Shown: positions 1 through 64,000 of the stretch, piece after piece | Numbering within the stretch: position 1 is the stretch's first letter | Layout: every line of letters begins with the position of its first letter | Assembly (NCBI GenBank): GCA_000827205.1 | Contig: KN832554.1 | Coordinates: 2,900,690-2,964,689 of the forward strand | Direction of reading: 5' to 3' | DNA length: 64,000 bases | Origin: Plicaturopsis crispa FD-325 SS-3 | Lineage: Eukaryota > Basidiomycota > Agaricomycetes > Amylocorticiales > Amylocorticiaceae | The notes under the pieces: generated by a model | Seen by the model: the letters and a program-made list of their open reading frames with translations, nothing else | What the model was told of the DNA's origin: nothing | Databases searched by the model: none | Position numbers and translations under genes: made by a program

Positions 1-1
1 T

Positions 2-118
2 GGCTACACGGCGAGCGCGGGCGCGCGCCCCGAGAGCCCCGTCATGGACGACCCCAGTGACGCGCTCGAACGCGAGCTCGCAGGCACGCACCTCGGTGCC
101 AACGGAATGAGCGTGTAG
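2..118 (+). CDS. 3' end of an unknown gene (partial)
   Basis: An open frame enters from the left edge and ends with TAG at 116-118, giving about 38 C-terminal residues rich in Ala, Gly, Pro, Asp and Glu. The GC-rich codon use matches the long genes nearby. No domain can be recognised in such a short tail. It is called coding because the frame is open to the window edge and its composition is protein-like; it could also be the end of an unrelated open frame. Confidence 0.45.
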   Translation, partial: GYTASAGARPESPVMDDPSDALERELAGTHLGANGMSV

Positions 119-582
119 GTGGGCCTCATGTGTGTGATCTAAGGTGGACAAGGAGGACGCGAATATAGGTGTACCAACGGACGAAAGAAAATCTCAGAAA
201 CAGCAGGAACGTATAACGATTGTTGTTTGTAGAACGCGTATGTAAAACACTGACTGCCAGGTATACCGTATAGCAATGTTTGTTTGTTTTAGGGCTCCAC
301 CGCTGCTCCACCCCCACAATAAACCATGCTGGCTCGCCGGCACCCGTTACTTATCGACTTCATCTTCCGCGCGCACTCCGGTCACGTTGACGAGGACGCG
401 GTCCGGATATCTATTTAATGATCCTGTGTTCAGCTAAGTTCATGAGTCCAGAACCCTCTCTTTATCCCACCACTTCGCACAGACTTTGCGCAGACAAGTG
501 CAGAGCCAGTTCTCTGTGCAAACGATCTTGATCTTTCTCTGATCGATAGGTGCACTGATTGGTTCCAATCGCCTCGGAGATT
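119..582. other. Intergenic region, no gene seen
   Basis: This stretch lies between the end of the first gene and the aldo-keto reductase start. It should hold the 3' untranslated region of the first and the promoter of the second. No clear TATA box, RNA gene or repeat was seen. Confidence 0.5.
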
Positions 583-2048
583 ATGGCTCCCGAAGTTCCT
601 TACAAGGTGCTCAACGACGGGACAAAGATCCCATGTATAGGGATGGGGTGAGTGTCCATCTAATGCTCTGGTTGTACCAGAAGGCTTACACCGCGTCTTC
701 GCAGATGCTGGATGGGGTCTCCGGGCGGAGGCGTCCTAGTCCATGAGATGTGCAGAAAGGCGCTCAAGGTGTGTATGCCATCCTCATGTCGCGTCAAATG
801 CTGACGCGTTTCTACACAGAACGGATATCGACATTTCGATACGGTGCGACATATTATTTTCCGTGTTGTCCGCCAAGCGTTCTCGTTTGTTCAACATTTG
901 CAAATCCTTATAGGCGGCTGGATACAGTATGCGCATTGCCGCTGACTACGCTGGGCCTGACTGAATTTCAAATTTCGTAGGCAATGAGGAGCACGTTGGT
1001 GCTGCTATACGCGAGTCCGGGATCCCTCGAGAAGAGATTTTCATCACAACAAAACTACCGTACGTGCTCGCCTCTTGACATGTTTGAGTGAACTAACCTA
1101 TATGATTCAGGCAAGAGTGCCATGATAGTGTCCAAGAGTCTTTCGAACGATCCCTCAAGAACCTCGACTGCGGTTACATTGATTTGTATCTCATGCATTG
1201 GCCGCAGGCTTACAAGGACGGTGTGTTCCACAGTTTACAATCTCTCTTGACTCCAATATACCTTACGTCTGGTTTCACCCCTCCAATGAAGGGAAAACGA
1301 TTGGTCCGGATGAGCACCCCACTTTCATTGACACTTGGAAAGACATGGAGAAGCTTCTGTTGACGGGTACTTATTTCCTCTCCTTGTCGTACACATCATC
1401 GGTCTATCTCAACTGAGAGCATGAACGCAACTAGGCAAGGTCAAATCCATCGGGGTGTCGAACTTTTCAATCAAGACCCTCACGCGGCTTCTCCCTCACT
1501 GCACTGTTGTGCCCGCTACAAATCAAGTCGAGCTACAGCCTTGCCTCCCGCAAGAAGACCTCGTGGCATTTTGTGCGGAGAAGGGAATCGTGCTCACGGC
1601 CTACTCGCCGCTGGGTCAAGGTATGGATTATTCGTGATACTTAAAGATCTGTCGCCTAATCATGCGGTCCGCAGGTAACGGTCTCGTAGACGAGCCTGTG
1701 ATCAAGAGTATCGCAGAAAAGTCGAACGCTACACCGGGCCAAGTTCTGCTCGCCTGGGGCGTTCAGCGCGGGACGGTCGTCATCCCTAAGAGCGCGAATG
1801 AGCAGCGCATGATTGACAATATTACGGTACCGTATCTCCATCATACCCGAGTTCCAACCCTCACTAAACATGCATCTTCCCAGCTCATCACCCTGTCCGA
1901 CGAGGATATGGCTACCCTCAATGCCCTGCACAAGAAACCCGGGATGCACAAGTCATTTTTGTGGTACCACGTCGATGGTGGTGTATTCGGCTGGACGTAC
2001 GAACAGCTCGGATGGAACCTTACGAAAGGCGCGATAGTTCCGTCGTAA
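583..2048 (+). CDS. Aldo-keto reductase (AKR superfamily)
   Basis: NADPH-dependent reductase of aldehydes or ketones, most like fungal D-xylose/glycerol-type AKRs; probably cytosolic because no signal peptide is seen. Ten exons read 583-647, 705-768, 820-843, 914-926, 981-1059, 1111-1220, 1292-1366, 1435-1620, 1675-1826 and 1884-2048; they sum to 310 residues, the normal family length. The AKR catalytic tetrad is visible: Asp in the HFDT motif, Tyr in AAGYSNEEHVG, Lys in ITTKLP and His in LMHWP. The C-terminal coenzyme region reads [10 protein letters not shown]. Exon 4 is a 13-base microexon that carries part of the active-site Tyr segment, so exon-skipping annotations would miss it. The substrate cannot be told from sequence. 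Confidence 0.92.
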
Positions 2049-2502
2049 CAAGTGTCCGACAATGTACCAATCAATATAAATAGTTGTATGTCTGCATGCG
2101 TGCTCTAATATTTCCGGTACGTATGCAGCAGAGTCTATCCCTTCGTACTTGTGCGCTTGAGCTTCAGTATTGCGGCGGCTGCTGCAGCTTCGAACTCGGA
2201 CTCCAAGGCACGATCCTCGGGACGTGCCGCTGCCTTTCAACGTTGAACGTGAATCGCGCTTTGCAATCGTTAGAGGATAAGCCATATATTTATACCACAA
2301 TCTGTATAAGGAGCATATAGTATACGTACAACTCGAACATAAGTCATGAGGCGGAACAGGCAGGCATGCAAGGAGAATCACAAAAAATCGGAAAGCAAGA
2401 TCGGCGTGCAAAAGATTCGACAAGAGGAAAAGAGGAGAGAGGAGAAACGTCTACCACATCGTATCGTACCGCGCAATAATCATCGACACCGTCAGCCCTC
2501 GC
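2049..2502. other. Convergent intergenic region, no gene seen
   Basis: Lies between the 3' ends of the aldo-keto reductase (+) and the Bud4-like gene (-). It should contain both 3' untranslated regions and polyadenylation sites. No further gene or repeat is evident. Confidence 0.5.
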
Positions 2503-5500
2503 TCATGGTTTCAGCTTCGTAGGGTCCTTCGGGACCTTCGCTGCGGACGCCCGTTTTGCGAGCTCGTGCTGGCGCTGCCAGATGAGCTCGGCCCACAGCG
2601 GATTCGGCGGGATGTGGCCAACGAGCGCACGGAGGACGTCGAGCCTAGAGGAACGCAATGAGTCACGCCGCCCTGTGGAGATAGCAAGATGAAACGCACC
2701 ATTTACGCTTCTCCTCGTCCGTATCCGCAAAGAACACAATCTCCTGTTCATGCGGGAAAATCAGGCGGAAGGACCGCTCTACGCCATACAGACCCTCGTA
2801 TTCGTCCACAAAGCGGCTGCTCCGCGCGGTGACTGCCGAGTCGGGGCTCATGATCGCGGTCAACTCGGGCTGGTCATCCTCCACCGACAGCGCCTTGCGC
2901 AGGTCTATGGTTGCAGTAGCCTTCTTCGTGACATCGTTGAACGCGACAAGATTTGCACCAATGACGCGTAGTTGTCGGCGGCGCCACGTCTGAATTGAAA
3001 CAGTTGAGCAAACGCCACTACCTCGAAGGACAAAAATTAAACACGCACCATACAGTCACCGCCATTCTGCGTAAGCGTGCCCTCGAAGTAGGTCACCTTG
3101 TGCCAGTTGATATGCCGCAGCCCGCGGTGGCACTCTTCCAGGCTCTGCGGGAGCTGTGACTGTGGCACACCAGGCAGCGGCGGCAGCCTGAACATCTGCA
3201 GCACGATCTCGCCCACCTGCACCGTCTTCGCCGGGCCCGCGCCCTCTACGTGCTGGCCAATGAGCGGGTACGTCGTCTCGAAGAGCCGCGTGTCGCAGTG
3301 CGACACGATGTCCTTGAACGACACGAACGCGCGCGCGAGCATGCCATCTGGCTTGAGGAAGCGTGCGAGGTTCTCGACGGGCGCCGCGGGCGCGGGCGGG
3401 GGTATTGCGTGTTTTGAGGACGACTTTTTCGGCGATGACGAGAAGAAGTTGCGCATCCTGGACGTCGACGGCGCCATCTGGACCGGTTGGGGGGCGGGCG
3501 GCGCAATGGCCTTGAACTGCGCAATGATGTGTGGGTCGCGGCGGATCTTCAACGTCAGAGTAAACTCGAGCTTGCTGTGCTCGATCCTGTACAAAGAGAC
3601 ACGTCAGTTGCCTGATTATGGCCACATACAGACAGCCTACTCACAGCTCAAACTCCTGCTCAATGCGGCAGTCCTTGCCAAGTCTGCACTCGGGGGTCGT
3701 GACGAAGTGGATGCCGTTGTTTAGGGTGCAAGTAATCGCCGTAGGCTCTCGTGGCAAGGGCACTTTCAAACCCCTCACACCAAGGACTGACCGAGGGTGA
3801 AACTACATGAGCCTCGCAGATACACTAAGACGAGCTACGAAGCGCACCTTTGACAAACACTTTACCATGCGACTTGCCGGGCTTCTCTTGGGCGCGGTAC
3901 TCCTTGATCTGCTTGGAGTACTCGTTCTAGCATACACGCCGCATGAGCAATCTACCTTAAAAAAGAAGATCGCATCACGTACCATATCAGAGGGCCTGCG
4001 CACAGTTCTCCACGCCTTCACGCCGTCAACATCACCCGCGTTCCCGACGTGCTCGATCCTGTCCGCATCGGACGACGCGTAGATTGTCCCCTCCCGCTCA
4101 CGCACTTGATATTTCTGCACCCCCCAACAAGTAAGCATCCGCCAAATCCAAGCAAACCGCAGAAAAATAAACCCACCGTACGCGCCGCACCGCCAAGCTT
4201 CCGCAACTCGCGGTTAATAGTATCACTCAGCGGGTCCTCCGCAACCCCAACATCCAATAGCACCCCATCCGTGCCCGTCCTTCGGAGCGCCTTCCCCCTC
4301 AAGCTCTCGCCCATCAGGTCATTCGCATCGCCCGTACTCATACTCCTACGGCGCCCGTTCGCCGACCCGTGCCGCGGCGGCGTCGAGAAGCCCATCGCCT
4401 CGCCCTCCTCGCGCCGCCGCGCCTCCCGGCGCTTCTCGATGATCATCTCCTCGCGCGTGCGGATCGCGTCCTTCGGCGGCGGCGGCGGCGGGATCGTCGA
4501 CCCGCTCACGCTGCGGCTCGCGGGCACGCTCGGCGGGGGGCTCCGGAACGTCGGCTGGGAGAGCAGCGGCGCGGGCGCGGGTTTGGCGTCCTCCACCATG
4601 GCGTCCTCCGCATCTTCATCCTCGCCGGCGTCGTCCGTCATCATGGAGTCGTCGCCCGGCTGGTACTGTCCCGCTTTGGCGCCCTGCGTGATCGCCTCCA
4701 CGCGCATCCCAGGCGCCATCTCCCCGAACTCGCCGCGCTGCTCCCCCGCGTCCGCCGCCACGTCGTCCATCAGCCTATCGAGCGCCGAGCGCATATCCAT
4801 CCCGCCCAAGCCGAACTTGCTGCCAAAGTCGAACTGCAGGCCGTGCTCCGAGAGGGCGCGGGGGGAAGCGTGGGGGGCGGGGGCGTCGAGGGTGCCGAGG
4901 CTGCGCTTCTCCGCGTGCTCGATCGTCGCGTCCTCCGCGCTCAGGCTCATGTCGTCCGTCACGATCGACTTGCGTTCTTCCTCGACGGGCTCCTCTTCGA
5001 CGTGCACCTCCTCTTCGACACGCACCTCCTCTTCGACGTGCACCTCCTCTTCGACGTGCACCTCCTCTTCGACGTGCATCTCGGCCTCGGCGTGGATAGT
5101 CTCGCTATGCTGCTGCGTCACCGTCTCTGTTGTGGTGACCTCGGTATGCTCTTCCCCGTCCGGGCTCTCGGTACTCCGCGTGCGCATAAGCCGGCGCTGC
5201 ACGTCCTCGCGGCTGATGCGCAGACGCGGCCCGCGGCTGGGGCTGGACGTGAGTGGAGACGCAACGCGATTGTGCAGCGGCGAGGCTCCGCGAGCCGGCA
5301 GAGGTGAGACACCGCGAGCAGGCAGCGGCGAGGCTCCACGAGCCGGCAGTGGCGAGACACCGCGGGCGGGCAGCGGCGAGACACCGCGCGAGGGCAACGG
5401 CGAAGTTCCACGGGGTGCGATGCGATTGCCCAGCGGCGACGCCACACGGTTGCCCAGCGGCGACGCTACGCGGGTGCCCATCGGCGACGCGACGCGATTG

Positions 5501-7487
5501 CCCAGTGGCGAGGACACACGGTTACCCAGCGGCGAAGCCACCCTTGAGGGGATATTCGAGGCCGTACGCGCATGCATGGGCGACGGGATACGCGTCCCCA
5601 TCGGCGACGGGATACGCGTCGGGCCAGGAGCAGGCGCTAAAGTATCCTCGCGCGGGGGAGGCGAAGAGGCGGACGCGGTGCTGTACACCTCGTCGTCCTC
5701 GGTCGTCTCCTCCTTATCCGCCTCCGCTTCCCCCTCCTTGTCCGCTTCCCCCTCCGCTTCCTTGTCCGCCTGCACGTCCACCTCCTTAATCCGCTCAGAC
5801 TCCCGGCCGTGCTTATGGCGCGCAAAGTCGAGCCCGAGCTCCGCCTCGAGGGCAGAGAGCGATACCTCGGAGTGGCCGATGGAGAGGTCGAGCGAGTGCG
5901 TGAAGGACTGGTCGTGTTCGTGGTCGTGGGTGAAGGAGCGGTCGCGTTCGTGCGTGAAGGACTGGTCGCGCTCGTGCGTAAAAGATTGGTCGCGCTCATG
6001 CGTGAAAGATTGTTCACGCGCGTCGAAAGAGCGATCGAGGTTGAACGAGCTAGTCGACGCAAACGAGGTCTCCATCGGCTGCGGCTCGTCTTTGATCTGC
6101 GCGTTCTCCAATGCCGCCGCGTCTACGATCTCGGCGCTCTCTGTTCAACGCGTCAGTACATACTCTACAAAACACGAAAAAATGGAGGGACAGAGACGCG
6201 AATAAATCGGAACGAAGCAAGGAACGGAGAGAATAGGAGGGGAGGAGACGTACCATGAGCAGACAAACTGAAAGTCGGGACGGACACACGCTTCCCGCGC
6301 GCCTTCGATGGCGAGGGCGACGGCGGGAGCTGCTGCACGTCCTCCTCGACGTCCCGTGGCGGCGTGTGCATACCCAACTGCACACGTGTATGCATACCCA
6401 TCTGCACACGTGTATGCACACTCCCCTCGTGCTCGTGCTCAGGCGTACGATGCGCAGCAGCCGCGCGCTCGCGGTGGTGCGTGCGCCCATACGGCACGCC
6501 GCCCTCCGTCTCGAGGTCGGACGGGAGCGACGGGTCGCGCGGCGGGGTGTGCGGCCGCTCGTGCTCGTGCTCGTCGACGCTCCCGAGGCTGACGTCCCGC
6601 AGGCGCTCGCTGTGCTCCTGCGCGTCGATCTCCATGCGGGCTTCCTCTTCTTCCTCCTCTTCTTGTCTCCTACGCTGTTCCTCCTCTGCGTCTGCATCGT
6701 CTGTCGTGTGTTCGGACTCTCCCATATGTTCGTCCTCGTCGCTCGCGAACGGGTCCTCGTCCCCGACCTCCTCGTCCGCATCGAACTCGACGACATCGCA
6801 GCGCTCGTCAAACGTGACCGTCTTCCTGCGCACGCGCTTGCTGCCCGTACGCCCGAGGCCCGCGGTGCGCGGGCCGTGCATGCGCCGGGACACGAGGCTC
6901 GAGCGCGCGGGACTAGCACTGCCCGTGCGCGCGCTACCCGTACGCTGCTGCATGGACTCGGGCATCGGGGGGTCGGGCAGCGGCTTGAGCACGTCCTCCC
7001 CGCTCGCCATGCGCCTAAACGGGCTCTTCGTCACCGGCTCCTTCTGCACGAGGCCCTGGAAGCCCTTACTCTGCCTGCGCTCCCTCTTCAGTGCGAACGG
7101 CCGCTCGTTCTCCTCTGCGAGGGACGGCGGGCGGGGGCGTTTTTCGCCGGAGACTCTGCGGGGGGTGGCGGGGAAGGGCACGGGGTTGGGGCTGGGGTGG
7201 GAAGCAGGGGTGGGGGTGGGGAGCATGGACTTGAAGGGGGACTTTGAGACGAGGTTGTTGTTGCGCATGTGTTTGTAGCTGCTGCTGGAGCGGCGTGCGG
7301 GGAGCTGTTGTTGTTTGCTATGGGCTTTGCTGTTGTGAGCAGGCGAGAGCGAGGGCGAGGAGGAGCGCTTTGCGATGCGGAGGGGGGAGATGGGGTTGTT
7401 TGAGCTGGACGAAGGGTCGTCGGACTGATTTGAAAGTAGCCTGTCTTTGAGTGGCGAGGCTGACGGCGAAGCCCAGCGCCCGTTCAT
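2503..7487 (-). CDS. Bud4/anillin-like septum protein with C-terminal PH domain
   Basis: Likely a scaffold of the septin/contractile ring at the division site. Eight exons: 6254-7487, 4177-6140, 3983-4114, 3848-3926, 3645-3786, 3049-3586, 2700-2989 and 2503-2644. They sum to 1,506 residues in one frame. The N-terminal two thirds is disordered, rich in Ser-Pro, acidic runs and short tandem repeats. The C-terminal part has an anillin-homology-like region (GKVFVKVLGVRGLKVPLPRE, then a beta-strand series around TLTLKIRRDP) and ends in a PH domain (TWRRRQLRVIGANLVAF to VFFADTDEEKRKWLDVL). This layout is that of S. cerevisiae Bud4 and S. pombe Mid2. The start MNGRWASP is preferred; an in-frame ATG at 7610 would add 41 residues with no similar bias. 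Confidence 0.85.
4990..5085 (-). repeat. In-frame 18-base tandem repeat encoding VEEEVH units
   Basis: About five copies of an 18-base unit encode VEEEVH/VEEEVR inside exon 2 of the Bud4-like gene. The unit length is a multiple of three, so copy number changes would keep the frame. It lies in a region predicted to be disordered. Confidence 0.8.
5255..5550 (-). repeat. In-frame Ser-Pro-Leu repeats (SPLPARG / SPLGNRV)
   Basis: Roughly a dozen units of 24-27 bases encode SPLPARGV/A and SPLGNRVA peptides in the Bud4-like protein. Each unit carries an SP site, so the array could act as a phosphorylation cluster; that role is inference. The units are near-identical at DNA level, pointing to recent expansion. 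Confidence 0.8.
5890..6030 (-). repeat. In-frame 24-base tandem repeat encoding THERDQSF units
   Basis: Several 24-base units encode QSFTHERD near the start of exon 2 of the Bud4-like gene, with degenerate copies at either side. Unit length keeps the frame. Confidence 0.8.
6370..6425 (-). repeat. Short 24-base direct repeat encoding MHTRVQ units
   Basis: Two to three copies of a 24-base unit encode MHTRVQMG/MHTRVQLG in exon 1 of the Bud4-like gene. It holds alternating purine-pyrimidine steps with CACACGTGTATGCAT. Confidence 0.7.
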
Positions 7488-7846
7488 CGTCGCAAAATGT
7501 TTCGCTGGAATCGTGTCCGCCGTGTTCAAAATAAAGAAAGTGTTTGCGTTCGTCGTCGCTTTCGCCGTTCGTTCGTCGTCGTCGTTCGTAGCAGAAATAG
7601 CTGAACTCAACGAACTTCAAACTCGCGAGCGCCGTGAGACCCAATCTCACCGTGGGAAACAAACAATCCACCACTGTCACGTGGTCGCGCACGCGGTACT
7701 CTTTCATTTTGCGGCGTCGAGTCAAGCACTGATATTACTATACATAAACCCAATAGAAAATGTGTACACCAGAATCGTAAAGGTCGTAAAAGGTCGTAAG
7801 CGTCAAGACGCGCAATAAGGTTACCACATAGTATACATTCTGTCGC

Positions 7847-10800
7847 TCACTTGGACGAGCCCATCTGCCGCTTCCTTCGCGCGCGCTCGAGAGGTGGGAG
7901 GGCCTCCCATTCTTCCCGCTCTTTCCTAAGCACAGCCAGCTCTTCGCTATCTAAAATCGTAGCTGCAAACGATTTAGTGACGACCAGATAAATGTGAGAC
8001 GTCAGACTCACAAGACGAGGAACCGTCCATCGACTGGTCGCCCACAGTGCGCATCGACACGTCTCCCTGCTCCTTCCCAGGCGAGTCGAGTGACTTTGGC
8101 ACCATGCTCCGCCGCCGCTACCACACGCATAGTCAGTCTCGCTATACCCAAACAAGACAGCCTGGCAGACCTTGTTCACGCCCGCAACATTCACGCCGTC
8201 CAGGTCAACGCGGAACTTCGCCTCGTCCACCCGCGTGCGCTGCTCGACGCACTCCACCACCCACGCGATGCCTACCACCAGCGGCCGCGGCTCGTGCAAC
8301 AACCTACGTACGTCGCGTCAGTGTGCAGCCCAAAACGAAATGAGGGAAGGAAGAGCCTACCTATACCGCGTCAACGTACTCACCAACCCATTCTTATACA
8401 CAATATGCGTGCACGTCTGCCCCGCCCTGCCCAAAATCTACCCCACACCATACACCACCCCACACCCATCCCATTAGCCCACACACCAACCACCCACTTA
8501 ACAAAACGCAAAAGCACATACCTTCGCCCCCATGCCCTTAAGCATATCCACAAACAAGCCCCCCGCATCGTCCCCGCGCTCCGTGCGCACGTCCACGAAA
8601 ATCGTGCACTCCTTCAGCACCCCGCTCACCCCGCCCCCGTCTGCGCTCGACACCGCCCGTGCGACGTGGCCGCCTGCCCCGCTGCGCACACGCCCGCCCA
8701 GCGCACCGGGCGCGCTCCGCATCCCCAGGCCACCGTCCGCGCTCCGCATCCCGCCATCTGCGGGGTAGCTGCTGCTCGCCGCGCGCGGGATCGAGCCGAG
8801 GGACTGCGAGACGGCGTATGACGCTAACGACGCGCGGCGTGAGTATTCTGCCGCCTTTCCCTTGCCTTTCTCCGTTACGCCCACGTCCTCGGAGTCGGAG
8901 GGTACGTCGATGGTGAGGTCGGAGGAGGGCAGCGGCTCCTCTTCGGTGGGCAGCGGCTCCTCTTCGCTGGGCAGCGGGTCGTCTTCGGTGTCCGTGCCTT
9001 TGCCCTTCCCGTTCCCCTTGCCTTTCACAGGACTCCCAGCGACGCTCGGCAGCGGCGGCTTGCGGCTCGCCAGGTTCATACGGCCCGTCGACGGCCTTGC
9101 ACCCGGGCCAAACGCAAACGGCGCCCGCCCCGTCGTAGCAGTCGAAGAAGACGACGAGCCCGCGTCATCTGCGGACGAGGGCGGGGGTGGGGCGCGTATG
9201 GACGGCAGCGTCGACGCGCGCGCGAGGCCCGTACTCGGGCGGCCCAGTCCAATACCCATCCCCATACCCCCGCCATTTGTAACCTTCCCCGTCCCGCCAT
9301 TGAGCTTACCCACCCCCATGCCTATATCATCCTTCCCCCTCTTCCCTTCCCCCTCCTCCTCTGCGCCCTCCCGGAATCCCAAGCTCGTATCCGGCCGCGC
9401 ATGCCTCGTGTCCGGGCGCGCCGGCGGCGGGAGGTTCAGTTTCTCCAGCGCCATGGAGAGGGAGGAGAGCGAGGAGGGCGGGCGGGGGTGTGCAGAGGAG
9501 CCGCCGAAGCGGAATACCGTGGAGGAGCGCCCGAGGGTGGGGCGGGCTGGGGAGCTGAGGCGCGGTTTTGTTGGCGAGCTGGGGTGGGGCTTGGAGGGTG
9601 AGCTGAGGCGCGGCTTAGACGGCGAGCCTGCTTTGTACGGCGAGCTGGGGCGCGATTTCGACGTGCTTGCGGCAGCTTTCTCCTTCATCTTACCCGCACT
9701 GGACGACGTGGGCGCGGCGAACGAGAACGCGAACGAGGAAAGCTTCTTCTGCCCCGGCGGCGGCGCACCTGTCACAATCCATCAGTACGGTGCCCCATGA
9801 CGCGAAGGAAGGGAAGGGAAGGGAAAGGGCGTACCTGTGGTGTTCTGCTTCAGCCGCTGCGATGCGGAGCGCGTCACACGCGTCGGCGCTTTGGTCTTGA
9901 GTTTTGGCTTCGACACCCTCGTGGGCACGCCTGCTGCTGCATTCCCTGGCGCGTCTTTCGCCGGAGTCTTGCCAAAATCCTTCGCCGTGTTGGTCTGCGC
10001 GTCTGATCGCGCATGCACGGGAATCGTGGACGGGGGAAGCATGAGCGCAGACGACGGACGGGGCAGGCGACTAGGCTCGCCCATCCGTGGCAGGGGTGGC
10101 GCTTCGACCATGCGCATCTAACATGCCATAAACATCATGAGAGCGAAACGTCTGGTTAGCACTCACCTGATCGCTTCTCGGCGGGAAGGGCGTTGGTGGT
10201 AGGGGCGTGAGCGGCGACATGGGCGTGCCAAACACACCGAGCGCAGTTGACTTGTTTCGCGGCGTCTTGAGAACCATTGGCTGTACGCTTGACCGCGCCT
10301 CCGGGGTCGGCGATCGTACAGGATGGGTGCTCTCTCCCGGCGTGCTCACCGTCACAGTCGGGCCGCTTTCAGGTGTAGATGGTCCAGGAGCAAACGGCAC
10401 AGGAGCGGGCTCTGCGGCCTTTGCCTCCACAGGCGGCACGCTCACGAAACGCAGTTTCGGCTCATGAGTCTTGCTCGGCGAGCGCATGGGGCTGGTAAGG
10501 TCGAGCCGCGGGACCCTGTTCGGCGACCCCGCAGGCGGAGGCACGCTCTGCGCGCGATTGCGGGACGGCGTGGCCAGCCCGGCGGCGATAGTGAACGGGT
10601 TTCGCGACGTCGACGCCGACGCTGTGCGCGACGACGCGTTTTTGCGCTTGGACGACGGAGGCCGGCGGTTCTCCGTGTCCTCTGTGGGCGGCGTTTCGCG
10701 TTTCGCGCGCTTTGCTTGGCGTTCGGCGGACGGGCTGGCGGGTAGAGAATCGCGGTCCGGCTCGATGGGTGAGGACGGGCGTTTCTTGGTGTTCTTCTTC

Positions 10801-11039
10801 GGGGAGAGGAGGATCTCGTCCTCGGAGTCGTCTGCGACCATGTCGAGCGCGTCGCGGGGCAGCGGTTCTGGCTGGCGGTTTCTGAGTGCGGTGCGAGCGT
10901 CCTTGAGCGGGGATCGGGCGAGCGGGTAGTCGAAGTCGGGGATGTTGAGCTGGGAGCGCGTGCGTTTGTATTTATTGTTGTTGAGGACGTTAGAATTAGC
11001 GGCGATGGCAGCACTGTCGGCGAATAATGGGCGAGACAT
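7847..11039 (-). CDS. BRCT-domain protein (microcephalin-like type), with a probable frameshift
   Basis: Probable DNA-damage or chromatin adaptor in the nucleus. Exons: 10167-11039, 9835-10117, 8522-9768, 8361-8439, 8171-8303, 8012-8117 and 7847-7962. The long N-terminal part is disordered with many SP/TP sites and basic patches. A single C-terminal BRCT domain starts at ECTIFVDVRTERGDDAGG and continues ILGRAGQTCTH, YKNGLVSTLTRYR and LVVGIAWVVECVE, with the BRCT Trp present. All exons keep phase except the 79-base exon 8361-8439, which has two bases too many at a GTGTG run in the middle of the BRCT domain. Flanking residues on both sides match the family, so this is a 2-base insertion or a sequencing error. 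The start MSRPLFADS is chosen because the preceding reading is an Arg run without the gene's bias. Confidence 0.8.
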
Positions 11040-11309
11040 CCGTCGTCGTCGTCGTCGTCGTTCAAGTTCAACGCGCCGTCGCACAAAGCGAAGGGTTGAC
11101 TTTCCGGCGTCCGCCGCGGTTAATATTACCGTAAACGGAAAATTTTCGGCATTCGGCAACAACGCAAAGTTCGTCGATATTCTCAGGTCCACGCATATAT
11201 AATACAGTGATAAAAATTCCAGGTTGTGTCCAATGAAACGAGAGTGTAAGTGCACAAGGAGGTCAATGGAAGTCCAGCTAAGCCCTGACCGCGGAAACCA
11301 GCAACACAT

Positions 11310-12215
11310 CTACCACAGCAGGCGGCTCGAGTTCGTCACAAATGAGCACACCATGTCGATGGCAGACGCGCCAAACGCACTCACTTGTGCAGCCTTCTCA
11401 TCCTCGGCCGCTGCCTCAGTGTCCACACTCGCAGGGGTAGCAACATCAGCATCCCCCACGACATGGGCACCGCCCTCAACATCCACCCCATCGAGATACT
11501 TCGCAATGAGGTCCACGGAATAATCATCGTTCTCCCTCCGTGCGATCTCAATATTCTCCAAACACCACGGCGTCGTCCCGCACTTGTCTAATCTCTCGCC
11601 AACCTTCCTGCACGCATCAAAGTCGATAATGACGGGTCTGTCCTCCTCGTCCATCATGATGTTCTCCGGGTTGATGTCGCCATGCACCAGTCCCAGGGAA
11701 TGGATGTACGCCACAGCCGCGCGGATGTCCTGCATTACGCGGCCGCGATCTAGCGCGCGGTTCTGCTCGACAGCGTCTGAGAGCGTGCACTTGTACCGCT
11801 TCAGACACAGCGCCGTGATCGTTTCACCCTCCCGGACGCATCCGTAATAGGCGCATATATTCGGGTGGGGGTTTCCCTTGAAGTAGGTCTCGAAGACGGT
11901 AGCCTCTTGCAGGAGCAGGTCACCGAGCTCTGCGCGGTAGGTGACGTAGTGGACCAAATGTGGCGTTTTGATGTAGGTGCCTGGCGGGGGTGGGCTTGGG
12001 GCCTCTGTCAGCCAGGGCCGCCACGGCGCTGTGAAGTGCGAGCGGGGTACAGGATCGGTGGGGAGGAGGCTGTCGAGGTCGACGGTGCGCGAAGGGATGG
12101 AGGAGAGGTACATGGTGCCGTCGTCCTCTTTCCAGAAGACGACGGTCTGGAGGAACTCGCCATCGGGGTTGTGGTCAAAGTCCCATTGCTCTGTGCTGAA
12201 TAATATCTCTCTCAT
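11310..12215 (-). CDS. Divergent protein-kinase-like protein
   Basis: A single open exon of 301 residues with a kinase C-lobe signature: HSLGLVHGDINPENIMM for the catalytic loop and PVIIDFDAC for the metal-binding segment, then GTTPWCLENIE as a P+1-like segment. Differences from active kinases are clear: HRD is HGD and DFG is DFD, and I see no convincing glycine loop or VAIK lysine in the N-terminal half. It may therefore be a weak kinase or pseudokinase. A strong donor-like GTGAGT sits near 11383, so the last about 25 residues may in truth be an intron and a different short tail may follow. Similar proteins are common in Agaricomycetes, with unknown roles. Confidence 0.7.
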   Translation of the reverse strand: MREILFSTEQWDFDHNPDGEFLQTVVFWKEDDGTMYLSSIPSRTVDLDSLLPTDPVPRSHFTAPWRPWLTEAPSPPPPGTYIKTPHLVHYVTYRAELGDLLLQEATVFETYFKGNPHPNICAYYGCVREGETITALCLKRYKCTLSDAVEQNRALDRGRVMQDIRAAVAYIHSLGLVHGDINPENIMMDEEDRPVIIDFDACRKVGERLDKCGTTPWCLENIEIARRENDDYSVDLIAKYLDGVDVEGGAHVVGDADVATPASVDTEAAAEDEKAAQVSAFGASAIDMVCSFVTNSSRLLW

Positions 12216-13546
12216 AGCGAGTATAAGTGAGGTGAGATGGGTTCTCGGTACGTGCGGTCTATAAGGCAGCGGTGCGATGCGGTGAATTGATAACGATTGT
12301 TGTACTCAACGTGTCGTTGTACTGGAATCGAGGGGGCAGGCTCGGGCGTGGCCGACATGCGTCAGCGCTACGCCAAAACGACGCGTTATTTGTGTGTCCA
12401 GGAACTTGCAAGTGAACAGAGCACTCGAGATAGCTTCGTATCGGACCAGAAAGTCATAATTGAGTATTGAGTGCTAGTGCGCTGCACGACGATGAACGTT
12501 GCAGTCAAGGACGTCCTCGACGCACCGAACGACGACGAGCACAATTCGTGGGAAAATATCTTCTCGCAGACTCAGTTTAGTCTCCCGAAGTCGCTGCAGG
12601 CTGCTAGCAAGCTGCTCATGCTAGAGCTTGTTCTTGACAACAAAGCTTGTTGAACTTGACTCCGGCTCTTGAGCTTGTCTTGAACAAGTTTCTCTTGTCC
12701 TGGATACAGAACACGAGCGCAAAAACGCTCACGATCGCTCACTTTGCGTATGACGCGCCGGCAATGCATCTGTGGTACATGAGCAAGCCTCAGCAGGGGC
12801 CGGGCCTTGTGAGGATTAAAAGAGGTCGTCGATGCCGTCGCCATTCCAAAAGTCCTACAGGACCCCGAAAATGTACATCTAGCTAGTATCTAGCTCGAGC
12901 CCTCCGCTGAGGACATCGATGTGGATTCTCTACAGTGATATGTGTGAGTCGTGGGTTTGATCTTCGTGTGTTGTCCTGTGACAGAATTCAATCAGGCGTT
13001 GCCCCCCACCCTGCCAATGTATTGGGCTAGCGAAGTGACACCGAGGAATCTACGAGGCACGCCTCCTCAGCGCGAGGAAGGAATGCAGCGAATCCCTGTT
13101 CAAAAATTTGGCGTCACAGCGAAACCAAGGGCGAATTGCGACGACAATTGCCTGCGTTACGCGTACGCTCACGGCGTTGCATCGCGTCATTTCGCTCATG
13201 CAGAATGTGAAGCAAATTGCCCAGATGATGCACGATGTGTTTCCCCGTGATCCTCGCAATGTCCCCAACAACTCAATACCCCGCTTCGGTATGTGCCCAT
13301 TGCTCTTTGTTTCCGGTCAATATCGACGGTGAACACGTTCCAGATGCCTCCCCTCCAACACGCATTTGCAAACACGAGAAACACGTTTTTCGCAACTTGC
13401 CCATGCACATCAACAGCTACGGATGACGCATGCAAGCCTATAAAACGCCTCGCCTAGTCCGCTCGTTTTCCATACGTCGCCTCTGACAGTAAGCCTCTTG
13501 CAACCCTCTAACGTCTCCAGCTATCCTGCATACTCCTTGAATACCG
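12216..13546. other. Gene-poor stretch upstream of the helical protein
   Basis: Contains only short open frames. A 53-residue frame from 12492 and a frame around 13108-13270 with helix-forming, Met/Gln-rich residues might be remnants of a gene, but no start, splice pattern or family supports them. The last 110 bases form the promoter of the next gene. Confidence 0.4.
13439..13445 (+). promoter_or_regulatory. TATA box
   Basis: TATAAAA lies 108 bases upstream of the ATG at 13547 and is followed by pyrimidine-rich sequence, a usual layout for a fungal core promoter. Confidence 0.55.
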
Positions 13547-14960
13547 ATGATTGCTGCAACCGATCACGACAAGACACCGCGGCCCTCGCGCACAACCTCT
13601 CCCAATGCAGGGTCTCGGCGACCCACGATATCCATCACAGTCCCTGAGACGGCGTCTCCTGCCCCATCCATCGTCTTCACGCGCTCTCCGCCCAAATCTC
13701 CGACGCTACACGCCTCGATAGCTGCACTCACATGCCTGACGCCACTCGGGGCAATGAAGAGCCACGACGGGTCGACCACCAGTGCGCCCATGTCGTCGCT
13801 CCCTGTGTCAGATGAGATCCTGGCCGTTGGCGAGCTTCTCGCGACAATGAAGCAGACACTCGCCACGCTCGGCCGCACGTTCGAGGTGCTCGGTGACCAG
13901 ACTGAAAAAGTGGGTCAGCTTGGCCCAACGTTGACGGCGGCACACCAGGTTTGTTCGTCCGTTTGATAGTAATGAAACTCTTAGGTTTTGAGCGCCTGTG
14001 CATCGATAGCTTGGCGTCATCCGCACACAGCTGGCGGAGCAGTTTGTCACACAGGATCAACGCATTGAGAAGGTGAAGGAACTTGTGAGCGACCGCCTCA
14101 AGAAAGATCTCGAGGAGCATCTCCGCGACCGCATCCAGCCCATGATAAATGGCGCCATCGAGGAAGTAGTCCAAGAACGCGTCAAAGAACAGGCGAGTAA
14201 TGTCTGAACGGGTAGCTTTCTCATGCTGGCGAAATAACATCCAATCACAGCTCGAAGCTCGAATCCCTGCGACCTTTCGTCAGCTGCCCAAGAGCAACAA
14301 GAGGCAGACCCTCTCTGTCCAAACAAGTCTTCACAACTCGTGCGTAGTCTTCATCCCTTTTGTCTGCCAAATGTACATTCTCATTCTGTGTACAGAGAGG
14401 CCCGACGGCACAATGGCCTCCTGACTGCAGCCTCAATGAACCAGCCCTTGCGCCCTCTGCTGCGTCCATATCCCATCCAGTCGCCCTTGCAGGGCCCCTC
14501 GAACCTCCTGAAGCCAACCATCAAGGTTTCCTCGCCCACAGACGTTCCCCCTACGCCCGCCATCCCTTCTCCACCGGCACCAACGCCCATTGCGGAGGTA
14601 GACGGCGACACGGACGATACGCCGACCCCGTCACCTTTCTTCCCCCGTGACCTCGCGAGTCTCTTCGCACTCGGCCCAGATTCTGCGCGCCTGCTTGTTC
14701 AGGAATATGGGCTCATTGATCAGGGGCAGTCGCCGGTGGAGGAGCGACAGAATATATCGGCGGCGCGCACGCCGTCGACCCCTGGAAGCGGGGACTCCCG
14801 TGAGGCGAACCTCAACCGCTTCATGGCACACATCGGCGTATGTAACTATTCCCTGGCCCAAGGTCTGTGTACTCATTTCTGTCCATTCTAGGTTCCGTTT
14901 AAAATGGTGCCTGCGCCTGCCTCCTCTCCGGGCAGCCCTTCGTTAGTAATTAGCACTTAG
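13547..14960 (+). CDS. Helical hypothetical protein
   Basis: Function not recognised. Five exons, 13547-13948, 14010-14192, 14251-14339, 14396-14837 and 14892-14960, sum to 394 residues. The N-terminus is Ser/Thr/Pro-rich; residues about 85-200 are predicted helix or coiled coil (EILAVGELLATMKQTLATLG, then IRTQLAEQFVTQDQRIEKVK and RLKKDLEEHL); the C-terminus is Pro-rich and ends PSLVIST. The second intron starts with GC instead of GT (14193), and only this choice keeps the helix frame. No transmembrane segment or signal peptide. The shape suggests an adaptor or cytoskeleton-related protein, but that is a guess. Confidence 0.75.
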
Positions 14961-15380
14961 AGGGCCTACTACGGTTTCAATTCAGCGTCGCGGTTCATAC
15001 TTGGTTCATACTATGTACTTGCATAATAGCGTTGTTACTTTCAATTGACTGGATTTATTTCACGTCGACGCAATAGTCTGTACACAATTACATGCAATTT
15101 GAATGTCAATATAACACATAAGACAAGCCTAGTAACTTACCCACTGGCAGACAGTGGCAGTACTACTACTAAGTAGTGCCACACAGTGGCTCGCCACTCG
15201 GAGATGCTTCCGACGTTATTCAAGTACCACAGCCTTACCACGACGTTGACCTGAACTTGCTCTGTGTACTACAAAGCTCAGGCGCTAGCGCTTAGCGCAT
15301 TGAAGACACTCTAACCCTCTGACGGTGACCGGTGACTAACACCACCCATCCCGCCGTTGTTCCTCAGGCAGCGCTCAGCC
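14961..15380. other. Intergenic region, no gene seen
   Basis: Lies between two genes on the + strand. A short block near 15150-15200 has repeated CAGTGGCA-like words and a run of ACT units. No gene or RNA was identified. Confidence 0.4.
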
Positions 15381-17966
15381 ATGGGCGTACACCAATTGAC
15401 GCGGTATTTGCGTGAAAACAAACGAGCACTATCCAAACCTCACGAGCTTTCCTCAGAGCACGGCTTAGTGACACCGATAGTCGTCGATGGATGGTCGTAA
15501 GTCTACGTCTCATTCGCCGCGACTTACATGACAAAAAATTGCGTCACAGATTCATTTACGACGTTTATAACAATTCGAACCTTTCCTGGGTGTACGGGGG
15601 AGAATACGCAGACTTTACGACGCTAGTGGAGACTACGGCACATGCATGGCTGGCATCGGGCGCAGAGTTATACTTCGTGTTCGACGGTCAGTCACTGCAG
15701 GACCTACATGGATTGCAACGGAGTTACCTTTTGACTGAGATTGAGCTATGAAGGGCCGCATCCTCAGCTCAAAACGCAAACCCTGATAGCTAGGCTGGGA
15801 CAATCCAATGTCCAGCCCTCACAGCTCTTCTTCAGGACCTCCGCGTTTTCACGCTCAACTCCACAGTTTCTACACGAAAATCGCATCATCCCACCCCTCT
15901 GCTATGCAGCATGCCTACATGCCTTGCAAGCCGTTGCGTCTAGCGTGAACAATCTAAAAATATTTTTCGCCGACGAGGAAGGCGATCCCTACGCAATTGA
16001 GCTAGCAGGAAGGGTACGCGGGTATCTGGTGGGGCTGGACTCTGACTTGGTCGTGATGAACGCGGATGGCTATCGCGGATACGTTCCCCACGACGAGATG
16101 GTGTGGAGCGCCCCCCAGGATCCCGTTGCAACCCCAGAACAAGACGACGACGAGTTCCAACCCGTCCGCAAGGCGAAGGGGAAGAAAAAAACCGCGGTAG
16201 TAGACTCCAAGCAGAGCGTAGGCTTCGTGCCCCCGGACGTTAGTGATCTCAAATCACTCACTCTGTCCTTCGCGTCCTACGAGCCCTCCACGCTGGCATC
16301 ACACCTTAATTTGCCAGACACCCTTCTTCCCCTCCTCGCCGCACTTCTTGGAAACGACTATTCCACCTCCTCCAAAAATAGCGCCCAACTCTTGTTTTTC
16401 GAGCGGTCGCTGACGATTGCACAGCGCATAAACCGGGTGGTCACTACCCTACGGACTATTCGTTCTGCAGCACCGTCCCCAAAACGTGTGGTCAAGCACC
16501 CTGCTGGTAGCGCTATGGACCTCATCGACCAGACAGTCAACGCACTGTTGCTCCGTCCTGCTGCGACGATGGGCTCGGGCGAGATCGATGCTATCGTCGA
16601 GCATGTAGTCGAGGCCGCGCTGAAGTACGCGATCCCGAAATGCGAGACGGACGGTCTGAACGAGACAAGCCTGCCGTCAGCCTCGGTCTGCGCCTTGCAT
16701 GATTCGGACGTGTGTCCTATCATGCCACTTTTCTCGCGGTCCCTCGTCGCGGCAGAGGATTTGGGCGACGAAGTGGTGATTGCCCAAAAACAAAAACTAC
16801 GCTCGCGGTTTATTTCTGCGTACCGTTCCGGGGCGCTAGCCCCGAAAGTTGTGGATATCCTTAACACAGGCACCTACTTTCCAAGACTATTCCTCGAGGA
16901 CCCGGATCTAGAAAACGTTGGCAGGAGCATCGGTAGACCATTGCGCGAGTGGCTGTATGCGTTGCTGCACGACGCCGTGGGCTTACCGGAACGACCTGTG
17001 TCCGACGACGATGCCGAGGAAAGTGTCTTAGAGGAAGATGACGACGACGAACTAATTGACGTAGTCGAGGAAAGCGATTCAGACGACGACAGCAGTGCCG
17101 CTGAAGATCCGTTAGCACCTTTGCGTGGCCAGCTGGAGCGCCTTCATAGTCCCGACGCGACGCGAGCATCCACTACCTCCAGCGCTCGTACGAAGTCACT
17201 GCCTCTACCTGTCGTAGTCGAGTATGTCCGACGCGGCACACGTATAGCACCGGAGGAGTGCATCGTTACTTCTTCGTCTGAGATGTTCGCGAATTCGAGT
17301 TCGAGCCTATCCTCAAGTCCGACTAGCCCACTACAACTTCGGCCCGACGAGGAGCGTTTTGCGGCCCTCTTACACATCCTACACTCCGATGTTCCCTCTA
17401 TCAGGGCCGTCCCACAAGAGCGGCTCATGACGTGCCTAGCCTTACGCTGGATAATTTGGACTCTGCATACGCGCGCCCGTGTAAGTGGAGGCAATAAAGA
17501 GAGAGAAAAGGAGCGTTGGACACAAACCGAAGCCCGTTATCTGCTAGCGGCGTTCTCCTGGCCCACTGAAAATGCACCATCCACCAATCCGGACCAAGAC
17601 GCGCCGCCGGTCCTGGATCGAAATGTTCAACTGGTGGCACAGGTGGCGATGGCACTGGAGTCGATCGAGCACCTATCTCAAGTCCTGCTCGTCTCGCACA
17701 TGCTTCCTACGCCCATCCACAGATTTTCAGGGCGGCGCTTTCACAGCCTCCTCACGGGCGTCGTGACTCTGGGCGCTAATGATACACCGGACGAGCTGTG
17801 GTCAGCGTGTACAGAGGGCCTCGAGGACGCCTATGCAGTAGAGAGAAAGAAAAAATCAAAGAAGGACAGAACGCCAGAAGGGCCATCGTCCGCCGCTGCT
17901 AAAGGGAGGCCTGTGTCGAAGAAGAATGGTGGACTTTTCGGTTTGCTTGCCGACGCCGATGCTTAG
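15381..17966 (+). CDS. Asteroid-homologue protein with XPG/FEN1-like nuclease fold
   Basis: Likely nuclease-related protein of the Asteroid (ASTE1) family, a branch of the XPG/FEN1 structure-specific nucleases. Exons 15381-15496, 15550-15686 and 15754-17966 give 821 residues. The start MGVHQLTRYLRENKRALS is the typical XPG N-terminal opening. Acidic residues in family positions are visible: Asp in VVDGWSFIYD, Asp in YFVFDG, Glu/Asp in FFADEEGDPYAIELA, and an Asp pair in GLDSDLVVMNAD. The middle is helical; an acidic Ser/Asp/Glu stretch lies near residue 470, and the C-terminus is Lys-rich (ERKKKSKKDR), perhaps a nuclear signal. Whether it cleaves DNA cannot be told, as several Asteroid proteins are catalytically uncertain. 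Confidence 0.85.
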
Positions 17967-19496
17967 AAGTGGTGTTACTTCGACGCTAGTTAGCGGCTCT
18001 CGAGGTCAGGGCAGGTGCGCCGTTGTCTCCTGCTAGCTTTGTATTTCTCCTGGCGTGCAAATATTCATCTCTGCGCCTTTTCTGTCATAAATTGCGCCGT
18101 TCTTCCATCGTCAAATACTCACACATAGGGTTGCATAACATGCACGGACTTGCATCTCAGCACATATATGAAACGGGATTCCACCAACATCGCATGCATA
18201 CGTTGTAGCTGAACGTTGAGCGCTCTTAACTCTTGCCTAGCTCGCTCAAATCCTTGTCACGTATGGTGACATAAATATGGGTGAAGGCCAGTGGTCTGCG
18301 TTCAAGAACTCGATCTCGGTGCGTAACTTCTGCCTTCCATGTTCCTGTGAAAATATTGACCGCAGTATAACTCATCATGCCGCCCATTCGCTTCCATTTA
18401 GGTACTCAGGAGGCAAGGAACGTGACTCGCCTCCTTCTTATCTGACTATCGCGCGCACAGCGATCGCTACGGCAGACAGTTCTTGTCAGATTTGTGGACT
18501 GTGACTTCTAGCCGGGATCGCTTTGCAGCGCCTTACGCAGTTGAGTGCCACCTATCTCATCTGGAAGAGGATCGCCTAGCTCAGCACGGTAAGGTCACAG
18601 GTGCGGACCTCTGCTTTCATTTCCCTGCGGTCCTTGATAGCTAATTGGTTTGTTAGCAAGAAGTTCAGTAGGCTTAGCCGGAGTCCTTCATGCAGGCGCG
18701 TCTATCTTAGAACGTTTCTCCAGGGTTCTCCGAGCTGGAGCGTCGATAAGTTCCCGTTGCAATCTCGGGTAGGTTCTCCCAGTGTGGCGTGAAGGTTCTC
18801 AACTACATTGTCCTTGCTGTTGTATCAATGGAACTTCTGCGATACAAAAAGCCTCGGGTTTCGACGTTTTTCATTTCGCCATGTATCGTCGTTCCGATTG
18901 TGGTTACAAAATTGTGGCGAGAATAAGGATGCCTTGCAATACGCGGTGACAACAAAACGGCGAGCTCCTTGTAATGCATTGCCCAATCTACTTACAGTAC
19001 AATACATCCTCGCAAGCTTGACGGAGACCATGACGTTCCTCACTCCCTTGAGAAAGCTAAATTTGGCACGCTGTGGTGGGTCATGGATTTCGAATCCAGA
19101 GTAATCGTAGGTCTGCGTTGCTCAAGCACCGGAAATGCCAGCAGCACCATGCCGGTGCAAGCTGTAGTACACGACGTAGGGTGTATGAAGGAGCGATGCG
19201 AAGAACGAGGAGCCGACTATTAAAGATGACCCGTAGGCTGTGCCTGCGCGCGAAGTGCCACACCCAAACAACATAAGCGCTCACGAACTCGAGCGCCCTA
19301 TTCCTATAAATGTGTTTCCGTCCGGAACCCTGCATCCTGCGCGTTTTAAGCTGTCACAAGGCTATGCCAGGAAGCGGTGCGTGACACTTTTTGTCCTGCA
19401 TGCACGGCATGCCCGATATAAAGGTCCTGCGCTTTGCGAGAGGCCGTCAGTACACGTACACACCCTGATCCTCGAAAGGCGCCCACTCACCACGAC
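17967..19496. other. Gene-poor stretch, no gene supported
   Basis: About 1.5 kb with only short open frames lacking shared composition or credible splice junctions. GC content looks lower than in the genes. The 3' end of the Asteroid-like gene and the promoter of the next small gene must lie here. Confidence 0.45.
19417..19423 (+). promoter_or_regulatory. TATA box
   Basis: TATAAAG lies about 75-80 bases upstream of the ATG at 19497, at a plausible core-promoter distance. Confidence 0.5.
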
Positions 19497-20092
19497 ATGA
19501 GAGATAAGCAGCGATCCGCACCATCACATGCACGCGCAGATATAGTCACCTACCGCTTCAACGACGAGCTGGTATACGTCACGCCCGCGCGGGACTACAA
19601 TGTGCGTAGGCTTCCGCCCCTCCATCATCATCCATGCCCGAGCTAACGGGGAATGAACACACACAGGATGCGATAGAGTTCGCACGGAAGGTCTTCCCCG
19701 CCGGCCTACGCGGCGTCCCGCGCGACCGGATAGCACTCACCGTCAATGTGACCATGAAGGGCGTGAACCAGCCTGTGCGCATCAGCCAGATGGCGTGGCC
19801 GTCGGTAGCGGAGCGCCTACTGCGCTACGAGGTCATCAACATAGCCATCACTGAGCCCGACGTCCAGCTCCCGGACATCATCGTGGAGGACACGGACGCG
19901 GACCCGCCCGAGTACCGCCCAAGCTTGCAGTCTGTGGACTCGAAGGAGGGTGGGAACCATCCCGAGAGGCGTCGGTCGTCACCACCCGAAGCTAGTACGC
20001 GGGACGGTGGTGCGATGCCATACAACATACGGCATAGCAGTAGCGACAGGGGAGGGCTGCGGGAATGGTTCGTGCGGCATGCGCGGGTTTGA
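19497..20092 (+). CDS. Small hypothetical protein
   Basis: Not recognised. Two exons (19497-19601 and 19667-20092) give 176 residues. The first about 105 residues look folded (YRFNDELVYVTPARDYNDAI, then FARKVFPAGLRGVPRDRI and VRISQMAWPSVAERLLRYE); the rest is polar, low in complexity and ends FVRHARV. No signal peptide, membrane helix or known motif. The pattern of a conserved N-terminal half with a variable tail is typical of basidiomycete-specific proteins. The TATA box upstream and a clean intron support it being expressed. Confidence 0.7.
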
Positions 20093-20504
20093 GGGGAGCA
20101 GAGCAGCGCCTGCTTGCTTATATTTATGAACTGGAGGACGGGAATTCCGCTGGACATCCATCCTGGGACATTGGGGCGGCGATCTGCACTCTAGACGTCA
20201 TGTAATCTTATCATCCTCATATACCCTACAACACTCTTGCTAATCCACTCAACTGCGAGAAACGGCGAGAAATCCCAAACAATAGTCTCTCGTTAGTCGA
20301 GACAGAGTGGCTGGTGGAATTTTCTGGATACTTACTGGACGTTTGACCATCTTGTGAGATTCTCTCATGCAAGGCACTGGCGATATTTAGAACGATGGTA
20401 ATATATTGTCTCCTGCATAGTGCCGAGAGTAGATAACACCTTCGCAAGGACTTGATCAGGCGCGTGCATAGCAAGTAGGCAGAGTGACTCACCTGGACTC
20501 CAAT
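20093..20504. other. Convergent intergenic region, no gene seen
   Basis: Between the 3' ends of the small hypothetical gene (+) and the NAD kinase (-). AT-rich, with no coding signal recognised. Confidence 0.5.
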
Positions 20505-22109
20505 TCAATGCGGCTCCGTCTGACTGTGCCGCAACAGTGCCTTGCTCCTGAACGTCGCATTGTACTGCAGCAAATTATTGATATCGCGCACCCAGTCGTC
20601 CTCCTTGCCCGGCGGCACGCCCTCGCCCTCACCCTGCGTCTCATCCGCGATCGACGACCGGTTGATGCACGGCACAGGATACGGCGACGCTTCGACGGTG
20701 ACGGACTCGCCAGGGTTCAGGACGTGCGAGACGCGCCCGTCCATGGAGACGCCCGCCGAAGCGCGGCTGCGCTCGCCGATCTGGAGGTATGTAAGTACAT
20801 GGGGACAGTGAGGGGGGTGAGATCTTGGGAGGTACGTACGCGAAGGGTGACACTCGATGATGCGGGGAACACGAGGGGGCGGAAGGAGAGGCTGCGTGGG
20901 CATATCGGGGTCATGACGAGGGCACTGAGCGAGGGATGCACGATTGGCCCTCCGGCAGAGAGGGAATATGCAGTGGAGCCCGTCGGCGTGGACACGATGA
21001 GTCCATCTGACTAGAGCGAAACGTCCAGTGGTGATGAACAGAAGAATGGGAAGGGGAGCGTGCATACCACGGCCTCAGTGAGGTGCTGCCCGTCGACAAA
21101 TATGTCAACGGTGTTGAGATGTGGGCTCGAGCCGCGATGCAGAGCAATCTCGTTCATGACTTGCCAGTCTGTACCATTGATTGAGACTCTGGCAAGAAAC
21201 TCCCAATAAGTATGCAGCACCGACCGTCGCCCTCGGACCCGATTTTTTGGCCGTCCTTGTCGTAAAAGGACAATGCAAGACGCATGCGGTGCAGTATGGT
21301 AGCTTTGCCGTCGAACACGCTTTCAAATGCCTTTGCAAAGTGGTCGATGTCTTTGCATCAGACGGGGTATTTGGTTGAGGCTTTACGGGGTGAAGCAGAG
21401 GCACGACTCACGAAAGGGTAAGAGGAACCCAAGAGTGCCCATGGAGAAACTCAGGACCTATGCAGGCGATATTAGTGAGCATAGCTGGCGTAAGATGGAT
21501 GCGGTAGCGTACGGGTGGCACGGCGCCGGCACTGAAGAGCGACGACGCGTGCAAGATTGTGCCATCACCACCCAAGGTCACGACAAGGTCGATTTTCTCA
21601 GAGTTGGGTCCTATGAATTTGAGTTATGACAATGGTTATGGTGGGCAGGATTTGGCTACGTACCCGGTGCCCATACATGCGTACCTTCGGGAATGTCGGG
21701 TCTGTCCTCGCTGTACACCTTCACTCCGGGATATTTTTCTTCGATGTGCCTGCAGACACATTGAGCATTTGGGTATATCGATATCTATGGTTTGACACAC
21801 GCAAGGAACGTCGCGATGGCGTGTAAGACGGGCTGCGTGCGGAGTTTGTTGACTATAAGGATTGTCTTTGGGGGTTCAGTGATCGTAAGGCTTGGCCGTC
21901 TATTTCTCCTGCGTGAGTGACCATTCGAGCGGATTACGGAGTGCGACCAACGTTCGAAGTGTGGAACCTCGAGAGGCTGCTCTGGACGCGGAGAACGGAC
22001 GCGTTTGACTCTGCCCAGCTGCAGTCAAGCGACGAACGGAATGTCGGTGAGGCCTCGAAGCGTTGATGGAGGCCGCACGCAATTGGGCGAGTACACGGTG
22101 GGCAAGCAT
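20505..22109 (-). CDS. NAD(H) kinase, probably mitochondrial
   Basis: Phosphorylates NAD(H) with ATP to make NADP(H). The ATP-NAD kinase motifs are clear: [20 protein letters not shown] (GGDGT with catalytic Asp) and [20 protein letters not shown]. The first exon (21922-22109) reads [20 protein letters not shown], basic and without acidic residues, as in a mitochondrial targeting peptide; this suggests a POS5-type enzyme. Later exons: 21801-21890, 21685-21749, 21513-21610, 21412-21457, 21225-21350, 21068-21186, 20840-21010 and 20505-20780, all phase-consistent. The first junction is odd: the only in-frame join I found needs an intron of just 31 bases (21891-21921). The C-terminus ends near HSQTEPH. 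Confidence 0.88.
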
Positions 22110-22632
22110 GATATACGGACGTGCATAGACGTTGTGGTGTGTAGCTGAGAGCAGTGTACTGGCCGAAAATTCTTGCAACTCTTCCACCCTGAGTCGATGG
22201 CAGCTATTTATGAAGTCACAGGGGCTTGTCCAAGCTGTCTTCGGCCGAGCAGGACCAAAGTACTTCAATCTGTGCAGTTCAACTTGAAGAACTGCTTGCT
22301 ACTGCATCTGCAGACTGCTCAACGTTCAACGCTCAGCTAAGATTCGCACTAGCCATAGGCTTTAGTCGGGCTTTAGCGTTTCTTCCACTGCAACTACCAC
22401 TGCCCAAAGCCCGGGTCCAGTGTTCGAGGCAACACTAATAAAACTACGGACGTTTCGTATCTCCACGGAAGTCTCAAGTTATGCTAGTAGAGATTTGGAC
22501 GGCAGACCAGCTTCAAACTTTAAGTTGGACGCATCTTTTTGTAAACGCTCAACGACTCCGTCCAAGTCGGGGCCATTCTTCTACACGCAGTTTGCCTCAG
22601 GATAAAGTCATTCAAAGTAAACCGATATACAA
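22110..22632. other. Intergenic region between NAD kinase and tRNA-Leu
   Basis: Upstream (promoter) side of the NAD kinase gene on the - strand and of the tRNA on the + strand. No additional gene seen. Confidence 0.45.
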
Positions 22633-22712
22633 GGCAACATGGCCGAGCGGTCTAAGGCGCTAGATCCAGGTTCTAGTCAGAAATGGCGTGGGTTCGAATC
22701 CCACTGTTGTCA
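22633..22712 (+). tRNA. tRNA-Leu, anticodon CAG, unusual C33
   Basis: The 80-base sequence folds as a class II tRNA: 7-bp acceptor stem (GGCAACA with TGTTGTC, one G-T), D arm, 5-bp anticodon stem CTAGA/TCTAG, long variable arm and T arm GTGGG-TTCGAAT-CCCAC, discriminator A. The internal promoter boxes TGGCCGAGCGG (A) and GGTTCGAATCC (B) are present. The loop TCCAGGT places CAG at 34-36, reading Leu codon CTG. Position 33, almost always T in elongator tRNAs, is C. There is no intron. It could be a working gene or a drifting copy. Confidence 0.88.
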
Positions 22713-22716
22713 GATC

Positions 22717-22727
22717 TTTTGCTTTTT
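22717..22727 (+). terminator. RNA polymerase III terminator
   Basis: Runs of four and five T residues begin five bases after the tRNA 3' end, as expected for Pol III termination. Confidence 0.75.
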
Positions 22728-23289
22728 GTTATTTTGACTGACACCTTTGTACGAAATGTTGAATGTCTGTACAAAATGAACATGTAGATATAGCTTTTGT
22801 GGGTGGTAGTTTCGTGGTTTAGCCGTACGCGTACCAGCCTTGGGATATTCCGCTGGGAAGGCTAGCACTCGAAAGTATATGTACAGTGTCTCACAGTTTT
22901 TGGTAAAAAAGCCCGGCAATTCTTGGTCGCGATGTGCACCTTGCTGGACCCCAGCAGCAAAAAATAGTATTGCCATCGCCATGTTCGTCACTCGACAAAA
23001 CATTCAAGGCGCAGCCGCGCAGGCGTTGCGCAGGGCAGATGAATATTTAAACTCCGCGACATTGAGTCAGTAAGTTGGACAATGAACGCGGCTCGCGCCA
23101 GAGACGCGTTGACTCTTGCCACCGTGCCACCACTTGCCACCAACTTGCCATAAACACGGGACTGTGCCACCGCCAGTCGCTCAATGCCATTGTCCGCATC
23201 CAAAGCGTCCAAAGCGGTCCATTTGTAATGTGCGTTCTCTTCCTCTTTTTCCTTTCCCCGTTCTCTGCCTATCCCATATCCTTTCCACA
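22728..23289. other. Intergenic region, no gene seen
   Basis: Leads into the FunK1 gene. Contains repeated TGCCAC words near 23118-23175 and a pyrimidine-rich tract near 23235-23290 just before the start codon, probably promoter and leader sequence. Confidence 0.4.
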
Positions 23290-25704
23290 ATGGACTCTCC
23301 ACCCCGCCGGCCAGGAGCTCACCGTCCAAACTTCGTCCAACAGTCTCTCCCGCTTACTCCTGTCAAGCCCCGCCAGGCAGACAACTACCACTACCGCACC
23401 GGCAATCTCGATAAACAACGATCGATCGTCATGCAAGGCTTGGGAAAGGTGCCCGCGCTCCCCTGGGACGAGTTCGAGCACTATCTACCACCGAATTGCG
23501 TCGACATCCCCGCCGTCGTCAAGCTTCTCAAAAAGCGTAGACACATTGCCAAGAATCGCTGGACAGCGTTCGCCACCGACCCGATGAAGATGAAGGGCGA
23601 CGAGACCAAAGTCTTTAAGCACCTGGACACTGCCGTCATCGCCAAGATTGTCTGTGCGTCAGCGGAGTGCCTTCTCCCCGAGTTCCGAGATAGAAAGCCA
23701 ACGTCGAAACCCATGCAAAACCCGCACAAAATCCCCGAGTCCACGGACAGGACCAATGCTTCTCGTCCAGACGGCGTCATGCTGCTCCTCGAATCAGAAT
23801 ACGAGTGGGATGGCATAGTCTCACCGGAGGAGTTTAAAAAGTTTATCGACGCAAAATCTGCCTACGATGTGCGCATGCTCTTAACTAACATACCGTCCGC
23901 GCTACCTACTCACTTGCGCGGTTTAGAATAAGTGCAAGATCATCTGGAGCTTGCACCATATCATGCGCAGCGATCCGTGTAGACGGTTCACTTTCGGAAT
24001 TACTATCGACAACGTCTCCATGCGGGTCTGGCTCTGCAGCCGTGCTTGCATGGTCGTATCAGATGCTTTTAATTTCACGACCGTACGCTGTGTTACAGCC
24101 ATTGTCACCGTTCATCCATTGCTAATCAAAGTTCCGTAGGACTTCGCGAAGGTCATCCGCGTGTATTCCTCGCTTGCGTTTGGAACCAAGACAGAGCTTG
24201 GCTGGGACCCTACCTTCCGCTCCTTACCGGGTGTTAGCCCTAAGCAGTATGAGATCGACGTCTTCGAGGGCCCTGACAAGCAGAAGAACACCTACAGCGT
24301 CGTTAAAATTATCTGGGATGTTGGCGCGGAGTTCTCTCAAGGACGGGCCACACGGGTTTACGAAGCCCTTGATGCCGCTGGTGACACGTTTGCTATCAAG
24401 GATGTATGGCGCGAACAGGACCGCGACCCGGAGGGCGATATACTCAAGGCGTTCCACACGAAGATCAGTGGTGGGACCTCCAAGGTCGACAAGGAGTTAT
24501 TCATGGAGATGACCCAGCATGGGGATGTCATTGTCGACAACAACATCGACGATAGCCTCCACACCATAATGCATGGTAGAAGTTTCCCTGAAGTATACGG
24601 CTATCTCTCGCTCTTGCAGCAGCCAAAATCCGACGCTCAACGGCCAGGGGGTCACGCGATGTCTTCGACCGACGGAATGGACTCTACCACGCGGGTTCGC
24701 TAGCTGAAATCCGATAATAGGCGTCGAGTCCACTATCGAATCGTCTTTCCTGGTGTTGGCCTGGCCATTCATGAGCTCGATAACCTCGGTGAAAGACTTG
24801 TAGTTCTTCGCGATGCAGTTAAAGGTAGGTCACCATGCATCTTGTCGGTAGGAGCAAAATGTTGATATGGCAATACTCGCAGGGCTCAAGATCATGTCGG
24901 ATCACAATCATGTTCATCGCGATGTCAGTGTGGGGAACTTGCTCGCTTTTCGTCGCGATGGACAATCGTGGACTAGTACGCGCGGCAAGCTCTCGGACTT
25001 CGAATATGCCATAGATATGGCGTCAGAAGCACTTGCACACAGCATACGCACGGTACGTCAATTTTGGACGTCTGCATAGGGCTCCGTCTGACACCGACTC
25101 ATCTTCTCCACAGGGAACTATCGACTACATGGCCATGTTTCAGCCAGACTTGGACGATATCGACGACTCCGTGGCTGAGGATTCCGAGCCAGCCCCACTC
25201 ATAGCGACTCCTGATGTGGTCTTTCGCCACAATTTCTTACACGACCTCGAATCGACGTGGTGGATTGCCTCGTGGAACGTCTTCGCGCATGTGCCTCTCG
25301 AAATCGGCGATCCGAGCTGGAGCCCGCATTCGCTGAGGGACGTGGCCGCCAACATGTTCCCCGGGTACGCACACAGCAGATACCGCGAGAGAGTGTTCAA
25401 ACGCCGACATTTCTTTGCGAATCTTGTTACTTCTCTACCTCCGGCGATGCGGCCACTGGTCAACCCTCTGGAGCGAGCGCGCCAGATCCTGGTCAAGGCA
25501 TACAAAATTGCGGAGAAGTCGAGAGCCTGCATAGACCACAGCGCGTTCGTGGGTGTCCATGAAAAGCTGGCACTGATATACAAGGAGATGGCGGATCTTT
25601 CGGGCGACATGAAGGTACAGAGCCTGTACGACTTCAACAAGGCTACCAAAAGAAAGACTGAACCCTCCGAATTTGCTCCCTCCACAAAGAGGCGCAAAAC
25701 GTGA
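23290..25704 (+). CDS. FunK1-type fungal protein kinase
   Basis: Belongs to the FunK1 family, expanded in multicellular basidiomycetes. Exons 23290-23868, 23933-24082, 24140-24660, 24721-24824, 24883-25052 and 25114-25704 sum to 704 residues. The N-terminal region reads DEFEHYLPPNCVDIPAVVKL; the kinase core has GRATRVYEALDAAGDTFAIK (the K after FAI is the likely ATP-binding Lys), NHVHRDVSVGNLLAF (HRD loop with Asn), LSDFEYA in place of DFG, and GTIDYMA as the activation-segment end, followed by HDLESTWWIASW, a FunK1 hallmark. A basic tail KRKTEPSEFAPSTKRRKT suggests nuclear entry. The 24660/24721 junction has a weak donor but restores the frame. Confidence 0.88.
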
Positions 25705-26278
25705 GCGGGTCGCCGGTTGTGTATATTTACTCATTCGACGGGCGTAGGCCGGACTGTTCATTGCATTGGATTTTGTATCGATATCGTGTGGCCATCTACT
25801 GTATGTACTAATATTCAATCGCGGACGTCGTTCGATTTACTTTCATGTCAAGGGCTCAGTGCAAGCGTGATTGCCATGGGCACCGCTCTTTCGTAAGGAA
25901 GCTTTCCAGGCAATCCAGGCATCCTGTCAATACATGGAGCTGAGGGTTTACGCCGTTCTGCAGCTGTACTAGCAGGTAAAGAGACCCGGGTAAATGTCTT
26001 GTCAATGACGCCCGCGTCCATCCGCACCGATGCTCGATAAAGCCAAGATTGGCACCAGAAACATTCGTCGGCACCCGCAAATAAATTCCATGGGTAGATC
26101 AAGTCTGCCAGGGAAGCTCTTCTCAGTGACGGCGAGAGATATTAGGTTGCTCGATTCAAACCGGCAAGGATAACTAAGTGAAACACGAGTAAGCAATTCG
26201 CACACAGAGAAAAGAAGGATGAAGACCCGAATCAACACATCTCGGTACATCCCAACTGCATACACCGCACACCCTCCA
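25705..26278. other. Convergent intergenic region, no gene seen
   Basis: Between the 3' ends of the FunK1 gene (+) and the next gene (-). No coding or structural signal recognised. Confidence 0.45.
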
Positions 26279-27247
26279 TCACGAGTGCCTGTTGTCCTCA
26301 GGCGGCTCCGCATTCCACGCCTTATAGACGCGATCGCACACGTTCCGCGCCAGCACCCAAGGATCGCGCGAGCACGCCTTCTCCCACACCCGCCCCGCGA
26401 GCGCCCTCTGCGCGCCGCTGCTTACAGACTCGTCGAGCAGCACGAGCGCCTTCTGCGCAGGCGCCAGTAGCGTGTGCACGTCGTCCGCGATCGAGCTCAC
26501 CACGGTCGGCAGGTATACTAGCGTCGACGATCTGCGGGTCTGCCTGTCAGTGCATGCAGGGAAGAGGGGAAACAAGGGGAGGCCCACGGTGTGTAGTCGG
26601 GGTGGGGTCGCCGTGGCGGCGGGTACAGGCCGGGAACGCGCAGGAGCGTGGATCGCTGGCTGCGGATGAACGCGCCGTAGGCCTTCTTGCGCGCGTCTTC
26701 GAGGCGCGCAGTACGGAGATCGTGAGGCATCGAGTCGAGTTTTTCCGTTGCTGCAGCGAAATTATGGCCGTACCAGACGTACCATCCCTCCTGCCAGTAG
26801 CGTAGGTCCTTCTTCGCGCTCGCTGAGTTTCCGCCTGAGTTCCCACTCACGCCTTTCTCTGCCGCATTCCGGGTCGCAGCATCACGCGGTTGGTTCTCTG
26901 GCGGAAGAGGGTGTGGTGGAGCAAACGTGCCCAGCGGTCCACGGAAACCTCTAGTGGTTTCTGTAGGGGCAACGTAGCGGAAACAGATGGAGCGGCACTT
27001 TGGCGGCGCGTTATGCTGGCGCCCGCTTATGGTCTGAGTGCAGCGGACGAAGCAGACCTCGTCTACGTTGTCGCCTCTGATTACTGTAGACGATATGTGA
27101 AACGTTCGCAAGGTGGCAGTAGATATGGGTGTGCTTACGAGTCGTCCTCTTCGACGGCCTTGTCTTCATGGGGTGTGGCGTCGGACGCGGCGAGTCACCA
27201 TTGGGTCTCGACGAAGACTGTGCCTCGTTATCAGACGGAAAGCTCAT
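26279..27247 (-). CDS. Hypothetical protein, paralogue A of a diverging pair
   Basis: Family not recognised. Exons 27139-27247, 26588-26960 and 26279-26531 sum to 244 residues. The N-terminus is Ser/Pro/Arg-rich (MSFPSDNEAQSSSRPN). The middle has YWQEGWYVWYGHNFAAATEK, aromatic and conserved-looking, then basic residues; the last exon is helical (ADDVHTLLAPAQKALVLLDE) and ends in WVLARNVCDRVYKAW. The last exon is clearly homologous to that of the gene at 28437-29240 on the other strand. No signal peptide or membrane helix. The conserved C-terminal exon suggests a small helical domain. Confidence 0.72.
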
Positions 27248-28436
27248 AACGAACGGTCAACTCGACGGGCGCGCGGGCAATGGTGGGCAACGGTGAAAGT
27301 GTTTACAGAGAGGCTCTGGACAGGCAGCACGCTCACTCAAGGCTGCGGCGGAGTTTCAAGTAAGTACCAGAGTTCGCTGCGCGCCAAAATACCGAACTTG
27401 CATGCGTATATAGGTTGAAAACATTCGGTGCATGCACTTTCAATGACGCTATTTGGAGAGGACAAGAAACAAGTGGATCTCGTATTAGATGTAAGGTATA
27501 GTATTAGTGCAGACATCGGCAGCAAAGGGCGACGGTGGGATGCGGTACAAGGACGCAGGAGACGTGTCTGTCGAAGATTCATTTCGTTAGCACTGCAAAA
27601 GATACGCGGACAAGTCAAGGGTAAAAAGGATTGATCAGAAGTGTCAAGGTTTTGGAGCCCGCCCCCGAGAGACAGTGTCTGACGAGGTATAACACCATGA
27701 AGAAATTCAAGAAAGCCAGCCATCATACAAAGCAACAATAGCAAATGGAATGCAAACTCACCAGCAGGAGATACCGAAACGACGCGTCGTTCGAGCAGCA
27801 AAGCTCGATGGAGAGAAAAAATACAGTTCAAGTGCAACACCGAATGAGAGTAAGCCCCATTGAGTTGATGACCGCGGTCTACAATCGCATAACTTTGTCT
27901 ATGAGCAACGGGTGTGCCCGGCCTGTACGCGCCGCTCAAACCACGCACGCGCTCGTATCTTCGCGCGTGCGGGGCCGTCACTGGGCAGCGCGCGCGAGGC
28001 GACGGGCCACAGACTGGCGGGACGGAGCTGGAGTAGCGAGCACTCCGAGCAGTACGTTCCCGCCGTCACTCGTCCCGACCCGCCGTGCTTGGGGGCGGGG
28101 GCTTTCCGCAGGTGGGACGAGAACATCGGTCTGTGTGTCTCCGGGGACTTTCCCCACAGCGAAAAGAGAAGAGGGACTTCTGTACGTGAGCTGCGACGGC
28201 GATTCTTCAGACGGTGTTGAGTTGAAGAAAAAGAGATGGAAAAAATTCGGCATGTCGAAGATACTTTGAGCTCCGCTCTAATCCTGGACGGCATCTCGGC
28301 ATTCCAACGACTCGATGGCAACGCTCCATTTGACAGTGACCGACACTCTCTTTAAATCTCCATCGACCGTAATCACTATCGCTGGTTCATAGCTGTCGTC
28401 GATACTCTAGACGCTGCAAACACAATCGACCAGGCG
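27248..28436. other. Region between the two diverging paralogues
   Basis: About 1.2 kb shared upstream region of two head-to-head paralogues, so it probably holds both promoters. Only short frames occur; none has support. Confidence 0.4.
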
Positions 28437-29240
28437 ATGGCGTCCAATTCCTTCGCAGCCGGGACATCCTCGTCCCAAATCCCGACTACGTCTTCGATTG
28501 CATACCCGGACACACCTTCGCATCGGTCAGGGCGATTTCCATTTGGTAAATGGAGAGAGGGTGTCGAATTGTGGACTAGGACGTTTGGTGCGCTCACAGC
28601 AGACCCCCTGACCGCACACAACTTGTACTGAGATACATCATTTGCAGCGAGTCAGAAATTGCAGGCAGTCGATCGCTCAGCTGAGCCGTCAGAACACCAC
28701 TATGGCTCCCTAAACCAGACATGCAGACGATCAGACCCCACTGACTACAATCTCTGTTCCCTCCGTGGTCCGGAACGCTCGCAACCGCTCCATGACTCAA
28801 GTACAGGTGGTACATCCCGTGCACTGAACACAGAGAGCGTGAATGACCGTCAGGAGCCCCAGGGGCGGAGCGACACCCACCATGGCGATGGCGACCAGCG
28901 ACCCCCTCCCCATCCTGATCTTGATTGGTGCGCCCTACCCTACCCTACCTCTTACCCACCCACTGCTGCTAATCTCACGTCGTCTTCCAGGTTGCCATCA
29001 TCCCGCCCATTTACTGCACACTCCATCCGCGAGGACGTGCACTCATTGATGTCGCCGACGTACAAGGTGCTCGGGCTTCTCCGCGAATCGCTAGCGAGCG
29101 GTGCACAACGTGAGCTCGCGGGGCGGCTGTGGGCGACCGCGTGGACGCCCGCGCCGTGGGTACTTGCGCGCAACGTATGCGACCGTGCGCTGAAGGCATG
29201 GCGCGCGCAACCGCCGGACGCGGACGATATCTCGCGGTAG
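28437..29240 (+). CDS. Hypothetical protein, paralogue B (model incomplete)
   Basis: The last exon (28991-29240, SIREDVHSLMSPTYKVLGLL to WVLARNVCDRALKAW) matches paralogue A over about 75 residues, and it joins a preceding exon ending at 28927 through an intron in the same phase (2). Upstream, FGKWREGVELWTRTFGALTA resembles the aromatic YWQEGW segment of paralogue A, and an ATG lies at 28437. A continuous frame between these two parts was not found: a stop follows near 28631. There may be an unrecognised intron around 28620-28660, or the gene may be decaying. Confidence 0.5.
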
Positions 29241-29543
29241 TAGCGATGCGATGTACCGGTTAGTAGGATGGTTGGGAGGCTCGTCAATATTATACTGAAT
29301 GACTGTTAGGATGACCGACCGTAAACCTACTGTCGGGCTTGCAAGTCATGATACGCAAACTCTGTACGCAAGCCACATTCGACATGCGCATGGGCGCTAC
29401 TCGGAGACTTCCTTCATATTGGACTCGTATTCATGTAACTCGATGATATATAATGTACAGTGATCAACAAATATACACCAGAACAAATTGGACAGATCCT
29501 ATAGCACCACGTCTTCAATAACCAGATAACGGCTATGCGCCGT
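29241..29543. other. Convergent intergenic region, no gene seen
   Basis: Short AT-richer spacer between two 3' ends. No feature seen. Confidence 0.45.
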
Positions 29544-32500
29544 TCACATTAGACACCCGCTGAACAGCGCCTGCACATCCTGCGCCAGCTCCCCCACATC
29601 CGTCCCGCCGCCGCTCGAGTCCACAAGGGGTTTCACGCTTTCCCAGAACTCGTTAAAGTCAATATCGCCGAGCCCCGCATCGCTGCTGGGGCCAAACTCC
29701 GCATGACCTTGGGCTGACTCCACGCTGCTCTCCGTGAAGTCCGCGCCTTGAGTGAACCTTGCGCTGCCCTGCGCAGGCTCCTCGCCAAACGCGCCCGCAA
29801 CCCGTTCCTCGTCGAAAAGCGCGCTGAAGTCGCTGAGGCACAACGCGAGCTCCTCGTCGGAGTACTGCGTCTGCTCACGCTCGAAGGGGTCCGACAGGAA
29901 ATCAGAGTCCATGCCCTCCCCGTCGCTATAGCCAAAGTCACCGTCGCTGTACCCGAATTGCATGTCGTCGGACGAAGCCGTCCCCACGTCGTCGGACATA
30001 GCTGCTCCGAGATCTAGCTCCTCTATTCCGCCCTCACTTGTGCCTAGCATAGGACTCAAGGCACCCAAGGTTGGGCTCGAGTCGCCCCGAATTGGACTCG
30101 AGTCGCCGAGCATTGGACTGGAGGGTGGCAGAGGCGAGCTCGGGGGCAGCCCGACACTCCAGTGCTCTGCGTTCGAAGGGGGGTCGCTCGACGCAATAGG
30201 CAGCGACGACGACGGCGCTTCGAGCTCGTCGAACGCATCGCGCCGCCGCTTCGACTTCCTCGCCGACGGCGAGCACTGCGCCGACCACCTGCCGTCCCGC
30301 CCGCCGCTAGACGGTTGTCCACCGCTAGATTTCCGCCCGCTGCCAGACTTCCTCGCCGACGGAGAATCCTGAATCCCCCACCCACCGCTCCTCCGCCGCG
30401 CGGACTTGCCGCTCAGTGGTGAGTTGCCCGTGAACGAGCGCGCGGCGGGCGAGAAGAGCGGGCTGTCGTAGAGGCTCCCGAGGCGAATGCTGCTGCGCGG
30501 CGTCGGTGTGAACAGCCCCTCGCGGGGCGTGGGTGTAAACAAGGCCTCTCGTGACGTCGACCCCGGCGTGAACAGCGCCTCACCGCGTTTGCGCTCGGGC
30601 GTGCGTGGGGTTTGTTTGGCCGGGCTGGAGGGGCCGGGCGACGACGGCGCGAAGGCGTCGAAGGAGACGTCCGACGCGAACACGGGAAGCCCGAAGTTCG
30701 CAGCCGTACTCTGCGCCCCGCCACCTGCATCCTCCTCCCGCGCGCGGAGCGTCAGCACGCTCTCGCTGGCCCTCCTCCGCAACACGCTCCGCCCTTTCTC
30801 CTTCTCCTCATCCCCCTGCTCGTGCTCCCGCGCCTGTTCCTGTTCCTTCCCTCGCCTGCGCTTCTTCCCCCGCCTACGCTCGCGCTCGCGCTGCGCCAGT
30901 GCCTCCTCCGCCTCTCTAGATAGCCGCTCCTCCGCCTCCTTTGACAGCCGCGGCTGCGTCGCCGTCGTCGTGCGCGCCCACTCCGGCACGACGTACGGCC
31001 GGCGCGTAGGTATAGTTGACGTCGACGCCGTCTGGCGCAGCGGGAGCGGGCGGGCGGGCGACGTGTGCGGGGGCGGACGCAGGGGCCGGACAGGAGACGT
31101 GCGCTCGCGGTCTTCCATGAACGCGCTCAGTGTGCGTTTCCGCGCGGCGCCGTCTCTCCCCTTGTCGTCCTTTGCCTTCTCCCCGGAGGCGTGCGGGCTC
31201 ATGTTCTCCTTGTCGAGCGGGCGGGTGTCGGGTTGCGGATCCTTCGCCTTGCCGTCCTTGTCAACTGCGGGAGTTGTGGCGGCATGAGGAGCGACACTAG
31301 AGGGAGCGGGGTCTGACGAGGCAGGGGTAGAGGTGGACGACGCCATTGCGAGCAGGTGGCGTAGCGCGTCAAGGAGAGCGCGGTTCTGTGGCTGGCCATC
31401 GGTCTGCGGTTGGGCAATATCTGCCTGTAGTTGCGTTTGTGGTTGCACAGTATCCGTATCTTGTGCTTGACCGGGACCCGTCTGCAGCTGCACAGTATCC
31501 GTCTGTGGTTGGGAGCTATCCCGCGACGGCGTGTCTTCCCGCACTTGTGTCCTTCGACGCACCGGAGAGTCCGTCTCCGTCGCCGAGTCAAACGAAAGGT
31601 AGTCAGACGGCGAAAAGGCCTCGTCAGAGGCAGACGCCGTTCCCCCTTCGCCGCTACAACTCGCACTCATGTCCCCACCACTCGTGCCCCCACCGCTCAC
31701 GCTCACGCTCGTACTCGCACCTCCTTCGCCCGCGCCCGCACCGCCACTACCGGCATCGATGGCGCACAGCGCGCCTAGCAACGCGGCGTTCTGCGCTGTC
31801 GAGCCCGCCGCGAGTGCGGAGAGCAGCGTGTGCAGCGCGTGCGTTTGTGTATCTGGCCGCGTCTGTGTTTGGGCATGCGGTTGCGGTTGCGGTAGCTGAT
31901 GTTGATTTCGGTGCTGGTGTGCATGCGGTGGTGGGTCTGAGTGATGCGCTTGATGTGGATGCACTTGTTGCTGGTGTGGGTGCGCTTGTTGCTGGTGATG
32001 ATGACGATGATGTGGGTGCTGTTGTTGGTGCTGCTGCTGCTCCCGCACCCGCGCCTCCTCCCTCGCCCGCACCCGCGCACGCTTCTGCTCCGCGCGCACC
32101 TCCTCGCGCGTCTGCCGCTGCTTTGGCCGGCCGACGCGCCGCCGCGGCGGGCCGATGTAGATTTCGGGGAAGCCGGATGTGGAGGCCAGGGAGGTAGTTG
32201 TGGATGCGATGGACGTAGATGCAGTGTGCGTGGATGTGGATGCGTGGGATGCGGGCGTGGATGTGGATGTGGATGTGTGAGGTGTTGATGAGCCGGGACG
32301 CGTGAAAGAGTGCTGGGAGCTAGGCGGGGACATACGTGAGCTCGAGCTTGGGAGGGACGCGCGGTGGCGCGTCGGCGGCGACGTGTGGTCGGACGTGGAT
32401 GTGCATAGGAAGGCGCCATGGGGAGATGTGGACACGAAGGTGCCTGGCGGGGACGTGCGCGTGCGCGAACTCGAGCTGTGAACGGACAGGGGTGGCGACG

Positions 32501-34090
32501 AGGAGAACGGGTACGCCGCACTTGAGTTCGACGCGAAGGAGAAGGCGTCGGGGCGTGCGACCGTTCGTGAGCCTGACCCAGACGCCACCGGCCGCGAATT
32601 CGAGGTAGATGCTACCGGTCGCGAGCCGGAACTCGAGGCAGCACTGGAGCCGGACCCAGCAAGCATCCTCCGCGCCTTCTGTTTCTCTTTCGCACTAACC
32701 TTAACCTTCTCCTTCGCACCATCCTTGTCCTTCGCGTCTTTGGTGGGCTGTGCCTCCTTCCCCGCAGGTGCATTCGGTACCTGCTGAGCACCAGAGCGCG
32801 CCTTCGCAGCCGACCCACTTGCAGCGGCAGCAGCAGTCCCCCAGGCGCGCAATGCGTCCGGCAGCGCCGCCCTTTGTACATGCGGTGTCTGCAGATAAAA
32901 TAGAGGGCGTGGTAAGCATTATGTGCCAATAGGAGGTGGAAATGATGTGGGGTTGGGTTAGGGAAGGTGGTGTCAAAATCAATGGGTAGGGAAACGGTAC
33001 CAAAAGGGATGAGTGCGGACGTGACGGCGAGTGACGCCCACAGCACGCATGGACGAGATGTACGATACCATGAGCATTTACGCGTCGTTGTATGATTAGG
33101 AGCGTTGGGTATGATTGTACAACATGGTCATACGCGTCGAGTGCACGAGCACGCGCGTGCGTCGAACGGACGAATACCCGCCGGCGGCATGATGATCCGT
33201 CGACTACATAAGCACGCGTCGGACATGAATACACAGTGCATGTCGTCCACGGAGCCGCACAAACCAAGGCTTGCGAGCAGATAGCAGACCAGAAACGCAT
33301 ACGCAGAAGAGAGGCGCGCGCAGGATACCACGCGCCCTGGAAACGCAAATACAAAAAGGAACACGCGTAAAGGACGATACAAATGCATGAGGGCATCTGC
33401 AAACGAGCAAGGCAGTCTACCAATGCGAAAGGAGCTCAGAAACGCGTACGACATACTTGCACGGGCAAGGTCATGGCATGCAACGCGAGACAGCTTTCCC
33501 ACAGCGCAAGACAACAGCTCGGCATCGCGAGACGCAGAAAGGAAAGCAAAATTTGCACACAAGCGGCCCTAAACGCGCGTGGCAGAACAAGTGGCAGATA
33601 CAAAAGGGAGTGGCAGGTGGCGAACAGGCCAGGAAGTGGCGCGTGACACAGAGGAGGCGAGAACCAAATGCAAACTCACCTCACGAAGAGCCAGCACGAC
33701 CTCGAGCGCGGGGCCTGCAGCTGTCTGCACGAGCGATCCGTTGACCAACACGCCGTCGTCCTGCTCCGCGAGTGCCCAGGACATGAGGCCGAGGGCGACG
33801 CTGAGCGCGGGCTCGAGGGGATCACGAAGATATACGGAGAAATCGCGCGTGGGGTCGTGTACGAGCTCTGGGCTAGACCTGCATAGAGCGGCGAGGCATG
33901 CGTGGAGGGCGACGCGTGGATGGGGGAGGAGAACGCATGGAATGGCGTTTAGCGTGCGCGCGAGGACGTATTCGGGGCTTGCGTTGAGGGTGTACAGGAT
34001 GCGCACTTTTTTTTGAATTAGCGGCGTCGATGGCAGAGTAAAAGGGGGCTCACAGGGCAAACTAGACGCAGCGTCGACAGGTGCAACCAT
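29544..34090 (-). CDS. Spt21/Ams2-like transcription regulator
   Basis: Probable nuclear regulator. Two exons (33680-34090 and 29544-32888) give 1,251 residues. The N-terminal 130 residues resemble the Spt21/Ams2 N-terminal domain, which in yeasts controls histone genes and silencing: VRILYTLNASPEYVLAR, then LHACLAALCRSSPELV and DFSVYLRDP. The rest is disordered: Ser/Thr runs, a His/Gln-rich tract near 31900-32060, Glu/Arg-rich helices, and an AT-hook-like RRRVGRPKQR that could bind DNA. No GATA zinc finger is seen, unlike S. pombe Ams2. The intron between the exons is 791 bases, far longer than any other here. A 48-base in-frame intron near 34007-34054 is also possible. Confidence 0.72.
31895..32060 (-). 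repeat. His/Gln-coding simple-sequence tract
   Basis: Low-complexity CAC/CAG-type triplets encode a His- and Gln-rich segment (for example REQQQHQQQHPHHRHHHQQQ) in the Spt21/Ams2-like protein. Confidence 0.75.
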
Positions 34091-34259
34091 CGCAGTCAGG
34101 AAAAAGTCGCGTCTTCAAGGGATTCCATGCCAAAAGTTGGCGAAAGGAACGACGCACACTCGAAAACACGCTGCAGTCCGAGGTCACATGTCACATCGTA
34201 ACATTGTCACACCCCAACTGCGATTAGATAATGAACCCTATTTTATCGACCACCTCGCC

Positions 34260-34355
34260 GGCGAAATCGGGTAGTGGTTATCTCGTCACGTTTAGGCCTT
34301 GGTCTCAATTTCCGTGATGCTTAACGGCGCGTGGGTTCAAATCCCACTTTCGTCA
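34260..34355 (+). tRNA. tRNA-Leu, anticodon UAG, with a short intron
   Basis: A class II tRNA: acceptor stem GGCGAAA pairs with TTTCGTC (one G-T), anticodon stem TCACG/CGTGA, variable arm TGCTTAACGGCGC, T arm GTGGG-TTCAAAT-CCCAC, discriminator A. The anticodon stem encloses 22 bases instead of 7; removing 15 bases after position 37 leaves the loop TTTAGGC with anticodon TAG. The intron would be CCTTGGTCTCAATTT. B box GGTTCAAATCC is intact. The intron limits are inferred from the canonical position. Confidence 0.82.
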
Positions 34356-34357
34356 AC

Positions 34358-34362
34358 TTTTT
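34358..34362 (+). terminator. RNA polymerase III terminator
   Basis: Five T residues start two bases after the tRNA-Leu(UAG) 3' end, with a second T5 about six bases later. Confidence 0.7.
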
Positions 34363-35287
34363 GCTGCCTTTTTGTCGACTCGGGAGCACACACCTCCTGA
34401 ACGCCAGTGAATGGTATGTGTACTCCTCGCCGATACACTTTGGCCCTAATCCACATTGTACTAGCTCGCGTTGAACGCCATCTCATCGCGCTCTCTCCGA
34501 GTCTCTCGTCTGATCATCCACTCATGCGGACAAGGGACTCCATCTCGGACGTGTAGTACGCGTCTTGTGGGATCAGCAGCACAATAAATATGTACGCCAT
34601 TCCTTCCTTGCTCGCAACGGATGCCTGCGCCACTACCATCCCTGTGAGCTACTGCTCGCATGTTCTCCACCAGCACATGTCCCCGTCTTGACTTTTCATC
34701 ACAAGACTCCAGTGCCTCCCGCCGGGTCAAATTTCGTAGCTGTGAACTCTTGCTCACGCACATCCCCGAGCGTTGAGCATTCAGGCAAAAGCGGCACGCC
34801 CGCTGGAATATCAATCATGCATTCATCATTCCTCCTTTACGAGTGCGATGCCTACCGCCGGAATTACACCAACCGCACAGACTTTCCCGCCGGTGTCCTA
34901 CGCACAGAACGCTTCATGCACGAATTTAGCGGTGATCCATTATATCTGACGCCTTAACGGTGGTTGCCTGCCTATCTAGGGCGCTCCAGATTACTTCTCT
35001 AGCGTCTGTGTGTGCTCACGCCCACCCTTCCTTCACGTAACTAACGTTCCGTCGCACCCTTAGCAGTGCGTACACATTTCATTCGGGGCAATGAACAGGT
35101 CCTTCCGTACGTATTTCGTCTCTACTGAAGTTCTGGTGCTCCCGGGGCGGATACGGAATAACGGCATGTACAATGCCTGTGCTGGTCGAAGCCGATACTA
35201 TTCCCTTCAAGACGATGCAATTCCCTTCACGACAACGCAATTCCCCTCAAGAACCGGAGAGGTCCCCTTAAACTGTCCGCCAAGCCC
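34363..35287. other. Intergenic region, no gene supported
   Basis: A 130-codon open frame occurs at 34565-34957 (+), but its composition is not protein-like and it lacks splice support. Near 35200-35260 there is a triple near-repeat of AATTCCCTTCA-type words just upstream of the next gene. Confidence 0.4.
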
Positions 35288-36560
35288 ATGTACGCCCTCA
35301 CGGCCATGCGCCGCCACCGCGCCACCGCCGCCATGCCGATTCTGGACGCAGCAGTCCCGATCCTGCACGCTATCAAGGCCGCCGCGGGCATCGCGCACAC
35401 GCCCGCGCTCAGCGGCGCCGCCTCCGCCCTCCTCGCGTGCATCACCGCCGCGCAGGACGCCCGGTCGAACCGTGACGAGGCCCTCGCGCTCGCCGCGCGC
35501 ATCGTTCGGCTCGTCCTCCCGATCATCGACTGGCTGCACGCGCCCGCGCCCGTGCCGCCCGCCCTGGAGCACGACCTCCGCGGCCTCATCCCGTGCGCAG
35601 TCCGCCCTTCCCTCTTTCCTTTTCATATGTATGTGCGTTTGCTGATGCTCCGCGTTTACAGGGTGCTCGGGCGCGTGGCACACGCGCTGCACAGGGTCGC
35701 GCGGCGGAATGTCGTGGCGCGGATCCTGCTAAGCATCTGCGACAAGGAAGTGATTCTGCAGGAGGGCAGGGTGCTGGACCGCGCGCTGCAGGATTTTGTG
35801 GTGCGTTCCGGTGTGCATGCGGGAGGCCATGCTCACGCGCCCCTTTTATGTACAGCTGCACTCTCAGATACACCTGCGCGCGGTGTCGAGCAGTGCTGTA
35901 TCAGCCGTGTGTAGTGTCGCTGGAGTCTCGTACATAATCTTGGCTGATTTTCGTGTCAGGACTATGTGACATACAGACACGGCGATATCGAGCTGGTGGA
36001 GGAGATATCCCGAGCGGGGAACGGTTTACGCGTCCATCGCGCGCGCCTGCGCGCGGATGGGACCCATGTGCAGGTCGTGCACTATCCTGAGGAGGCTGCG
36101 AAGGTGAGGAATCGTTCTCGATGTATGCTGCTGTGCTTACGGTTTTGGACCAGACTTTTTTGGCCGATATGCGGCGCTATCAGCAATTGTTGTCAGCAGT
36201 TTGAGCACTCCGATTGCGTAGTCCAGCCGCTGACGGGCAGACCTCAGCCACCCTAATCTTCTCCAGTTTCGCGGGGCTTCCCACTCTCGATACAAGAGAT
36301 TTATCGTTATTGAGGACCGTAAGGCCACGTTTATCCCATTCTTGAGTCTTGGCATGGTTTTTATGTGTGTCGCTTATATCAGATCCATACAATGGTGAAG
36401 GCATATTAGCGGTGTCAAATCCCTACAGGATCCCCTTCCCAGAACGGGTCCGACTATTTCTGCGAGTGGTAGCTACACTTTTCCTTCTCGTGATACATCC
36501 TTCGTCTAACACGCAAAGTACAGATAATCGATTTATGTGTGAGTACTCGTCGGCATTTTG
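35288..36560 (+). CDS. MLKL-N-terminal-like plus kinase-like protein (3' end unresolved)
   Basis: The N-terminal exon (35288-35592) encodes helices PILHAIKAAAGIAHTPALSG and LALAARIVRLVLPIIDWLH, the pattern of the MLKL-type adaptor helical bundle found on many Agaricomycete kinase-like proteins. Next exons 35662-35800, 35960-36103, 36154-36191, 36248-36318 and 36383 onward stay in phase. They include a kinase N-lobe-like part: HGDIELVEEI, RADGTHVQVVHYPEEAAK, then MRRYQQLFHPNLLQFRGASH. The VAIK-type lysine seems replaced (VVHY). Later possible exons read PYRIPFPERVRLFLRV and RFGAQAGLDNSL. The C-lobe motifs are not found, so this may be a pseudokinase, a truncated gene, or a gene that runs further into the next region. 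The start could also be ATG 35312 or 35333. Confidence 0.55.
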
Positions 36561-38583
36561 ATTACAACTAAACCGCCGACTGTAATCTGGCATTCAATTC
36601 AGTCTGCAGGTCAATATGTCTTAGACAGGTTTGGTGCGCAGGCCGGCCTAGATAACTCCTTAGTGAGTGTGCATCTGTATTGTCCGTGTAGCAGTATTTC
36701 TCACTAATCCGATGCAGAATAGTATACGCTTTGACGCTGGTCTTGGAAAAGCAGTTTTCCAATTCGACAGTACGTGCCACCCTTTAATCTTGTCGAGCTG
36801 ACATCCTTCGCCGAATTTCTAATCCACGGTAATTCATATTTAGGCTCAGGAAACGGTGCAGATGAGTTTCTGTGCCAAATCGTGAGCCTAATTCTCATTT
36901 TCTCGACGTGATCTGACATGCTTATCATGTGGTGCGTTCAAGATGGCTTCGATGGCTGCTCTTTGCCCGTTCATAGGTGTCTTCTGATCCATACCCCGGC
37001 CCTAAACGAGAGCTAACAACCAGCTGAGCACCAGATCACGACTCCGGTCATGGTCGAAGTGCTCACTCACGGCTCCCGCCGCCCCAAGAGGACGCCTTGG
37101 GCCCCCCGAAGCCTCTGTCGTTCCAGTACGTCGCGCAGAAGCTGGACGCCCGGTACCACGACTGGGTAACCGCGACATCTGCGTTGAATGGGCGAGTCGA
37201 ATGGCCGTGTGCGAAGATGATACGCCAATATCAGGCCACGCCCGAGTCGTATTATCCGTGTTTCGACTCTGACGCCGCACCGAAGGATTTCCGCGCCGTC
37301 CCAGGTGACGTGGTGTGCGCTGATTGCCACTCCGTGGGCACGCCCTCTGTGCTATTCCCGTTCGGGTTCTCGCGTTTCGTGCTCGTCCGGAACCTTGCCG
37401 CAGAAATTTGTGGAGCCAGCGGATTCCTTGAGGACAGTGCACGAAGATTTCGCTTGTCGTCTGCATCGTCTCCTAAATGGACGCATCCCGATGTCTCGTG
37501 GTTGGTCCATTCTCCTGGCCTTTCGTTGTGCACATCCATGCTGACGCGCTGACGCCTCGTGCAGCGGATTGCCTGGCCTGATAGAACAATCTCTTCAATA
37601 TACACAGACATTCCATGCATACAATGATAAAATGGCTTTGAGGAAAACAAAGACGTGCCTGTCGAGCAAGATGGAGGCCTTTTCCCGGCAGCCAACAGCG
37701 GGCCAGGAAGTAGGCGTAGACGGTGCGACCGAACGGGTCCTCTTTGTAGGTCACTATGTCTCATGGCCACACCGCTTGCCGCCTCATTTTTATGAGTCGT
37801 AGTCACTTCTGTAACCCGCACAATACGGGTGGAGCTCCAATGGTGGCCCACTAATCCACACCCGATAGATCCTTCTTCCTGCCTGGAGAAGGAGGATGCC
37901 ATGTCTGCAATGGCGATGGACGGGAAAGCGCAGGATTCCGGACCAGGCTTTTACTTTCACGCGAATGATACGGAGCCCACAGAGGTCGACGAGCTCAGCC
38001 CCGCCTGGGGCTACTGGTCAACATCCCCACAATGGGTGCGGCCAGAGGAACGCTGCATTATCCCTGCTGCCACGGACAGGGATGCTTTCGGTACCATGCC
38101 TGTGGATTTGGAGGGATGCCGTGTAGATGCACTTGTGCATGCAACTGAGGAGTACGCTGAAATCGGCCTTCCTACAATTATTGACGACTGATACACCGGC
38201 AATCTCTTCATAGGTACGAGTATGGAGTTTTCGTCTTGGACGAGCTCGAGCACATCATTCGCTGAACCACCCCGACGCATTGTGGCGCTTGGCAGGTGAA
38301 CGATCGAGTCTGATATCTGCTGAGGGGCGAGTTCATGAACCTCTGTCGGACTCGGCGACGTCACTAGCAGAGATACCTGGATACATTAAAGGTGTATTAT
38401 GAACAAATGAAAAGGGCCATTGTAACTTTAAGTATGATGATTACGGGAAGAAGAACCACACCGCGTTTAGATACGCGGAAACCTCTAAGATTCCACGACG
38501 AGGGAGCGTCTATGATCGTGGAGACTTTTAAGACGTTGCATATGGTGCATACTTCCAATATCTGCAACCGCAAAGCGTGAGCA
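36561..38583. other. Probable coding fragments of unresolved gene(s)
   Basis: Two stretches on the + strand look protein-like: about 37100-37510 (FQYVAQKLDARYHDWVTATS, PKDFRAVPGDVVCADCHSVG with a Cys pair, FGFSRFVLVRN) and 37898-38191 (EVDELSPAWGYWSTSPQWVR, then RDAFGTMPVDLEG). They could be distal exons of the MLKL-like gene or a separate protein with a Cys-containing site. On the - strand 38011-38364 is also open, with a plausible intron near 38170-38217. I could not build one complete model, and no family was recognised. Confidence 0.4.
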
Positions 38584-39446
38584 TCATGACCCGTACCCAG
38601 AGAGATGACAGACATACCCGGAGTGCCGCCGCGCGAAGACGTGCGGGATCAGGACTTTCGTGAGCACCCAGGGCATGCCCGGCCAGAGCGGCTTGTACTC
38701 CGGCGGCGTATGGCTGGGTCGCGGATAATTGTTAATGAACGCACACGGAAGGAGAGCGATGCACCCGGAAGTAATGGGAGACGCACCTTCGCATGAACGG
38801 CAGCCCGGTCCACGGATCCGCGTTCGCCTTCGCATAGTCCCCTGTCTTCTTGAGGATGTCGTGCAACTCCGCCGCGGAGAACTTGTCCTTCAGCTTCTCC
38901 GGGCTGAGGTCGGCAACCTCGTCGTCGAGGTGCTCGTACTGCGTCGTGTCACTGTCAGACGCATATACACATACAGAGGGAAGGGGAGACGCACGAGCGG
39001 CCCGCGGAGATCATTCATCAGTGAACGAAGCTTCGCCGCGTCAAAGGACGCAAGGTCCTTCTTCACGGATGCAATGTATGCGAGAAACGCGTCGAGCGAC
39101 ACGTGCAGGACCCTATGCTGCTCGATTTCGCTCGACATGTCGAGCTTGGCACTCAGCACAGGGAAGAACACAACCTCTACGCGACGATTAGCAGAATACT
39201 GACGCAGCGCAGTCGCCGGGGCATACCTTCAGAGTCGTGGTGCTCAGCGATGGCCTCGGCCCACGACTGGCAGTAGCCGAGGAAGTTAGGGAGGTCATCG
39301 AGAGGGGGCTTGTCGAGGTGCGAGAGTATGCTGTCGAATCCTGCCTTGAATGCGTCGTGCGCTGCAAGGCGAGTCCGGTCAATACTAGGACACCACGGAC
39401 TCAGGGAGCGACGGACCTCGTTCCATAAACCACTGGAAATATACAT
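38584..39446 (-). CDS. Hemerythrin-like (HHE) domain protein
   Basis: A four-helix protein of the hemerythrin/HHE type, which binds a di-iron centre. Exons 39227-39446, 38995-39176, 38787-38938 and 38713-38584 sum to 227 residues. Likely metal ligands are present in order: His in AAHDAFKAGFDSI, the pair in EAIAEHHDSEEVVFFPVL, then His in EIEQHRVLHVSLD. The C-terminal part reads EYKPLWPGMPWVLTKVLIPH. The start at 39446 gives a full frame, but the first 20 residues lack the bias of the rest and an upstream exon is possible. Such proteins may sense or store iron or oxygen; the exact role in fungi is unclear. A second homologue lies at 56982-58016. Confidence 0.75.
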
Positions 39447-40468
39447 GGGCGTCTGTGGGTGCGGAAGACATGGCTGCAGATGTACGGGAACTTGAATGTG
39501 GGGGGCAGCCTGGATGCATCGTGCAGGGCTTTTATGCCAATATCTGCGAGACTAGGCCTCGGCATAAACGTACAGCCAGCGCGTTTTCGATCAAAGGTAT
39601 CCGTGGTCTACGGGAGAATAGGCATTGAGCGCTCATTGATTGGCTACCCGCGAGCGCGCGTTTCATGTTATGTGCTAACTGCGTCGATGCGATGCTGCAA
39701 TATTTCGGTGATAGTGTCCTTGACTTGACATAGGACACGAGGGCTGTGGACTGCACGCGCAGTGCTTCAGGGACTGCGTGCAAGGTAATTTTTACTGCAG
39801 AAGGCTGCATCGCCCGCAAGGGAAGTAAAATGTCGTGAAAAATTGAACAGAAGGAGAAAGGCAGGCGTTGTTTGGCGCATCTGGTCGGAGCCAAACAACG
39901 GTTACTCACGAAAAATAGACACGTGGCGACCGGTTTATTTTGGAGAACTCGCTTATAGGCTGAACCAGATCGCTCTTGAAGTTGAAAAACTGGCAGCCCC
40001 GGTCATACTAAATAACTGCACCAACACTTACCTATATTGGCACGCTCCAGTCACCGCCTCTTGAAAGGTCAACAGTGCCAGTGTCCGCACGCGGCGGTGA
40101 GACCATTTTCTTCTGCGCAGGGTGTTCCACTCAGTACATTCCGTGTTTCGCAGAATTCCGCAGCAGTTGCGTACGTCTTGTGTCTTGATTAGCTTTTGGA
40201 TATAGCAGTCATCACTGAATACGCCTCTCTTCGAGCGTCAAAGTGCTCATACGAATGCTTCAAAATCTGTCAATACCGAGCCTTCCCGCAGCAAGCATGC
40301 ACTACGTGGTCACAAGGACATGTTCATGTTACGAAGGCTACCAGATAATTCCCCACAATACAGTTCGCGGGACGCAATACGGCTGCCGGCTACAGACCAA
40401 TAGAGCCGGGGCGCATGCACATAAGTATAGGCACACGCGAATCCACGCAGAGTTAGGCGCCCACCACG
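39447..40468. other. Diverging intergenic region, no gene supported
   Basis: Upstream of both the hemerythrin-like gene (-) and the reductase (+). A 125-codon open frame on the - strand (39532-39909) has no family features. The block probably holds both promoters. Confidence 0.4.
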
Positions 40469-41795
40469 ATGTCTACCCCCCACTACCTTCCCAGCGACCG
40501 TGTCCTCGTCACCGGTGCGAACGGACACGTCGCGCAGCACCTGGTTGACCAGCTCCTCTCCCTCCCCGCCGAATCCCGCCCTCGCGTACGCGCATCTGTA
40601 CGCAGAGCCGAGACCGCAGACGGGATCTTAGCATTCTACCGCCAAAAGGGCATCTACAATGCACTCGAGATGGTCGTCGTTCCGGATGTCGTCCCGGACG
40701 GCGCTTTCGATGCAGCCGTGCAAGGTGAGCCGCAATATGGGACGTGACTATATGCGACCTGACGTCTCTGTCTGAATAGGTGTCACTCATATCGCGTATG
40801 TGCCGTATCTTATCCCAGGCGTCGCCAAATCCTTGACAAATGGTTTGATTTAGGCATATAGCATCTCCAATTATCCTCAACCCCGTGTCGATCAAAGACG
40901 ACCTTCTCATTCCCGCAACACAAGGAACAATTGGCATTTTACGCTCCGCGTTGAAAGAGGGCGGCGTGAGGAGCGTTGCGATAACCAGCTCATTTGCGAG
41001 CGTGTTCGATCCGAAGCACGGCTGGCGGCCGGGATATACTTATACTGCAGTGAGCATATATCTCATATCTCGTGATGTAGTTCCCCAACATGGCTTTTCA
41101 GCTCGTGAGCGTGTGTTCAAAATAGCAACGTACTGATTCTCCGCCTCCAGTCCGATTTCAATCCCATCACAGACGCCACAGTATTATCCCCATCCTTCGA
41201 CCCGGCTTCATACCCCGAGACCTGGCGCTCCTGGCTGCTGTACTTCGCCTCTAAAGTCACTGTCGAGCGCGCCGCCGTCGACTTCCACGCATCCTCCTCT
41301 GCGCCCTTCGCGCTGTCCATCCTCGTGCCCTCATTCATCGGCGGGCCGTCCGTCCTCCCGCCTCCGCTCTCGCGGCCGTCCATCTCGCAGGCCATCCTGC
41401 GGCACATCGCGACCGCGCCCACGCTGCCGGAGCTCTTCTTACCCGGGTGGGTGGATGCGCGGGACGTCGCGCAGGCGCACGCGGAGGCGCTGGTGCGCGG
41501 AAAGCAGGGGCGGTGGCTGCTGACGGCCGAGCTGGCTACGAATGCCGCCGTGCGTTTATTGCTTTGCGTGTGAGCGGCGGCGTGCTTGCTGAGATGTGGT
41601 ATGCAGGTCGCGGACATCATTCGGGAGAACTTCCCTTCGCTACGCCCCTCGACGGAGGTGCAGGACGTAGACCATTATGACATCGATGCAACGCCTGCGC
41701 TCGTGGAACTGGGGCTTAGCAAATACATCGGGCTGCGGCAGATGGTGGTGGAAACGATTGCGCAGATGCTTGAGGAACAAGGCGACATGCAGTGA
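40469..41795 (+). CDS. NAD(P)-dependent reductase, extended SDR family
   Basis: Dihydroflavonol-4-reductase/aldehyde-reductase-like enzyme, probably reducing a carbonyl with NADPH in the cytosol. Exons 40469-40724, 40780-40795, 40854-41049, 41151-41549 and 41607-41795 sum to 351 residues, the usual length. The nucleotide-binding motif is VLVTGANGHVAQHLVDQL (TGxxGxxA type). THIAHIASPI follows, the Ser/Thr region is VAITSSFASVFDP, and the catalytic pair is in LLYFASKVTVERA (YxxxK). Exon 2 is a 16-base microexon that must be kept for the frame. It ends 142 bases from the convergent acyl-CoA ligase. Whether the two act in one pathway is inference. Confidence 0.9.
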
Positions 41796-41936
41796 ATACC
41801 CAGGTGAGTCACGTCATTCGTATAAGTTTACTCATAAGTACAACGGCTCTGAGGATATATCTACTGTAAGATCAATGTGCTGTTGCATATATACCTCCGC
41901 AATGCACCCAGTCAGTACTGAAATCTACAACCAAGC

Positions 41937-44146
41937 TTAAAGCTTGGCTTTAACAGCCACCTCAACTACCCCTTCCTCTGCCAATAACTCGCCCTTTGCA
42001 CGTTCCCGCAACTCGCGCCGTAAGATCTTCCCCGCCGCACTGCACGAATAACGCGAATCAGTACATGCTTGCAACGGACATATGAGATTAGAATGCACCT
42101 CTTAGGCACGGCGTCCAGGACGACAACGCCCCCTCGCAAATGTTTATGCCGTGCGACGCGGCTTGCGATCCACGTCTGCACCGCCCGTCCAAATTCAGCT
42201 TTTGCACTAGCAGAGCCAACTGATGCTGGTCTGGCGTGCACGACATACGCGCTAAGAAGGCGGTCAGCACGGCAATGCATAGGCACAAGGAGAATACTAC
42301 TGCGCACCGAGGAAGCTCCGTGGCCTGCTTTATGCTCTCAACGCCAATCACCGCTGCGTCCGCGATGTCGGGGTGCTCGAGGAGCACGCTCTCGAGTTCC
42401 GCGGGAGGCACCTGGAAGCCCTATTGTTGCCACAAAAAAGTGAGCTCGTTGATTAACATGGCTACATCACCGGGACGAGCCTTGTATTTGATGAGCTCCT
42501 TTTTCCTGTCGACGATCGAATAGAATCCGTCTTTGTCCCGTATCGCAATGTCTCCGGTGCGGAACCACCCGTCAGGCGTGATCGCGTTACGCGTCGCCTC
42601 TGTGTTGTTCAGGTAGCCCTGCAATCCTTCGCTCAACAAATGTGCTTTGCAGATTGATTTTGGGAAGTTTACCTTCATTATGGTGGGGCCGCGGATCCAA
42701 AGCTCTCCCCGCGCGCCCTCGGGGACGTCACGGTCATCGTCGCCATCGACGAGGCGCGCCTCGAGGTTGGGCAGCAGCGTGCCAATGGTGCCCACTTTCG
42801 ATACCGTCTGCGTCAAAGGCACAAGATGCGTCGTGGGCGAGGTCTCCGTCAAGCCGTATCCTGCGCGTAATCAGCATGAAGAGAGTAGAAGGCGGGAACA
42901 CGACCGACCTTGCGCAACAACGACGTTCGCACCGACAGTGTGTAGGCGCGTCGTGAAGGCTTCCACAAGACTAGCACCTAGTGGGGCGGCGCCGGAGATG
43001 AGGACCCGTAAGCTCCGTAGGTCGTGTTGCTCGATAGCTACAGTTGGGTTGAGTGTTTGCTAAGCGTTATGTAGATTGTCAGAATCTCACCTGGATGCCT
43101 GACTAGGACGACAAGCACGGGAGGAACTACGAGAGATACTGTGCATTTGTACCGAGCAATGTGTGCACAGAAGGTGACGGGGTCAAATCGCGGCGTAATG
43201 ATGGTCGGTATGCCGGTAGAGAGCGGAAAGTGCAGCAGCTTGACAGCACCTGGAGGAGAGTAATTGGGAGTGATATCAAAATGTATGTTAGATACGACGC
43301 GTACCATATATATGGTAGAAGGGGAGAATTCCGAGCATGACATCCGAGTTATGTGCTAGAGGGAAGCACGGTCGGATGATGTCGATGACAGCCGTCATAT
43401 TTCTGTGTGTCGTCTGACAGCATACAACTCAGCAAGAATAAAATCAGTAGAATAAAGAGAAAAATTCGCACTTCAACGCCTTTCGGTTTCCCAGTTGTCC
43501 CGCTGGAATAGCAGAGGTACACCGTCTCATTTGCATCCTCGCCGTCAAATCGCTCTTCTGCCTTCATTTTTCCTATCTGCGTCAATGACTCGACGCCCAC
43601 CATTGCACTGGACCTGTCGTGCGGCGCATCCTCCACACCAGTGAGCCACTTGTTGTCCAGTACTACCACCCTGCTTTCCCACCCGGCCAGACCTTCATCT
43701 TTGAACATTTCGCGGACAACCCCGAGATTCGCGGGATGCACGCAAATGACGCGCGCACGACTGTCCGTCCACTGATGGTGTAGCTCGCGCGCTGTATATG
43801 CCGTGTTGGCAAGCGTCGCACGGAGTCCAGCTGCGGTAGCGGCATGCAGCAGGACGGGATAAAGTAGTGTGTTCGGGGAGTATATGAGGATTGTATCACC
43901 GCGCTTCAATGTCTGGTGCGGCGCTGGGAGAAACGGATGGGTACGGAGGCCATGGGCAAGGGACAGCGAGAGATGCTTCAACTGGCCACGAGATAGCGTG
44001 GTACCCGTGTCGGCATCGATAAATGCAGGGCTCGAGGCTGGGAAGCCGCCGACGAGGTCTGGCGTACTGGGATCCGAATGGAAGAGATGTGTAAATATGG
44101 AGCGGGATTGGATGGGAACGGAGGGCTGTGGCGAGGTGTATATCAT
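41937..44146 (-). CDS. Acyl-CoA/4-coumarate-CoA ligase-like enzyme, peroxisomal type
   Basis: AMP-forming ligase that activates a fatty or aromatic acid to its CoA ester. The first exon (43472-44146) ends in the P-loop-like motif [16 protein letters not shown]. Later exons supply [82 protein letters not shown] and [20 protein letters not shown]. The C-terminal exon continues [16 protein letters not shown], with the catalytic Lys, and the protein ends VAVKAKL. A C-terminal AKL is a type 1 peroxisomal signal variant, so import into peroxisomes is likely. Exon junctions in the middle were read only approximately. The substrate cannot be assigned. Confidence 0.88.
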
Positions 44147-44974
44147 CGTGAGGACCAGGCAGCAGTCGGGGGGAAGAAAGAGAGTAACACAAGGAACGAA
44201 AGACGGATATTTATGCAATATTTAGGGGATATGTTTCCGGGTATCCGGCGGTCCGGGGGTGGGGGTGGCTGTGTACACACGTTTTCCCTATCACTTCTCT
44301 AGGTCATGCGGGCCACATTAGTGCTACAAATTCATCTTTGCCTAGGGACACCATCAGAAACTAAGTAAATGCAGCAGAGTGAGACCGACTATTAAATTTC
44401 AAGATGGCGGCGCCGGCCTTATAAATTGTCGACAGGCGCCAAATGCCATATCCTACTGCCGTGGTTGGTCAAGATAAGTTGCCTTGAAATGGGCCTCCGT
44501 CAACTCACACGACAAATACAGCCAAGGCACTGTGTCGGTGGGAACTTGTATCAGTGCCAGATGACGGAGAGGGACAGCCTGGTCCCAGTAGCTCACTGGT
44601 GCGACATAAGTAGTTCAAGGACGGTCGAGAGATAAGTACTAATTCTACTAGGGTTCGAACTGACGACACTCTTTTCTTGGAGGACATTCGGGAATGACCG
44701 CGGGGACTGGTGGCATCGAGTGGTCGTGTGATTGCTGCCCGAAGCAAGTAGGTTAGCGATAGACTTAGCAATGGGCACGAAATTGCCGTGCACGTGAAAC
44801 TTGCATCGAGTGCCCGTAGCTGTCCTGAATGTGCAGAGGAATGCAGGCGTCGGAGCACAGGATCAGAGCTTTGACCTCAAAAGAGAGAGAAACTTGGCTG
44901 CTTGCCTCTCGCAGGGGGCGTGGGCCTATAGATTTCCATACGGGAGAGGAACCATGAAGAGGTAGCACCGTCAC
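44147..44974. other. Intergenic region, no gene seen
   Basis: Promoter side of the acyl-CoA ligase and 3' side of the membrane-protein gene. Only short frames; no RNA or repeat recognised. Confidence 0.45.
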
Positions 44975-47014
44975 TCAGGCGTCGACATTCTCGATAGTAG
45001 TTATATACTGTGACTCTTGCCTCCGAGTCGGTGTCCAGCTATTAGGGAGGGCTGCCTGTGTCCTCTGGCGCTGTCGAATCTCACGCATGTTGATCATCAT
45101 CCTGGGCACCTGCGCGCACTGCTGTCAGCGACTCTAGCTCTGCTAGTGTAGACCTTTGATAATGCTCACCGTTACGCATGCCACGACGCCGCATGGGCTA
45201 GGGTGTCGGCGAGCCGTCAGACAAGTGAGCACACGAGTCTATGAGCCACTCACGTCATAAGTATAGAGTGGTACGGACTTGATAACTTGTACATGATCGC
45301 ATTTGCCAGTAGCATTGCTACATTGTCAAAATTGAGCCATGCACACCAAGCACGCTAGCGGGATACAGGCTTACCAAACATGAGAATGAAGTAGATCAAC
45401 GAGTCGCGTGCAATAAGCATCCGCCTGCTCCCGAAACCATTGGAGTTGATTGGTGTCAGAATGTGCGTATACAGCGACCAAGATAGCACTGACATTGGCC
45501 AGTCTCCGGCAGCCTTTGAATGAACAGGGCCCTGACGTATCTTGTACAGGGTAACCACGATGATGGTGACTGGACGAGTTTCAGTATCAACTGGAGGCCT
45601 ACGTTCAGTGCACGCACCTTCAAACACCACCATTGCTAGGCTAAGAAAGCTGGAGCCATTAATGTGAAATGTACGTGGATTAAATAGCCGTACGTGATAG
45701 CAAACATATATGTTGGCTGTACCGTGAGGCAGCCAGGGGACGAGGGAAAGGCAAGAGGACCATTATCTGCAAGTTGAGCCCTGACTCGTCAATCGTCATA
45801 TGACCTTTGAGGCGAAGGAGAACCCCATATTGATATAGGTATGACCGGCACGTACAATCATGTATGTCGAAGTTCCAGATAGCCCCTACGACCACAATCG
45901 CTATCGGTAACCCTTGCGAGACGGTTTGAAACTGTGCAATAACCAGCAGAAATTGCATAGAATGTGCTTACCTGCGAGGATAGCGATAAGCAATGCAAGC
46001 ACCCGCTGAGAAAGAAATAAGTCATTATGTGGCCGCGGGCGTAGACCCATGATATGCATGCTGTTTAGCGGCAAGTACCTTTTCATGAACGACTGACAAG
46101 ACCGTCTTCAGCAACCATCCTGCAAAGGAGGAAAGTCACGCACACAGAGCCGAAACGCGTAAGACGGTTACCATCTCAACAACTGCGACCGCAATGCCGC
46201 TGGGCCTGTTCGTATTTTGTCTCAGGATTAGCTGTGGCACGCATATCTAGACCAAACCCACCATACTTCAAACATCACCAAAAATTCACAGCTGAAAATG
46301 TTGAGCGACGCAGAAGTGAAATGACTAGGAGCGATGCATGCTTGAAAACGTACAACTGCACTCGGAGTCAGCGGGAGCTTGGCGATACACTCAGGAAGGC
46401 TCACAGATTCCGACAAGTCTGTCATGGCTGACGCTAGACAACACGTCAAAATACGTAGATGGTACCACAGGGGTCTGAGTTTGCTTACCGAGGCCTACAA
46501 ATCTGCATGCGCGATTCCAAATTAGTGTCGATGCTGGACAAGTAGGCGTGATCACGAACAAAAGTGCGGGGGGAACGAGATACCGATTCATTATGAACAA
46601 CACTTTAGGCATCCGCCACGACAGTCTGAGGTAGTATCCTGGCTTGAGTGGCGCGGAGATAGATTACGAGGTTGAAACGTACGGCCATATATGTTCCCTC
46701 TGCACAGGTAGTCAACACCAGGCGGATATACAATGGCAATAAGCATCACTTACTTCGAGGTTGAAAGTCAAAGCATGATCATATATCATCAGGGTCTGCA
46801 AAGTATAAGTCTCTGGGGAGGAGGAGGATATTGGGTGCGCCCACCAGGAAAGCAACTACACAGAAATGCAATATATCAGCGATCTCGTTCGGCGAGCATG
46901 AGGCGAGGAAAGCATACATTGCATATAGCGTGTCGTCCGTAAAGCGTTAAGATTCCCTTCCCCGGAGGAAGCGCTGCCAACGGAGGGCAACGCTTCAGGA
47001 GAACGGAGAGACAT
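44975..47014 (-). CDS. DUF6533-type seven-helix membrane protein
   Basis: Basidiomycete-specific integral membrane protein with GPCR-like topology but unknown ligand. Early exons are 46918-47014, 46845-46855, 46754-46795, 46683-46699 and 46489-46625. They encode MSLRSPEALPSVGSAS, TTRYMQFAFLTLMIYDHALT and WRMPKVLFIMNRYLVPPALL, the DUF6533 signature. Two are microexons of 11 and 17 bases, required by phase. Downstream helices include RVLALLIAILAG, LPIAIVVVGAIW, PVTIIVVTLYKIRQ and MLIARDSLIYFILMFG; the last exon reads VPRMMINMREIRQRQRTQ and ends ENVDA at 44975. The middle (about 45700-46480) was not fully resolved. Two small Met-Gly proteins follow upstream on the same strand. Confidence 0.7.
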
Positions 47015-47443
47015 CCAGGATCCACGTTCCGTGTGTAGCGGAGTAGGCCACCGTGTCAGCTCCAAAATACTAGATGTATAAAATATGTACCTTCACTCCT
47101 TAATATAGGTGAGCGCCAAACGGTTCGTAGCCATAAAGTGAATGCGGCCGCATGGAAGACCTCCGATTGGGCGGTGCGGCGTTTCAAAGGGGACTCCGCA
47201 GCCTGTGTGAGACGCCCATCCTAACAGTAATAAGCACTGTACGGGGGAGCATTTCGTCCGCGCGAAGAGCAACGTCCACGAGAGCTTGTAGCGAAACGCC
47301 GATGTCAGTGCTTGTGCATTTTGTACATACACAGGTCTATGTGCTGTAACAGTGTCATTGTCCTATGCCTATGGACCTTCATGACAGACCTTCATAACAG
47401 TTTTCGTGAGATGGCGTATCGCACGGGTAAAGCAAACCCACCA
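47015..47443. other. Intergenic region, no gene seen
   Basis: Between the seven-helix gene and the first small Met-Gly gene on the same strand, so mostly promoter of the former. No further feature. Confidence 0.45.
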
Positions 47444-47834
47444 TTAAGCAGGCCTGTCACGGTTCTCCTGTATATTAGGCGTCATTCCTGTGATTTCGAC
47501 GGGTTGTGAGCCAGCAGAACGCCGTGCTGAGGAGCGGCGGATGTCGTCCTTGATCTGCCGATCCAAATCGTCATCGTTACAGCCTCCGCAGGAACAACAA
47601 CAGCGCGTCGGTGTGGCAGTGCTCGTGAGCGCTAGAAATTGCTCAGGAAGATCCACAGAATTGAATACTGTGGGGCTCATCGCACATATGTTGGACGCGC
47701 AGTCACAAATACCTATATGCAAGTTGAAGGAGGTTAACTTTTGCCGGACGACGATGACAGACATCTGAATCTGAAATACAGCACGCACCGAAACAACCCA
47801 GAAAGAGGGCAAAGCAATCGAGACATTTGCCCAT
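47444..47834 (-). CDS. Small Met-Gly, Cys-rich protein A
   Basis: No family recognised. Exons 47789-47834 and 47444-47712 give 104 residues. It begins MGKCLDCFALFLGCFGICDC: Gly at position 2 fits an N-myristoylation site, and Cys at 4 and 7 could be palmitoylated, so attachment to the inner face of a membrane is likely (inference). A Cys cluster TRCCCSCGGCNDDD follows near residue 60, and the tail is polar. The 76-base intron is phase 1 and splits the GCFG motif at its last Gly. The neighbouring gene at 48460-48885 has the same opening, motif and intron phase, so the two are tandem paralogues. Confidence 0.65.
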
Positions 47835-48459
47835 GCTCAGAGGCTGGACTCACGGTAACGCGTCTAACTTGATATATAAACTTGACCGCGGCGTCAAAAT
47901 GGCACTTAGAATGATACAGAAATCAACACTTTCTAACTAGAGTCCGCAGGACTTATCAACACCTGGATTTTTTGTATAAGATTTGACTTTACTCACTTCC
48001 TATCCACGTTGACGGCCTCTAGACAGTCGTCAAATGCCCACTAGTAGTGGAACAGAGAGAGCTGATACCCGTCTGCTGTCGACGAGCGCTATCGAGCTGC
48101 TTTCGTATGCGTCAGAAAGTCAAAACGAGGAGCAAGCTACACGCCGCTCGGATCCCACGCGGCCGGAGTGCCCGAGAGTGCCCGCCACTACGAGTTTTCC
48201 GCTGTTTTCCATGTTGCATTCTTCCCCAAGCTCTCCCCTGATACGTTACTGGTATGCTCATAAATGCCCGTGTCCACCCCTCCAATAACCCAGGTAAAGT
48301 CCGAAATTCTCTAGCACATATAGTCCGTGGTCTCGAGATGCTCCATATCGTCGACTGCCTAAATTATACAACTTTGAATGTCTCGCCAATGCTCATTGCA
48401 CCACTTCGATGAACGTACCTCCAATCCCGTTCGCGGCGGACCATTCCAGCGCGACGCTG
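47835..48459. other. Spacer between the two small paralogues
   Basis: About 600 bases, probably the promoter of protein A and the 3' region of protein B. No gene seen; an 84-codon frame at 48034 lacks support. Confidence 0.4.
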
Positions 48460-48885
48460 CTACTCACTAGCATTTCTCGTGCTGGAGCCCTCACGAAGAC
48501 GCAACGAAACCACCTTCGCGCCCCGTATGCCCACGATGTAATCAGAATCACAGCTGCTCTTCCTCCGTTCACTCCCCTGCGTGTGTAATGGTTCGGTAGG
48601 CCGCCGTCCTGTCTCTACCGAGACTTGAGAGTCTGAGCGTCCAGCGCTCGTCCCTCCTAGTGACGTGAGTGATGCCGGTTTAGACGCGATGTCGTCTGCG
48701 TCTGGCCATGCATAAAGCGTGTCTAGATCGTTCTTCCGACTATACTCCGCAGACTCGCAGAAACAGCATTCGCAGCGGTCTTTCCGGCGACCTAGTATGC
48801 TGTGTTTAGTAACGCAAAGATGTAACAAGACGACTATTTATCACGTACCGAAACAGCCTTTCAATGCAGCGAAGACGCGGCCCAT
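48460..48885 (-). CDS. Small Met-Gly, Cys-rich protein B
   Basis: No family recognised. Exons 48849-48885 and 48460-48791 give 122 residues. It begins MGRVFAALKGCFGRRKDRCE, again Met-Gly with a GCFG motif, followed by basic residues and the Cys cluster CECCFCESAEYSRK. The rest is acidic then Ser/Thr/Arg-rich (ADDIASKPASLTSLGG) and ends STRNASE. The 57-base intron is phase 1 and cuts GCFG exactly as in protein A. Lipid attachment at Gly2 with a nearby basic patch would favour the plasma membrane. A GCFG-centred family of small membrane-anchored proteins is the simplest reading. Confidence 0.65.
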
Positions 48886-49720
48886 TATTGACCACCAGTG
48901 GATATCTGCTTTCGAGAGTAGACACTGGATGATATTCGGACGCACAGAGAGACGTTGATCGATAGCTGCAAGTTGAAGCCGCAGACCCCACACTGACAGA
49001 TAAGGCATACGAAGGTCTTGATACGGTGATTTGTGACCGCTGTGGAGGCGCTTCTTTGGGTCGACGCTGCAGTGTCGGGGTGGCCAAGCATGGCTCAAGC
49101 TGCCCATTGGTTACTTACCACTTGCGCGCCGTGTGCTCGACCGCTACGCTACTTATCGTCGACATCGTCGGCCATGTTGACTCTGTTAGGATATGCATTA
49201 TGATTGTGGCTCGAATTCGTACATCCCCATCGAACACTGCGAGTACGGACTTGCGTCAGAAGTCAGCTCGTCACATAGTCCTTCCCTCACAATAAACGAT
49301 ATTGCTCACCAAACATGCAAGTACCTCCAATCAGCGCCCAGTCACTGCAAAATTGACTTCAAGTGGAACGCGCCACGTTGCCCGTAAAACCCGTGTCAGA
49401 TATTACGTAACTACTCAATCAATATCGTTCAGGTCGACTGTACATGTTGCGGCGCTCGAGCTCGTTGCTTTTGAACGCTCAAGCCTCCCGCCCAAGGTGG
49501 CTTGGTAACATCTGGATCTTTGCTTGATTCTTTAAGGACCGTCCTTGCTCACTGGACACACGCAAGCAAGGCCAAGATAAACCCGAATGCCACAGCGCAG
49601 CGCACGCACCACGACAGACGTTAACTACTTGACTACCTCGCACAGTGGGCAGATGAAATTCTAGGATCCGGAGAATGGTACGCGAAAAATATCGAAGTTT
49701 CAACGCGCGGTCACTGATTC
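48886..49720. other. Gene-poor stretch, left of the inverted repeat
   Basis: Open frames exist on both strands, but none with consistent coding bias. The promoter of protein B lies at its left end. Confidence 0.4.
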
Positions 49721-50262
49721 GAGGACATGTCGATTCCAGAGAATCCGCCCCATCCGTCCGTCCGTCCGTCCGTCCGCCATCACGTGGTCTTAAATAGGAC
49801 TGTGGCGCAAACATCTGTACCGTCCCGCCGCCGCCTTGAGGCATTATACGCTACGAGATTGTATCTTAGAGCCAACATAGACATCCAATGCACATACTGA
49901 CGAGCGGCGGGAGCGTTCCGTCATGTTCTAACAGTATCATGGGCCGAATAAGTGGCGGGATGCAGGAAAATCTGCTTAAGTCATGTTTGTATGGCGGTAA
50001 AATGCTTCGTAGTAGTAATACACGATACGCAACTATGGCAGGCACTAATATACTATGCGGTAGAGCGCCATGACCGCTTACGAGGGCGGCGGGCATGAAT
50101 TACGGGTCCCGACGCCCAAACAAGAACCCCGCCACAGCGGCGGGGGCGCCTGGAGTTCAATGCCGGGCGATGCCGAAGGGTGGGGTACCGGTTGCGATTG
50201 AAATCCGGACGGACGGACGGACGGACATGGGGCGGATTTTCTCAAATCGACATTTCCTGACT
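49721..50262. repeat. Inverted-repeat element with CCGT microsatellite arms
   Basis: The left arm (about 49721-49776) and right arm (about 50206-50262) are imperfect reverse complements. Both contain ATGTCGATT-like words, AATCCGCCCCAT and a run of CCGT (or ACGG) units. The 430-base centre has no coding frame. This looks like a fold-back or MITE-type repeat; target-site duplications were not identified. Confidence 0.5.
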
Positions 50263-52110
50263 GATTCGACCCGTCCTGGACCAGTTTCAAGGCGAAGCGC
50301 GGCGTCCATGTGCGACTGCCGGCGTTTCTGTTATCTATGCGGCCTGCATGAACCGAAGGCAGTTTGGGGGAGCGCAGCGTGTCGACTTCAACAATGGGTT
50401 CATTTCTCCTTGACGCTGCCATGCCATGCTCTACCTCACAGACTAGACCATGCAGCGTACCCATTTAGGACTGCATATTCGCGGGCAGCTTCGAGCGACT
50501 TCAGGTCGCAGATCTAGAGCATTCTTCCTATGCCGCGACCAAGTCGTCGATAGGATTAGCCGGGGGACGAGCGGCGCTCGCAAGTCTGCCCAGGCAAGCC
50601 TGCCCGTCGACGCGCATGGAATGCTTACCGTGCATACCGAAGAGCAATTTTCTATGTTCGAGGAGTGTGCTGGTACCTGCTCCGCTAACTAATCCGCAGT
50701 GATTCGTGTCTTCGCGCTCTCATTCCGGCGGGGCAAACCAACGGGGTTCGCGGCAGCGGCCAGAAAGATCAGGCACGACACCGGAACACCTACGCGCCAT
50801 CCCGAGTCTCGTTGCACAAAAGTCGCGCACCGACTGACCGCAGCGATCGAAGGCCCCTCCAGCCGCAAAGAGACCGCGTCCGCATCGCACGGGGAGCGTG
50901 CTGGAGCAGATACTTATCGTTTTCGGACCATGCGTGTAGTCGCCTATATGTGGCTTGCCCTGCGCCGAAGCCTAGCCCGTTGGTCAGGGAGGTCAGGAGA
51001 TTGGCCAGAAACTACATATGTTCCTTGGAGCAGTAGCGGATAACGGACCGCTAATGCAGCGGCAGAGGCCGACCCGTGCTGTAAAGAGACGATCGCTCCC
51101 TACGTAGTAAGTGTTATTCTTCTCACCTTCGGCTTGCCTTCGACCACTGTTTACCTTTTCGAACCACGAAATGAACGTGTCAGTAGTGCTCATGGGATTC
51201 GTGCACCGGCTGGGTTCCTTTGCTCACAACCTGTCAAGTGACGGAGAGCAGCGGTCATGGTTCGAGGGATCGATTCCCTTCAATGAACGCGAATGGCCAT
51301 GGGAGTGCCGTGCACGGTTTGAATTTAACGAGGGTGTCAGGAGGAGGCAGTGGGTTCGTAGAAGCTTTGGTCCAACTAATAACGAGAGCTGACGAAATAT
51401 GACTTCAACGAGAGAAACCGTTTTGGCACCATGCACGCACTATCGGCGACGGCAAGCAGCGATAGTTGTCCGGAGATCCCTTGCCCTGAGCGGAATAACT
51501 GTAGCAAGGCATGTTTCGCGATCGCGAGACGCGATACATGGACTACCGACACATCTTGGAGCTCGGCGCCCCCCAGTAAGTCTTGAATGTTGTGCTAAAT
51601 CAAATCAATATCAAGCAGGGGTCGTTGCGATAAGGTCGCTTGAAAGTCGTCATCGCCATCGTTGGAGACATGGCTAAACCCAGCTAGACACGGTGGAGAG
51701 CCTTGGAGAATGCTAACATCGACGCCTCCTCGAGCTCCGAAAGTCGTGGAGTCGTGGCGTCCGTGGCGAGCCACGCCGGAGCGGGTTTTCCCCGGCGCCC
51801 TTGACCAGCTTGACCCAGTTGCACATCCTGTTGCATCCAGGGCAATATCAAGATCGGAGGTAGCGAAGCGACTGTCGTTTAAATAGACCTGATCAACGCC
51901 AACTGCCACAGCAAAAGGGCAAGCTTATCTGCGTAGCCATTTTGATCTTTCACTCTGCGACCCTTGGACTTGTCCCTGAAGCTCGCAGTGTGACCGTCAG
52001 CGGCGCGCGCGTCGGTGACATCTTGCAATTGATATCAATCAATACACGCTGCTTGAACGACCGATAACGCTGGTCTTTCATTTAACTCCGCCCACTGCGC
52101 ACTGTGGCAT
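50263..52110. other. Gene-poor stretch, no gene supported
   Basis: About 1.8 kb with short frames only (for example 50699-51043), none with splice support or family features. It is probably old intergenic or repeat-derived DNA. Confidence 0.4.
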
Positions 52111-52594
52111 GAACGCATGAACTCGACTCGTAGTGTTGTTGGCAGCTTTTCGCCATTTCGCCCTGCCATTCTGCCATGCCGGCAGTTGCCATCTGCCGCA
52201 AGGGTAGGTCTGGCAGAATTTGGCACAATATATGCCAGATATAGCTATTTGTACGAGGCAGTGGGTCCTCGTTCTGAAGGGCACCCCGAGCGAAACTCGA
52301 ACTTGACGCTGGCGCATACTTCAGCGGCAAATATGGCCAGAAACCCTTTTTTGGCCACACTCTGGCACCAAAAGACGCTGCAAAAGCCGCTCACTTGACT
52401 ATTTTGGGCGATTTTCCCGGTAAACTTCCGTTTTCGGACATGTTTTTGACCACACGGGAGTTGTGGCAGAAAGTCATCCAGAGATTCTGCCCGACAGCAA
52501 AAACATCGTGGGCAACGATGAAAAGCCCAAAAACAATTGTGCCAAAATCTGCCACCCTTGGCAGTTGCCGTTCTGCCGTTCTGCCGGCAGCGCA
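52111..52594. repeat. Repeat copy 1, left of the gap
   Basis: This 484-base block appears identical to 52915-53398 by reading. Inside, a subterminal inverted repeat is seen: GGCAGAATTTGGCACAAT near 52212 pairs with the complement of ATTGTGCCAAAATCTGCC near 52537, with TGCCGGCAG words outside. This resembles a non-autonomous DNA element. It ends directly at the run of N. Confidence 0.75.
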
Positions 52595-52914
52595 NNNNNN
52601 NNNNNNNNNNNNNNNNNNNNNNNNNNNNNNNNNNNNNNNNNNNNNNNNNNNNNNNNNNNNNNNNNNNNNNNNNNNNNNNNNNNNNNNNNNNNNNNNNNNN
52701 NNNNNNNNNNNNNNNNNNNNNNNNNNNNNNNNNNNNNNNNNNNNNNNNNNNNNNNNNNNNNNNNNNNNNNNNNNNNNNNNNNNNNNNNNNNNNNNNNNNN
52801 NNNNNNNNNNNNNNNNNNNNNNNNNNNNNNNNNNNNNNNNNNNNNNNNNNNNNNNNNNNNNNNNNNNNNNNNNNNNNNNNNNNNNNNNNNNNNNNNNNNN
52901 NNNNNNNNNNNNNN
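52595..52914. other. Assembly gap (320 N)
   Basis: A run of 320 undetermined bases. No feature can be called across it. Confidence 0.98.
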
Positions 52915-53398
52915 GAACGCATGAACTCGACTCGTAGTGTTGTTGGCAGCTTTTCGCCATTTCGCCCTGCCATTCTGCCATGCCGGCAGTTGCCATCTGC
53001 CGCAAGGGTAGGTCTGGCAGAATTTGGCACAATATATGCCAGATATAGCTATTTGTACGAGGCAGTGGGTCCTCGTTCTGAAGGGCACCCCGAGCGAAAC
53101 TCGAACTTGACGCTGGCGCATACTTCAGCGGCAAATATGGCCAGAAACCCTTTTTTGGCCACACTCTGGCACCAAAAGACGCTGCAAAAGCCGCTCACTT
53201 GACTATTTTGGGCGATTTTCCCGGTAAACTTCCGTTTTCGGACATGTTTTTGACCACACGGGAGTTGTGGCAGAAAGTCATCCAGAGATTCTGCCCGACA
53301 GCAAAAACATCGTGGGCAACGATGAAAAGCCCAAAAACAATTGTGCCAAAATCTGCCACCCTTGGCAGTTGCCGTTCTGCCGTTCTGCCGGCAGCGCA
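52915..53398. repeat. Repeat copy 2, right of the gap
   Basis: Starts right after the gap with the same bases that begin copy 1 at 52111, and ends at 53398 where copy 1 meets the gap. The identical length and placement point to two ends of adjoining contigs that overlap but were not merged. Confidence 0.75.
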
Positions 53399-53887
53399 GC
53401 CCGAAAATCTTTCTGCCCACCGCACTATCGACTCGGGTTGGTTATGTGGCTGAGTTTGGCCGCGCCATGCCGGCGCCGGAACCGGCTTATCGATTTGATG
53501 CATTTTTGGTCCCGTAAAAAAAACTCCCGTACAAAGCTGAAAACGATCCATCTGCGAGGACAATGTCGGTCGCATTGACTGAACGAGTACGAGGATCGTT
53601 GATGCAGTGGCGAAGGAAAGAAGGGACGTACCGAAGGCAGTGTCTGGGGAATTGGAATTCGGCTATCCAAGTTCAGGAATTCGGGTACGGATCAACAGAT
53701 CGGTTAGCCTGTTCTCCTCGTCCACAGGTGGAAGCACCATGTGCAACCAGATAAGGGCTTTCACTTTGAATATCAGGCGTGCAGGCCTTCAAGCTGTTCC
53801 ATCCCACTTCGCTTTCTTTCCTTCCCTCACGTCCCCCTCACAAGGCACCGCTCAGAGAGCAGCCTTTCACTAATTTGCCGTTACGAC
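53399..53887. other. Intergenic region, promoter of the permease
   Basis: Holds the right end of the repeat-like sequence and the leader of the amino-acid permease. No clear TATA box. Confidence 0.4.
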
Positions 53888-56082
53888 ATGGCGTCCGCGA
53901 CTGACCTGGGCTCCGAAAAATACTCAGACGCAGAGAAGCAGGTGTATGGCGAAGATGGCCTCGTGGTTAGCGAAAAAGAGGTATGTTTTAGTTGTGCACA
54001 CTGCGGCGGTCAAAGCTCATGCATCCACACAGGGAGCCAACGCCGTCGTGGTTGGTGGCTTAGATCCCCATTCCCCAGACGGTGCCGTACAGCGCAAGCT
54101 CAAGGCCCGCCACATAAGCATGATCGCCATTGGAGGTACCATTGGAACGTAAGTCGTGATTTTTTTTTTTCGGGCAGACGAATTCTGACGAACCCTGCAG
54201 TGGTCTCTTCGTCGCATCTGGCGAAGCACTTGCTGTCGGCGGACCTGTTGGTCTCCTTCTCGGCTACGTTGTCATGGGCTCCGTCGTGTACTCTATGATG
54301 ATTGCCCTCGGTGAAATGTCCACCCTTTTCCCGGTGGCCGGCTCCTTCACCCACTACGCAACACGGTGGTTGGACCCTGCACTTGGTTTTGCGACTGGGT
54401 ATGCTCTTCTCCCTCTGCGCGTCAGAATATATGGACTCAATGAGATTTTAGCTGGAACTACTGGTACTCATACGCAATCACCGTCCCGACTGAGCTCACA
54501 GCCGGTGCTATCGTCATTTCGTACTGGGACCCAGACACTTCGCATACGGCCATTTACATTAGCGTGTTCTTGGTGGTCATTTTCCTGATCAATTTGTCAG
54601 TCTTTTCTTTGTTTCCTTCGCCTGTTCCACTGATTTTGAAACGAACGATGCTATCTCAGCTGCGGTGTACGGTATTACGGAGAGGCGGAATTCTGGTTCT
54701 CCGCGATTAAAGTCGTGACTATTATCGGCCTCATTCTGCTTGGTCTCATCCTCGACCTTGGAGGAGGCCCCACCCACGACCGCATTGGCTTCCGCTACTG
54801 GAAAAATCCTGGGGCGTTCAATCAGCTCAACGGAATTCCAGGGGCCAAGGGTCGTTTCCTCGCGTTCTGGGCTACTTTCGTCAACGCAGCTTTCTCTTTC
54901 CTTGGCACTGAAATCGTCGCGCTCGCCGCCGCCGAGGCTGAAAACCCTCGGAGAAACGTCCCTAAGGCTATCCGCCGTGTATTCTACCGTATCCTGTGAG
55001 CCTTGTTGGTTTGCTATTCGTCTATAGGGCCAACTGACAGATCCCTCTAGTTTGTTCTACATCGGTGGTGTCATTGTCATTGGCTGGCTTGTGCCCTACA
55101 ACTCCTCTCAGCTTCTCGGTGGTGCTAACAATGCTTCGTCGTCGCCCTTCGTCATCGCTATCTCGAACGCGAAGATCAAGGCTCTCCCAAGCATCGTCAA
55201 CGCCGTTATCCTTGTCGCTGCCTTCTCTGCTGGTAACTCGGATCTTTACGCCTCATCCCGTACACTCTATGGTCTCGCATGCACCGGACAGGCACCCCGC
55301 TTCCTCCGCAAATGCACCAAGGCCGGTATGCCATACTGGTGTGTCATCGTCACGGCGCTTGCGGGCCCCCTCGCGTACCTCAACGTCAGCAGCAGCGGTT
55401 CCACCGTGTTCGCGTAAGTGCCTCCGAAGTCATGTCATGTCCATGGAACATCATCTCACGGTCACTCTGCAGCTGGCTCGTGAACATCTCGTCGATCACG
55501 GGTCTGATCACATGGGACATCATCCTGTTCACCTACCTCCGATTCTACAAAGGTCTCGCGTACCATGGCATCGACCGCGACACGCTTCCGTACAAGGCGC
55601 CCTTCCAGCCGTACGCGACGTGGTTCGGCCTCTTCGTACGTTTGCTCTTCGTCCTTCCCTGCTCCACAAGCATGCTAACACGCCTTGATTATTACTCCAG
55701 TTCATGAACCTTATCATCTTGTTCAACGGCTTCCAAGTGTTCCTCGCGGGTGAATGGAACGTGAACACCTTCATCACGGCGTACATCTGTATCCCGATTT
55801 TCCTCGTCTTCTACCTCATCTGGAAGATCGCCAAACGCCCCAAGTTCGTTTCCATCCCCGACATGGACTTCCACACGGGACGGAGAGAACTTGACGAGAG
55901 TGAGTCCGATGGCATCGTACCTCCTCTTCTCATTCTGACTCATGCGTGCGCAGTGAACGTGACCGACGAGGCGAATTACCGTGCGCCGACAACAATAGCT
56001 GAAAAGATATGGGACTGGGCCAGTACGTCCTCGTTTTTGCTCCTCTTGCTCTCGATGCTCACGACATCCTTCCACAGTGTAA
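53888..56082 (+). CDS. Amino-acid permease (YAT/APC family)
   Basis: Plasma-membrane proton-coupled amino-acid importer. Exons 53888-53980, 54033-54148, 54201-54398, 54452-54595, 54660-54995, 55051-55413, 55473-55635, 55701-55899, 55954-56022 and 56078-56082 keep phase throughout. A polar N-terminal tail leads to the family signature HISMIAIGGTIGTGLFVASG. Further family blocks: SVVYSMMIALGEMSTLFPVA, GWNYWYSYAITVPTELTAGA, AFSFLGTEIVALAAAEAENP and SSRTLYGLACTGQAPRFLRK. About twelve helices are expected. The last coding exon is only five bases. The C-terminus is NYRAPTTIAEKIWDWAM, a tail with IWDW as in fungal permeases. Which amino acids it carries is not deducible. Confidence 0.93.
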
Positions 56083-56981
56083 TCTGCCACACAGATCTTT
56101 GTTTGTTTACGCATCAATTATTTATTGGGCTGCATATAGACCCAGGACATATGTTGTTCCCTCGTGTACTCTCCAGCACCATTGTCCCGATCATGCCTTT
56201 CATGACGCTTCGCATTTTCTCACAAAAGAGGGGTCGAGTCTCTTGTAATGCTTTGCTGTTTCTACCTGCGTCTTCCTTGCGAAGTGTTGCATATTCTTTC
56301 GATCCCATACATACATATCATATATCCCCTCTTTCCCCACTGAATCGTCATATTAGTCATGGCGCGATAATAGAAAACATTGGAAAACGTTGAAACCCGA
56401 AGATTTGGATGAAGGAACTGAATGCCACTGTACGAAGACTTCGTCATTTTGCGATTAGCTACAGCCAACTATAGCAGACTGGAATCCCTCGCTACAACGA
56501 TGGGTCTGTTCAATTCTAGTCCTAGACTCACTCTGACTACCTCATAGTGCCAAGATCGATTCATCTGGCTGTCCGTGCTCAATAATGAATGAAAACAAAT
56601 TGATTTGTTACAGTGCACGTGACTGCTTTGCGAAGATCGTCAAAGCGGTTGTTTGGTTGCTCTGCATTAGCCAAACAACGCCTACGGTGTTATGCACGAC
56701 CTCCAATGACTTTGTCGACAGTCAATCGATAGAATATACTCAAGACTCTGACCCTAATCATATTCCTTGCACGCGCAACTGCGAAAACAGAACAGTCATG
56801 CAGGTGTACTGCCAGTGATTATATACACCAAGCAAAGATCCACAGCACCGGTCGCCTTCAATTTCACGGCATCCATATCTGCGCCTTCCGAGTCAACGGG
56901 TTATACGGTGCGAATTCCCAGCACCTACCGGGCGAGATACTAAGATGAAAATAGCCAACATGCAAATGGATATGCGAAAAC
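56083..56981. other. Convergent intergenic region, no gene supported
   Basis: Between the 3' ends of the permease (+) and the second hemerythrin-like gene (-). A short frame at 56585-56818 is unsupported. Confidence 0.45.
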
Positions 56982-58016
56982 TCACTCAGAATGCTGCTCC
57001 ACCAGTGTGGGCATCGCGGCCTCCGCCTCGGCGCTCACCGCGGGCCAGTGCACAGACGTGCCGCGGTCGTGGTGCGCGAGGATGAACGGGAATAAGAATG
57101 ATAGCTCGCAGCGCTCGGCGAACCATATCATGTTCTCTGCGAGGGCATTTTAGCACGCCTTACTTTCGGGTAGCGTGTGGAGAGTCTACTGTACCTTCCA
57201 CTTTCGCACGTAGGTCCTCGTTGGACATTCGGCTCTCTAAGCAGTCGTAGGTCAACCCCTCGAGCTTTTAGAGTCGTAGTCAGCAGGACATTGCGTGATA
57301 AAAGGGATGGTCACCCACTTGCGAACGCATCAGTTTCACCATCACTGGCGCGGTATCCAAATGCTTTTCCACCGCAGAAGGGGTGTATAATGACGGGTCC
57401 TGCGATTGAATTGACGAAACAGGACTCGTTGGCATGCAGCGGAACAGAGTTTAAGACACATGCGCACCTGCATCCAGGCAAGCACGTCTCTCCGGAAGTC
57501 ATGCACGAATGAGCTGAGCCGCTCCATGATGTATCGTGGGTCCTTCGGGCCTTGCAAGACCCCATCGAGGCCAGAGAAAAAATCTATATCGCCTGAAGTT
57601 TGCTAGTGAGTTTGCCTATGTCTAGACTCTAGGATAGCGTGTCACGGGTACCTTCGAGATGAACGCATAGAATTTCGAGAATGCCACGGATGTATTCGAG
57701 AAAAGGGGCCAGTTTTGGATCGGAGGCGTCGAGCAGGGGTGCGATGCAGTGTATAGTATTGAAAGAGCGAACAAAGGTGTTCTAATAGTGGGGGATGGCG
57801 AGGAGAGCGGCATGCGAATGCGATAAGTATGGCAGAGAACGCTCGCGGTAATCATAGCGGACTACTCACCTTCATGAGCGCCATCAAGGGGGGCAGAACC
57901 TGTCGCGAACTTCGGAACATCAAGAGGGGTTGTATCTCGAGAGCAACGAGTACGACTTACTCCATGGTCTGCAAGTCGTCGGCGACCGTGGGGAGTGTGT
58001 CCAGAGGGAAGCTCAT
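56982..58016 (-). CDS. Degenerate hemerythrin-like protein
   Basis: Seven exons, 57961-58016, 57870-57909, 57652-57781, 57468-57592, 57319-57399, 57195-57264 and 56982-57136, sum to 218 residues in one frame. The helical pattern follows hemerythrin-like proteins: LMALMKNTFVRSFNTIHCIA, APFLEYIRGILEILCVHLEG, then DIDFFSGLDG where FFP is usual. The expected first His (ALMHN in relatives) is Lys, and the HHxxEE pair is reduced to one His. A later block reads ENMIWFAERCELSFLFPFIL and ends LVEQHSE. Iron binding is therefore doubtful. The gene looks intact, so it may have gained another job. Confidence 0.65.
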
Positions 58017-59508
58017 ATGCGAGGAATTTGACAAGCGGATGGAAAGATGGGATGAGAGAGTGTCACTGATTGTGATTGCAGCGGTTCAACAGCACACAGA
58101 CTTCTTATACGAAACCTCCCTTTGAGCATGGACGTGAAGCAGCGAATGTGTAACATCCTTTGTCGGGTCCAATATTCGTGCTTCGCATACTCCTTCACAT
58201 CGGCCTCCCTTATCCTTGGTCAGTGCACATCTTATCATGCCACACGGTTCCTCGTATAACTGTGCCATTGACAGTGCTGAAGTCAAAAGGAAGAACACAT
58301 TCGTGGATATTGCCTGGATATGCGGACTGTTCTTATCTACTGCATTGTTATGTGCGTTAGGCCCATTCCGCTGCCGTATGACATGGAACTTCTGAGCTCA
58401 CCTTTTTTGGCACCAACGATACCGAAGGAGACCGATTGGATTGAACCACGGGGGTGCCGCGATATGTCACCGTCAGGTTGAAAGGGAAACCGAGTCCAAT
58501 TGCCGCTGCGAGTCTTCAACAGGACGGAAATTGCCGACACGTGGCACTTTTGAATTTGGCAAGTGTCGTGGATCGCAGCTTGATCCCAGCGGCCAGGTCC
58601 TCAACACTTCCTCGACTCTTCAACCATACTTAGCGCTCGCCTTACACACCCACGCGACTGTAAGAGTCTTTCACTATCATGAAGCACACTGTGCAAGGTC
58701 TCTGCGCTCCTTTCTCCGCCTTACGAACTCTACCATTGCCCGCCATCACCGCTTCCCCACACACGCCGAGGATTACCGTGATGCAGCCTGAAATCCCCTA
58801 AATGGTACATATAGCAGGGCCGAGGAAAGTCTTATGAGCAAGAGTCGTACCAAAGCTTCAGCGCCCGACCCTTGGAATATGCTTCATGCAACATACGATG
58901 TACGCCCTCGCAACCAGACAGGCACTTCCTCAAAGCGCTCAGCATCGATAGAGATCGATAGGCTGCCTCATCTATAGGACTCCGATCGACTCAAGTAAGT
59001 CATCCTTCTGTTTGGCGTGTCTATTGAAGTTGTAGTGTCGATTATCTGATGCTACATTCGCTAGTATGGCTGTACAGATTTCAGAGTCACTAGCACTACT
59101 GTCTACTGGCAATGGCATTGATCGTGCCTAACTTTCAACTACGGTCTCACACGGCTGAATTCATGTTACATTCTATCACGCCGGATCTGCAATTAACTTG
59201 ATAATGTGTCTATGTGCCTGCACATACTCTCTCACTCGTCCTACGATGCTGCGTCTCGATGTTGGCTTACTGCTTTATTCCATCTACTAGTCGTGATGCC
59301 GGTCTCACACGGCGGATAGTTTTGTATGGGTTACTACTACAGCTGCAAGTGATAGCGGTGGCCCTAGTCTGTATGTATTCGCTCGCCACGATGTCACTCC
59401 TTGATGTGTACTGATTGTATTTCGTTAGAGTGGATACCGATCTAACTCGGCATCGTTCGTCGATTGCATTGAAATGACTTCAAATGATGCCATTACTTAC
59501 AGTATAAA
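58017..59508. other. Diverging gene-poor stretch
   Basis: Upstream of two diverging genes. A 116-codon frame at 58441-58791 (+) has no supporting feature. Several near-repeats of 'gtctcacacggc' words occur near 59144 and 59304. Confidence 0.4.
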
Positions 59509-61303
59509 ATGGCCCAAACCGACACTCGCTACAGCCCATACCCTACGATGATCGCCGTTTTTCTTCTACTTCTCCCCGTTGTCGCAGTACAAGGAACTTC
59601 CTCCCAACCACGCCACTTCATTGCCTCGGGCAATCGCAATTGCACTAATTTTACGCAATCTATTGCAGTCTCAGGACTTAATAAACGTTACAACTTCTCA
59701 GCTCCGACAAATGACCAGCAATTCACCGACTTAAACATCAAGCAGTGGACATCGGGAAGCACTTGGCTTGAAGAAAACACCGCAGGGACCGCGCAAATCA
59801 ATGGATCTTGTGAGTAACGCCGGGCTTTCGCGCTGTTTATTATCTAACTTGCCGCAGATAATATTTTCTTGGAATACTGCGAGCCGGTGCATGGTGCTAC
59901 GAACAAGAGCGTTTTGCAATTTACGCACGGGTATGTCTAGTCCTCTAAATTTGCGACAGCGTCTGGCAGCTTCTAACGGTGCGAAGTCTTTCAGCAGATC
60001 ATAAGTACTGGGACGTGAAGATTGGGAAAGGTACGCTCCCTCGTGCGTACCGTACTAGTCGCGGGATTCTGACTTAGACTGTTTGAAAGATTCGAAATAC
60101 TCAGCTGTCGACACTGCTATCAAGAGCGGATATGCGACCCTCACTTATGATCGAGTGAGTGTCATTTGACTAGAAATGCAACATTAACAAGACATTCTAC
60201 GTGCATTAGCTCGGGGTTGGGCTTTCTGAAAAACCGAACGATGGTCTAAACGTTGTCCAGGGTGGCGTGCAAACTCTCATTGCTGCTCAAATAACCCGGG
60301 CGTTGAAAGACGGCTCTCTGGGTGTGGGAAACCATTCTCGTGTTGTCGGAGTAAGTATTTACCACAATTTCATGCTGAACTGAGACTGACGACACGCATT
60401 TCAGGTCGGTCACAGCTTTGGGTCTGTAATAAATGTTGCGGTTGCGGCCGTAGAGCCGACCTTGCTGGATGGTATGACATGCATTCTACATTCCGAGGCA
60501 GAACTTAAATTGGTCGCGTCTAGGTATCGTTCTGACCGGGTTCAACGCGAACGCCACCGTGAACAGGCTGACCGTTCTCTGTGCGCATAGCCCATACACG
60601 TTTATTAGCTACCTTGTCTGACCTCTAACCCTTAGCGCTCTACGGTGGAATTGCATCGAAACTTGTCCCCCGCCGATTCGGAAAATTACCGAGCGGGTAC
60701 TTGTTATCGCCAAGCCAAAGTACCGACCAATATGGTTTCTTCTCTTACCCGTTCGTCCAAGTCCAATGAAGTGACCAGATTTCAGACTTAAAGCTTTCAC
60801 CGTCGCAGGAACTATACCCAGGCGGCTATTGATCTCTTCACGGCCACGAAGCAGACATGGACTCTGGGAGAAATATGTACGTCCTTCGGTACAGTTGGTC
60901 TGTCCGCGACGGCTGCTAATTACACGATGATACTAAATACAGTTGCCCTTCCTAATCCTCTTTGGTATGGTCCGCCTGTCAACTATACAAGGCCGCTCTA
61001 CGTGATAACAGGTAACCCTAGTCGCCACTTTCTAATTGGAAGGCTGCCATTAATAAGGTCTCTTGTCATCCTACAGGCCAGCGTGACACCATCTTTTGCG
61101 AAGGCGACTGCTACAGCAACCCTCCGTCAGCGAATGGCGTCAATTTGACGAGTCAGCTTGACACTGCAAAGTTCCTATTCCCTGCTGTCGGTTCCTTCGA
61201 ATCATACGTGGTTCCGGACACAGGGCATGGAATCAGTTTCCACGAGACAGCGCCTCTGGCTCACGACCACATCGTTCAATTTTTGGACGAAAACCACTTG
61301 TAG
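59509..61303 (+). CDS. Secreted alpha/beta hydrolase
   Basis: Probably an extracellular or vacuolar esterase-like enzyme. The protein begins MAQTDTRYSPYPTMIAVFLL and continues LLPVVAVQG, a signal peptide with cleavage near residue 30. The hydrolase core includes SVLQFTHGSYKYWDV, ATLTYDRLGVGLSEKPNDG (the LGxGxS loop), RVVGVGHSFGSVINVAVAAV with the nucleophile Ser in GHSFG, RPLYVITGQRD with a likely acid Asp, and VVPDTGHGISFHETA with the catalytic His. The C-terminus is VQFLDENHL. About nine exons; the first ends near 59809. Many N-glycosylation sequons occur (NRNCTNFT, NKSV, NHSR, NATV), fitting secretion. The ATG directly follows TATAAA, which is thus too close to be the TATA box. Confidence 0.85.
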
Positions 61304-61561
61304 TTGTGCATCTACCATCTCGTTCCTTCTATCACACTTGTCAACATGTCACTCGTTTACATCCTCTTATAACTTATTATTATCTGCGCCTGTTGGCGCA
61401 TGCCATGTATTCTCAGGCTCATCACTCTGAACGATTCCGAAGACAAAGCAGGATTAAGTACTTAGATTCACACATTACGCTAGATGTAATAGTAAGAGCT
61501 TCGAGCTATCCTGGGTATACAAGGCAACGAACGTAGAGATGTAAGTAGGGGACGGGAAAAA

Positions 61562-64000
61562 TCATTGTAACTTCATGAGCCCCTTCATAGCATTTGCGAC
61601 TGCGAAACTAGACTTCGCCATGACCTGCCGAGACTCCTTCGTCACCTCTTTTTGTGCCTGCACCTCGCTGAGTCTGTTCGCATGCTCTCCGAGCTCGCGG
61701 AGAATCTCGTTTCCTTGCTGTGCTGAAGCAGGCGGGAGGTTATCGTTGCACACCGCGACGATACTCGACACGATGGTAATGATTTGTGTGAGGTTTTCGT
61801 TCAGCGTGGGAGACGGTGTAGGGCTGCGAACGCCAGATAGCACGCTTTGAATGGCATATACGATTGATTCTGTCTGCGCTTCGAGGTATGGCTGTACAAA
61901 GAAAAATGAGCTCACGAAAATGGACCGCGTCTCTGGAAGTGCACATACCTTGAGCTCTGCCCAAGCATCCTCCGATCCGTCTGCGATAGCTGAATCGTCA
62001 CTCCCAATACCTCCCGTTCTTCGGGGCGGTTGATCAAATATCGGCGGTGGCGAGCTCCCCGTGGAACTAGACGGTTCCGAAGGTGGCCGGCGACGCTCCT
62101 CGAGAGATGGTCGACTTGATGTCGCCCTCGGAGATTCCATGGCACGCGAAAAAGAGGGAGATGAACCATCACCTCGCCGCGAGCTCGTACTACTTGCGAA
62201 GCGTTGATGAGTAGAGGACTTCCCTTCGTCTACCGACCGAAGTGCAGGCGAGTATCCGTTCGTAGCATTGCCATAACTCGACGTCGGTGGTGGTGCAAAT
62301 TGTTCTTGCTCGCTCTTAGTCGCTTTACGAATGCACACCGTTTTTCCGAGTTCCGTGACGCTGGCAGAGACGTGGCTTGCAGCTGCATCGAGTAGACTGA
62401 CAGGAGCCATACCTGCACTCTGCGCATGCGTTTTGGACGCCGCAACGAGGTTGCTGAGGGTGGCCTCGGCGCGCTCGCGCAGGGCTCGCAAGGCTTCGGT
62501 GTCTACCTCTGCTCGATCCTGGGAGGCACGCCGTTCAAATGCCCGGACATCATCAACAATGGCGGAGACGGCGTTGACAATAGCCTTCATGGGTGTAAGC
62601 ACACGCGTCGGAGCATTGGAGCGGCCAGCGGTGAGGAGGGCGTCGACGCCGGAGAGGAATGCGGTGATATGTATGTCGAGAATTGCCCCGTCAGGAGAAA
62701 CAGGTAGCTGGTCCTCGCCGTGCGATTTGGGTGCTTGAAGATAAAGCTGAGATGTCGCTGCATGGCAGAGTCAGCATATTGACGGTATGCATAGAATGAG
62801 CTGAGCGTACCTTTCAGACTGCGTAGCTCTGTCTTGGCCTGTTCATATTTATGTTTGTACTCCTTCATCTGCAAATCGAGGTTGCGAATGACCGCAAGAT
62901 CCGAGTCTTTGGCTGTCATGAGCTCATCATTCCTCCTGGACAAGTCCTCGAGCTCGCTCAGCAAGCCCTCCATGTCAGAACGGAGCTGGTCGATGATCTC
63001 TGCGTCTCCCTATTCGGCGTCGTCGATTTAGCCATAAATTTCGTTTAACGACGAGTTGCGAACGTACCCCGCCTGCGCGCTCCGCTTCGAGCTGCTCACA
63101 TCGATCTCGCAAGATCTGGAGCTCGTCGTCGTCTTCGCGTGATCGTCGAGCCTTGCCCTCCTTCAGGTCGGCAAGTTCTCTCTCTAGTACGCGCATGGTA
63201 TTGCTCTCTGCTTCTGCACGCTACACGAGAGATAAATATTAGAAATAAAACGTTCGGTCCAGAAAGCAAACATACCCGTCGCAAACCAGCAAGTTCCTCT
63301 TCCATTTGTCGGACGCGTTTCTCACCCTCGAGCCACTTCTGTTCACGCTCCTCAACATCCCCGAGATCCCGCTCGAGGCCCGTGATCTTGCTCTGCATCG
63401 TCGCGATCTTGAATTCGTATTCACGGCGCAAACGCTCCTGGTCTTCGCCCGACGCGCTTGCCCCGCGCGCTGCACCGCTGAGTCGTAACGGGCCCGTACC
63501 GCCGTTCGAGCGATCAGACGCGACCGACGCACGTCCAAATGACACTTTGTCGTAGTAATCGTCGCCGCTACGTTCTTCGGCGACCGCGTCGCCCTCGTCG
63601 TCAGATTCGCCGACGCCGCCCAACCGAGCGCGTAGTCCGCTGAGCCCGCTGAGCCCACCAATAGGCCCCGGGCTGTCGCGCTCCCGTTCGTCGAGCGCCG
63701 TACCAGAGCTCTCCCGCTCCCGTCCATACGGTACTTCGATCTCTTCCTCGGCGATAGTGCTCTTGTTCGGGATGATCATCCCGCTCGTCGCCGTTGCACT
63801 CTGAGCGTTCTCGCTTCCAGCGCTGCCGCTCACACTTGGCCGTCGAACGAAGTCGTCTGCGCTGGGCCGCCGTTCCGTGTCTTGCGACGCTTTGCGCCTT
63901 GACGACTCTCCACTTGTACGCCCAACGCCGCCATACGCATCCTCACTACGCCGCCCGCCGTATGTATCCTCACTCCGTCGCCCGCTGTAGGTGTCCTCGC
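61562..64000 (-). CDS. Spa2-like polarisome protein (5' end outside the window)
   Basis: Scaffold of the polarisome that guides tip growth. Visible exons, 3' to 5': 61562-61891, 61949-62757, 62811-63009, 63068-63220 and 63276 to the edge. The upstream part starts with repeated Arg/Ser/Glu units (GRRSEDTYGGRRSEDAYGG), then an acidic disordered part, then a long coiled coil (KIATMQSKITGLERDLGDVE to QMKEYKHKYEQAKTELRSLK). A helical region DIHITAFLSGVDALLTAGRS, a Ser/Pro linker, and the C-terminal domain YLEAQTESIVYAIQSVLSGV with LNENLTQIITIVSSIVAVC follow; this last block is typical of Spa2 SHD-V-like domains. It ends AMKGLMKLQ. The N-terminal SHD-I repeats lie beyond the window. Confidence 0.82.

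Follow-up and report, generated by a model that had tools for sequence, protein, structure and literature searches.

The closest described counterparts of the two small genes discussed here, A and B, are N-myristoylated or S-acylated peripheral membrane proteins of the ARF6 type (Gly2-Lys3), with which they have in common a Met-Gly start, a basic residue, a hydrophobic stretch and nearby cysteines. They differ from these proteins in lacking a GTPase or other known domain, in the Asp6 of A, and in that both fail the PS00008-type myristoylation pattern. The runs CCCSCGGC in A and CECCFC in B are reminiscent of the palmitoylated cysteine-string proteins, but A and B have no J domain and no Pfam match, and their strings are far shorter. 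Fungal metallothioneins are a further point of comparison, since they too are small proteins with CC and CxC clusters, although A and B are low in Cys overall and have a long Cys-poor tail.

Genes A and B lie in a 64,000-nucleotide stretch of Plicaturopsis crispa FD-325 SS-3 DNA (positions 2900690-2964689 of one contig; hereafter the window), from an assembly of 33.2 Mb in 49 contigs. They are organized in tandem on the minus strand with B upstream and the A ATG 1051 nt further on, and the predicted features of the locus, with part of a neighbouring gene, are as follows.

48849 to 48885, minus strand: gene B exon 1, encoding MGRVFAALKGCF plus the first base of a Gly codon; ATG at 48885
48792 to 48848, minus strand: gene B intron, 57 nt, GTACGT...TACTAAA...TAG, phase 1, with stops inside the unspliced frame
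48460 to 48791, minus strand: gene B exon 2 with the CECCFC cluster, through the stop codon; protein of 122 aa
47789 to 47834, minus strand: gene A exon 1, encoding MGKCLDCFALFLGCF plus the first base of a Gly codon; ATG at 47834
47713 to 47788, minus strand: gene A intron, 76 nt, GTGCGT...TAG, phase 1
47444 to 47712, minus strand: gene A exon 2 with the TRCCCSCGGC cluster, through the stop codon; protein of 104 aa
46394 to 46918, minus strand: 5' part of a seven-helix neighbour, DUF6533 (PF20151, 57.4 bits); start and splices placed by eye, approximate

Given these gene models, translation agrees with the original prediction that both genes open with Met-Gly, that a phase-1 intron lies inside a GCFG motif in each, and that Cys clusters follow in exon 2. 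The A product reads MGKCLDCFALFLGCFG^ICDC...TRCCCSCGGC (104 aa), and the B product MGRVFAALKGCFG^RRKDRCECCFC... followed by a long polar tail (122 aa), both as translations of the spliced models. The first exons are 46 nt in A and 37 nt in B, and in both GCFG is at the end (residues 13-16 and 10-13, respectively), with the Gly codon split after its first base by both introns. The common head, MG[KR]...FA...GCFG, the place of the intron and the arrangement of the genes in tandem can all be read directly from the DNA. The donors are GTGCGT in A and GTACGT in B, and both start codons have an A at -3 and a G at +4.

The two models differ in how far they depend on splicing. Gene B needs the upstream start and the splice because no Met occurs in its exon-2 frame, and when read without splicing it meets a stop right after GCFGT; a branch site, TACTAAA, is present near the end of its intron. 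In gene A the intron has no clear branch site and the exon-2 frame is open through it, with an ATG inside the intron, and an unspliced model starting there and beginning MSVIVV is possible from the frame.

Codon usage in exon 2 carries no coding signal, with scores of 0.002 for A and 0.053 for B, both within the wrong-frame null (mean -0.010, sd 0.117) and below the 0.166 averaged by correct frames. The training set consisted of ten long stop-to-stop frames from the window, some of them unconfirmed as genes. An antisense frame outscores the exon-2 frame in both genes (0.015 in A and 0.071 in B). These weak scores speak against the A and B gene models; orphan genes are often weak in codon scores. 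They would be expected if one or both genes were non-coding, that is, chance open frames in intergenic DNA with the common motif a coincidence or a relic, and the openness of the A exon-2 frame without splicing, the MITE-like repeat nearby, and the lack of homologues in Pfam or among solved structures point the same way. We consider this unlikely, as the start contexts and donors of both genes are good and such a pair is found in none of 1600 resampled windows.

The resampling was based on candidate first exons, defined as an ATG with 21-90 nt open, a GTRNGT donor, a YAG acceptor within ~100 nt and at least 60 open codons after it, and a pair qualified if both members were on the same strand, 200-2000 nt apart, and had a common phase and last three codons. 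No qualifying pair was obtained in the 1600 first-order Markov resamplings of the window (0/60 in a pilot), and because the pair criterion was fixed after seeing A and B, this figure is a guide rather than a formal probability. None of the 56 close candidate pairs qualifies in 45 other loci that cover 139,216 bases of the genome, some of them overlapping.

The real window has two qualifying pairs, A/B and the exact pair 52232/53036. The second is rejected as a biological duplicate, because it sits in an exact repeat around an N run and is an assembly artefact. The repeat is direct and 484 nt long (52111-52594 and 52915-53398), is found on both sides of a 320-nt N run (52595-52914), and reflects a gap in the assembly whose edge was duplicated.

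The head is also rare in the genome as a whole. The pattern ATGGG...TGYTTYGGTRHGT, which combines the motif and donor, has four matches in the 33.2 Mb, with none for the reversed control; two are A and B, and the others comprise a kinase-like frame (HRDLKPEN) and one not in phase 1. A looser Cys-x-Gly-donor pattern has 49 matches (22 for the reversed control), of which 32 were read with exon 2 and 17 for exon 1 only; 13 are open in phase 1 (9 and 4, respectively), a further open phase-1 case being an overlapping placement in locus L043 that is outside the 13. Only A and B among the 49 have in-frame heads with Gly-Cys-x before the split codon. Another looser pattern has eight matches, with three for its reversed control. 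A chance origin of the common first exon is unlikely.

The protein similarity between A and B is confined to this head. Aligned globally, head against head scores 33, reached by 0/1000 shuffles (mean -8.8, sd 7.5), and the whole-protein score of 14 is above that of every one of the 1000 shuffled B sequences (mean -36, sd 13), an excess that is carried by the head and not by exon 2; in local alignment, 72/1000 shuffles reach the best score obtained with the full-length proteins. Exon 2 of A and B has no significant similarity, shuffles reaching the local score in 292/1000 and the global score in 131/1000 cases. In DNA comparisons the local score for the first exon plus intron is reached by 1/300 resamplings and that for the upstream 600 nt by 11/300, compared with 149/300 for exon 2 and 110/300 for the downstream 500 nt. 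A 17-nt repeat across the junction is 88% identical between A and B, and is unremarkable as DNA because an 18-nt pair (89%) occurs elsewhere in the window and a third copy (82%) lies in B exon 2. Upstream of A and upstream of B lie two further short repeats (16 nt, 88%; 18 nt, 89%) with matching order and orientation, at 48340-48426 and 49148-49332, and these are possibly a relic of duplication, or chance.

This distribution of similarity would also be seen if only the 5' end had been duplicated (the start, first exon and donor, perhaps with upstream DNA), capturing two unrelated downstream sequences to give a common head on different bodies. Both the restriction of protein similarity to the head and the weak upstream hint, with nothing downstream, are consistent with such an event. 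That hint is small, though, and was noted post hoc, and fast divergence of disordered tails yields the same picture; we regard reuse of the 5' end as unlikely. The old duplication proposed in the original prediction is the best reading, one to which the head alignment, the genome pattern, the resampled windows and the pairs at other loci all contribute, and from sequence A and B are probably an old duplicate pair.

We favour, tentatively and at a probability of roughly 40%, the fuller reading that A and B arose by an old tandem duplication, have since diverged strongly, and each encode a peripheral membrane protein with a Met-Gly, Cys-containing head and a disordered tail. The unit copied would have been a whole small gene of this fungal lineage. 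The first exon would contribute a short, hydrophobic, Cys-containing Met-Gly head that tethers the protein at the cytosolic surface of a membrane, and the clustered cysteines would likely be S-acylated, whether or not Gly2 is also N-myristoylated. Exon 2 would provide a disordered, fast-evolving, charged tail with additional cysteines.

The composition of the heads is consistent with such a role. Directly behind Met-Gly each has hydrophobic residues and Cys, and the Cys positions near the N-terminus are 4, 7, 14, 18, 20 and 25 in A and 11, 19, 21, 22 and 24 in B; these Cys-rich surroundings would favour S-acylation. The most hydrophobic 19-residue stretch scores 1.71 in A (residues 7-25), which is borderline as a predicted membrane-inserted or signal-like segment, and 0.52 in B, which is too low. 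Neither head has a significant hydrophobic moment, fractions of 0.09 (A) and 0.08 (B) of shuffles reaching the observed values. AlphaFold in any case models orphan proteins poorly from a single sequence, and the models of the exon-2 pieces have mean pLDDTs of 51.1 and 45.5 and no confident fold, as would be predicted for disordered tails.

The lipid anchor that was suggested for both proteins has no support from the sequence pattern for myristoylation. Lys3 and Asp6 of A, and Arg3 of B, violate the PS00008-type pattern. Human NMTs label ARF6, which starts with Gly2-Lys3, in vitro, and they likewise label its K3R form (PMC7044312); on this evidence the basic residue 3 of A and B need not be fatal to myristoylation. 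We regard Asp6 of A as the harder objection.

The same cysteines could be explained if A and B were small cytosolic metal-binding proteins similar to metallothioneins, with CCCSCGGC and CECCFC holding metal. The CC and CxC clusters are of the appropriate kind, but Cys makes up only 11 of 104 residues in A and 6 of 122 in B, the clusters are at different places in the two proteins, and no Pfam family, metallothionein included, is matched at E values up to 10. Metal binding is very unlikely.

The N-terminal helix of ARF GTPases is myristoylated and has the form MG..F..L..GLFGKK, and the head could in principle derive from it by exon shuffling; by eye, MGRVFAALKGCFGRRKDR of B looks like an ARF N-terminus. 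The ARF family has 19 exon matches in the genome, and the N-termini were read in three of the genes, an ARF1-like LGKIFGNKEMRLL, MGLLTIIRKNRQKEKEMRIL and MGLSISTLFSSLTSLVRWSKDQDVRIL. All three are without an intron at this position, and since the phase-1 intron is missing from them this origin is disfavoured and extremely improbable.

Returning to the favoured reading of A and B as diverged tandem duplicates, we note that the pair appears to stand alone in its genome. A third copy was not found in the genome by protein and pattern searches, which copies without the searched motif would escape; the protein searches matched other places only weakly (E values of 0.08, 0.03 and 1.1). Pfam has no family for A or B at E values up to 10, and among solved structures A has three chance-level matches (E 0.84-1.5) and B has none, neither finding a relative. 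In viral contigs there is no relative of B exon 2, the only query used there. No such family is named among the literature titles listed, and the phrase 'GCFG motif' has no match in the literature searched. The small protein family originally proposed has weaker support than the duplicate pair, only these two copies being found in their own genome and neither matching Pfam. On their sequences we class A and B as orphan genes that form a tandem pair of an ordinary, lineage-specific kind, with an unusually conserved first exon. A more ambitious view, in which they represent a lineage-restricted family of acylated micro-adaptors of mushroom-forming fungi, with an MG...GCFG head on its own exon, an ancient phase-1 intron, and a site at the membrane beside the DUF6533 seven-helix protein, is quite improbable.

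If the genes are expressed, A and B would illustrate the extent of divergence that a short tandem duplicate can reach with its first exon and intron preserved, the head and intron being almost the sole remaining trace of common descent. The combination of Met-Gly head, GCFG and phase-1 intron would then be a search key for small fungal genes missed by similarity. The A/B pair alone reveals no new mechanism.

The adjacent gene, described beforehand as coding for a seven-helix membrane protein, is identified by PF20151 on its 5' part as a DUF6533 gene, with 16.2 bits on one exon and 57.4 bits, against a cut-off of 24.1, on the first exons joined by eye. It spans 45000-46918, downstream of A. The DUF6533 family has 47 further exon matches elsewhere in the genome, some of them clustered on contigs C5, C19 and C25; the window's own copy is not among the 47 because its domain is split by introns. 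With so many other matches, adjacency to A argues only weakly for a functional link. The mushroom DUF6533 protein SNB1 is predicted to have seven membrane helices according to PMC10949477, the title of which describes a DUF6533 family required for fruiting-body patterning.

Next but one to A is a minus-strand gene for an AMP-binding enzyme (42424-44221), with PF00501 in two exons. On the other side of the pair there is a MITE-like element of ~540 bp (49720-50260) with terminal inverted repeats of ~53 bp (89%), which has at least three further near-full copies in the genome at 96-97% identity among the matches listed.
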